60,000 bases of DNA from positions 6,657,001-6,717,000 of the forward strand of contig NC_087073.1 of the NCBI RefSeq assembly GCF_026151205.1, given 5' to 3'. The position numbers and the translations under genes were made by a program. The number at the start of each line of letters is the position of its first letter. Positions within the stretch are counted from its first letter, which is position 1. The DNA is from Bolinopsis microptera (taxonomy: Eukaryota > Ctenophora > Tentaculata > Lobata > Bolinopsidae). The notes beneath the pieces are model-generated. The model worked only from the letters and a program-made list of their open reading frames with translations, was not told the DNA's origin and searched no databases. This document shows positions 1 to 60,000 of this stretch, one piece after another.

Positions 1-1042
1 GTTAATTAATCAACAAAAAGCTCCTTGCTTGATTCTTGATGGAGGTATGGGCACTGCCATGAGTAATATGGGTTTGAATGAGTATGATGCCTGGAGTGCA
101 CCTCGCAGGCTGAATGAAGCACACATCCGTGACAAGGTGAAGGAAGTGCACATGAACTTTTTAGAAAGTGGTGTTGATATTCTTACAACAAGCACATATG
201 ACTTCGATTATGAATTGGATGACACTGGTCCATATCAAATGAAGAGTCAGTGGGTTTTTGAAAATTTAAATTTAGTAAGAGAAACAGTTGATGAGTTTAT
301 GGCAAAGAAATCAAAAAGTGTTGATGTTCTTAGACCACTATTGGCCATGTCTGTTGGTTCGGTTGCAACGAGAATCACTGGGAGGGCTGAAACTGCAAAC
401 AGAGAACATGAGGTTGATGGTGAATGTAAAAGGGTTGAAGGTTATGGCTACAAAGATTCCGAAATTATGCATTACTTCAATGTAAGGTTGGGTGATGATA
501 TACTGCGTCATGCTGCTATATACGATGTTGCTGTTATAGCATTTGAAACTGTGGGAGATTTGTTAGAAGTACAAGTTATTTGTGATGTTCTGAAAACTAA
601 GGCCGATCTGCTCGCTGAGACTGCAATGTCAACATGGGTTACATTGACTTGTCTCGATGAAGAAACAGTTGACACAGGAGGCAGCGTGACTTCTTGTTTT
701 GAGCTGCTGGCTAAGTGTCCTCAGGTAACTGGTGTTGGTGTTAACTGCACTGAGCCTCATCTCGTTACACCTATCATTGGGAAAATAAAGCAAGTATTAA
801 AAGAGTGTAATGCAGAAGATAAACTTATTGTTGTTTATCCAAACAGCGGTGAAATCTACCTCTCCAGAGCATTAAAAGATGGTGAAACAAATTATTGGAA
901 AGCGCATTCGTCTTATAAGGATTGGAATTTTGCTGATGCTGCCATGGAATGGATTGATAATGGTGCGCACATAGTAGGGGGCTGCTGCAGAATAACTGCT
1001 CAGAACATTGCTGAATTAGCAAAAAAAGTTGGCAAACTTTAG
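1..1042 (+). CDS. Homocysteine S-methyltransferase, 5'-partial
   Basis: Members of this Zn-dependent family move a methyl group from betaine, S-methylmethionine or S-adenosylmethionine to homocysteine, giving methionine. The frame is open from base 2 to the TAG at 1040-1042, about 346 residues without an intron. It opens at the typical N-terminal motif LILDGGMGT, so only a short 5' exon or start is missing to the left; no ATG lies in frame before the motif. The zinc-binding cysteines are visible: one in GVNCTEP (about residue 250) and the pair in GGCCRI near the C-terminus. The length matches a complete single-domain enzyme. The methyl donor cannot be told from sequence. It is probably the last exon of a gene that starts just left of the window. 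Family confidence is high, substrate unknown. Confidence 0.9.
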   Translation, partial: LINQQKAPCLILDGGMGTAMSNMGLNEYDAWSAPRRLNEAHIRDKVKEVHMNFLESGVDILTTSTYDFDYELDDTGPYQMKSQWVFENLNLVRETVDEFMAKKSKSVDVLRPLLAMSVGSVATRITGRAETANREHEVDGECKRVEGYGYKDSEIMHYFNVRLGDDILRHAAIYDVAVIAFETVGDLLEVQVICDVLKTKADLLAETAMSTWVTLTCLDEETVDTGGSVTSCFELLAKCPQVTGVGVNCTEPHLVTPIIGKIKQVLKECNAEDKLIVVYPNSGEIYLSRALKDGETNYWKAHSSYKDWNFADAAMEWIDNGAHIVGGCCRITAQNIAELAKKVGKL

Positions 1043-1126
1043 CTGTTTCGCAAAATTGCATGCCAATAGTATTTTTAAAGAATGATCAATGGTGTAATTT
1101 TTCTCTTTGTGTTTATTCAGCATTTG

Positions 1127-1132
1127 AATAAA
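1127..1132 (+). promoter_or_regulatory. Poly(A) signal of the methyltransferase gene
   Basis: AATAAA lies 84 bases after the stop codon in AT-rich DNA and is the first canonical hexamer downstream. It is the likely 3' end signal. No cleavage evidence is available. Confidence 0.45.
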
Positions 1133-1425
1133 TGTCTAAGTAGGTATCTACAGTGAAATAGAGCATAGAATTTTATAGTCAAGTATAATATTAATATTGT
1201 GATCAAAATATATATCTGTAGATCTCAATTATTGTATTATCTTATACCTTAGTTGCTCCATTACTATCTTTAAACCCAAAATTGATACTTTATTTGATTT
1301 AACAAAATAATTCATCGATGTCTAGTTAAAATCTTATCATAAGTTTTATGGTCATGTCCATTTAACATCGAGCAAAGCAGAGTTGCACACCGTCAAAGTG
1401 GGTGGAGATAGCTAGTGTGATCGAG

Positions 1426-1464
1426 AGCTGAACGAGAATAGACCATGCTGACCCACCATATGAA
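1426..1464 (+). repeat. Partial SINE-tail-like repeat
   Basis: A 39-base segment starting AGCTGAACGAGAATAGACC is nearly identical to the segment at 1837-1875, downstream of the tRNA-like sequence, with about four differences. Two copies 400 bases apart suggest a dispersed repeat whose second copy is the tail of a tRNA-derived SINE. The rest of 1133-1700 is AT-rich intergenic DNA in which I see no gene. Confidence 0.4.
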
Positions 1465-1710
1465 TTATATGCTTGCATAGTTGCAACCTTGGATTCCTTC
1501 GACCTGGATTCTTCGGCTACTTAAAAATGGCATGAAATACGGCTGTGGAGTGTGGCTAGAATCCCACTCCCAGTAATTGTTAATGTTATATAATATAAAA
1601 ATATAAAAATTGCAACGAATCAACTGGTCGGGAAGGTTAATGATTGTGAGTTACACTGATAAGACATGTAATGTGTAGTACAAGTAGTGAATTGTTGGGA
1701 TTGAGTTGTC

Positions 1711-1875
1711 GGCGAGATAGCTTTATGGAATAGCACCTGACTGGTTTTCGGGAGGTCGTGGGTTCAATTCCCGCTCTCGGCACATCTCAACCTGACTTTT
1801 CATGAAAACGTACTACCTTACTGCCTTGATTCAGTTAGCTGAACGAGAAAAGACCATGCTGAGCCACCAGATGAA
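1711..1875 (+). mobile_element. tRNA-derived SINE
   Basis: Bases 1711-1782 fold as a tRNA cloverleaf. The acceptor stem GGCGAGA pairs with TCTCGGC at 6 of 7 positions, the D-arm is TAGCTTTATGGAATAGC, the anticodon stem is CCTGA/TCGGG with loop CTGGTTT (anticodon would be GGT), and the T-arm is GTGGG-TTCAATT-CCCGC. The internal promoter B box GGTTCAATTCC (1761-1771) is perfect; the A box (1718-1728) is close to consensus. An unrelated segment follows and ends with a repeat also found at 1426-1464. A base after the anticodon that is not a purine, the acceptor mismatch and the repeated tail favour a SINE over a working tRNA gene. Confidence 0.6.
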
Positions 1876-1949
1876 ATAGTGTGACGGAATTTATACAGCC
1901 ATCTTATCTTAAATTTGTATAATTACCAGACTAATGGCAGGAATTTCTT

Positions 1950-4900
1950 ATGACGTATGACCTAGTAATGACCACTATCGCTAATAATTGCCAACAGTCT
2001 CAAATAGCGATGACAAAACAGGGAGTGGGGCAGTCTCGTAACGTCCTCTCACCAATAACAGACGAGAGTAGCGAGTCAGAATCCAAATCCTGGGCAGTCA
2101 CCCAACAACATGGCAAGAGCATGAGCAGCAAGACACCGAGCAAGCAGGGAAGAAGACAGGATACGAGACAGAAACAGGGGGATGGTAAAGGGAAGAAGGA
2201 TGGCGAGTCTAACAAGATAAAGCTACCTGTTCTAGGTGGGTTGTATTAGGAGCGCTGCTTTGGATCTTGTGTTATAATAATTTATGAATTTAAATCCATT
2301 CAGTTTCCATGAGCTGGAATTTGAAAAGTGTGAACATCAAAATTATTGCACGATATTATGAACATTGTTCAAACCAATAGTCCCGTGCTACAAATTACAG
2401 ACCTAAAATAGTTGCTATGAGCTACAGTATTATTTGTTTTGACTGTTATAACCCAAGTGTCTCACCTCCAGGATCATTATCAATGAACATTGAGACACAC
2501 AATCCTTATGAAGCTGAGAAGAAGTCAAACCATGAGGCCTTGTACAAGAGTAGACTTCTCCGAACTAAAAAACAAAAAAGCATTGAAGGTAAGTACTAAT
2601 ATAAAATATTATGTTCTTGATTCTGTACATCTTTTTGTGACTAAGCTCAATGATTATAATTTGCTTTCGGGACAAGCTGGAATTTATTTTTCATGAAAAT
2701 TGATCTACATAATATTGTAATAGTTTTAGTCCGTGGTTCAACAAAAATGATAACTACTTTTTTAATGAATTAGAATAACATACAATAATAAAGTTCATCT
2801 GATCATACAATAAAATATGTCTACACACATCCCGTATTTAAACACAATATAACACGCACATTTACAGATTTGCCCATAACTACTTATTTAAATAGACAGT
2901 TTTTGGGTTTTTCCAAATAGTTTCTGATTATTCTGATTTGCGACAAATGATATTGCACTGTTAGGATAAACGACGTTTCAAAGTAACAACTTCTTATTCA
3001 TGCTGACAAAATTGGTAAATATGTGAGAAAACTGTCTCATAAAATTTATTAATCAAAAATGGCTAAACGACAACAAATTGTTCAAATACTCGACTAAAAT
3101 TAGAATCAAAATCTATATATATACAACACTACTCGATCTGCTATTCAATAAACTTAAAACATCCACTAAACAGCAAGTACGTGATTGTGATCGTGTGATG
3201 GAATGACATGTACAGTGATAACAGATGATTTAAGATGTAAGTGATAACAGATGATAAGGTAAAAGATACAATACATGTGAGATGGTGTATACACAATGTG
3301 AGTGATAATATAGTGAGTGGTTACTGATTGTGAGCGAGATGTGAAAAAACTTACTTATTTAAACTACAGATAAAAGTCACTATTTTTAAGAAGCACCTCC
3401 AGCCGCCTCCTGCTTGATCGCCACATTAAAGTAAACAGCGCACAAACACATGAACACCACATCCACCCCTGGTTTAACAGTCATGATGTAAGCTTTACCA
3501 CAACCTTCCAGTTCTTCCTCCGCAGCTGATTTACTCAGCTCCGCGTATACCTCTTCAGTCTCTGCGTTAAATATCTTCGTCTCCTGCAGTTAGTAGGGGA
3601 GTGTTACTAGTGCTTTTTAATACAAATTAAAACGAGGCCTTTATGTTATGGAGCCAGGGTTTGGACTGGCTTTTACCCGATCTATTATATATTATTATCA
3701 ATTACAGGTGATCTGAATAGTTCCATAAAACATCGTTTTAAGACGAAAAATAAATGTCGGGTTAGACTTCCTTGCCAGTACATATCTTACAGACTATACA
3801 GAGACTTTACCTTTATCCAGCTACCCCAGTTCTCAGCCTGTATTTTCAGCGCTGGGTTGTCTGGTAACTCTGTAGAGTCGTCCCTAGTGGGGTAGGGTGC
3901 CTCTAACAGGTAGACATGAGCTTTCTTCTTGAAAGTCATGGCTCTCAGGTTCATAGTGGCTCTTCTCTCGGACATTTCCTCTCCCGTGTAGATGTGGTAG
4001 GTAACCCTCATAGCCATCTTCTTCTTCACCAGTTCTGCTACTTTATTACCCTCCATGTCCAGTATCTCGTGGCTGAGAAGGTGGTTTTTGACCTGAAGTT
4101 GGTTTGAAGGTTTAAACACAAAGTTGCAACAGGAAGTTGACAAAGGAAATGTCAAGATCCTTTCATTCACTACATTCTGTGTGTTGTATTGATCTACTGC
4201 CTGCTGTGAATTGTTCCAAGCTAAAACATTTCCTTGTCCGGTGAGATATGATATCCGTAATGAACTACCTGAAATAGCTCCTTGCCGTGAATGTCCTTAA
4301 TGACAAACCCTCCATGATTAACCATCCACTCCTCCTTCATCTCTAACTTCACCTCTTCTTCATAACAGTACTGTTCACCCGTAATCACTGGACAGGTTGA
4401 CTTTGCCATTCTATTGAAAGGAAGTGTGTTACTTTATTTTGGTTTTGCCCAACCTTTAGGCATCTGCAGTCATTATGATTCCAGTAGTGGGCACGTGAAA
4501 GGCGAAAGAATTTTGTTTATTGGCAATAAGCAGTGACTTGTGCGGCCCTGGAACAAAGTTTTGAAACTCAGAAGGTAGCAAACGTTGCTTTGTGTTGTCA
4601 TCTTCGCATCCCATCCCCGACAGCAAAATCCTCTTACCCGCTCTTCTTCCGCAAGAAATAAGAATTGATAAAAAAGAATCAAGAAAACTAGATAATGATC
4701 GACTTCACGTCCAGGATTAATAACTGGATAAATAGAAAAAACCTGTGATGTGTGAGTTAAGTAAGTTTCTAAAAATAATTTTATTTCAAGAAAGTTATAT
4801 TGAATTAAGTAATAGGATATTATCTAATTACCGCTCAGTGCTCTAGAGTTATGATGTGTTCAACCAAACATTAGGAGGACAATAATAGTTACAACAAGAA

Positions 4901-7023
4901 CAACAACACAAACAACACAGCAACAAATCGTTATCACACGGCAGTTAAATACAACAATGATTGTAGTATCGAATTCACTTTTATTGTACACAGAATACAT
5001 TATACACATCAGAAACATACACAATACATTGCAATATATATCGGGTATACACTATACAGTATAACGTATTTGATGAAAATAAAGCACAGCAAACAGCAAC
5101 AACAAGAACGTAAGTGAGCCAGCATCTTAAGCGGTGTGTAAAGTACACGGAAGAAAAACACTCCAGGCCTCTGCAACTATACACCACGTACAACTAAACA
5201 CCGCGTACTAATGGCCAGCTTGCGAAGTAAATCTGTCGGAAGGTGGCCGCAGAGGGCGATCATTTTACATCCTTATTAAGTGTTTTGAGTGTATGGGACT
5301 ATGGAATGTGTGGGGTTTCGTTATTCAATTTGTTACATTGTCATTAGCCACTAACCTACTGGTGCCAGGTTTCATCAGTAGTCTGCTAAATAGATCGGGG
5401 CCGGAGCATATAATCATATCGCAACCTGCCAATAAAATAGGGCATTGTGCGCACTTTAAGCTTTTAAGCGTTTGGTATGTGTGCAATGGTTTTGCTTTTC
5501 TCAGTATCTGAGAGATTATATATATATATCGTATAATATAATGAGAATAAATAATCCCTGGGCTTGTCTGTTGGTTAATTTCCACTAAGCATCTGTCTCT
5601 GGTTAATGGTTTCTCGCCAATCTCACTTATCATTTCCGAACACTTGGTCCATGGTTTTTAAAGCTATTCTGTAGACGATAATGTTCTTGTCCTGCAGTTC
5701 TCTTAAAATAAGTAACCGACCGAAGTTCTCTTATTTTTCTCTTGGTCGTTGGTCGTGAACTGTTCAACTGACACAGGTGAGGAGCATTAGCATCGTCTAA
5801 AATACGACAAACAAGTTCCAGCCATTCGCAAAGTTCTTCTGCGGCACTTATCTTTTGTTCAAATTGACTTCAGTACAGTTTCTTGATAATTGCAATAATT
5901 TGACCTCTTTAAAAGTCGTGAAAATAGCGGTAAAGTGATTAAAAATAGATAGATCTGCTCAGATCTTTTTGAATTAAGCATTTATCTCATTTCTGGACAA
6001 AATTATTCCATTTTTAAGCTCTGCGTTTTCGTGTCACTGGCCATTTTCAATTTGCCATTCATGATCTCCCAGCCATCTAGCCGTTAATAAGACTTTTGGC
6101 CGTAGTGATTTTGCATGAAATTCGGCATATATTCTCTAAGATTTGTCACCTTCTTTGGTTCTTAAATCACTGTAGTATTCTCTTTCCCCTTATCCGGCGC
6201 CCACAACAACCCTTTGTCTAACCTTACAATTTTAGCCCAGAAATAAGAAAATATGGCCCACACTGATAAAACAATGCTTTTCATGACACAAAAAGTGGTA
6301 AATTTCGTAAAACATTCGGCTCATGAATGCAAATTCTAATTCCAGCCCCTTTATTTTATAAACGCTGTACGCAGTGATGAAGACTGCGAAGTGAGGGGAG
6401 TTACCCGCCATGTCGCGACCCCCCAGGATTTTAAATTCCCGTTAACAATTTTATTGTTACAGGTATGTTCCAAGCAGCGAAAGCAAACAAGGAGCTATCC
6501 CAGATACTGTTGAACATGAACCCCTCGTTTAACCTGGATATAGGAGAACACAACCTCCACAGATTCCTGGCTCCTAATCGTCACCTCCTCCCTGAAGACG
6601 TAAGTTAATCTTATTTTGGGGTTCATCTCAAACAACATTTATAGCTCTAGTAGACCCTCTATAAATTGAATTAGTTCCAACAACCACTGTCACTCTGATG
6701 ATAAGCTGACACCATGGCTTTGTTAGTTGCTACATCAGCTCATATCTCTCCCTTTACAGGTAGATGACTCAGATTGTTACCCTGAACCTCACACTCCCTC
6801 ACAAGTCAGTACAGAACTACTTGATGACGTCACCAGCCTAGCCCCACTTCCAGCACCTATCAAGAAGGAGGAGTACCCTCTTCTGGGGCTCAAACCTCAG
6901 GCTCCTCCTCCTCTTACTGCTCACGAACTGGTTAGGAGATCTAAGGTTATTGAGGCTGTAGCTCCAAGCTCACTGTGGGTCCCTGCTACCAGTTTGAAGG
7001 GCGGGGAGCTCGTCTCTATTTAA
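1950..7023 (+). CDS. Unrecognised four-exon gene, about 267 aa
   Basis: I do not recognise this protein. Four exons join in phase: 1950-2235 (ends before GTGGGT), 2472-2588 (CCAG before, GTAAGT after), 6463-6599 and 6760-7023 (stop TAA 7021-7023). The start could be the ATG at 1950 or at 2010; the second has the better context. The N-terminal 90 residues are basic and low complexity (KTPSKQGRRQDTRQKQ). The middle is a likely helix (EAEKKSNHEALYKSRLLRTK, then MFQAAKANKELSQILLNMN). The C-terminal 85 residues are rich in Pro, Ser and Asp with APLPAPIKKEE and PQAPPPL. There is no signal peptide or membrane segment, so it is probably nuclear or cytoplasmic. The 3.9-kb second intron contains the LURP-one-like gene on the other strand. 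The exon chain is supported by matching phases; function is unknown. Confidence 0.6.
3386..4409 (-). CDS. LURP-one-related (tubby-like fold) protein
   Basis: Three exons on the minus strand, all in phase 0: 4409-4269, 4092-3811 and 3583-3386. They give 206 residues, the usual length of a LURP-one-related (LOR, PF04525) protein. Family features visible are the early strand GGFVIKDIHGKELFQV, the second copy of that pattern HEILDMEGNKVAEL, and the late pair WIKVKETKIFNAETEEVYAE. It ends with a hydrophobic stretch (TVKPGVDVVFMCLCAVYFNV) matching the central helix of the tubby-like barrel. Family members in animals and plants are poorly characterised, and lipid binding is proposed from the fold. 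Splice sites are GTAGTT, GTAAAG and matching CAG acceptors. The gene lies inside an intron of the unrecognised plus-strand gene. Family assignment is fairly sure, role unknown. Confidence 0.72.
4410..6462. other. Intron 2 remainder, no gene seen
   Basis: This is AT-rich intron sequence of the surrounding plus-strand gene, upstream of the nested LURP-one-like gene. It should contain that gene's promoter. Open frames here are short and lack splice context or recognisable protein sequence. Confidence 0.5.
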
Positions 7024-7796
7024 ACTGGAGACACTGTTTCATAGTATGCTCGTTGTTATCTGGACTTTGTGAGACTTCACTATGTGTTCCTACCATGGGT
7101 GTTATTCGTAGAAACGCATTTTACTTTTCATAAAGCTTGCATTACACGTGATCTCTAATTCTACCCCAATTCACACAATGTCACCAAATGGGAACCTGTG
7201 CTTTGGCTCAATCATCTCGAACATAAAGGTGGGTTGAAGGGGTCGGGGTAACTTGAGGAAAGGCAGTGGATACTCGAACTGTCATCTGAGCTAAATTGAG
7301 TGCCCGTTGTTTTTAACTTGTCATCAATATTTTAGTAGATTATGTTCAAATTTTATAAAAATATTATCAGAAGTATTATGTATTTATCAGATATTATACA
7401 GGTATTCAGGTATTCATTATATCAGTACAGTCAGACAATACAGTATACACCTATCATACTTAATTTATTGAAATTTTATACCCACCAGCCCGATCAAATT
7501 CAATTTGGTTTTCATCTGTACAGATTATTTATGATATTTATAGAACATCTTTATAATATATTATGCGAATGTATAAAGAAAACTGAAATTGTATATTATA
7601 TTACACACTGTATTTTGAATTGTAAACTGTGTTCCTTTGAGTCTACGTCATGTTTAAATCCCATTAAAATATAAAATATGAACTTTAACTGACATCAAAG
7701 ATTTCTATATTTTACCCCGTCTTGTATTTCACTCGCTATATACAATATATTTTTTGTCAGCTGTAAGCAACTAACTCTTTTATCCCCAACAGTGTC
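7024..7796. other. Intergenic spacer, no gene seen
   Basis: This is AT-rich spacer between the unrecognised gene and ESS2. One open frame (7342-7674) is dominated by Ile, Tyr and Phe codons expected from AT-rich DNA and has no recognisable motif. CCCCAACAG directly before the ESS2 ATG looks like a splice acceptor, so ESS2 may have a spliced 5' leader here. Confidence 0.4.
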
Positions 7797-10700
7797 ATGT
7801 CTAATTCACAAAAAGCAAAAATTCACAAGGACGTTAAGGGTCGGATAATATTGGACGAAGAGAAGTACGTGGAGGTAACGATTATGTAATTAATTATTCT
7901 TTTATCTGATTAATTATTCAAATATCTATGAGAGCCCCACTTTCTGGCAATCCAGTTACAACCAAGGTTTTATTTTTCGTCGATGTGCTGCTAACTGATA
8001 GTATGACGTCCTGGGGGACTAGTAACGGGCGTGAAACGGTAGTCACCCTTGCACTAGCTGGAACACAGCGAAGAAAATAATAATAAATCAGAACTGTGCT
8101 TAACCAGATTATCTGTTATCAAACCTGTAAAACTTGATACAATCAAACTGACCTCATAAAATGAACTGTTTTGCGTCATCCGCTTATCTTACTGATTTAA
8201 TTATTATAATCACATTTCCTTTGTATCACGTAGCTTATGTGTTTGTTATCAATTAAAAATATTTGGCAAGTTTGATCAGAAAGAATTAGCGCATAGGGAT
8301 ATGATACTATGAATTTATGAACTTAACAATTATAAGAATTCCGAACAAGCAAAATTGACGTCGAAATTTAGACTTAAACTTACATAGCCTTTCAGTTACA
8401 TCTTGCATTTTTGCCCTTACTGGAGCTTAATCAAAACCATCAGACATTTATGGCACTGTATTATCTATAATACCTTCATGTTTGACATGAAAAGTTCTTA
8501 CGAATCCATAAAGAAAAAAAGAAGTTCCTACGTATTCTGACGTAAGAATCAGAAATCGAATTAGAAAACCCGCTCAAACTGATTGAACTGTACCAAAGTG
8601 GCCGTTGGATTTGCAAATCAATGTTTTTATTATCTTCCTAACTTCCTTATCTGAATCACGAGAAAAACTTGTGATGTTTGTTTGGTTTGTGTTGTTGAAG
8701 TGCCACTACCCACTACCGTTTATACTGAAGTTCCACTTTCACTACCATTTCAGTGCCTGGATCACATAATAGAAAGAGACTTCTTTCCTGATCTGAAGAA
8801 ACTTAGGAGGGAGACTGGATGTTTACCTGCTGAATCTGAAAGGATTGGTAAGTTTTTATTCTTGAATAAAAGTAATGTATTCTTTAGGCCAGCAGCACAT
8901 TTTCGAATTTACTGAGGGTTTATTAATTGTGGAGGATAAATTGAGTCGTGGGAAAATGTGTGGCCAGGTCCCAAATTTGTCCGCGTTTCTGTTTATTCTT
9001 GCTTCACTTTTTGGGAAATAATTTCCTTTGCTGTGGTTGCTAGGGGCCAACCCGACGCAGCCCAATACAAATTTTGGGTACTTACGCGTAAGCGGCGAAA
9101 ATAAATCTTATTAGCACAACTTTTTTTAACGCGCGTGTGTAGAATTTGGGACTCCTGTGGATGCTTAGTTCAGATCATGCAGTCTAATCCGCTGATTTTA
9201 ACTGTTAACTTCGAGATAATTTTTGCAAGTTTAAAATAATACCTACTCCCATGCCAGATTTGAGTAATGAAACGTTCGACACGCCGATGTTGACTGGGGG
9301 TGGAGACATGGCCACACCGAGCCAGGGCGTAAAGGAGCAAGCAGCAGTCTTATCAGCTCCTATAAGGGCGGATTCCAGCTTGGACAAGTAAGTAATAAGT
9401 TAACTGTATTTAGGTTGTTGAGATTATATTTTGATGGAGATGTGGTGAGACTAGGCTCAAGATTGGGATTTAAAACTGCATAGCTATATCTTTTACCATT
9501 AAAGCCTGAAATCAAAACATGTAAACAGACAAAACATGTAAACAGATCATTTAATTTTGCTTCAGGTTTTTAAACAAGCACACGAGTGAAGATAACGCAT
9601 CTTTCGATGAAATAGTGGCGGAGGAAACAGCTAAAGCAGATGAGAAGGCTGTCGGCTTGTTCGCACCTTCACTCGAGTACAAACCTGACCTGGCCGCCAT
9701 CGGATGTAAGGCTTTTTGTACACATTTTGATATTTCTGTAATAAGATGTGTATAAAAGTGTGTAGTGACAAGTGTGTAGTGGTAATGTATATTATTTATT
9801 ATGACGACGCGATATTTATAATGCAGAATTAAAAGCTGCTTTCGATATGACTGGTGGTGGGCTCTCTCCGGCATGACATAGATCTATATAGGGGGTACCC
9901 GGGGTACGAGTTAACGAACAGTGTTCGTGTCCTTCCACAACCCCCTGTTACCTGTGTTTCTGTCGGGGGAGCCTAATTCATCCGTTAGAATCGCAGAGTT
10001 AGCGGAGCTCATGATATCTCGCGACGTATGCTGCATGAACGGTGCAAGACTTGCGCCGTTTGTTTCAGCATCCAGTTGCGAGTGCTTGCCCATCGAAAAC
10101 ATGATTAGTGATTGTGGATTTTATTGATATTAGTGATTATCCATCATATTCAGTATTAATATTATCAATTATTTATTTATTGACATCCTTCAGTCTCCAA
10201 AACGAGGTGTGAAGGTAAATTAACTTTGATCCTTGTTTTGGCGACTGCTTAATCGATGGGCAAGTAGGTATTTGTTTTTTAGCAGTGTTGAACATTGGAA
10301 CAATTATAATATGTTTATTTTTATCTTATATAACATACAATATGAATGACATATGCTATAGTGACGTAACATATATAGTGCAAAGAATTAGTAACTTACT
10401 AGATGTGATTTAAGTGCAATTGTAAATTGCAAAATGTTAACGTCGATTATTACTAACATTTATCTGAATTTAATACAAGTACATGTCACATATAAATTGG
10501 GTAGCTGAATGAAACTCGTGCGTCAGAATTTTCCGTTATTAGCATTGCAGTGTCCACGCCCTGTACTGCGTTAACGACCGAAATTTTCCCAATATGCAAT
10601 AATTATTTTGCTTCTAAAATTATCTGATAATTAATAATATATCGTGACATGTAATTGTAAGATAACAAACCTCGCGCGCGGCGCTTACATCTGCACCTGA

Positions 10701-13700
10701 GAATCTCTCAGCAATGTGTGGCTGTCTGCGCGGCGGGCTGTGTATTGTGTATATAGCTGAATTTAAATTTAGATTTATTTGTAAATGTATAATAATATTA
10801 AATATGTATTGATTGTTTTGTGGTAAATAAAATTTTTGTTTAAAAAAAAAAAAAAAAAGATGCTAGGTTGGGATCAAACAGATTTTGCCATCGATTTATC
10901 CCCCTAAATATAATCACTTTCCTTGATTTATCGGATATTTCATTATTTTTGGAGAAGAAGTTGTAACCCCTCACCCACTCTTAATCTACAAATCTCCTCA
11001 GACCAAGAGAGCCTGAAGGTTAACAAGCCACCAGACAGGTGGACCTTCAAGATGAGGAATGACCTGTTGTTCCCGCCTCAGGGACTCATGATTAAAGATG
11101 TAGATAATCCTAATGCTAATCGACAGATAGTTCACAGTAATACTGGGTTAGTAACAGTTCTAATAACATAATTATTGTTGACTGTTGTTAAATTATAAAC
11201 TAAGTTTGCGATCATCTTGGCGACTGAGATTGCTTAGTATCTAAGTATCACGATTTGCTTTGGTGCTACAATCAAAGTACTTACAAACAGATTACACTAT
11301 ATCTGAGGGCAGCAGTATCAGAATGATGCGGGCAGAGATTGAGAAGCTTGGGTTACATATTGTTTGGTCCAAGATGTTTCTAGCAAATTGATGTTGTGCC
11401 GTAAAATGTATTCATATTTCAGGTTACCGAACTCCTTTGTCCAAGAGAGTTTAGCCAAGAAGATGGCTCCAGTTATTGGAAAAGATAAGGTAGGATTTCC
11501 AATTGAGATGCGTACATGATTACAGTCTGTATTCAAATTGAAGACATTATAATTATGTACATTGAAGCATGGTTTTCAGGTCATCCAACTGTAAACTAAC
11601 TGTAAACATAGCTTTGCGTGATTACAATATATATCACAAAATAATGGTCTTGATATCTGCCTTTTTGTGATATTGCTTTATAAAGATACGTTAAACTTCC
11701 ATCCACTGAAACCTGTTTCAGGCATTATCATTACAAAAGATTCATATTAAGCAAGATCATTACAACAAATCCCCCTACAGATAGGCGTGGACGGTAAACC
11801 AATGGACGGGAACGCGACCCCGCGAGTTAAAGGTTACGCGTACTGCGCCACGCCTCAGATAGAGCCAGGGGTGGGTGCCTCGCCCCTGATGACATGGGGA
11901 GAAGTGGAGACCACTCCCCAGAGAATAGAGGGCACCACCCCAGTCAGGCACTCTGGTCCTGCTTTTAAGATACCCCAGGTTTGTGGGAATTTAACAGGTT
12001 TATATAAAAACTTGCTTAATTGTAATCTGCAATGCACATCAAATACTGAAACATACAGACATATAGAAATTAGTCAACAGATGAATTTCACCCATGATAA
12101 AAAAACATATAAGTTACTCAAAAATCAGGTGCATATAGTTGAAACCATAGTAAACTCAAAACAAGAACTCTTACCAAAAAGAACTGTTAATTATGCCGTT
12201 TTATAGTTTATCGCTGGCAGTGACAGCCGTTAAGTAATGAAAAGTGCCCAATTTTGTACACATAAACAAGGCGACATAAAGTTTTTTTTAAACGGCTATA
12301 CCAGGGCCCATAGAAACATGAGCCTCCAGATTATTTTATAATTTATTAAGAAGTGTATGATGGAGTAGAAGTATATTCATATTGTGGAATAGCCTGAGTT
12401 TCGTGTACAAATACGTTTAACAGAACGACACAAAAACATAGGGCCACTAAAAAGTGCGGTTATGTAACCCTTGTAACGCATGCGGAGATCAGGTTTACGA
12501 ACTATGATAATAGTCGGGAACAAGGCCGCTGTTAACAAAGGAAATGTAAACTTGGCTACCATCTCCACAGAATACCTGGGATCATCATAAAGCTCCATGT
12601 CCACCTGGTAGATGTAGAACAGGAAGAAACAGAGAGCGAATGAACCGTTACACACCAGGAACAGAACGGAAATGAGAAACACAGTGAGGTTAACATGGTT
12701 ACCCAGGCTCCTCCGCAGCTTACACCCGCTCCCAAACACCACACTCACGTACACCATCTGGACTACCATGCAGACCAACACAATACCACACGGTACCACG
12801 TACTCGCAACACAGGAGGATGAACGTGAGGGCATCGTACAGCGTACCACTGGAGATGAAGGACAGATCCATGATCCTCATCACAACTCCCCCTCCTATAA
12901 AGATCAGGTTATCGTATGCTCGCTCCTGTCCCACAGTACACACTTTATACCCGTTACCACTGATTGGGTCTCGTTGAAAGTGCTGGTGCCAGAATACCAT
13001 GTCCAGTATTGAGACGAACAGACCGAAGGTTGGGACTAGCACCAGGGCACTCTTCAAGAGGTCCTGACTGACTTGGTAGAAGGGGTTGATAATGTTGGTA
13101 GTTTTGAGGATAGTCAGGACCACGCTGAAGAAGATGGAAGAGATGTAGCTGAAGAGACCGGGAGTGATGTACAGTAGAAATATCCACGACTGAAGGGAGA
13201 AAGTCTCATCTCTCAGGCAGATAGTTGCCACAGTACCCCTCACCAGTTGAGAAACAGCTGTTATCACATCAGCTGCAGCGATAAGAAGGAAGAGAAGGGA
13301 GGAGACTCGTCGCCTGTCCGGGTAGTAGTCGTACAGTATCACGGAGTTTTGGAGTATGATGTAGAGAGCTAGAGTCAGGTCTATGGGGGTTAGGTACTTG
13401 TAGGTGCGGGTTTGGAGGGTAGTGTGGGATGTGTTAGAGTAGAGAGCAGAGGAGACATTGCCATTTATCCACCTTCCTGGCTGAGTGTCGTTAGTAAGTG
13501 ATTATTAATATTAATAGAATATAACAATTGGATTAGTTCATACCGTGCAATAATAGAGTCGTCGTTTGTCATTCTCACGGTAAAATTCTCACGGTATCTT
13601 ATAAAATTCTAATAACGGCTGTTGCAGTGTTGCTCTCAAATTAGAGAACAAAATCTGAAGTGCAATGTGATGTACGTTGGAAATTGAGCGGAACGTGAAG

Positions 13701-15169
13701 TTACTTACTGAGAAACACTAAAAGTCTACAAAAAAATCACGACCGGATGATTGTTATCTCAACTTTGCAATCATTTGACACTTGATATAAGGAAACCTTG
13801 ATAACAAGATGTGTAAAACGTGGGATTCCAGGACATTCTGATTACTTTTCTATGAAAGTAAGATTCCATGAAAGTAAGATTTAAGACTAAGATAGCGAAA
13901 CTGTAATTTTGTGAACGTTTTGATAATTGAATAAATTTCCACTATGACAGTAAGTAAGAATTGTGGGGATTGTAACAGAACCAGTAGTGAATAATGGGTA
14001 TGAATTGTGTAAGAAAGAAGAACTCGTTCATGATCTGAACAACCAAAATTAGATTTCTACTTCAAAAAATATAATATTGATTGGATTAGGGACCACTGAC
14101 CAGGATGTGGTGGGGGGTGTCATCGTCATTTACTTGAAAAAGTGGGGAAATATTTTAGCCATTCTTGCCAACGAATTTCCCGCTATTTGCGCCGTTGATC
14201 CCGAAAATTGTTAGTTTTCGTCCCGAAATCTTTCTCCATTTACGTTAGGAATCCCAGAAATCAATGAAAAAAATGGCGATGACTCCCCCGGGGCAATATT
14301 TTAGACTCCAGCACAATCTAGAATAATTTGAGTTAAAAGTAATAAGCCCAAGACTTAAATACCGTGATTGGTTGCCTCTCGTCACGAGGTATTATTACCC
14401 CATTCTGATTGGTTGCCTCTCGTCACGAGGTATATTTACCCCATTCTGATTGGTTGCCTCTCGTCACAAAGTATATTTACCCCACTCTGATTGGTTGCCA
14501 CTCGTCACGAGGTATTATTACCCCATTCTGATTGGAACATTGTGTGACAAGTGGTTTGTGCAGGTGCCGGAGAAGGACAGATTAGGACACGCTCTAGCTG
14601 ACCGCGTCAACAAGAGACACAAACAGCGACACGACAAGGCTATGACTGCTATGAAGAAACTTGCTAACTCGTAAATATACCTTATCTTACCTAACAATTC
14701 TCTTATCACAGAATACACATGTTCTGGCTTTTAAAATGATGTCTGTTTATTTCTTATCCCTGTTGGGGTAATATAAAATTAATGTAGACTCAATGATAAC
14801 CAGTTTCAGATGTGGGACCTAATTTTCAGTCGGCAGACTAAAAATTAAGTTTCAAAAATCATTGAAATAATTAGTTCAGCATTATCAACTAACATAACAC
14901 CCAGGGCCGGGTTGACTCCCTCTCCACTGCGCGACCTCTCCGGTCTGTCCCCAGCTGCGCGGCGCCTGGCTCTCGCCACCTCCTCCATGCGATCCAGCTC
15001 AGCACGCAGCAACATCTTCTCAACCACCCCCAACAAGACCACACCTGTCAGAACTCCCGGCTGGGATAGTCCTAAAGGCAAGTGGACTCCCTCGGACACT
15101 CCCTCGGACACTCCCTCGGACACTCCCTCAGGTACCCCTGATAGTGTAGTCACGGGATCAGAAACTTGA
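7797..15169 (+). CDS. ESS2: Splicing factor ESS2 (DGCR14), nine exons
   Basis: ESS2 homologues are nuclear proteins of the C-complex spliceosome. Nine exons join with matching phases: 7797-7874, 8754-8847, 9258-9387, 9566-9705, 11002-11146, 11423-11489, 11781-11978, 14564-14670 and 14905-15169, giving about 407 residues (human about 476). Family blocks appear in order: VLDEE-type start ILDEEKYVE, then IIERDFFPDLKKL; TSEDNASFDEI; W-F-K-N-x-LLFPPQGL; GYAYCATPQIEPGVGASP with MTWGEVETTPQRIEG and GPAFKIP; and the basic helix LADRVNKRHKQRHDKAM. The C-terminus is Ser/Thr/Pro-rich, with SPAARRLA and a four-fold SDTP repeat from a 12-bp tandem repeat at 15088-15132. Intron 7 holds a GPCR gene on the opposite strand, and intron 4 holds a poly(A)-tailed insert. 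The identification is secure; individual splice sites are by eye. Confidence 0.93.
9826..10858 (+). mobile_element. Poly(A)-tailed insert in ESS2 intron 4, likely retroposed
   Basis: A run of 17 A (10842-10858) follows AATAAA (10826-10831) by ten bases, the layout of a retroposed mRNA 3' end. Upstream, at 9914-10126, is an open frame with a coding-like composition and a TGA stop; it contains LPVFLSGEPNSSVRIAELAE and SASSCECLPIENMISDCGFY. I do not recognise it. The 5' limit is uncertain and no clear target-site duplication was found, so it could also be a small nested gene. Confidence 0.35.
12377..13480 (-). CDS. Rhodopsin-like GPCR nested in ESS2 intron 7
   Basis: This is one long exon of 367 residues plus stop (TGA at 12377-12379). 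No in-frame ATG precedes TM1, and CACTCAG ends at 13481 after a TTACTAAC branch-like motif. A short 5' exon carrying the start codon is therefore expected upstream and was not found. The N-terminus has NVS and NTS glycosylation sites. TM1 has LQNSVIL (N1.50), TM2 LIAAADVITAV (D2.50), and TM6 NLTVFLISVLFLVCNGS. The DRY position reads ILKTTN and the TM7 NPxxY position reads LFPTIII, so both class A hallmarks are replaced. The same family logic is seen in the GPCR at 35003-36037 (HVTITIVLMSILFVVCNS in TM6), so the two are paralogues. It is a plasma membrane receptor with unknown ligand; a chemosensory or peptide role is possible but unproven. Confidence 0.75.
   Translation of the reverse strand, partial: PGRWINGNVSSALYSNTSHTTLQTRTYKYLTPIDLTLALYIILQNSVILYDYYPDRRRVSSLLFLLIAAADVITAVSQLVRGTVATICLRDETFSLQSWIFLLYITPGLFSYISSIFFSVVLTILKTTNIINPFYQVSQDLLKSALVLVPTFGLFVSILDMVFWHQHFQRDPISGNGYKVCTVGQERAYDNLIFIGGGVVMRIMDLSFISSGTLYDALTFILLCCEYVVPCGIVLVCMVVQMVYVSVVFGSGCKLRRSLGNHVNLTVFLISVLFLVCNGSFALCFFLFYIYQVDMELYDDPRYSVEMVAKFTFPLLTAALFPTIIIVRKPDLRMRYKGYITALFSGPMFLCRSVKRICTRNSGYSTI
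14366..14535 (+). repeat. 41-bp minisatellite next to the ESS2 exon 8 acceptor
   Basis: Four units of 41 bases beginning GATTGGTTGCCTCTCGTCAC, plus the start of a fifth, differing by a few bases. The array ends 29 bases before ESS2 exon 8, so it forms the distal 3' end of intron 7 where a branch site would be expected. Confidence 0.85.
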
Positions 15170-17768
15170 CATTATAACACCACACACTGTGGGGGCTGAA
15201 CAGTGGGACATGGTGTTTTAAGTCTATGAACACCAAGACGTATTGGATACACGCAATAGAATTCTTGGTAACTGTAAAAGAATTCTTGGTGACTCTGCTC
15301 AATTGTTTGTGTGCACTGTGCAGTGATGTGTTGAAGTAGATTTAGGGTTGCATCTGTTTATAATCCGCGTACAAACTGTATGCTACTACTACTAGTAGTA
15401 CTACACTTACAGTAAACCACGTAGACACCTCATTTTCTGCTTTTAAACAAATTGTTTGAGATGCGCTTTTATTGAGATACTGCATTTGCAGAGCAAAAGT
15501 TATTGGCACTTCCCAAATGAACATCAACAATTACAATGACAGCGGGAATTTTCATTTTTTATAATTATTTATATGTTTTAATTGGTTATTTATTGATTAA
15601 GGGATTATTTCATTTGTGCGTCGATTCTTGACAATATGTCTGTTGTTATACTTATACATTGCTTTAAATTTGCTGTGAAAGTGCAATATTCGGCATTTAA
15701 TTTAGTGGGCAAAATTTACGACACTATAAAAGTTCTAAGAGGGCTGATGTTGAAAGGGCCAAAACGTTGGTGAGGATCAGACTGTATCTTGATATTGTGC
15801 CAGCGAATATTTAACACTTTTATTTTACTCCAACAATACCTATTCAACTTAAATTTGGTCGGCACAAAGGCATATACTTTTAGCCGTTTTTGTTTTACGC
15901 GGACACCGATCAAGAATTTTACCACCTAATTTTGTATAATCGATTATACAGTTTTTACTGACCAAAAATTTTCAGTATTAATATCTTTCCTGTAAAATTA
16001 TGTACTGCAAAGATACTCCGTACATTTAATGCAATCTGATAAGGTTATCAGTTAACGTTTAAACTTTTAAAGCACTTTTACTTGGTGACGATATTAACTT
16101 TTAATGTTTAATAAACTAAGTGTTATATTACTGCGGTTTAGCTTTTGTGGTCATGTCTCTTTCAACACGAAACAAAATGTATCGTATTTTTATAATTCCA
16201 AGAAAGTGTAATTTAAATTCTACATCGAATGCCATTATTTTAATGCACACTCTTTTGAATGAATTGGTTTCCTTTCTCCATGCTTGCTCTTGTACAGATT
16301 GAATCAAAAATTAAAGGCCCAATTATCAAAGCAAAATGCTGTTGAAAATGCTTGGTCTGCCAGGCCGTTTGCGCCCATAACTTTAACGGTCCATAAGTTT
16401 AGCCACTCACAATTCTTTCTGACTGAATGATGGGGCCGATAAGTTAAGCCATGAACTATTTGTACTATTTGCAACCAAATCCCTGAAAAACGAAAATATC
16501 TTTTCTTTCTCCTACGGCGATGATTTCCCTTTGATCCAAATAACAGCAATCTCTAAAAGTAGCGTCGACAAGGAAGCCCTGCAAGTACCCGCAAGTTTGT
16601 ATCTCAGCTAGTTAGTGCGTTGCAGCCTACCATAACTCATGTTGTGCAGTACGAAAACCTGGAAACAGCATTAACTTCTGGCAGCGCTGTTCACCACCAC
16701 CTCCTCCCGATTGTAGTTTTGCAGATGTACTGCTACCGCTACACGGGCGTCACTCAGTCTCACTTTGCTTTCGTCCAATTAGAAACATCCTCAGCAGGGC
16801 ATATCTGCATGTAAATATAATTGGTTCATGTATATGGATTTCACCTGTTGTTAATTCATGACGCCGCGAGTTATGGCCTCCAATTTTCTATCGACAATTT
16901 GCAGGTTGTTTGGCCATTGGTTTGTCAATTCGTTGATAAATGAGCTTATTTTATTTTTACTACGTCAAATAATGATATTAACATAGCAAAATAGCTGTTT
17001 AAATAACACATCAAGTCATGTGTAGTTGCTAATGTTTCGAAAATTTGGCGTTTGAACATTAAATTGGAATCGTCGCGTTTTTATAGACCAGCCGTATCTC
17101 CTGTAGCATGCGTAGAACTAGTAGAAGAGCAAAAGTTTGGCCCAGTTAGATAAAGTCTAGGCCGGGTGCAGTTTGCACGTGTTAGTTACCATAATCCTGG
17201 AACTTTTCCAAATCTACCCAGCTGGAAACACCAACCTTCAATCCACATTTAGTCCTCTGAGCTGAGGAGCATAACTTGATGAAGTTTCCGGTTCCTGGTT
17301 TAAATTCCTGTTTTAATTTGTAATACCCTTTAAGTATATGTGACCTGATTTTGTATGGCAAACATCAAAAAAGTTTACATTACTACAGAAATAACTTAAT
17401 TTATTAAAGAGTAAAGAAAGGTACACTCCCCTAAAGACAAAGCTATATTTAACGCAGATACTAAGCAGTTAAAGTTGTTGAGTTTGTCAGATGGGTATTT
17501 GCCCTTCGTTATTATCTAAGCAAGTTAATGCTTCTAACTTAACCGGAACCTCGAAAGTTAAAAGTGGCCCAGTTACTAGTTTGATGCCCTAAAAGTTTTT
17601 CCTGTTAACATATTATAGTTATACTGCATATGTTGAGGTCCGTTCCTCATTACAAATAAATTAACTGTCTATTAAATACGAACTACCAATAGTTTACCAC
17701 TTAACTCCATATAGTTTTTGTAATTCTTCTAGTTGAGGCAGTTTGGGAGTATGCACCAATATAAGGCA
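15170..17768. other. Intergenic DNA downstream of ESS2, no gene seen
   Basis: AT-rich DNA with no open frame of recognisable content. It contains only small direct repeats such as AGAATTCTTGGT, twice near 15258-15295. It should include the ESS2 3' UTR. Confidence 0.4.
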
Positions 17769-17930
17769 TACAGCTTTAGCGCTTTTACATGCTACTTACC
17801 CATATGCACTTTAGCGCTGTTACATGCTACTTTAGCGCTGTTACATGCTACTTTAGCGCTGTTACATGCTACTTTAGCGCTGTTTCATGCTACTTTAGTG
17901 CTGTTACATGCTACTTACCCATTTAGCGCT
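17769..17930 (+). repeat. 21-bp tandem repeat
   Basis: About six to seven units of CTTTAGCGCTGTTACATGCTA, the outer ones diverged and separated by CTTACCCAT. No coding role is seen. Confidence 0.8.
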
Positions 17931-18040
17931 GATATTCTGTAATTTACATTATTCGTGGTGGCGTATTGTTAATACTTTAATTAATATTTGTAATACTCGC
18001 TATCAATCGTGTTGGCGTCTAAATAATTTCTCATAAGATA

Positions 18041-18552
18041 ATTTTACCAAAACCCATAATCATGGGTAGAGTGGACCGCTGTCAGTGTCTTTCTTTCCCA
18101 AACAAAAGGAATTGATATTACTTTGATTGACCGTTCTCAAATGTAAAATGATACCGAGAATGAAATCGGTCGCTCGCTTTTCCCATTCATTCACGGCTTA
18201 CGAATTGTAATAAGTTTCGATTGATTACATCAATCAGATGCTGTAAAAATCTCTTTGGGTTGCGTTCGGGTCGATACTTAGTATTTCGGGGTAAGGGTGG
18301 TAGTTATTAGTATTACTTATTGAATTAGCTGAAGTTTATTGAATCTTCATTGCCGAGTACAGCTGCCTTTGGGTAGTTCTTCTTAATCTATTACAATTGT
18401 AAATGAATGGGAAAAGCGAGCGACCGATTTCATTCTCGGTATCATTTTACATTTGAGAACGGTCAATCAAAGTAATATCAATTCCTTTTGTTTGGGAAAG
18501 AGAGACACTGACAGCGGTCCACTCTACCCATGATTATGGGTTTTGGTAAAAT
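18041..18552. mobile_element. TIR element A, copy 1
   Basis: Terminal inverted repeats of about 150 bases (18041-18192 and 18402-18552) start ATTTTACCAAAACCCATAAT and differ at only about two positions. The 210-base centre has no open frame. With 512 bases and no transposase it is MITE-like. Copy 2 lies inverted at 23373-23892, and the junction with the adjacent arm is identical in both, so the pair was duplicated as part of a larger palindrome. Confidence 0.8.
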
Positions 18553-18906
18553 ATCATCTCTTTTTGATTATAATGTCAGGGTACTTTATAAAGTCGAAAT
18601 ATAAACTGATATCTTCATTAATAAGGAGGAATTTTCAACGATTTCGAAATTTTTCCTTTAAAAACATTTCCTTGTGTTTAGGTAAGCATATCGGTCGATC
18701 ACTGACTGAATATGCCATTTAATACTCATTCAAGTTGGCATTAAATTCATATATAATGACATTAAACTGTCGTGGCAAAGCAGAATTTGTTGGAAATCAC
18801 GAATGAGCAAAATTCTCACCTTTCGCACGTGCAAACTTTGAGCAGACGTTGCGTGAGCATCCAATATTGAATCGCCGTAAATTTTTGCATGTAATTGTTT
18901 TATATA

Positions 18907-21094
18907 TGGACACGTTCATTTGAGTTTGAGGATATTGGTAAATATAAGTGACCCTATTAGAAGGCACAGTGTAGTTGACTTTGTCCCACTATGAAATTAC
19001 TTAAACCCTTGATGGTTAGGATAATCGTCTCATCCTCTAGGCTAACTTTGTCACATAACGATATCTTAATCAGGTGATAAGATATCGCTTAAATACGGCC
19101 GGCACGGAAATGGTTACATAGTCACACTATAAACATGTGACGGAGTAAATATGGACCCCTTGCTGCCGTTTTTGACCAAATTTTTTAGTGTCCAGTTGAT
19201 TGGATGGGTACATATGACCATTACCTACATATTTGACGACTTTTTTCGTTAGATGGTGCATTCAGGTTTACTCTGTCACACATTAAAGAAAATATGTGAT
19301 GAATGTTTAGGGCACCCTGATAAGCAATGCTGAGTAGTGTAAGTTTATTTGATAGCCTGGAAGTGCTGGGAATTGTTATTATATCATATAGTCGTAAGGA
19401 ATTAAAACACAGAAGGCACAACCAAGTTTACTTTGTCACATAATCTTGATGATATCTGAACATGTGTGAAATTGAACAAATAATGATATACCAGCTTAAA
19501 CCCCTTAAATATTACGTACTATGGATCAAACAACACTGATAGTACCATGCACCAGTCACATAAATCATTATCAGGTGGTAATATGTTAACAGTGTCACAA
19601 TTAAACTACCGCTACATGGTCAAAAATAGGGTAATTTCGTCACAAAAAATTATTATAACTCTGTTAGCTCCTTGCTGGCAAAATAACTAGTTTATCGAAA
19701 TTTTGTTGATGATAAAGTTACATAGTATTCTAATAGAGGTATAGTCCTTCAAAATAGGGGCAAGACATGTTTACTTTGTCACATCAGTTATTATAAGACT
19801 TAGGTAATCGTCATCAGATTAAAAGATATTTTTCGTAGTTTGGATCGATTAATACTTTAATATACCTGTAATAAAGCATCCTATGCCAATTTTAACAGTA
19901 TCTTGATACTGTTGGGGCAGGGAAAGTTAATTTTGTCACATTTTTAATGTCTTTGACAAATTAATCTAAATTTTTAAAATTGAGCTCTTATGTTCTGGAC
20001 AATATTCTTCCAATCGTTTCTGAAAGAATGTTGAATTCTAATAAAGTTATAGATCTTCAAAATAGGGGCAAGACATGTTTACTTTGTCACATCAGTTATT
20101 ATAAGAGTTAGGTAACCATCATCACATTAACATATATTTTTTTGTAGTTTGGATTGATTTATATAGGTAATAAAGCAGCCTATGCTAATTTTTACACACT
20201 ATCTTGAAATTGTTGGGACATGAAAAGTTAATTTTGTCACATTTTTAGTGACTTTGAAAAATTTAACCTAAAATTGTTAAACTTAAGCTCTGATATTCTG
20301 GACAATATTCTAATAAAGGTATAGAATATTATAGATCTTCCAAATATGGGCAAGACATGTTTACTTTGTCACATCAGTTATTATAAGAGTTATTATAAGA
20401 GACTATTTCATTCTATAATCATTGTTTTTAATCTATTTACGATTTCGTATAATTTTTTGTGACAATGTAAACATCAACTGATCTTAACTTGCATCAACTA
20501 CATTGTCATCATATAAAATTTTCCCACCTTTCAAACCAAAATCAGATATAAATAATTCGCCCAAAATTTAAAATTTCATATATTGTGACAGAATTAACCT
20601 CATTTCCCAATAACCAAGTGCCTGTATTAGCTAACTAGTCAAAACAACATATTTTAGGGCTATGATTGGTAGAGCAACCATCAAATAATGAGTTGAAAGG
20701 GTTTTTAGGACACCTCACAGTAGAATAGAGGTATGGTATCATGAGTGTGACAAAGTTACCCAAATATTGCCTTGTAACCGTTCGATCCGTGCCCATTAAC
20801 CAATGTTGTATCATAATTGTTAGATTGACCTAATTTACTATATTTCAGACCAAGGAATGATAATTAGACAACTGCAGTTAAATAAGTCACACAAAATGTG
20901 ACATTTGAAACATTATAGTGCCTAACAACAATAGATTTTCTTTCTGAGCGGTGCATATGGGAGTATGAGTTACGTGGCTAATGTTCAGAACTTCTGAACG
21001 TGCTAAGTTAATAGATGTCAAAATTAAGCCACTATCGTCAAAAACGCTATTATTTTTGTTTACCAATATCCTCAAACTCAAATGAACGTGTCCA
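18907..21094. mobile_element. 2.2-kb non-autonomous TIR element inserted in the palindrome arm
   Basis: Ends are 36-base perfect inverted repeats starting TGGACACGTTCATTTGAGTT. The insert is flanked by TATA on both sides. The intact right arm (near 23010-23035) shows the uninterrupted sequence with only a TATATA run there, so it acts as an empty site and fixes the boundaries. The interior is AT-rich with many TTTACTTTGTCACAT and related TTTGTCACA motifs and no transposase frame. The TA/TATA duplication would fit a Tc1/mariner-like or similar superfamily; this is inference. Confidence 0.75.
19735..20395 (+). repeat. Roughly 290-bp degenerate tandem repeat inside the TIR element
   Basis: Three diverged units share GGGCAAGACATGTTTACTTT followed by GTCACATCAGTTATTATAAGA, at about 19763, 20064 and 20346. 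The units explain most of this interval, and no coding role is seen. Confidence 0.65.
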
Positions 21095-21777
21095 TATAGC
21101 TTGTAAAGCATGCAAAGTTTCAAAGTATTTCAAGAAGAACTGTTATCACAACGGCACTCTAAAGTTGACAGAAAATGACGAAAACAGAAATTTTCAGTGA
21201 TTTTAGCGATTTTCTATCAATTTTGGCGTGTCCCAACGTGTGCAACTTTTCGATTTTCAACTTTAAAACTAGCCTAATGCACAATTTATACCTATAGGAA
21301 GCAGAACTGAGCTCTACAATCCAAGGCATGGCCCAACATCAGAGAATACTAAATCGCAAATTTGACGTTTTTATAAAATAATTCTTCAAAAAAGCACAAA
21401 CTTCAATGACGAATATCTTTATGAAGGAGCAAGCTAGAAAAACTTTCCGGTAGATTTTCAGAATGCTTGAACAATTATCTAGGGTAAAAATTTCCTCAGA
21501 TTTTGAATAAAATTACTCCTTAATGGTTTAAAATTAATTTTAAAAGTTATTACTTTGTCAAAAATCAAGTTTTAAAAATGGTTAACTTGATGACGTCATC
21601 AAGGGGTGTTTATGACGGCATATAATTTTTTATACAATGTAAACTAAAGTATAAACAATTATTTGCAAAACCTGTGGTCGGAAATGGCTGTATCTTTTAT
21701 ACTTTTGAATTTATGGACAATTAAATACAGGCTACAATTGACTGGCAAAGCGTCTATCCCTGAATATATGTATATCA

Positions 21778-22117
21778 CAGTGCTGGCAAGCACGACCGTT
21801 GCATTTATTGTGGGTATACTATGTACCCCATTTACTATTATACCCCCTTTACTATTATACCCCCTTTACTATTATACCCCCTTTGGTACACGTTACAGGC
21901 CTCTTTCGTGCACGCGAAGCGTGCACTCCGGCCGGAGGCGGCGGCCGAAGGCCGCCGCCTCCGGCAGGAGTTTTTCAGGCATTAAGACTCATCGGAAGTC
22001 GTTCGACAGATTTATTTTTAGTTCAAAACATTCTAATTTGATGTCAAAGATGACAGGAATAAAAAATAGTTATGTTGAGATTTTTAAGAAATTTGCATAA
22101 AATACTCGCCAGCACTG
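21778..22117 (+). mobile_element. TIR element X, copy 1
   Basis: A 340-base unit bounded by CAGTGCTGGCAAG and CTCGCCAGCACTG, a 13-base inverted repeat with one mismatch. It holds three tandem units of TTTACTATTATACCCCC and a GC-rich double hairpin (about 21911-21965) with GTGCACGCGAAGCGTGCAC and a second stem of GGCGGCGGCC type. It sits at the centre of the large palindrome. Homology to copy 2 continues about 200 bases beyond the right end. A CAGTG terminus is reminiscent of hAT ends, but no 8-bp duplication was seen. Confidence 0.65.
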
Positions 22118-22316
22118 TTATACGAAATTCGGTAAAAAACCCAAAATCGCCATATTCAGGTGCCTTAAAAACCATGTTAAAATTGAGTTAGAGATCTGAA
22201 ATTTTTTAGGACGACTAGACGTTGACCAAATCGACTGCAAAAAAAGTTTCAGGTTTCAGGAGCATCGGGAAGTGGGTTTTCTAGAACCCCTGTTTTACGA
22301 TAGATTGTCGTGATAT

Positions 22317-22350
<34 letters not shown>

Positions 22351-23372
22351 TCAGGGATAGACGCTTTGCCAGTCAATTGTAGCCTGTATTTAATTGTCCA
22401 TAGATTCAAAAGTATAAAAGATACAGCCATTTCCGACCACAGGTCTTGCAAATAATTGTTTACACTTTAGTTTACATTGTATACAAAAATTATTTGACGT
22501 CATAAACACCCCTTGATGACGTCATCAAGTTAACCGTTTTTAAAACTTGATTTTTGACAAAGTAATAACTTTTAAAATTAATTTTAAACCATTAAGGAGT
22601 AATTTTATTCAAAATCTGAGGAAGTTTTCATCTTAGATAATTGTTCAAGCATTCTGAAAATCTACCGGAAAGTTTTTCTAGCTTGCTCCTTCATAAAGAT
22701 ATTCGTCATTGAAGTTTGTGCTTTTTTGAAGAATTATTTTATAAAAACGTCAATTTTGCGATTTAGTATTCTCTGGTGTTGGGCCATGCCTTGGATTGTG
22801 GAGCTTAGTTTTGCTTCCTATAGGTATAAATTGTGCATTAGGCTAGTTTTAAAGTTGAAAATCGAAAAGTTGCACACGTGGGGACACGCCCAAATTGATA
22901 GAAAATTGCTAAAATCACTGAAAATTGCTGTTTTCGTCATTTTCTGTCAACTTTAGAGTGCCGTTGTGATTACAGTTCTTCTTGAAATACTTTGAAACTT
23001 TGCATGCTTATCAAGCTATATATAAAACAAGTACATGCAAAAAGTTACGGCGATTCAATATTGGATGCGCACGCAACGTCCACTCAAAGTTTGCACGTGC
23101 GAAAGGTGAGAATTTTGCTCATTCGTGATTTCCAACAAATTCTGCTTTGCCACGACAGTTTAATGTCATTATATATGAATTTAATGCCAACTTGAATGAG
23201 TATTAAGTGGCATATTCAGTCAGTGATCGACCGATATGCTTCCCTAAACACAAGGAAATGTTTTTAAAGGAAAAATTTCGAAATCGTTGAAACTTCCTCC
23301 TTATTAATGAAGATATCAGTTTATATTTCGACTTTATAAAGTACCCTGACATTATAATCAAAAAGAGATGAT

Positions 23373-23892
23373 ATTTTACCAAAACCCATAATCATGGGTA
23401 GAGTGGACCGCTGCCAGTGTCTCTCTTTCCCAAACAAAAGGAAATGATATTAATTTGATTGACCGTTCTCAAATGCAAAATGATACCGAGAATGAAATCG
23501 GTCGCTCGCTTTTCCCATTTATTTACAATTGTACCTAATAGATTAAGAAAAACTACCCAAAGGCAGCTGTACTCGGCAATGAAGATTCAATAAACTTCAG
23601 CTTGTTCAATAAGTAATAACTACCACCCTTGTCCCTTACCCCGAAATACTAGGTATCGACCCGAACGCAACCCAAAGAGATTTTTACAGCATCAGATTGA
23701 TGTAATCAATCGAAACTTATTTATACAATTCGTAAGCCGTGAATGAATGGGAAAAGCGAGCGACCGATTTCATTCTCGGTATCATTTTGCATTTGAGAAC
23801 GGTCAATCAAATTAATATCATTTCCTTTTGTTTGGGAAAGAGAGACACTGGCAGCGGTCCACTCTACCCATGATTATGGGTTTTGGTAAAAT
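23373..23892. mobile_element. TIR element A, copy 2
   Basis: The second copy of the 512-base element, in the opposite orientation to copy 1. It has about 150-base inverted termini and the same centre, including the CCCGAACGCAACCCAAAGAG segment. It ends the right arm of the palindrome. There is no open frame. Confidence 0.8.
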
Positions 23893-24107
23893 ATATGTAT
23901 ATATGTATGTATCACGACAATCTATCGTAAAACAGGGGTTCTAGAAAACCCACTTCCCGATGCTCCTGAAACCTGAAACTTTTTTTGCAGTCGATTTGGT
24001 CAACGTCTAGACGCCCTAAAAAATTTCAGATCTCTAACTCAATTTTAACATGGTTTTTAAGGCACCTGAATATGGCGATTTTGGGTTTTTTACCGAATTT
24101 CGTATAA

Positions 24108-24447
24108 CAGTGCTGGCGAGTATTTTATGCAAATTTCTTAAAAATCTCAACATTACTATTTTTTATTCCTGTCATCTTTGACATCAAATTAGAATGTTTT
24201 GAACTAAAAATAAATCTGCTGAACGACTTCCGATGAGTCTTAATGCCTGAAAAACTCGTGCCGGAGGAGGCGGCCTTCGGCCGCCGCCTCCGGCCGGAGT
24301 GCACGCTTCGCGTGCACGAAAGAGGCTTCCGACGAGTACCAAAGGGGTTATAGTAGTAAAGGGGGTATAATAGTAAAGGGGGTACAATAGTAAAGGGGGT
24401 ACATAGTATACCCCCAATAAAGACACCGCTCGTGTTTGCCAGCACTG
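24108..24447 (-). mobile_element. TIR element X, copy 2
   Basis: An inverted 340-base copy of the element at 21778-22117, with the same GC-rich hairpin pair and TTTACTATTATACCCCC tandem units. The shared sequence extends leftward to about 23905 (TATCACGACAATCTATCG). Together, the two X copies flank the right palindrome arm in inverted orientation, so 21778-24447 could itself be one 2.7-kb composite element. Confidence 0.65.
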
Positions 24448-24939
24448 TGACCATACAGATTTTGTGGACCTTCTTTAAATAAAGTAGTAAGATATTTGCA
24501 ATCGGCTATTTTGGATTTAAGTCTGATCTAATATACAGCATTGAACAAAGTTTTGCATTCTTCAGTCGAGAACTTTGGCGATCAATAAGATCATTCCTTG
24601 CAGTTGTGCAAAATTCTTTTTTCGTCTATCGCGTTTTCAGACACCTCCATTTGATTCGCCCAAATCATTGTGTGAACTGTAGCTTCACCAGTACCATGAT
24701 ATGAAGAAACCATATAAAAAACGCCGGTCCAAGCTTCCAAGGTGCTAAATATATCCCAGCATATGTATTCTCGTGTTAATAAACCTCGCTGACTCTTGTT
24801 CACATCCAGCCGTCTTGTTTTGCCTACTCGAGCTGTACATTCCTCAACTTTAAAGTTACGTTCTCAGGCTGGGATTGAGATGTATTTTGTATATTTATTA
24901 TAACACGTCTAGTGAGTGGTTGTAAGTAGCTGCTAACAA
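24448..24939. other. Upstream region of the C2-PLD gene, nothing defined
   Basis: About 490 bases between the repeat block and the C2-PLD start codon. It should hold that gene's promoter and 5' UTR, but I see no specific motif. Confidence 0.35.
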
Positions 24940-27900
24940 ATGGGTCTTTTGAAAGGGAGTCTACGAATACACATCATCGAAGCAAAGGTGAGGATGCTAA
25001 GAAAACTTATTCTGCATAGCATTATTATATATATATATTATATATATGTGAAAAACTTGACGATTACAATCTACAACTATCACTTTGACTTAGTAGTACT
25101 TAACATTAATAGCACTTTTCCTGAGTAGCACTTTTCCTTGCGATAGAATATCCTCGTAACATTAAATTCGACTGCAGGGTTTGTTAAACAGAGATAACAC
25201 GGTAGTTCATGAAGATGTATCAGACCCCTATGTTTCTGTTGATGTTGGTGTTACCAGGGTAGCCAAAACGTTCGTCAAGGACAACAATCTCAATCCTCGC
25301 TGGAATGAGGTGAAAAATAATCTAGAAGGCATACATAGATTGTTATTGAAGTTAAACTTGTAGATTGTATTGTCAAAGGCTCAAGAATTAATCCCCCTAC
25401 ATACCCCAAATGAAGAAATTTGATTGAAAATAACTAAAACTAACAGTTAACAAACGACAGGTTTTTAACGTAGACGTGAACAGTAAAGCTCGGTCAGTGA
25501 CCTTCAAGGTGAAGGACCGTGATGTGGTGGGATGTGACATGTTGGGCTGGTTAGCTATTGAAGTGGACGAGCTACTCGAGGAGGAGATTATATCCGGCTG
25601 GTGGGTTTAATCGCAAACTTTATTTTTATCAGGCCGGATTATAAAGTAGTGTCACATAGTGAGTTAGAACTTAAAAGCTTGGTGCTTGGTGCTTGTCCAA
25701 CTGGAATGAAGACATGCATTTCATTCCTACCCGATCCATTTTTATTAGGACCGTGTTGTGTTGATATGACATGTTGATATATCAACTGTGGTACGAAACA
25801 GGGAGTTGCTAGGTGTTACGTTGGGAGCTATAAATATACATAATTTACATGCCTTTCTGTGTGACTTCAATCTTATTCAAGGTGTATCTCGGCTCATGGT
25901 TATCGTAGGATGATAATTCTTTTTTCAACCGGTCATAAAAAGTCTCCTCTCCATTGGTTATAGGCTCGTTAGTATCGTAAATTGTTAATTTATTCTTAAT
26001 TAGTAATTTAGTCGGCCCGCACGCTCATTTTACCTGTATTTCTATATGCGCGGATCAGAGCAACTCACATAATTGACGTCACAGGTTCAAATTTTTTTGG
26101 CTGGATATCTCGGCGCGCGAATGAAATACAACTTTGCGGATTTCACTAAAGTGGTTTATACGATTAATGTAATAAAAGGATTTGCACGAGAAAAAAACTT
26201 TTTATAAGGTCCCCTCATCCTTTAATGCTGGTATTTATGTTTGCCTTGTCATGAACATATGCTGTAATTGTTTTAAATATTTAAATGTTTACTCGACACT
26301 CCTCCTCAGGTTTCCACTGATAAGTCCTCAGGGGAGACAGGATTGTGGCAAGCTGAGGGTAGAGATCAGTTTCAAGACCAAAAACAAGAACGTACAAAAC
26401 AACATGTTTCCTCTCAGAACAACCACAAGGTAAATTTGACATTACTTTCTGAATTAAAGAAACTTTGTGAATTGAAGGAAAAATTAAAATAAGATCTTAT
26501 TGATCAATGACACTTTGGAGACACTGACAGTTGATATATCATGACCAGCTTCACACTTTTATCATGATATCTATAATATCTTATTTCCAGGTTGAGACTA
26601 TATCAGGATGCGTGCTGTGCCAAGTTTCCCCAACATGACACCCACGTTAGGAGGAACTCTACGATACAAGTCAAGGCTGGAGAAAGCAGCTGGATAGATT
26701 TGTACCGTGATCTCAAACAAGCTCAAGATCTTATCTACATCAGCGGATATACACTCAATCCTGGTTAGTAATTGTGAGCTGGAATGGTAGAAAACATAAC
26801 TTTTATCACTATAATATATTATCTTTCATAATCGACCAATTTTATGAAGGACATCATTTAACGATACAATACAAGATAAAAGATGATATTCTATGGGGTC
26901 AAGGCCCTAGGGCTCTTAGTTTAAATAATAGTTAATATCTTAGTATTAGTAAAAAACTTGTTCTCAGATTTGAAGTTGTCGAGATACACACCGTGTGAGA
27001 CGCTAGGACAGATACTTCTAGAACGTGCAGAGAAGGGGTGCAAGTCCTTATCCAAGTCCAGGTTAATCATTTAGGGTATCAAATTTTAAAATCATGATTA
27101 GCAAATAATACCATCAAATACAGAATATCATGTTATAGACTAGAGCCATAGTTAACAATTAGCCAGCTAGATCCCACAGGAGCTGTGTATGGGGTCCCCT
27201 TGTGAGTACATGTGCCACCTGCACGATCCTGAACGACACTTGAAGCTGAGATTCGCTGCTAGTTCCGTACAGGTTTCAGTGAGACCGCCCACACGAGATG
27301 ACCACACCTCCTCCTTCGTTTTGGTGGACACGTCTCTGGAGAACGTTAACGTGCCGCAGAGACGACTTGTTGCTTACTTCGGGGGCTTGGACCTGGTTAG
27401 TTATTACGTTATTCGAGAGTCGAGATCAAGAGCATTCATCCTCACAAAAACATTAAATACCACATCGATGGGTGTATAAGTCAAAACCATGAAATAAGTG
27501 TAAAAGATGAGCTGGCCAAGTCTAAAATGATGTCCATGACAGGTAACAGGAAGATGGGACACGCCAGGTCACTCTCTCTTCGACACACAACGCACACTGC
27601 ACCGGGGTGACTTCTACAACCCCTGTCTGAACCTCCGGGCCCGGGGTCAGTCTTACTGTCAGATTTGTGGTCCCAAGGACACTCCTGACCAGGAAATTGA
27701 GACTACAACTTGTGATTCCTCAGGTGCTAGGTTACCTTGGCATGATACAACCAGCAGATTTGAGGTGAGTTCGTGGACAGATTTAGCTGTTGATTTTATC
27801 AATCACCTCACGTTCATGCAGCGAAGAACAAGGGAATATTTCGGTAGGAAACTGATAACAGACTCCTTACTGGTTTTACTACTTTTTGTGAAAGAAGTCC

Positions 27901-29008
27901 TATCTTCTTAAGATACCCACCTTTACAGGGCCGCCTAGCACACGATCTCATGGTACATTTCGAGGAGGAGTGGTTAAAACACGGACCTAAAACGAACTTT
28001 GCGGAAATAGACGATGAAGACTACGATCTGGATAACCCCCCTCCCGGAAACAAGACAGACGAGTGGGAATGCAGTCTCCTGACGAGCATTGCTAACCCTA
28101 GCAACCCCACATCGTCTCTAAAGAGACGGTCAACCAGACGTGCTAGAAGTAGGACGAAAAGTGTTATGACTACTAATGAGGATGTCATCCAACAATGTTT
28201 AATTAATCATATTAAGAAAGCGAAGAAATTCGTTTACGTGGAATGTCCGATTTTGTTCAAAACGAAAGAACCGGACGGTTTTACTCTGAACCCGGTCCTA
28301 AACGAGATGATAACACGGATTATGATATCTATTGAAAACAGAACAGAGTTCACGGTGTTCCTCGTGATCCCTGAACTTTACATCCACACATCCAACATGA
28401 AGTTAGCTTCAGATCCCGACACAGATCGTGTAAACGTTTACCACAGGGATTGTATTGCTAAAATGTATAACATGATAGGAAACTGTATTGCTCGACACAA
28501 GGGATCAGCAGATAAACACCCAACAGACTATGTCCAGGTTTACACTCTCCGAAACAACGGTTCCAGTACCCCCTACAAGCTTAAAGAACACGATCATAAC
28601 ATTCAGAGTCAGATGATATTCGTACATTCTCAGGTTGTTATCATAGACGACGAGCACTTGATAATGGGATCTCCAACCAGCCACACTCAGCTCGCAAACA
28701 AGGACTACGAAGTAGCTCTGGCTCTGTGCCAGCCCCATCACCCTAGTGTTATGAACGGACCGTTACCCACAGGGGATGTGGCCAGGTTTAGGATGTCCCT
28801 GTGGTTAGAACACATGGGGGACACCCAGACCTCTTGGACAGACCCGAGTAGCAGGGAGTGCAGGGAGAGACTGAGGTTTATAGCTCAGGTTAACAGAGCT
28901 AACCATGATAAGGGTGTGGTTTGCGAGTCTCATCTGCTCGAGTTTTGCAAATCTGTTCACAAGAGTGGGAGAACGGAGTTTTACCACTTTAAGACACATA
29001 AACACTAG
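24940..29008 (+). CDS. Plant-type C2 phospholipase D, likely pseudoenzyme
   Basis: Nine exons: 24940-24987, 25178-25309, 25461-25600, 26310-26429, 26591-26763, 26968-27061, about 27167/27180-27395, 27543-27764 and 27929-29008, giving about 740 residues. An N-terminal C2 domain keeps likely calcium ligands (SDPYV, NLNPRWNE, KDRDVVGCDMLG). The PLD body follows plant PLD order: RLRLYQDACC, LIYISGYTLNP, RRLVAYFGGLDL, GRWDTPGHSLFDT, DFYNP, LPWHDTTSRFEG. Family members hydrolyse phosphatidylcholine using two HxKxxxxD motifs. Here the first reads HTSSFVLVD, where HHQK-type His and Lys are lost, and the second reads HSQVVIID, with Lys replaced by Gln. Catalysis is therefore unlikely; calcium-dependent membrane binding could remain. 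Exons 6 and 7 do not join in frame as read. The gene converges on the kringle gene. Confidence 0.85.
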
Positions 29009-29657
29009 TGCTATAACACTGGATTCTTAAACTTTACTTTCGGGTAGAGATCATAAGATCGCGATTTTTTTACCAACGTGAGCATGAAAATTACTTTTCC
29101 TTTTCAACCTCTTTTACTATTTCATAGCAAAAGCTTCTCGACACAAGAAGTGACACGTTTCTAAACAATATGGAGAGAAACACTTTATTCCCTCGCATCC
29201 TGTTTGATAACTTAGTATTCATTCATACTGACTTTCGTGGGAAAACTTTGTGCTATTTTTACAATGGACCTTAATGGAGTCAACCAAATATTTAATCGAT
29301 ATTGTGACTAAAATTCAGGTAAATCAGATTAATAATGGTTAAATTTATTGCACAAAATTGGCAAACCTTGCTGTGTGTATCGAATCCTATTTTTAACAAA
29401 TTTTTGTCCGAAAGGAGGATTTTGGGATGAAAGAATTTAGGGCTCACACGAATAAATGAGCTTAACACGTCAGCCTTTCTAATTTTATAGTTATGGTAAG
29501 ATGACATATAAACTGAGTTTTATGAGCAAGTTAAACTGTATTGAGTTAAGAATAACATATACCAACTATTTTTAACCAATTTGTCTCAATAACAAGTCTG
29601 TATAAACTGTATAAAGGTTGAAAAGATAAAAGCACCCGCGGCCCCGTGCTGGAAGTC
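29009..29657. other. Convergent intergenic region, no gene seen
   Basis: AT-rich spacer between two converging genes. It must hold both 3' UTRs, and no further coding sequence is recognised. Confidence 0.4.
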
Positions 29658-32600
29658 CTAAAAGTGGAAGACAGGAAGGTCGGTATCCTCACAATGAAGT
29701 ATCTCTGAACAGTAAACGTATCGTACCAGGATGCTGGTGGTGTAGCACCAAGGCTGTCCTGAGTTCCTGGGGTCCGGGTTCCGACACTTGTTGTGCTGAC
29801 CAATACCGTACACTGCCGTGTTGCTAGGAGATGGGTGATACATGTGGGGATGTGGGAAATCACGTGACCAGTTCTGACACGTGTAGCTTTCTCCACTTTG
29901 AGTTCCGGTGGTTTGGTTTCCACGGTAACCAACGCCATCTTGTGCATAACACGCCACGTTCCACACACACTTAGGTACCCCGCACACTGATGGTTGTTGT
30001 GTGCCGTTAACATTAACAAGACAGGTAGGACCCTCACTCGCCTTCTCCTCATTCCTGCAGGGAGTCAGACACTTCCTGCCCTCTCTATCCACCTTCTGGT
30101 ACCCTCTGAAGTACTGACCGTGTTCCTCCTCGTCAATGTAGCAGAACAAGCCTGTCATTACGGGGGAAATAAGGTACACTGCCTTCCTCAACTCCAAGTG
30201 TCCTCCGTTAACCACCACTATCTCCTCTCCAGTGCCACCTACATCCACTACCCAGTCCCCAGACACAGCCACTAGGTAGGATATCTCCCCTAGTATGTTG
30301 TCGATGGAGCCCCCCTCGTAGAACTCTGCCACTGCCATCTCAGAGCTGTTCATGCCAAGAAGTATAGGTCCGATACAATCTGTAGGGGAGGTAGATCCTG
30401 TTCTGTAGGTGGTGTGAGTTTTATTGCTGGGGCAAGAGGTACAGCTAGTTTGTCCCTTTCCGTCAGCAAAAGATCCCTGTTGACAGATATCACACTCAAC
30501 AGCTCCCTCTGAAGCTGCTGAGTAGCCAGGGGAGCAAGGGGTGCACTGTGCAGCTGCAGTAGCGTTGTTAGTAGACGTACCAGGAAAGCAGGGCTCACAG
30601 ATCAAACCTCCCGGTGAGCTGGTTATAGTTCCTGCTACACAATCCGTGCAGGTTTTAGCCCCTCTGACAATACCGTCAGTACTGGTCCCAGCCGGACACA
30701 TTTCACAGGAACCTGCACCAGGGTTGGAGGAGACACTGCCAGGTCCACACAGGTTGCAGATGGCAGCACCCTGGTCTGAATAGCTCCCTGCACTGCAGTT
30801 AGAACAGGAGATTGTAGCGTTGGTGTCCGTGAAGGTGCCAGCTGAGCAGGGGCTACAGTCTTTACTCCCGGTCTTATCAGCAAAGTAGCCGGCAGGGCAA
30901 GCAGTACAGTTCCCAGTCCCGGGGCTAGTAGCGTTGTAACCAAGAGAGCAGGAAGAGCAGGACTCTGAACCACCCTTTCCGTTTGTAGAGGCTCCTGCTT
31001 CACACAGAACACACTTGGTTTGTCCTGTTGAGTTGCTAAAACTGCCAGGAACACACTTAGTGCAGCTTGTAGCCTTCATCTCTTCACTAGCAGATCCTTC
31101 ATCACATAGTTTACAGTCAGCAGCCCCGGCAGTGTCACTGAAGGACCCTGGCGTGCAGTCCGAGCAGATCACACTTCCTGACTGACTGGAAGTACCCGCC
31201 ACACACTGCTCACAATCAGTAGCTCCTCGCACCAACCCTCCGGTACTGGTACCAGCAGGACATGCTCCGCAGAACCCAGCTCCCTTCTTGTCTGTGTAGG
31301 TACCAGGACCGCACAAGTCGCACATTGTAGCATTTATTTCTGAAAAAGACCCTGCAGAACATTCACTGCACTCTGTTGTGCCATTCTTGTCTGAAAACGA
31401 GCCAGCGGCGCAACCAGTACATTCTGTTGTGCCATTCTTGTCAGAAAATGAGCCAGGGGCACAATCAGTACAGCTTGTAGCTGCTCTGATGCTGGAATAC
31501 TGTCCAGGACTACACGGAGAACAAACAGCAGAGCCCTCTTTCTCAGCAAAAGTTCCAGGCTCACAAAGATTACAAATTGTGGCATTGGCCTCAGAATATG
31601 ACCCTGCCGAGCAGGGGGAGCAAGTCTCGCAAGCGTGGTGTTCAGCAAAGGTTCCAGCCTGGCACACAGTGCAAGAGGTAGAGTTGGATTCAGCGGAGGA
31701 GGAGCCACGAGGACAGGGACTACAATTTGCTGTTCCGTTCCCAGGAGCAAAGAAGCCCGGACTGCACACTGTACACTCTGTGGCTGCTCTGAAATCTAAA
31801 GTCGAGCTACCTGGGGAGCAGAGGGTGCAGGCTGCAGATCCGTTAACTGGAGAATAGGAACCAGGCTCACACAGGTTACACATTTTAGATTTAGGTTCTG
31901 AAAATGAGCCCGCGTCACAAAGTATACATGATGTCGTTCCGTTGTTGTCAGAAAAAGAGCCAGCAGCACAATCAATGCAACCCTCAGCTCCATGAATGTT
32001 TGAATATTGTCCAGGACTGCACAAATCACAGGTTTCAGCTGATGCATCTTTAGCAAAAGATCCTGGTTCACAGAGATTACAGATTGTAGAGTTAGAATCA
32101 GCTGCGAAGGAGCCGGGTTCGCAAGCAGGGCAATCTGCTGTTCCGTTCCCAGGAGCATAGAAGCCAGGACTGCACACAGTGCATTCAGTGGCTGCTCTTA
32201 AACCAGCTGTTGAGCTACCTGGGGAGCAGAGGGTGCAGGCTGAGGACCCATTACTTGAAGCATAGGAACCAGGCTCACACAGGTTACACATTTCAGAGTT
32301 AGAGTCTGAGTAAGAGCCTGCGTCACAGAGTGAACATGATGTTGTTCCATTCTTGTCAGAAAAAGAGCCAGCAGCACAATCAGTGCAACTCTCAGCTCCA
32401 TGAATGTTGGAATATTGTCCAGGTTTGCACAAATCACAGGTTTCAGCTGATGCATCTTTAGCAAAAGATCCTGGTTCACAGAGATTACAGATTGTAGAGT
32501 TAGAATCAGCTGCGAAGGAGCCGGGTTCGCAAGCAGGGCAATCTGCTGTTCCGTTCCCAGGAGCATAGAAGCCAGGACTGCACACTGTACACTCTGTGGC

Positions 32601-33498
32601 TGCTCTTAAACCTGCTGTTGAGCTACCTGGGGAGCAAAGGGTACAGGCTGAGGAGTTAATTGGAGAATAGGATCCAGGCTCACACAGATCACACATTGTA
32701 GAGTTATAGTTTGAGAAAGAGCCAGCTTCACAGAGTGAACATGATGTCGTGCCATTATTGTCAGAAAATGAGCCGGCCGAACACACTTCACAAAGAGTTT
32801 GTCCTTCCTTATCATTATAAGAACCAGGGATGCAGAGATTGCAGCTTGTTGCATTTGTCTTGTTACTGAGAGGAGTTCGAGTTAGTTTGATCACAACAGG
32901 ATTTCAACAAACTCTGAAGACATGATTTGTTTTGTAATGTTAACATTTGTCATAGATTGATGTCGCTACTAGGCACTGAATTCATGACACAAATTAATCA
33001 TTAAGCTGAAAAAATAAGCTTAAGCTATAAGAATATTAGATAATGAGGGAGACGAGGAAAATCCTTTAAAATCGCGTTAAAATTAACCTGTAGGATCCAG
33101 CGGGGCACAGAACACAAATAGTTTTGTTGTTAACATAACTGCCAGGTTTGCAGTCTACATCTAGCTCATCTGAAATATAAATTTCGTTGGGGGCCAAAAC
33201 CTTATGTGAAGTGTGAAAGATTCCTCTATTTTGTCGTTCATTCAAATTCAATTGGTCGACGCTGACATTTTAGCAGTAGTACCAACAATTAATTATAGCA
33301 GAAAATCATACTCACTGGGCTGCAAAGATTCATCTACGACATGTTGGACAAACTGGAGCACATCTCCAGAACATTCTCCACCAGTTCTGCCCAGGTGTTG
33401 TTTCCCTCGTCAACCTCTGTCCCGGATGTAACGCCAAGGGAAACAGCAAATGTCAGCGGGGACGCTGCCAGCAACAGCAACACCACAGTTACTTGCAT
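29658..33498 (-). CDS. Secreted GCC2/GCC3 cysteine-rich repeat protein with kringle
   Basis: Three exons: 33498-33354 (donor uncertain), 33169-33088 and 32865-29658, about 1144 residues. Exon 1 encodes a signal peptide (MQVTVVLLLLAASPLTFA). Most of the protein is some 50 half-repeats of the pattern C-x2-C-x2-G-(S/T/F)(F/Y)(S/A), as in ephrin-receptor-like GCC2/GCC3 modules, with many NGT, NAT and NST glycosylation sites. A 408-bp (136-residue) block is repeated about three times (spacing seen at 31731, 32140 and 32549). After a cysteine-poor linker comes a kringle: CYAQDGVGYRGN, T-x-SG-x-x-YTCQNW, CRNPDPRNSGQPWCYT, YVYCSEILHC. A degenerate kringle-like segment (YFRGYQKVDREGRKC) precedes it. 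No membrane anchor follows, so it is probably an extracellular matrix or secreted adhesion protein. A stronger donor (GTGAGT, exon end 33316) would need a one-base frame change in exon 1. Confidence 0.85.
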
Positions 33499-35002
33499 CT
33501 ATTGTTCGGAAATTATATATTAAGTGACAGCTCAAGCCCAGCTACAATATAAATAATAAACTAAAACATAAAAGCGCTCAAAAAGCTTAGTCATTAGTGC
33601 TGATTTTAAAATGCACAGAATGAATAAATCAAAACACAGGAGAAAAGGGACTAAAAAATCAAGAACTTTCCATTTCTCTCTGAAAATGAAGATAACGTTA
33701 TTGCTATCAAATATCTTTTCTGCTTCTGGCGTTCCTTTCAGAATGCAGACAAGCTTTTTAATCAAATTTTTGCTTCCTGTTTTTATCACGAAACATGATA
33801 CACTTCACCCTGGTGACTGTCAGAATTACTCCTTTTTCTCAATGCTTGCAGATAAGATAACTACTTATCAAATAAAAATGTATCTTCTTCTCATACAATT
33901 TGTGTATATCAAGTATCCAAAGTTGCTACATATTTCTAAGAATTGAGGAAAACTATTTACTGTAACTTCATTTACATAATGCAAAGTAACACAAGGCTGC
34001 ATTTGCTAAGAAACAACCAATATTTTATGTAAGATGTTCGGAAACGTTGCCCATTTTTTTTCTATATCATTACCATGATCGTGATCGATCACTATTAAAG
34101 TCGATACATGTGTGCTTATAGTTATAATATTAATACGGGGCTAATTTTGCCTATGAGAGCTGGAAATTTGAAATTTAAACCTTACAAGTTACACCTGTTA
34201 AGTACTTGTACCCATAATTTAACCAACAGCTGTTTACTATGACTTGAAATTTTCCCACTACCCAGGAGTTTTCAGATTATGGGGCGCTCTCTTATTCTTA
34301 ATTGTTTTTGATTGTTCGGTACAGAAACGTTTGTTCGCTGGCTCTCCTGAACTTGCTCACATTCAACTTGTTGAGTTTTTTCTTTGTCAAACACGTGAGT
34401 TCACTATAAATATATTTTTACGACCATTTAGGTCCATTTACGATAATTTACAACCATTTACAACCATCTGTCCGAAATTTTCTCTTAGAATTTTCTCTTA
34501 GAAAAAACAATTATAAGCGCGCGGTTGGTCGGTATTATATCTGTCGTTAGTCTTAAAGGGCATTCATAAACATCTGTTCAGCTCAGGACGAACTTTTCAA
34601 AAATCGATTTATCATTGACCACGATGGAGGTAACCGTTTACCGTAAAGCATGTTAAAACAATGCAATCGTTAGGTAGAGCTTTTTCTGTTCGTGAATTAT
34701 CTGATGAAATATATATGAATTTTTCTATTTGCTCATTCAAATTCCAAGTTAGTCTTTTACAGTTTAAAGGTTTTTATAATTAACTTTATAGTTGGTGAAC
34801 TATTTTTCAATTCGACGGGAACGGGGAAGGGAAGCTCAAGCATACCAGTTAAACTTAATCTTTGAAACCGTGATATCGACAATTGCGTTGCATTAATTTT
34901 CGGTATTCACCTACGGTAACTATTTTATTATCATTTATTGGCTTGAAATTAATTTAAAGCTTTTTAATTTTTATTAATTTATAATTTTCAGAAAATTGCG
35001 TC
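33499..35002. other. Divergent intergenic region, no gene seen
   Basis: About 1.5 kb between the kringle gene and a GPCR gene transcribed away from each other. It should contain both promoters. Open frames are short and unremarkable. TTTTCAG directly before the GPCR start suggests a spliced leader exon in this interval. Confidence 0.4.
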
Positions 35003-36037
35003 ATGACTAACCAGAGCACAGCGTTTTCTAATACTGACGTTCAGAGTACTTTTTTGTATTCGCCTACGGATGAGTTTACCTTACTTTCAACCCACCTGGA
35101 GCCCTACCTCATCACCAGCGTACCAAGTATCCTACTCAGCATCATGACCATCACCCTCAACAGCTTCATTATCAACTACTATCGGAAAAGTGAACTCTCT
35201 CTAGTCCCCTTTCTCTACACAATGATAGCATCAGCTGATATCCTGACTGCAGTCGGGGTTATACATCAGTCTGTAGCTTTTCCATTGTTCATTAAAGAAG
35301 TCATCGGTACAAACTCCATAAATATGCACACAGTTATTTTCTACACGGTCATTCAAATAAGTTACAGATCGTCTGTATTCTACAACTTAGTGCTGGCTGT
35401 TTCAAGGACTGTCATGATCTTAAGACCCTTTCTCCAGATTAAGATAGGTGCTGTAAAAGTTGCATGTATCTTGCACATTGTGCCGTGGCTAATCCTAACT
35501 GCTTCAGATATACATCAGTTTTATTTTGTTGAAAACGCTTTTGTTATTAGAGTGTATATGGATTTGAATTTGCAAATGGGCGCCAGTATATATTTAAATA
35601 TGGGCGCCAGAATAATAGGATTTAGGTCGGCAATAGGTTTGCTTTTTCTATCTCTACCTCAGATGATAGCCTTTCTAATACCGGTCTTCATAATCTGTAT
35701 CACGTGTATTATCCAACTGGTATCACTGCACAGATCAAGTGAGTTTCCAGCCAGCAACAATCAACGTCACGTGACCATTACAATAGTCCTTATGTCAATC
35801 CTATTTGTCGTGTGTAACTCTGCCCTCGCTGGATTAGTATTATATAGCATTATCACCGATAATTATGAAGTCTTATATAACTATAGCTACTACTTCTTAC
35901 CGGTGCTCGGAACTTTGCTGCCAATACTGAACGCAGCACTCAACCCTGTCATCATCATTACGAGAAGTAACGGATTGAGAGTAAAGTTCGTGGAGACAAT
36001 GCGGCAAATAAAGAGCTTGGTGAGATGGCAAAGGTAA
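35003..36037 (+). CDS. Rhodopsin-like GPCR, single coding exon
   Basis: 344 residues with seven hydrophobic segments and an N-terminus bearing NQS. Class A landmarks are present: N1.50 in TLNSFIIN, D2.50 in IASADILTA, W4.50 in IVPWLILTA, and NP in TM7 (ILNAALNPVIIITR). The DRY motif is replaced by VSRTVMILRPF, with only Arg kept; TM6 has LFVVCNSA instead of CWxP, and NPxxY ends in Ile rather than Tyr. TM6 and TM7 closely resemble the minus-strand GPCR at 12377-13480, so both belong to one divergent family. There is a small in-frame duplication (MGASIYLNMGA) before TM5. The start ATG lies just after TTTTCAG, so a 5' UTR intron is likely. Ligand unknown. Confidence 0.85.
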   Translation: MTNQSTAFSNTDVQSTFLYSPTDEFTLLSTHLEPYLITSVPSILLSIMTITLNSFIINYYRKSELSLVPFLYTMIASADILTAVGVIHQSVAFPLFIKEVIGTNSINMHTVIFYTVIQISYRSSVFYNLVLAVSRTVMILRPFLQIKIGAVKVACILHIVPWLILTASDIHQFYFVENAFVIRVYMDLNLQMGASIYLNMGARIIGFRSAIGLLFLSLPQMIAFLIPVFIICITCIIQLVSLHRSSEFPASNNQRHVTITIVLMSILFVVCNSALAGLVLYSIITDNYEVLYNYSYYFLPVLGTLLPILNAALNPVIIITRSNGLRVKFVETMRQIKSLVRWQR

Positions 36038-37132
36038 ATGGACGATGTTTCAGACAAACCAGGAACTTGAAGAGTGGAAGACGTTTGTGAATGGAGCATT
36101 GCTTGGGTTGAACATTTTTATCAGCAATACTCAAATGGACGATTGTTCAGCTGAAAAGTATGCTACGCGAGTGGTGAGCCATTTAAAAAATAACTTCCCT
36201 GTTAAAATATGTTGACTGTATAGAGTTTGTAGTTATTACGCTGTATTGATTGATAGTGATATACGATTTCTGTTTTAGAGGACCTATTTCAGCTATATCT
36301 CCACAGAAACTGCACATTTAAATTGTCACCTATGAAAATAGTTTTATAACTTGATCTTGCTCTAACCAGAGCCCTCTCGCTAATGCAGTAGCGCGCGACA
36401 ACAAGCGCGTCACGCAGTATAGTACGCGTAGACTCATGGCTAGGCTAGGTGAAAATACTTGATCAAAACTACTATTGGTATAGCCATAGGCACTGAGTTG
36501 ACGTGTTGAACGTGGAATCGCGTTTAGGATAAATTTTGAGGAACTTCAACAAAAGCTGCTCACGCTAAATTATGTATTGTGCTTTTCATGACATGTGACA
36601 CTGATCACAGTAGCACTAGCGTTACAGTAGCGTTATGTTTTTTACATCGTCATTATCTAGTTCAAAATTATTCAAAGAGATTTATATTTTACAGCATACA
36701 AATTACAAATGCATATACAAACTCTAAATACAATTTGTATTATTATTCTTTTGTATTACAAAAGATTTTATTTCGATTCATAAAGTTTTGATTCACGATG
36801 TCAATCCTTCGCATTTCGCCGATCTATGGTTGCGATAAGCATTATTGGATGCGCGCGCGACCCAATAGTGCATCGCGCTACAATGTCAATTGTACATTAT
36901 AGTTATACATATTATATTTGATTTAGGACCGGACGCGCAATTGGCAATGATCAATTTCTGTGGAAATATAACATATAAATGAAATAATAAACTGCGCCTT
37001 ACTTTATATTATACTTAATATTATACTAATTAATAACTTAAGCTTATAAATCAATATTAGTATTTAATAATATTATCAATATCATTAGCTTGCTTGTTTC
37101 TCTTCGTTGTACAAGAATTTAGAATTTATAGC

Positions 37133-37197
37133 TCGAAGTCGAATTAACGGGTGATACTCATAAAATTTATGAGTATCACCCGTTAATTCGACTTCGA
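37133..37197. repeat. 65-bp perfect palindrome
   Basis: Two 32-base arms (37133-37164 and 37166-37197) are perfect reverse complements around a single A, starting TCGAAGTCGAATTAACGGG. The two other copies of the element have the same palindrome with imperfect arms (near 57045-57110 and 59815-59885). Confidence 0.9.
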
Positions 37198-38590
37198 TAT
37201 TTTACTAAAATATCTGTTCAATATATTGGACCGTCGACGAGTCCAACTCGGCGCGCGTCCTGGTAGGTTGTAACCTACAACTACAAGAAAGTCCGAAAAG
37301 ATCGCTGCTGGCTGCGCAAAGCCAAAGCCAAAGCGTTTAATTTGGTCATGTGCCAAGTAAATTTGATCATTGATCACCGCGACCGCACCATAAAATTACT
37401 CAGGCTATTATATAATATTTATGTTCATAATCACAAATCATAAATTGTAGGTTTATAACCTACCAGTGACCAGGACGCGCGACGCGAGTATCACCCGCGC
37501 CTGTTAAAATCATAAACCGAATCGGAATAGCGAGATTAGGCGGAATGACAGGCTGAGCGAGGCCCGGGGGGGTGGGTAGGGGGTAGTCTAGGCTGGAATT
37601 TAAACTGCTCGCCTCCTCTCATGTATGCCATGCGAGAAGCTAGCGAAATTGTAATAAAATTGTATTGGGATTCAGATTGGGCATTGTATTACCATTGGGG
37701 TTGGCGTGCCAGGTAATAAAATTACTAATACTTATTTGAACGGACATTGATTGAATGCTGGAAGTCCTTAGCGGTTGCCCAAGCGTTCATTTTAATGCTC
37801 GTTCAAATAACAAATAATGTCTGTCCGTTGAAATTTGTCCCCAAAAGTATTCCAAGTTCCATTACACATTACGAAATTTAATTATTGTCAAGGATAATGA
37901 TTTGTAGCGCGATGCACTATTGACCATTGTTAATGATCTGGCCCGGCGCGCGCTACTTCGTAACTCGTGCCGTCGGCCATTTCGAGAAGGAAAGCGGCGC
38001 GCGCTACTTCGAAGAAATTTAGACGAGTACCATCCGTCAAGATGCTCTAAACTAATACTATTACTGGCCGCACCGCGCATTAAATAATCTTCTCGCAATC
38101 AAAATAATTTTATCCCGGTAGATCGGACGAGAATGAAAGCAACCAAGCCATGGGCCTCCTGAGCTGCAATGATTGACATCGTGAATCAAATATGAAAATA
38201 TAATATAATAAATCATAATGATGACTATTGTAGGACTTCGCCGCTTCGCCGCGCCGCGCGAACTAGCATTCTTGCTTCGCATCGTCGATCGTCGATCGTT
38301 GCTCTGCTTCGCAGAGCAACGATCTCGATGGGTTGACATCGTCAACCAATGATGACTACTTTTTTATCTCGGTAAATTAATCCAATAATTTCTGGATGAT
38401 GATTAATCACTCTACACTCGACTGTCACGTGACTTTTTCAACCCGTTCTCTAGTTGTCATACGTTGTATGACCCGCCGCGCACGAAGTGCGCGGCTCCCC
38501 CTGTATCGTCAGGACGATAAAACGATAGTGAAATGACCGTGGGGGTCGCAACGTGATACAATTTTCTAGCTGGTCCTGAACGACTATTCG

Positions 38591-38672
38591 AAACCCTAAC
38601 CCTCCAATCTGATCCCAACCGTAACCCTAACCCAATTCTTAACAAAAGCAAATGCTGAAACCCTAACTAGGG
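38591..38672 (+). repeat. Telomere-like CCCTAA patches inside the modular element
   Basis: Degenerate CCCTAA units appear three times: AAACCCTAACCC at 38591, GTAACCCTAACCC at 38621, and AAACCCTAACTAGGG at 38658. They are interspersed with unrelated sequence. In the inverted copy near 55140-55210 the units are decayed. The patches are too short and broken for a telomere. Confidence 0.5.
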
Positions 38673-41121
38673 GGTGCACCATATATAATAAAAATAAACT
38701 TGCTCGGATTTTAAAATTTTTTGTACCATTGTTTTCTAGAGACTGTGAGAATTTTCACAATACTAAATTTGTCATACCTTTTTTGAAAAGATCAGTGAGT
38801 TTCGCCTAGGTGCCATATTTGATGGTGCGCGGCTTTTGGAGCAAAATTAGCGGTAAATGGTAAAACTCGCGTAATTTGATTCACGATGTCAATCCTTCGC
38901 ATCTCGCCGATCTGCATACGTGGTTGCGAGAAGCATTATTTGATGCGCGCGCGACCCAGTAGTGCATCGCGCTACAATCGCGTAATTTGACCAAATTTTT
39001 GACCATTGTTAATGATCTGGCCCGGCGCGCGCTACTTCGTAGCTCGTGCCATCAGGCCATAACATTTCGAGAAGAAAGCGGCGCGCGTTGTAGCGCGATG
39101 CGTTACTGTGCCGCGCCGCGCACTCAATGAGGCTTCTCACATCGACTAGATCGGCGAGATACGCTACTGTGCCGCGCCGAGCTGCCATGAATTGACATTG
39201 TCAATTAACAATTAAGGCGCGCGCTACTTCGAAGAAATTTAGACGAGTAACATCCGTCAACCAAATTTGACCAAATTTGTTGATTTTTGTCGTATTATTT
39301 GGATATATCTTCAGTTCTTTGAATGAGATCATTTTGAAAATTGGTGGCGAAGACCTTCCAATATATAGGGCTTTCACAACTGTCCGAAAAATTTGGTGGA
39401 TATCGGAGTTGATATAGTGATCAAAATGGAGCAAAATACGCTGCTTTTAGCTGTAACATAATGTCTGATGGTTGGATATGCTTTAAACTTTTCGGACACT
39501 TTCCTTGTAAGTCTATGAGTAAGCTTACCAATTTTTGTTGCAATCGAAGGTGGGGAAGGATACTTAATATCTATTTGTTTGAAGAAAATGGTGCTGGCCG
39601 AAATTAGCGCTAAAATGTAAAAAACCATCCTACAGTCGGCACGCGCGGCTCACTGTCGATGGCGCACTACCTACCCTGACCTAACGAGAAACTAGACTAA
39701 CTTCCTTATTATAGTTACTAGCAGGAACCCGTATAACCCTAAAATAGTGTCAAGATTCAAGAGACTAAAATAATTATTACCTATTAATTCGCGTTTTTGA
39801 CACCACTTTGGGGTTCAAATTTTGTGCTCTAACATCTAAAACTCCTATTCCTTGGCCAATTTTTTATTTTTTCATGCCGACTTGGAGGCGATTAAAGCAT
39901 TTGACCCAGTCAAAAAAGTATCAGTTGTATATCTTTTACGGTTTTTGCGGAAAGTTGCGTTAAAGTTGATGCCGTGGTGTCAGTAAAATGGTACGGATAA
40001 ACACATCCATATATATCGTCTCGCTTTATATATAGTAAGATACGATCATATCACGTGATCGAGACAGTTTTTCGCCAATATCTCGTCAGAGGAGCATTTT
40101 AACCCTATGTCATGGGGGGTGATTCGGAATCAGCGTCCGAAAATACATCGATTGATGAAATTGGTTTCAACTGTAGGGGCCCCTTTTAGAACAATCTCGA
40201 ATATCGACTGTAGAGTGATTTAGCACGCTCGATTATTTCTACCATTGGACTAAATAACTTATATCAACATTTTTAGTTTTAATGTTTAACGACTGCTTTT
40301 TGATTCTTCATGTTGCTCACGCCTCACTGTATTCAAAATTGATTGGAAAATTAATATTTGCTAAAATTGAAAATAATTCCCCAAAAGATGCACAAATTTC
40401 AAAACGTGGTTTTAAATGCCTTCGATTGTTTATTTTAATCTCCGTTCAAATATAGAGTATGTCCGTTTACGGTCAGCTGAAGTTAAATGAGACCAAAATT
40501 GCTTATCGTTACATTTACACGATCATCAGATTTTATGTTTGATGTTTAAGCAGCCATCTAAACTAACCTAAACCATTATATCGGGAGCAGGGTAGAAATG
40601 AAATATTTACTTGATGGCGATAAAAATATTAATAAAATGAATTCTGGGAAGAAAGTTTTATCAAGAATATAATCTGAATATTACTTAATTTCAATAATCG
40701 AACTAGCATCTGATTCTGTTTATCGAAATGAAATTGTATTAAATTCAAACTGAAAGTCACAATAAAAACAGATAAGTTTAAAAATTGCTTTAATACACTG
40801 AAAATAACAACTAAAACTTTCTGCCAAATCAACCAGTTTTGTTATGGTGTTCAAGATAAAAGTCACCCCTCAACGATCTACACCTACGCCGGAATATTTG
40901 TGCATAAATATAAAAATGAAGAGATATCTACGTTTTTACAATAACCGTCGTTTCCAGACTCTGACAAAATATTAAAAACAATCCCAGTTCCGCTCAACAA
41001 AACATTCAAGCTTCATATCAATGAAATTTAAGCTATCAATGAAATGGCTGTTCCAAATCTTTGAGCTGTATTTTAAGAGTCCAGTCCCCTAATTGATTGA
41101 GAATCCCCTCTTATAAACCCA

Positions 41122-44100
41122 TCACAAGTTTTTGTATCCGAACGTTTTAAACATTTTCTGGCACTGAAACTCGACCAGTTTGGCGTGAACTGGGTCCATA
41201 ACGTTCTTCCAGTTGTCGACTACTTCAGCTGTATTTCTAACAACCTGAACAAAGAAGCTGTTAAGGAGACAACGTACACACAAAAAAAAACCAACTTAAA
41301 ATACTACATCATATTATTATGTAGACAAATCAGAGACAAAGAATCTACAATATTGACACAGCTTGTGAGCTTGCGGTTTCTGTCTTTTAGGAAACACGAA
41401 GCGCAGCGTTTAGATAGTTTGAGCGAATCCCGGCTAATTCTCACTCAGAAACCCGGACAAATCTATAAAAATGGACCTAACAATTAAAACAAACCTCGTA
41501 TTTTCCCTGTACCACAGCTCCAGTGGAACTAGCTATGATATAATCCTGCACAGATTTAGTGAGCTCCAGTCCGGTGAACTTGTAGAGTAACTTAGCGTAC
41601 TCAATAGGAGCAGTGGCAATCTGAGTGGTATTATGAGGGGTGTTAGGAAAGATAATATGTATTATCATAACTCACTCATGATTATGAGCTCCACAATTTC
41701 TGTGTTCATTGATTGAATGAGTTCTAAGGAAAATAGCCAATTCTCAGCAACCCTTTCCACTTTCCAGTAGTAATTTCACAAATTATACCAACGAAAAGCT
41801 GTCCTGAAGCTTTTAGTTGAGTTCTATAGAAGTTTTGCGTTTTTAGCGGTCAGCTTTTCGCTACAGTGTTATTAGGTGGTGGTTTAAATGGAAATTATAC
41901 TCACATCCTCATATTTGACGACCCTGTAACGATGCTTGAACTCCTCACTGAGTCCAACCTTGAGATTTTGCAAGTAAGTGGAACACATCTCAGCTGCCAC
42001 TGCTGTTATGTCGTTCTCAGAGAACTTGGCGCTTTTCTCGGAGTTCCCCGTGTGAAGCTCCCCGAATGTGCTCTGCAAAATAACACTTTAGATTTACAGT
42101 TTGGTGAGTCTGACACGTGCAAAATGACACTTAGATTTAAAGTTTGGTGAGTCTGACACGTGCAAAATGACACTTTAGATTTAAAGTTTGGTGAGTCTGA
42201 CACGAAGTTAAACTGCTGCTCGACTGTCTATTTATATAGTCCGACTATACTTTAACTTATACAAAATTACGTGGTAACTCTTCACTCTTCAGCGCAGTCT
42301 TAATCAGATTTACAAAATATTTATTATTCCGTCTATTGGAGAGTGTGAATTGAAACTATTTACACGTATCGAATTCAATTATACCCGAAACAAGGCCTAA
42401 CTCAAAATTCCACTCCAAAACTTAAGGTCATCATGCACAATGGTGCACAATGGTTTTTCCATGGGACCAAGATTAAAAGCAGCTGATAGATTTCACTCCC
42501 CTCTATCAGAAACAACTAAACAATTGATTTTGAGAGAATTTTGATAAAGACCCCACCGGCCCCCTTAATGTGATTAGTTACGCAGGATCGAGCTGGACGA
42601 TGAGAATGACACGTACCACTTTGAGAGTCTACATTCCCCCGGCCCAGCCCCCTTAAGGAATGGGAAGAATTGTGAGATTCCATCCCACTATAGCAGGGTT
42701 CCTGTGAGTTATTGAATCAAAGAATTCATATCTAAAATTAACATCTTGGTAACTTACTATTCTAGACTGTACGATAGGTCGTGGATCTCTGACAAGATGG
42801 AGAATTTTGTAGTTTTTGCATCCCATTTCAGGTAATTTGGACAACACTGATAGATCAGTGAGTCTGATTACTTTGGCAGATATCATGTCCATGGTTCTGC
42901 ACATGATTTCCACCGCTCCTGGGTGATTTAGCACGGTTACAGTTGGAACTGCAAAAATATATTTGAACTTATGATACCCGATCGCGATGAAACAGGTACA
43001 AACGCTGTCCTCTCAAAACATCTTTCCTCCGAAATGACACCTCATTCGCAGATTTAAGTTATTTAAAAATTACCTCATTACTTCCCTACCTAAATCTTTA
43101 GGAGTAGCTGCTTTGAGAGTTGCTTTCAGCTCCGTGCCCCCCGACTTTCTGTAGGGCGGTAACACCTCACCATATTTGTCCAAGTAACCTTGCAACCTCT
43201 GGGGAGAAAATATAATTTAACTACATATATAATAATAATGAGGTTATAGATCTTGCAAGGCCAGGCTGAGCGTGAGTTTTTAAAACTATAAGTATATATA
43301 ATATAGATATCAAGGGTAAGGTATCAGTAGTTTTAATTTTCACCAGTTATTTGCCTTGTCTGCTCCCTACTAAACACTACAACATAATAAGGTTAACAAT
43401 GATGGCGGTATAGTAAATTGCAATAATAAATTTAAGATTTCCAGGCTTTTAGTAATACTGCAGCGGAAAGTGGGATTATAAATATTTGGCGACAGGCAGA
43501 CGTATACACCATATTATTTTTATAAAGATCATTAGAACCACCGAATCAACAACAGTCACTGTTAACTAAAGGAGTTGCAGACCTAATTTAGCGAAATTCT
43601 TAAACTTAATTTTGTTAAATGTTTACTTCTGCTATAATATAATAACCAATAGTACATAAGTAGAGAGACTTACATGGAGTGACTTGCTCCAAGAAGCTCG
43701 TTCCCCCATAGAAGGGTACTTGACGTCATCAAACTGACACTGACACTCGTTACTCAGAATCTGTAGCTTGATATCCGTGTACTCGTCTTCTGTTAGTTTA
43801 CTAGCGTCCACTACCTGGAAATAGGTAAAGTTTAGACTTTAGATGGACAACATTTGGATCAGGTCACAGTGGGTCTCCTACTTTGCCGGGCAATTTAAAT
43901 GTCAAATTATTGGATTTAAAGCGTCAGCTTACCCAACCGCTCAAAACTGGGATAGGAATTCATAAATAAAGAGTAAAGACTCACGGAAGAAAAAGCTCTG
44001 GCGTCGAGCGGTTCGAAGAAGTCTAGAACATTCTCGTTCTCCTTGAAGAAGCTTTCTAACCAAGTGCTCCCCGACCTGGCCTCCGCTACTATTATCAGGA

Positions 44101-44503
44101 ATGGGACACTCTGATTAGTTGCTGTCAGGTCCTGGAGAGTGGGGTTGGTTAGGACGGCTACACAATTAGTCTATAATCAACAATGTAAAATATGTGGATA
44201 TTATTAGACAACCGGTTAAAGATCTGTAACATACAATCCCGCAATTTAATCTTTAAAAGTCGCCCTTTGTGAGTATGATGAGAAACCTAATTATAAAGCA
44301 CGACCTACCTTAGTCATCTCAGCAGAAACTTGGCAACCAGGTCCTTCGTTGTGCACCACCATGCTTACAACAGTACATGAAACGACGAGGAGCGTCATCA
44401 CCGCCACAACGATGGCCACCTGCTGCCTGGAGTTTGTCGTGGAGAGGAGACGAGACAGCTGCTGCAGCATCATCCCTCCTGACCTCCACCTTATAGTAGA
44501 CAC
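41122..44503 (-). CDS. Golgi carbohydrate sulfotransferase, eight exons
   Basis: Carbohydrate sulfotransferases (CHST type) move sulfate from PAPS to sugars of glycoproteins or proteoglycans in the Golgi lumen. Eight exons with matching phases: 44503-44309, 44131-43985, 43814-43674, 43198-43090, 42948-42758, 42072-41905, 41620-41495 and 41244-41122, giving 399 residues, the usual family length. A type II anchor (VAIVVAVMTLLVVSCTVVSMVV, about residues 33-54) follows a short basic tail. The 5'-phosphosulfate loop is VAEARSGSTWL and the 3'-phosphate motif is LHLVRDPRPIVQSR. Later family features are YRVVKYED and FTGLELT; the C-terminus is CQKMFKTFGYKNL. Which sugar it sulfates cannot be told. 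A minisatellite lies directly before exon 6. The identification is firm and the acceptor choices follow phase. Confidence 0.9.
42073..42203 (-). repeat. Tandem repeat duplicating the sulfotransferase exon 6 acceptor region
   Basis: About three units of 44-46 bases. On the minus strand each carries AAATCTAAAGTGTCATTTTG followed by CAC, and the last unit reads TTATTTTGCAG and serves as the splice acceptor. The array thus repeats the branch-site and acceptor region with the AG changed to AC in upstream units. Confidence 0.75.
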
Positions 44504-45677
44504 TGTGATGGTAGGGGTGGGGGACTATACCCAGAGTGGGCGGGTACAGAGCGGGAGTTACTGAGATAGGGAGAGAGAGAGGTTGTGGGGCGAGCTAACT
44601 GCTACTTCATATCATCTCTCCCTGCCATCACCTTAACAGGGGGGTTATCGTTACAGGGAGGTTTATCAGCACAAATATATTCAGAATATATTACTAATTA
44701 GATTATATTTCAAAATATTATTTACTATCCAAGTCGTATATTTAATTCAAATCAAACAATCTAACGATTTAATTCACAAAGGTTCCCTTTTGCAGAAGAT
44801 TTAACATTCAAGGGGCGTCACTGGTAATGGCAGCTTGAATTTCAACAGAGCAGAGAAAGTAATCACACGAAAAACCTGGTCTCATCAACAAAACAAGATT
44901 ACAAATACATGAAATAATGTGAAATAGATCATCGACACAAATAAGAGCAGAGATAAAACGTCTGTCCACAGCACAGACAGAACAAGATTATACAGATCAT
45001 CGACACAAATAATAAAGCAACCTAAAGATAAAGGTGACACGGCGTGGTGTACACAATGCTCTCTATTACATCAGATGTAAACACATTAGCGGTCAACCAG
45101 ACAATAACGATGTAGAACTTGTACAATAGGAACTCGAACAGTAGGAACAAGTGATGTTACAAATGACACGTGTACGACGTACGTAGCAACACTACATAAA
45201 GAGAGCGTCTTTTATTATTTACACAGCGGCAAAGCCTTAATGGAAAGAAGATTGTTAATCGAATGAAATCGAGTATTCCTGCAAAACTCAATTTGACGAG
45301 TAATTCTGATCGGTCATAACTCTGCAATAATACACAGCAGATCGGGAGTAAAACTAATTCCCGTAACTAGGTAACTACCATTCAACTCTGTAGGGAGTGT
45401 CTAGAGTTTCCTGTCACAGACCTAACTGAGAAAGGTCGATTACTTAACACGTACCACAAGTCTTCCCCTGTCCTGGTGATTTGTCACGTGATCAGAGATT
45501 AAAGGAGGTACTTAAATCTAACTCGTCTGGCAAAAAGAAAAATTACTCTGCGGCACAGTCTCCTCTGTGGCACAGTCTCCCCTGCGGCACAGTCTCCTCT
45601 GCGGCACAGTCTCCGTGGTGAGGGATAGTTTTTCAATATTCAATGCCATCTTCTAAAAATCCACATATTGGTACATT
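44504..45677. other. Upstream region of the sulfotransferase gene, with an 18-bp repeat
   Basis: No gene is seen. Near 45545-45615 there are four units of about 18 bases, CTCTGCGGCACAGTCTCC with small changes. GATCATCGACACAAATAA occurs twice (about 44930 and 44998). Confidence 0.45.
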
Positions 45678-47190
45678 CTAGGCTATCCATTATCGGTATG
45701 AAATTTTTTATCTAGATAAACAGATAAAGATTTAGGTTTTATCTAGATAAAACCGATAAAACCGATAATTTTTCTGCTGAAGGCCAAAGCCAAAATATTT
45801 TCCAAATTTCGCAAAAACTAATTGTCGACTTTTATTACTGTTTACCAGTAATCTTGCTAAAGTACCACTTCCTTTCTTTTGAAAATATTAGAGCATTAGC
45901 TTTCTTCTCCGGGGAGCAGAAGTGCACCAGTTTTCTTCAAAACAGTAGACCAACGGTTTTCTTCTCCTAAGAACAGTAGTGTACCAGTTCTCTTCAAAAC
46001 AGTAGACCAACGGTTTCCTTCTCCTGAGAACAGTAACGCACTATTTCTCCTTAAAACAGTAGACCACCGGTTTCCTTCTCCTGAGAACAGTAGTGCACCA
46101 GTTGTCTTCAAAACAGTAGACCAAGGGTTTCCTTCTCCTGAGATTTGAGAACAGTAGTGTACTAGTTATCTTCAAAACAGTAGACCACCGGTTTTCTTCT
46201 GAAAACAGTAACGCAATAGTTCTCTTCAAAACAGTAGACCACCGGTTTCCTTCTCCTGAGAACAGTAGTGCACCAGTTGTCTTCAAAACAGTAGACCACC
46301 GGTTTCCTTCTCCTGAGAACAGTAGTGCACCAGTTGTCTTTAAAACAGTAGACCAAGGGTTTCCTTCTCCTGAGAACAGTAGTGTACTAGTTCTCTTCAA
46401 AACAGTAGACCAACGGTTTCCTTCTCCTGAGATTTGAGAACAGTAGTGTACTAGTTATCTTCAAAACAGTAGACCACCGGTTTTCTTCTGAAAACAGTAA
46501 CGCAATAGTTCTCTTCAAAACAGTAGACCACCGGTTTCCTTCTCCTGAGAACAGTGGTGCACCAGTTGTCTTCAAAACAGTAGACCAAGGGTTTCCTTCT
46601 CCTGAGAACAGTAGTGCACCAAATACCAATTCTCCTCGAAACAGTAAAGCATTTAAAGTGATTCAGTGAACCGTTTTCTTATCCTGTTGATAACTTGGAG
46701 CAACAGATTCCTTCTCCTGAAGACAATGTTTCACGCCCAGAACACTTACGAAATTCAATTGAGTGCCCTGCCGGTATTTTTGACTCTTGTTAACAGTAAC
46801 ATGCTCGTTCCCGTCTCCAGAATGGTTGTAAGGTAAAACGCCAGCACCCTCAAGAGAACAATGTCAATAACCTTCTCTAGATTTCTACAGTTCATACAGT
46901 TCTACAGTTCCATAGGTATACAAATGTAAATAAACCTCTTAAGCTCACTTCTAAGTAAACTACCTCATCTATCATACTAGAAGACGTTTGGGACTGTTTC
47001 TTGGATTACTTGGAAAGGCAAAAACACTAATATTTCTTTACAATTTTACGGTATTGTGGCAGTATTTTCGGTAATATCTAGTGAATTTTTATACCGATAA
47101 AAATATGTTTTATCTAGATAAACAGATAACTTTTTTTAACGAATTATCGGAGATAATTATCGGTTACGATTATCGGAGTGGATAGCCTAG
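45678..47190. mobile_element. TIR element with TACATT target duplication carrying a satellite
   Basis: Ends are CTAGGCTATCCA in inverted orientation (45678-45689 and 47179-47190), flanked on both sides by TACATT (45672-45677 and 47191-47196), an exact 6-bp target-site duplication. Subterminal sequence repeats TTATCGG and TATCTAGATAAA in both orientations. There is no transposase frame, so it is non-autonomous at 1513 bases. Half of its interior is a 58-bp satellite. The superfamily is not assigned. Confidence 0.85.
45896..46640. repeat. 58-bp minisatellite with higher-order structure
   Basis: About 12-13 units starting GAACAGTAGTGCACCAGTTG. A marked unit variant (GATTTGAGAACAGTAGTGTA) recurs at 46142 and 46432, 290 bases or five units apart, so a five-unit block was duplicated. 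Minus-strand open frames here are by-products of the periodicity. Confidence 0.9.
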
Positions 47191-47588
47191 TACATTCGAT
47201 ACCGGATATCGCAGAGTAGGCAGACAGTCGGTAAAATGTTTATTTTAAGCAGCATCTCTTTAAACTTTTAAAAGACGCTAGAATATTGTAGCAGCACTTG
47301 CCAAATAATATTTACTCACGCCCTAGATCAATGAAATTAACCGGAATCATATATAATTAACCGGAATCATATATATGAGGGATATATAAGCTCTTCTGCT
47401 GGAGGAATTTATCCTTAAATCGTCAGGATTTCTTGCAACCATACGTATTACATTTGATGTTTCCATTCTCACGACTTCGTTCTCATTGATCAAAACTTCT
47501 CAACTCTGATAGTCTGTCTCAACACATCATCAGGAAACTCATATTCATTTGAACTGACAGGGATTTGGAGTCCCATTTTCCAGGAAGT

Positions 47589-50500
47589 TCAGTGTCCTCC
47601 TCTGAAGCCACCACCTCCTCGACCACCCCTCATTCCTCCTGCACCCCTCATTCCCCCTCCTCCCCTCATTCCACCAGCCCCTCTCATTCCACCGCCTCCT
47701 CGCATTCCACCGCCTCCTCGCATACCTCCTCCGCCACGCATTCCTCCACCCCGCATTCCTCCACCACGACCACCACGGCCACCACGTCCGCCTCCTCGTC
47801 CTCGTCCACCCCATGATTTGGGGGATTTCGGACGCAGACTCTCAATGTCCTGTCTTTGTGGCAACAGTCTCGATTCTCTGAAGGTATAGGTTATGTTACA
47901 TGGCGTGGTTAAATCTTACTTTTTATCATAAAAATAAGTTAATAAAGTAAATATAGTTCCCCATAATATCTTCCCATAATATCTAACCTCGATTTGGGAG
48001 AAGGCACGTCCATCCAGCCAACCCCATCGATGCCCAATCCCCATGCCCATTTGACCAAAAATTGAGGAATAAATGTGCACAAATATTATCAGTACTCCAG
48101 TAGACATAGATATTATCAGTACTCCAGTAGACATAGTCTAGTACATGGTGCCACCGGGTTTTAAAGTTCTAAAATAATTAACTTTAATTTCACGTCGAAA
48201 AGATACGCAAATCAAATGAACGTCTAGAAAATCTGCCGCTAGACACCTTAAAATCGACTCGAAATCACAGCAATCTTTTAAAAAAGCAACGGTAAAGCAA
48301 GTACTATAATTCTTGTAAGGCTGAGCGTGATTATTTAACGTTATGGTGTTTAGTAGGGAGCATTACGGCTAAGGTACCAAAACCGTAATTGAGTTTCAAG
48401 ATGGTTACCCTAACTGCTGTAACCTCAAGGAAACAATACTGAGAAATGTGTTTTAAAATGAAAGCACTGTTTGTCACCTTGGTAATTTGAAATTGTTGCT
48501 AATCTGTCATAATCTCAAATTTTTCGTCTTAAAAGAAGAGCCGCAAATTCGAGACAAAATAATTAGGTAGGATATGCTTTCAGAAACTAACAATTATGCG
48601 GCAGTGGTTGAATTGTTCTATTCCCCAATATCTTATCAAATTACTGACAAATAACAGTGCAGTGGCTGGATTCTCCTTAGTCCTCGAAACATTGTGACCC
48701 TGAATCTGTGAATCTGCTTATACAACATGTGGACAATTTTACCTACAATCTGACCCTGAATCTGCCTCTGCTTATACAACATGTGGACAAGTTTCCCTAC
48801 ATTCTGACCCTGAATCTGCCTCTGCTTATACAACATGTGGACAAGTTTCCCTACATTCTGACCCTGAATCTGCCTCTGCTTATACAACATGTGGACAAGT
48901 TTCCCTACAATCTGACCCTGAATCTGCCTCTGATTATACAACATGTGGACAAGTTTCCCTACAATCTGACCCTGAATCTGCCTCTGATTATACAACATGT
49001 GGACAAGTTTCCCTACATTCTGACCCTGAATCTGCCTCTGCTTATACAACATGTGGACAAGTTTCCCTACAATCTGACCCTGAATCTGCCTCTGATTATA
49101 CAACATGTGGACAAGTTTCCCTACATTCTGACCCTGAATCTGCCTCTGATTATACAACATGTGGACAAGTTTCCCTACAATCTGACCCTGAATCTGCCTC
49201 TGATTATACAACATGTGGACAAGTTTCCCTACAATGAGTTAGAATGCTTGCTTCTACGAATTTGCTCTTCTACGCCCCTACGTTTAATAAAATAGTTGAA
49301 GAAGATACTAACTTGAAGTAACTGAGGTACTGGTCAGGATTGTAGTTGCTGGCAGATATCTCTGGTCCTACTGTCACCCAGCCTGCCCTTAAATTAGCAT
49401 CTGATCCGAACAGGTGTATCCTTCTCCTGCCCAGACAGAACCTGAACCAGAGACGTGTGTCAGAGCTAGACACGTGTGTCAGAGCTAGACACGTGTGTCA
49501 GAGCTAGACACGTGTGTCAGAGCTAGACACGTGTGTCAGAGCTAGACACGTGTGTCAGAGCTAGACTTTAGTAACACGTTACAATAAGTTAACATAGTAA
49601 CCGTCGCGTGGTGACTATGATAAGTATTTTAAAATCAATTTATACAGTAGTTTATAATATGTAGTTGAAGTAGTAGTATTAAGCCCTGTATTCAGCTACA
49701 GAAAATATTATAATCAGTCCTATTTCCTAATTAGACAGAATGATAATACAAAAAGTTAGTATTTGACGTACCGCTCCATGATTTTGAAGATCTCCTCTGG
49801 TTTTTGAGTACTGCCGTATGGTTTCTCCTCCTCTATGATGATGTCAATATCAATGTTTGCGTGTATGATGTGCCCGTCCGTGCTTCTCCTCACCGTGCCC
49901 TGCAGTTGTTTATAGTTAATTAATGAATATATTTCAATAGCGAAGTGAGGTTTTCCACAAAGCAACTAAGGAAAAATTCAAATACTCTGAACAAATTGTA
50001 ACATGTTAGGATTAGCCGCACATAGACAAGGTCATTAGAACAAAGCAATTCAGGAGTTCGCACTTTCCTATTTAAACACAAAAGTAATAGGCTCTTGAAT
50101 TGAAACCATCAAACAATTTAAGCCCCGATATCGTAAAAATGAGTCATAGAATGCTCTCACGGCTTTCAGCAAACGATTTGTGAAGGCGATACAGACCACA
50201 GACATTGCCGACAATCAGGCTCGGGTCAAGATATCGGCTAATTCGATTGGGATCGAGGATTCACTCCTTAATTTGACTTGGTGATATGGTGATATATCTC
50301 GCCCCGCCTATCTGATATAATGGACTATGGTACATCTTTGCAGTGAGGAATTTCATCATGGATATTCTGTACACGTGTGTGGGTGCCTACATTAACGTGT
50401 GTGGTACGTGGTGCCACCATTCTTTAAGCTCCTACAGTCTCTCCTCTTTCTATAAAATAAGTTATTAAAACACGGTCCCCTGTACAACGCGGATATGTTA

Positions 50501-52670
50501 CGATAAATCCTCCATCCGAATAACATTATATAGGGGATCACTGTACGTATAACTGTGAGACGGAAGCACAGTCTGCAGGAGCAAGTGCAGACACCACGGT
50601 AATGCTTTTGATGTTTATGTTGTTCCTATGTTTATGTAAAGTGTAAACTACAACTATTATTGACAGTTATCCCGAAACTCGTTCCAAACGCTATCACGCT
50701 CTACACGACCGACTGTCAAAACTCTAAAACAGGTCTAATACAAGCTGCAGAGTGCAGGGAGGATCTACCAAGTACCAGCTACCTATGTGACTTATGTTGA
50801 GTTTCGTCAAGACTTGACGGATCCATCACATCTTCTGACCACCCCATATTACGGAGTAAAGTCTCGCTCGTTGCGCCAGCACAGCAGAGAGTTCATATTT
50901 GGAGGAGTATATCCCCTGAACGGCGGCTTATTGGGGAGAGACAACATTGATTTTGTGAGCTTATCTTTGAAGTGCTCCAGATCTTGAAGGACATTCAGAT
51001 GGTAGGGATTGCATTCCACAATTTAGGTCCCTGGACTGCAAATGAGTTGTCAAACATGGTGAGGTTTGCCGTTGAACTGGTTCTACGTTTTGATGGAATT
51101 ACTGGCTACTGCAAGGTTTTCAAGCCTTGGGCGTAAAACAAATAGAACGTTCAGATCATTGCTGGTGTTTCCGTGGAGGATTTTCCACATAATATGGAGA
51201 ATGATCAATCACTCCCGCCTTCGTTGAAGAGACATCAGAGATAGATAGACCAGGCGATCCCAGTAGTGGATATCGCGCATTCCTGATATTCTGGCGGTGA
51301 ATGCTTTCTGTACACTCTCCAGTTCTTGGATATCGCTGATTTTTGAGGGATGCCATAATGCAAATGGCCAGCAATATTCAATCAGACTTCGAACCATTGA
51401 TTTGTATACCTTTTTGGATGACCCACTGGATTCTTGCACGGATTGACCAGAATGACAACTTACAAACACTTCGGAACCGGGAGAGTTGAGGTGCAGCAGA
51501 CTAGAATCTCGGGAACACAAACCCGGAATATGGTAGTCGTGTATGGCCCGGTTATTAAACCCCGGTATGTGTAAACAAAATCTGTGCAAGATAAACAGCT
51601 AGAATTAAGAGGGGTCGTGGTGCGCGCGGCATGGTTCACAGAGCGCGCACGAAATTTGTGTGCTTATTCGATACAAAATTGTACTTTGGACATTAAAACA
51701 ACGTTTAGATCTAGCGCGCGCTGTACTTCAGGGAATAATTGCCCATGGCCGAATTGATTTCTATATTATTGATGTTTTGACTTTTAAGTGAACCCCTAAA
51801 CAACTATTTGATAAACACGGAATAGAAATCAGTTCTAAAGCATCAAATTTATGTTATCGAATCGAAGTCAGCTCTCTTTACTATTAGCCTAATTTTGCAT
51901 GGTGGCATGACAGCGGTGTGTTGATTGTTGGAAGTCGAACCTTATCTGATATCTCTTAACATAATATATCACGATTTTGAGCTGAATGTCGAACATAAAT
52001 TGGGGGCATAATCTGTCGTACACAGTTGCGTTAAGGTTACACGTTGTACATCTTACGGTAGTGTACAATGTGTGGATTAACTGATGTTAGAATAATTTTA
52101 ATACTGATAACAAAGAAAGTGCTCAAGATTCCCGAAACTCACAGCGTCCCAGAGGACAATTTTATACATTTTATAGGACATATTATACCACCATATTTAA
52201 GGGTGTGCAGTTTAAACAGGAACTTTTAACGTATGTGAATGAGTCACAGGTATTAATTCACATGAACATTTATCCATTATAGTCGAAAATATAAGTAGAC
52301 GTTTTGTAAGTCTTAATTTTGTAAGTCTAGCAAAAGGGCAGTTAGTCCTATAAGTAGACAAAGCCCACAACAAGTTACTTGATACCCGTTTCCCTGACAT
52401 GGTAACTGCAAAAAGTATTAAAGTCAAATCTCGTTAAAAATATTAACGAGGTAACCTTACCTTGATTCCCATAAGACAGTGCTCCTTGGTATGTTGAAAC
52501 AGTGCTTTCGGCTCTAAATACGACGTATTTCCAGGTTTGTTCTTGTTGGTTTTAATCCAACATATATCTTCACACCTCCTGTAGCCCCACCTTCTCAGAC
52601 ACTCCCGGCCCTCGTCTAGTCCCTCCGCAGAACCACACCAGATAAAAACAAAGGACGGGTTCCCAGCCAG
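47589..52670 (-). CDS. METTL14: METTL14, m6A methyltransferase subunit, 5'-partial
   Basis: METTL14 is the non-catalytic RNA-binding partner of METTL3 in the nuclear N6-methyladenosine writer. The last four exons are present: 52670-52461, 49899-49772, 49441-49313 and 47877-47589, joined in phases 0, 2 and 2. Diagnostic blocks read [87 protein letters not shown] and [12 protein letters not shown]. The C-terminus is an RGG tail of about 65 residues with repeated GGMRGGGG units ending FRGGH, as in the animal protein's RGG tail that binds RNA. The N-terminal half, including the degenerate EPPL site, is not in the window to the right of 52670; its exons probably lie beyond 60000 or in unreadable repeat sequence. 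Introns carry minisatellites and a LINE remnant. Confidence 0.95.
48697..49236. repeat. 54-bp minisatellite in the last METTL14 intron
   Basis: About ten units of 54 bases containing CTGACCCTGAATCTGCCTCT and ATACAACATGTGGACAAGTT. Two polymorphic sites (C/A in CTTATAC, T/A in ACATTCT) are shared between units in mixed combinations. Because 54 is a multiple of three, long open frames exist on both strands; neither has splice or start support. Confidence 0.9.
49453..49567. repeat. 19-bp minisatellite next to a METTL14 splice acceptor
   Basis: Six units of ACGTGTGTCAGAGCTAGAC. On the minus strand the array ends 11 bases before the acceptor of the exon starting at 49441, so its sequence supplies the upstream branch-site region. 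Confidence 0.85.
50840..51590 (-). pseudogene. LINE (non-LTR retrotransposon) reverse transcriptase remnant
   Basis: The minus-strand translation contains the thumb region typical of jockey/CR1-like reverse transcriptases: [20 protein letters not shown], then [20 protein letters not shown] and a [17 protein letters not shown] motif. The same frame continues through several stop codons with [17 protein letters not shown] and, near the end, [19 protein letters not shown], the usual C-terminal pattern. It is truncated at the 5' side and inactive. It lies in an intron of METTL14 in the same orientation. Confidence 0.8.
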
Positions 52671-52769
52671 CTGAAATATGGAAAATATGTGGTTGAAAAT
52701 ATGAGGAGGATTGTAAATATGTCTTAGAGAAAGTTAACGTACGGTTGGGTAACATGTTTTTCTTATCAA

Positions 52770-54236
52770 AAAATAATATTGATAAAACTTTCCTTCCCAT
52801 AATTCATTTTAATAATATTTTTTATCGCCATCAGTACATATTTCATTTCTAACCCTGCTCCCGATATAAAGGTTTAGGTTAGATTAAGACGGCTTGCGTA
52901 TAAACAGTCCACCCTAAAATCTGAAGCAATCGATTAAATGGAAACAGACAAAATCAATATTCTGTATATCTCAAGATAACTTGCTAATCAGAACCGCAAC
53001 GGACCTACTCTAAAATTGAACGGAGAAAAGAAATAAACAATCAGCAGGTCATTTAAAACCACGGTTTTGGTGTGACCTTAGTTCATCCATTGTGGGGAAA
53101 TTATTTTTCAATTGTTAAATGCAAATATTACTTTTTACCAATCAATTTGAATACGAAGTGTGAGTAGCGTGGAAGCAACATGTAAGAAACAAAAAGTGCA
53201 GTCGTTATAAACATTAAAACTAAAAATGTTGATATAAGGTTTATTATGAGTCCAATGGACTTCCATAATCGAGCTTCTAAATCACTCTACAGTCGATATT
53301 CGGAGATTGTTACAAAAAGGGCCCCTACAGTTGAAAGCCAAGGTTGTCATCATCGATGTGATTTACCGGACAGCTGAAAATCCGTGAATCAAACCCCCCA
53401 TTACATAGGGGTATAGAGAATGCACCTCTAGACTAGATATTGGCGAAAAACAGTCTCGATCTACGTGATAATGACGCTATCTTACTAAAAAAGAAAAGTC
53501 GAGACAGAATGCTAATCTTCTGCGGATGTGTATCTAACCGTCACTCATTTTTACAAGACAACACTTACGCGGCTCAACCCATTAACTAGCAGCCTAATTC
53601 CGCAAAAACATCCCGAAAAAAGACCATAATACACCCCGCTTGTATACTCTTTTTGCGACTGGGTTTCCCAGTGCTTTTAAATCTCTCCAAGTCGGCAGAA
53701 AACATACTAAAAATTGGCCACGGAATAGGAACAGAGTAGTGATGTTAAGAGCCAAAATTATGGACCCCAGAGTGGTGTCAAAAACGCAATTAATAGGGAA
53801 TAATTATTTATTAGTCTCTTGAATCATGACAACTATTTTATGGTATACGGGTACCTGCAAGTAACTAAAATAGGAAGTTGAGTCAGATTTCTCCGTTAGG
53901 TCAAGGGAGAAGTTAGTTGCGCCATCGACAGTGATCCGCGCGTGCCTACTACGTAGTAAGGTTTTTTACAATTTTAGCGCTAATTTCGCCAGCACCATTT
54001 TCTTTCCAACAAATAGATATTAAGTATCCCTTCCCCACATCGATTGCAACAAAAATTGGTAATGCTTACTCAAAGACTTACAGGAAAGTGTCGCCGAAGA
54101 ATTTTCAATGCTATCCAACCATCAGACATTATGTACACAGCTAAAAGGCCAGCGTAATTTGCTCCATTTTTGATCACTAAATCACTCCGATATCCACCAA
54201 AATTTTCGGCGGGGGGGGGGTGGGGGGGGGGGGGGG

Positions 54237-54279
<43 letters not shown>

Positions 54280-57200
54280 GGGGGGGGGGGGGGGGGGGGG
54301 AGGGGGGGGGGTGAGTGGGACAGTTGTGAAATGCCTATAATTGGATAGGTCTTTCGCCCACCAATTTTTGTCAAAATTATGCTCATTCAAAGAACGAAGA
54401 ATATATCCAATAATACGACTAAAAATCAACAAATTCTTGGTCAAATTTGGTTGACGGATGTTACTCGATCTAAATTTCATCGAAGATAGCGCGCCGCCCT
54501 TAATTGTTAATCTTGAGACATGTCAATTCATGGCACTCGGCGCGGCACAGTAGCGAAATCACGTCGATCTAGTCGGATGTGAGTAGGCCTCATTGATTGC
54601 GCGGCGCGGCACAGTAACGCATCGCGCTACAACGCACGCGCGCGCTGTTCTTCTCGATAATGTTATGGCCTTATGGCACGAGCTACGAAGTAGCGCCCGC
54701 CGGAGCCAGATCATGTAACAATGGTCAAAAATTTGGTCAAATAACGCGATTGTCAAGCGCGATGCACTACTGTGGTCGCAGCGCGCATCAAATAATTGCT
54801 TGACTACGCAACCACGTATGCGAATCGGTCGAGATTCGAAGATGACATCGTGAATCAAATTACGCGAGTTTTACCATTGTACTCGTGCTTAGATGGTTAG
54901 TACTTCAATTAAGCCGTCAGCACCCAATTCAAATATGGCAACCTATGCTAGAAAGCTCACTTTTATTAGCTTTTCAAAGAAGGGCGTATGGACAAATTTA
55001 GATCTAAGTGTGAAAATTCTCCCACAGTCTCCTAGAAAACAATGGATACATGTAAAAAAATTTGACCCAGTCCGTGCATGTATTTATTATTATAAATGCA
55101 TTTGCATTACCCCCTAAGGTATAGGGATCGAGCGCAATTTGCTTTTCTATGAGTTAATAATTGGGTAGTGTTTACGGATTTGGTATCAGATTGGAGGAGT
55201 TAGTGGGTTTCTTCGAATAGTCGATTCAGGACGCAGGCTAGAAAATTCTTTGTATCGTGACTGTTTGCGACCCCCACGTCATTTCTCGACTGATCGATAA
55301 TATATCGAACCTGACGATTACAGGTGGAGCCGCGCGCCCTTGTTCGTAGTGCGCGCGGGGTCATACAACGTACTGATGAGCCATTCCTATAGCACTTGTA
55401 TGAAAGAAAATTCACGTGACAGTTCTAGTGTAGAGTGATTCATCATCATCCAGAAATTATTGGATAAGTTTACCGGAGAGTAAAAAAATTATTCATCAAT
55501 GGTTTACGATGTCAACCCATCGAGATCGTTGCTCTTCGAAGCAGAGCGACGATCGACGTGATCGACGAAGCGAAGCAAGAATTGCTCAGACAGATATCGC
55601 CGCTGCTCGTGCGCCGGATGCCGCGTCCGAAGCGCGCGAATTCCTGCCAATAGTCATCTGCATTATGATAATTAAATATTAATAAAATTCTTAACACCTT
55701 CTAGTAACTACACAGACTCAATACAATCTCATTCGCAAGTAACCTACCACATTCCCCCGCGCACACGGGCCGCCAAGTGTGTCGCCTGTCAACACAAAAT
55801 AAACCTCATATTTGGCATCGCTCGACCGCCAACCGGAAGGCAGATTATCATTAATCGAGCGCGGGTGTACGGACCCCAGCATAAAATTACAAACCCCTCA
55901 CCTACTGATTACTCCCGCGTGACAGCCATCTTCTGACGGATATTATGCCCGTCATAAACTTATGCTTCTAAGTAGCCGCGCCCTTTCTTCTCGAAATGGC
56001 CCGACGGCCACGAGCTCGAAGTAGCGCGGCTGCCGGGCCATATTCAAAATTAATCAATGGTCAATAGTGCATCGCGCTTACAAGACTTCATTATCCTTGA
56101 GCAATACATTAAATTTCGTGAATGTGTAATGATGTAAAACCTAATAGCGAATATTTAATCTTATCTATTGGTCCAAAGTTTAATTCAAACGAAGACAGAC
56201 AATATATTTATCTCTCTCTGCTGTCTGTTCAAAACTCTAATAGACAAACGCAATAGCAAAATGAACGTCTCTGGTGCATCACCCGCGTAAGTGTAACGTT
56301 ACCACGCATTACAATCAATGTCCGATTCTCAAAGTAAGCTCCTTAGTAAATTTTTTAATTACAACATGGCGGCATTCACTTACCCAAAACCCAACTCACA
56401 GCGATAATAACAATGAGCATACCCATTATTAAATATCATCGATCTCACACTACCACACCAAACATCTGGTCTCTCTCAATTTCGCTACTTCTCTCGCGCA
56501 CTGCATACAAACTGGATGAAGAAAAGTACAGCATTGCAAGACACACTTACACATATCATGACAAGACCTTAGCTTATATATCTCTAGCGTGGCCTCTCGC
56601 ACAGAACCTGTCATTCCTGCGGACTAAGTCTCTAGCTATTCCTATTCGGATTTTAGATTTTAACATGCGCCGGGTGCAACATCACGAGTCGTCGCAGCGT
56701 CCTTGTTCCACTGTTGTTATTAAAACCTCACAAATTCCTGATTTTGTGCGATTAAATGAACAAAAACAATTATATAATAACGTGGCCTGATGTCATTATA
56801 ATTGTGACGTCGCGGTGAATCAATTGTGTGCGATCATAATTTACTGGCACAATTGACCAAATTAAAACGGCTATGATTTTTGGAGCTTAAGGCGCGTTTG
56901 CGACAGCCAGCTAGCGATCTTTTGACTTCTTGTAGTTGTCTAAGGTGTTACAACCTAACCAGGACGCGCGCCGATGAGGTTGGACTCGATCTGCCGGGTC
57001 CCCACTTATTCAACAATATTTTCGACAATATCTCGAAGGTCGAAATTTAACGGGGTGAAACTCATAAATTCTTATGAATAATCACCCGTGAAATCACTTC
57101 GATCTATGACACCAATTCTAAAGTTCTTGTACAACGAGAGAAACAAGCAAGCTAGAATATAATGAAAATATGAAGTATAAAAATACTCGAATATTGATTA

Positions 57201-58400
57201 AAGCCATACATTTTATATAATTAGTATACTATCAAGAATAATAAAAAGTAATGCCGCGAGTTTATATATCTACTACAACTCACCACCATCCTATCAAGCT
57301 GTATATGAAATTCTTCCACATAAACATTGATCATTGCAATTTGTCGCGATCCGGTCCTTAAATCCCAAGTCTAAAATCCTTGTATATAACTATAATGTAC
57401 AATATGACATTATCGTAGCGCGATTAGCCAATAACTACAAAGAGTGGTTACTCGCGCTACGAGCGCCATCCAAAATAAGCTTACCGCAACCTACTTATAT
57501 CCAGTAGCGAAGACAATGAGCTAGAGCTTCAAAAGAGACATATCAAGTTTAACCCATCGCGAGAGCGAAGCGTCGTGAAACAAAACTTTCTGAAGTCGAA
57601 ATAAATACTCATTTCTGGCTCATACAAAAGAGCGTAATCAAGTAATACAAACTTGATACACTTAGGCAGTTTTTTAGTTCCACATAGTTAGCATATTGTT
57701 AATTTTGTGAAGGCGTCTTAGTTTAAAAATAAAAACTCATTTGTAAAAATTTTGAACTAGATAATGACGATGTAAACAAAACACATAACACCATACTATT
57801 TTGTTCACAACTCTATCTCTAGGCATAACTTCAAATAGATAGCATCAAACTAACTGTCACTACAATGATAATCAGAATAGCAAATACGCTCAACACTACA
57901 TAATATTTCTAGTCAGTCTACTCCAGATACTAGTTCTCAGTTGGAAAGTACTTCACTCAAAGATTTATCCAAAACGGCGATATACCTACCGTTAGTTCAA
58001 TACACAGCATCACCATCATGTGCGCTTAGGCTATACCCAAGCAGAACAGTAGTTTATCTGAGCGAATCAAGTATTTTCACCTAGCATAGCCCAGTTGAGA
58101 TAGTCCTACGCGTAACAATACTGCGTGACGCGCTTGTTGTCGCTCGCTTACTGGTAGATGCATAATTAGCGAAGAGCTGGCTACATGCGTGCTTCTTGAC
58201 CGAAAGCACAAAATGCAAGTCTCGTTTATCCAACACTCTATTATCAAAAATAGGTGACAATGTTAAAAGTGCAGTTTTACTAGTGCGGAGAACTATCACA
58301 TTTCATCAAAGCTTGGCAGAAATAACTTAGCCCCCTATCTTAGAACAAAGCATAAATCGTATATCACTACAAATAAATCAATACCGCCTGTAAACAAACC
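52770..58400 (-). mobile_element. Modular repeat element, copy 2 (inverted)
   Basis: This block matches 36240-40668 in reverse order. Examples are ACTTTCCTTCCCATAATTCA near 52785, the AATTGATAATTGTC-type ends, the sequence around CTGTAGGGGCCCCTTTT near 53320 (copy 1 at 40170), and ACAACGAGAGAAACAAGCAAGC near 57130 (copy 1 near 37090). It is longer than copy 1 by about 1.2 kb, partly from a G tract (54210-54311) and unmatched sequence near 56350-56850. It lies upstream of the METTL14 exons and may occupy an intron of that gene. Confidence 0.6.
54210..54311 (+). repeat. 100-base near-pure G tract
   Basis: An almost uninterrupted run of G with a few T and A. It is absent at the matching point of copy 1 (about 39386), where the flanks TTTTTCGG and ACAGTTGTG abut. 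It could be a real microsatellite expansion, or a sequencing or assembly artefact. Confidence 0.8.
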
Positions 58401-58639
58401 ATAACAGCAAAAACCCCTATACACGATTCAACATTATTTCTTAATCAGGGTCGTCTCTGCAAAAACCAAAACACACAACCTGTCACGTTGAGCGGCGCGC
58501 TCTGAATAAAAAGTTAAGATGAACGCTACCAAAACCTTCTATTTGAAAATAATGGCGTTTGACTAAGCTTAAAATGCGAAGATTGATTATCGGAGATGCG
58601 CGTCGTCGTAGGATGCCAATACAATGGCTTTGTAGTCTA

Positions 58640-60000
58640 TATTTACAGTAATATATAAAACGCCTAGATACCTTGGATTGATAGTAAGTATCAATTTTTA
58701 CTGCGATTATTATAAGGACCATATTTTCCAGCTACTATCTCCACAGCAACTAGCACATCTTGAATGATCATAATGTGTCGTACTTTTCCAAACAAAAATA
58801 TTAAATAACTTTAAATCTTTCTATGTCAAGACTAAAAATACAAATATGCCGCAGAAGCATCTCGCCTACAAGCGCCGTCACGCAGTATATAAACACACTT
58901 AACTCAGAGGCTAGCTAGGTTAAACTCAAAAACTGATTCTGCGCCACAAAAAAAACTCATACCCACTCCCTTGGATAGCCATAGGCAACTCGTCTTGATG
59001 ACGATTGTTGAAAGTCGTCCAATCATCTAAAGAGTCGTTTAGGCTATACAAGAAATTTCTGTTTTATCGCCGAAACATGCACAAAGCTGCAATCTATCAC
59101 AGATACGCAAAAGCATAAGTCTGAAACATGTTCTAACAAGCGCTTATACATATTCTAATTATTTGAGAGCATCTTTTATCATAGACACATCCTTGATGAC
59201 ACCACTGATCACACAAAAGTCTATGCACTTCTAGAATGCGTCTTAACAGAATAGCTGTTTAAGTTTATTTTTACATCGTCATATATCTTATATCAAAATT
59301 AATTCAAAGATTTAATTTTAACATCATCCAAATATACAAATGGAATTAACAAACTCTAAATACAATTTGGTATAATTATTCTTTGTATTACTAAAGAATT
59401 TATTTCGAGACTCATAAAGTTTTGATTCCACGATGTCAAAATACTTCGCAAATCGCACTAAATCAATTACACGGTAGACGAATAATCAGCAAATATTGGA
59501 TGCGCGCGCGACCCTAGGTAGGTTCCGTCGCCTGACAATGTCATGGTTAGTACAGTTATTAGTTATACATATAATATTGCCTTTGAGTGACAGGACCGCG
59601 AAATTGGGCGCAAATTGATTCATTTTCTGTCGGAAAATAAACATATAAATGAAATAATAAACTGCGCCCTTACTTTACTATATACTTAACTATTATACTA
59701 ATAGGATAACTTAAGCTTATAAATCTATATTAAGTAAATTTAATAATATTATCAAATCATTACTTGCTTGTTTCTCCTTCTTTGTAACAAGCAAATTAGA
59801 ATTTATAAGCTCGATGTCGAATATAACAGGGTGATAACACCATAAAATTTAATAGTTATCAAAGACCCGTTATTTCAGACTTCGATATTTTACTAAAATT
59901 CATCTAGTTTCAATATTTTATTGGACCGTCCGTACGAGTTCAAACTCGGCCGCGCGTCCTGTAAGGTTGTAAACGCAACAGCAACTACAAGATAGGTCGA
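58640..60000 (+). mobile_element. Modular repeat element, copy 3 (direct, cut by window end)
   Basis: Similarity to 36250-37320 runs in the same orientation, for example TAAACTGCGCC with flanking text near 59658 (copy 1 at 36990) and GGATGCGCGCGCGACCC near 59498 (copy 1 at 36847). Most differences are one-base insertions or deletions. It is head-to-head with copy 2, separated by about 240 bases of sequence not seen in copy 1. Confidence 0.6.

Follow-up and report, generated by a model that had tools for sequence, protein, structure and literature searches.

Has a plant-type phospholipase D (PLD) whose catalytic motifs have been lost been kept by a genome, in all likelihood that of a ctenophore, for some other use, or is it simply a duplicate in the course of disappearing? 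The question is raised by a gene found within a window of 60,000 nucleotides (contig C2, positions 6657001-6717000; 39.2% GC), i.e., the whole stretch of DNA analysed here, belonging to an assembly of 264,652,675 bases in 232 contigs. Innexin has 18 matches in this assembly, at about 13 places distributed over six contigs, a result in keeping with a ctenophore or a bilaterian and less so with a sponge or placozoan; Bolinopsis microptera is the probable species. The gene occupies positions 24940-29008 of the forward strand of the window and encodes a C2 domain followed by a plant-type PLD core. Our reading, which we hold to be somewhat better than an even bet, is that it represents a retained and fast-evolving pseudo-phospholipase, that is, a divergent C2-PLD paralogue predicted from its sequence to have lost phospholipase activity.

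Structure of the gene

The coding region begins with an ATG at 24940, ends with a TAG at 29006-29008 and is divided into nine exons by eight introns, all of which (8/8) have GT-AG borders; three of the borders (3′ for exons 3 and 7, 5′ for exon 8) were placed by hand and agree with a later check. The C2 domain begins in exon 1 (24940-24987; MGLLKGSLRIHIIEAK), continues in exon 2 (25178-25309), which contributes the acidic residues D22 and D32 of loop 1 (NRDN...VSDPYV), and in exon 3 (25461-25600), where the acidic residues D79, D81 and D86 of loop 3 lie within KVKDRDVVGCDMLG (25506-25547), and terminates in exon 4 (26310-26429), which also encodes a linker. The PLD core starts in exon 5 (26591-26763; LYQDA ... 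LIYISGYTLNP) and extends through exon 6 (26968-27061), exon 7 (27180-27395), which carries the degenerate first HKD motif, and exon 8 (27543-27764), with the conserved VTGRWDTPGHSLF and LPWHDTTSRFE, into exon 9 (27929-29008), a single exon of 1,080 nt that encodes the second half of the core and the C-terminus. Since exon 9 corresponds to at least eight exons in a paralogue on contig C8, the 3′ end of the window gene is poor in introns. The gene is single-copy: the DNA of exon 7 has one match in the genome, and the reading frame of exon 9 has one strong and two weak matches. Exon 9 also encodes a basic stretch, SLKRRSTRRARSRTKS (28115-28162, forward strand), that could be a membrane or localization signal; the stretch found at about the same place in the C8 paralogue, RARKLKTERSEK, is less basic.

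Descent of the C2 domain and of the PLD core

The initial annotation assigned the gene to the C2-PLDs rather than to the PX-PH PLDs, an attribution that is upheld by both parts of the protein. Residues 6-110 match the Pfam C2 domain PF00168 with 77.7 bits (cut-off 22), and exons 7-9, compared with the PDB, score 146.2 bits with PLD-alpha-1 (6kz8; we take 6kz8/6kz9 to be the Arabidopsis protein) vs. 59.8 and 48.3 bits with human PLD1 and PLD2, respectively, so that the core is closer to C2-PLDs than to PX-PH PLDs. The domain order is likewise that of a C2-PLD, and neither a PX nor a PH domain was matched by the window protein in Pfam at E ≤ 1; DUF1669 gave no match at the same threshold either, and membership among the FAM83 pseudo-PLDs is not indicated. 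The Pfam profiles of the PLD core detect no PLDc or PLD_C domain above cut-off in exons 7-9 (PLDc_2 reaches 13.6 bits vs. the 27 required); the C8 paralogue scores 63.8 bits with PLD_C, 46.2 with PLDc and 40.6 with PLDc_2. A structural model of exon 9 alone, made with AlphaFold2 without an alignment, was set aside (mean pLDDT 43.1, pTM 0.36).

The best solved relative of the C2 domain is extended synaptotagmin-2 (55.6 bits), PLD-alpha-1 ranking fourth (45.6 bits). D22, D32, D79, D81 and D86 align with acidic loop residues of the C2A domain of extended synaptotagmin-2, whereas two further acidic positions of loop 3 are replaced by V83 and C85. The five aligned residues are candidate calcium ligands, and both intact ligands and a calcium-binding C2 domain are plausible on this alignment.

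Catalytic motifs

Numbering the residues as in the PDB chain of PLD-alpha-1, and aligning six cores, the substitutions at the active site are H332T and K334S in the first HKD (HTSSFVLVD, 27303-27329), in which D339 is kept, and K663Q in the second (HSQVVIIDD, 28625-28651), in which H661 and D668 are kept. Of the four catalytic His and Lys, one His and both Lys have been replaced, and three of the six motif residues are kept; D669 and E691 are also preserved. The GSANINQRSM signature reads GSPTSHTQL. The replacement of both His and Lys in the first HKD, as first read from the sequence, is confirmed by the alignment, whereas the degeneracy attributed to the second holds for its Lys and for the disrupted signature but does not extend to its His and Asp. 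The two intact HxKxxxxD motifs of a C2-PLD are not found; as both HKDs are degenerate, we regard the gene as a homologue by descent and do not file it as a C2-PLD enzyme. A scan for HxKxxxxD/E in the three forward frames of 24940-29300, which an intron-split motif would escape, yielded a single match, HDKGVVCE at 28904; it was rejected as an HKD, sitting in the C-terminal tail and not being a PLD-type motif.

Could the residues that are left still support catalysis? It is very improbable that the remaining His and Asp of the second HKD, possibly together with a second protein, give some phosphodiester chemistry, a reading to which the preservation of D339, H661, D668, D669 and E691 lends something, and against which stand the loss of both Lys and of one His, the disrupted GSANIN signature and the description, in the available text of PMC6008594, of both HKDs as critical in the human PLDs that have two.

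The PLD family in this genome

The C8 protein, used as query, gave at least 25 exon-level matches at E ≤ 1, a lower bound, distributed over five places. The C8 paralogue itself (C8:12.428-12.458 Mb) has both HKDs intact (HHQKSIICD and, across an intron, HSK/MLIADD, the slash here and below marking an exon junction) as well as GSANINQRSM, and scores 426 bits with PLD-alpha-1 and 113 with PLD1; the queries used detected no C2 exons for this gene as far as C8:12483000. Intact HKDs (HHQKT/VICD and HSK/AMVVDD, the junctions being placed by eye), GSANINQRSM and a C2 domain are also present in a paralogue at C3:0.277-0.304 Mb, which, apart from the window gene, gave the only match at E ≤ 0.001 (C3:0.304 Mb) when the genome was searched with the N-terminal part of the window protein. 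A third paralogue (C3:15.005-15.033 Mb) has kept its C2 domain and has lost both HKDs in a manner different from that of the window gene (RHNQRFVVLD and ICGSVLVVDD). The last gene (C3:19.313-19.326 Mb) is represented by pieces of the core together with a weak match resembling a C2 domain; its second HKD is not recognizable and the exon of the first was not found with the patterns used. Both HKDs are therefore intact in two of the five genes, degenerate in two, the window gene included, and unrecognizable in one, so that three genes (in the window, at C3:15.0 Mb and at C3:19.3 Mb) are without a recognizable working active site and yet keep C2-like and core pieces.

None of these five genes was detected when the genome was searched with PF00614, whose matches fell at two C8 places only, probably because introns cut their HKDs; one of these C8 matches is PLD3/4-like by eye. 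An apparent stop in the first HKD of the gene at C3:0.28 Mb (HH-stop-K) was also rejected, the exon ending with ...HHQKT and being followed by a 34-bp tandem repeat. This repeat (3.9 copies, C3 ~298.2-298.4 kb, positions 6218-6355 of locus L013) duplicates the end of the exon and its splice donor, so that several consecutive ...SHHQKT/gt sites are created.

Genomic surroundings

Upstream of the window gene, four large inverted-repeat pairs are found between 21094 and 24450: 21775-22334/23891-24450 (560 nt, 96%), 21094-21630/22485-23021 (537 nt, 96%), 23371-23526/23739-23894 (156 nt, 99%) and 21626-21775/22339-22488 (150 nt, 97%). They may be fold-back elements nested in one another, and some 490 bases separate the last arm from the start codon. 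At 29661-32903 of the reverse strand, an open frame of 1,081 residues that converges on the PLD gene carries 17 ephrin-receptor-like repeats as well as TNFR-like matches. A homocysteine S-methyltransferase (PF02574, 157.2 bits) is encoded at 2-1039 of the forward strand, and two further open frames, one of 374 residues at 12380-13501 (reverse) and one of 350 at 34985-36034 (forward), resemble seven-helix receptors by eye and have no Pfam match at E ≤ 0.01. Elsewhere in the genome, pairs of equally scoring matches 120-370 kb apart, two for innexin and one for a PLD motif (C1:4254005/4378223, C7:6754013/6935049 and C8:2181635/2548263), are possibly unmerged haplotypes or recent duplications.

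Distribution of the lost residues

With PLD-alpha-1, human PLD1, the C8 paralogue and the C3 0.28 Mb paralogue as reference, 76 columns are invariant and, gaps being counted as losses, the window gene keeps 10 of the 22 that fall in the two motif segments vs. 36 of the 54 elsewhere (p = 0.12). The contrast is weaker when the reference consists of PLD-alpha-1 and the C8 and C3 0.28 Mb paralogues (10/25 vs. 57/112, p = 0.38) or of PLD-alpha-1, PLD1 and the C8 paralogue (11/23 vs. 40/71, p = 0.63). Since none of these differences is significant, a loss limited to the motifs is not shown for the window gene; the losses are not significantly concentrated there, a point that weighs against a simple pseudoenzyme account. 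The C3 15.0 Mb gene keeps 9/22 vs. 36/54 with the first reference set (p = 0.044); with the other two, p = 0.26 and 0.15.

In a tree of six cores (PLD-alpha-1, PLD1, the C8, C3 0.28 Mb and C3 15.0 Mb paralogues and the window gene, the C3 19.3 Mb gene being left out) the branch of the window gene is the longest, with 3.2 changes per column, a length that possibly reflects relaxed constraint across the whole core. No inner branch of this tree is starred, and whether the degenerate genes share a single loss is not resolvable from it.

The reading frame at exons 6 and 7

Exons 1-6 sum to 707 nt and exit in phase 2, whereas exon 7 is open in phase 0 only. The conflict resides in exon 6, whose first part, TLGQILLERAEKG, is read in one frame and whose last part, VQVLIQVQ, in another, each being similar to the paralogues (TLGEILIEKAEEGCVVFIM, LGEILKQKASEGVQVLV). 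An assembly slip, an unusual splice and a real lesion are all candidate causes.

With regard to the conflict taken by itself, we lean slightly toward a slip in a short run of G, or another choice of splice sites, in an otherwise normal gene; the loss of the HKDs would be unaffected, and such an origin would fit the pseudoenzyme reading. In fact, an open frame can be recovered, over the ranges examined, with 198 combinations of GT or GC donors and AG acceptors, six of them requiring a single altered site; on the other hand, these sites are poor by eye or skip segments that can be aligned with the paralogues, and none is convincing on inspection. As to a slip, the available description of the published B. 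microptera assembly states that it was built with wtdbg from PacBio reads, an origin compatible with a slip at a short homopolymer, and that pilon and Illumina reads were then used to polish it, a step that lowers the likelihood of a slip; both points would apply here if the genome analysed is that assembly.

Decay or retention

The more serious challenge is that the gene is a pseudogene or in early decay, catalysis having been lost under relaxed constraint, and that the frameshift of this allele reduces the protein to the C2 domain and the beginning of the PLD core. This reading, which we consider rather unlikely though well short of negligible, owes its weight to the presence of intact paralogues in the same genome and to the phase conflict between exons 6 and 7; it is favored also by the loss of 18 of the 54 non-motif invariants, by the longest branch of the six-core tree and, provided that the published B. 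microptera assembly is the one analysed here, by the Illumina polishing, which makes a slip less likely. It is opposed by the GT-AG borders of all eight introns and by the state of the frame. Indeed, no stop occurs in 740 codons, while the three catalytic substitutions require at least six nucleotide changes (two for H332T, three for K334S and one for K663Q). Had the gene drifted neutrally since the loss of activity, the probability of finding no stop together with at least six changes in nine sites would not exceed 1.8e-7 at any of the divergences tried, a value that presumes neutral, independent changes and pertains to exons that had been picked as open frames. The absence of stops despite these substitutions speaks against simple neutral decay and suggests that the frame has been protected during a large part of the period following the catalytic change; for what purpose, the calculation gives no indication. 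The GC content by codon position (0.49-0.51, 0.36-0.40 and 0.52-0.54, vs. 0.34 in the introns) also counts for a retained gene.

The retained pseudo-phospholipase that we prefer draws, in addition, on the C2 domain (77.7 bits) with its acidic loops, on the C2-PLD-like core, on the 36 of 54 non-motif invariants that are kept and on the sister genes, of which two have intact HKDs and one more has both degenerate. The frame disagreement, the non-significant motif contrast, the long branch and the lack of a PLD match above the Pfam cut-off are counted against it. So is the fact that the two Mnemiopsis leidyi PLD genes, ML00555a and ML49231a, are not among the six genes with summed embryonic expression >100 tpm in the available text of PMC6005172, for which reason the expression of this PLD family, the window gene included, is not established.

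A possible mode of action and its significance

Such a protein would be devoid of phospholipase activity. By analogy, its C2 domain would dock the protein on anionic membranes upon a rise in calcium, while the dead PLD core could act as a lipid- or partner-binding module, for example competing with or tethering active paralogues and perhaps regulating those with intact HKDs. Extended to the family, this leads to the tentative and rather doubtful proposition that ctenophores have made a horizontally acquired plant-type PLD family into both enzymes and calcium-responsive, non-catalytic lipid-binding or regulatory proteins. If this were true, a family reported as horizontally acquired (PMC6005172, available text) would have split into HKD-intact members and members that are dead but retained, and an enzyme that had been acquired would have become a module without enzymatic function, to be compared with the active sister genes that accompany it in the genome; should the window gene merely be decaying, it would be one more duplicate in the course of being lost. 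Two peptide patterns, derived from two sequences, were matched 119 times in a scan of prokaryote genomes, none of the matches being confirmed as a relative; the scan is too narrow for inference of a donor.

Comparison with known systems

Pseudo-PLDs as such are known, whereas a class of dead C2-PLDs was not met in the literature when searched by titles and openings of abstracts, subscription papers being mostly outside its scope. Human PLD5 is described as being without HKDs, and the FAM83 proteins, vertebrate-only and having one pseudo-motif, bind CK1 isoforms via DUF1669 (PMC6008594, available text). Like the window gene, PLD5 and FAM83 (DUF1669) are PLD-family proteins without working HKDs as far as that text goes; unlike it, they belong to another PLD lineage. 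To our knowledge, these pseudo-PLDs have no C2 domain.

A plant-type PLD in a ctenophore is not new, since those of Mnemiopsis leidyi have already been reported. The available text of Hernandez and Ryan 2018 (PMC6005172) lists nine horizontal transfers, each recovered also from the transcriptome of one or more further ctenophores, among which are ML00555a, a PLD alpha 1-like gene with C2 and PLD domains and 14 introns, and ML49231a, a PLD gamma 1-like gene with 6 introns, both passing SOWH and AU tests. As portrayed there, they resemble the window gene in being plant-type PLDs with spliceosomal introns in a ctenophore host and differ from it in being described as enzymes by homology.

The nearest solved relative of the core remains Arabidopsis PLD-alpha-1 (PDB 6kz8/6kz9), the best PDB match of exons 7-9, with which the window gene shares the succession of C2 domain and PLD core and the motif order GG.DL..GR.DTP.HSLF, PWHD....EG, and from which it is set apart by an identity of 30% across the aligned core and by the two HKDs that the plant protein has kept intact.
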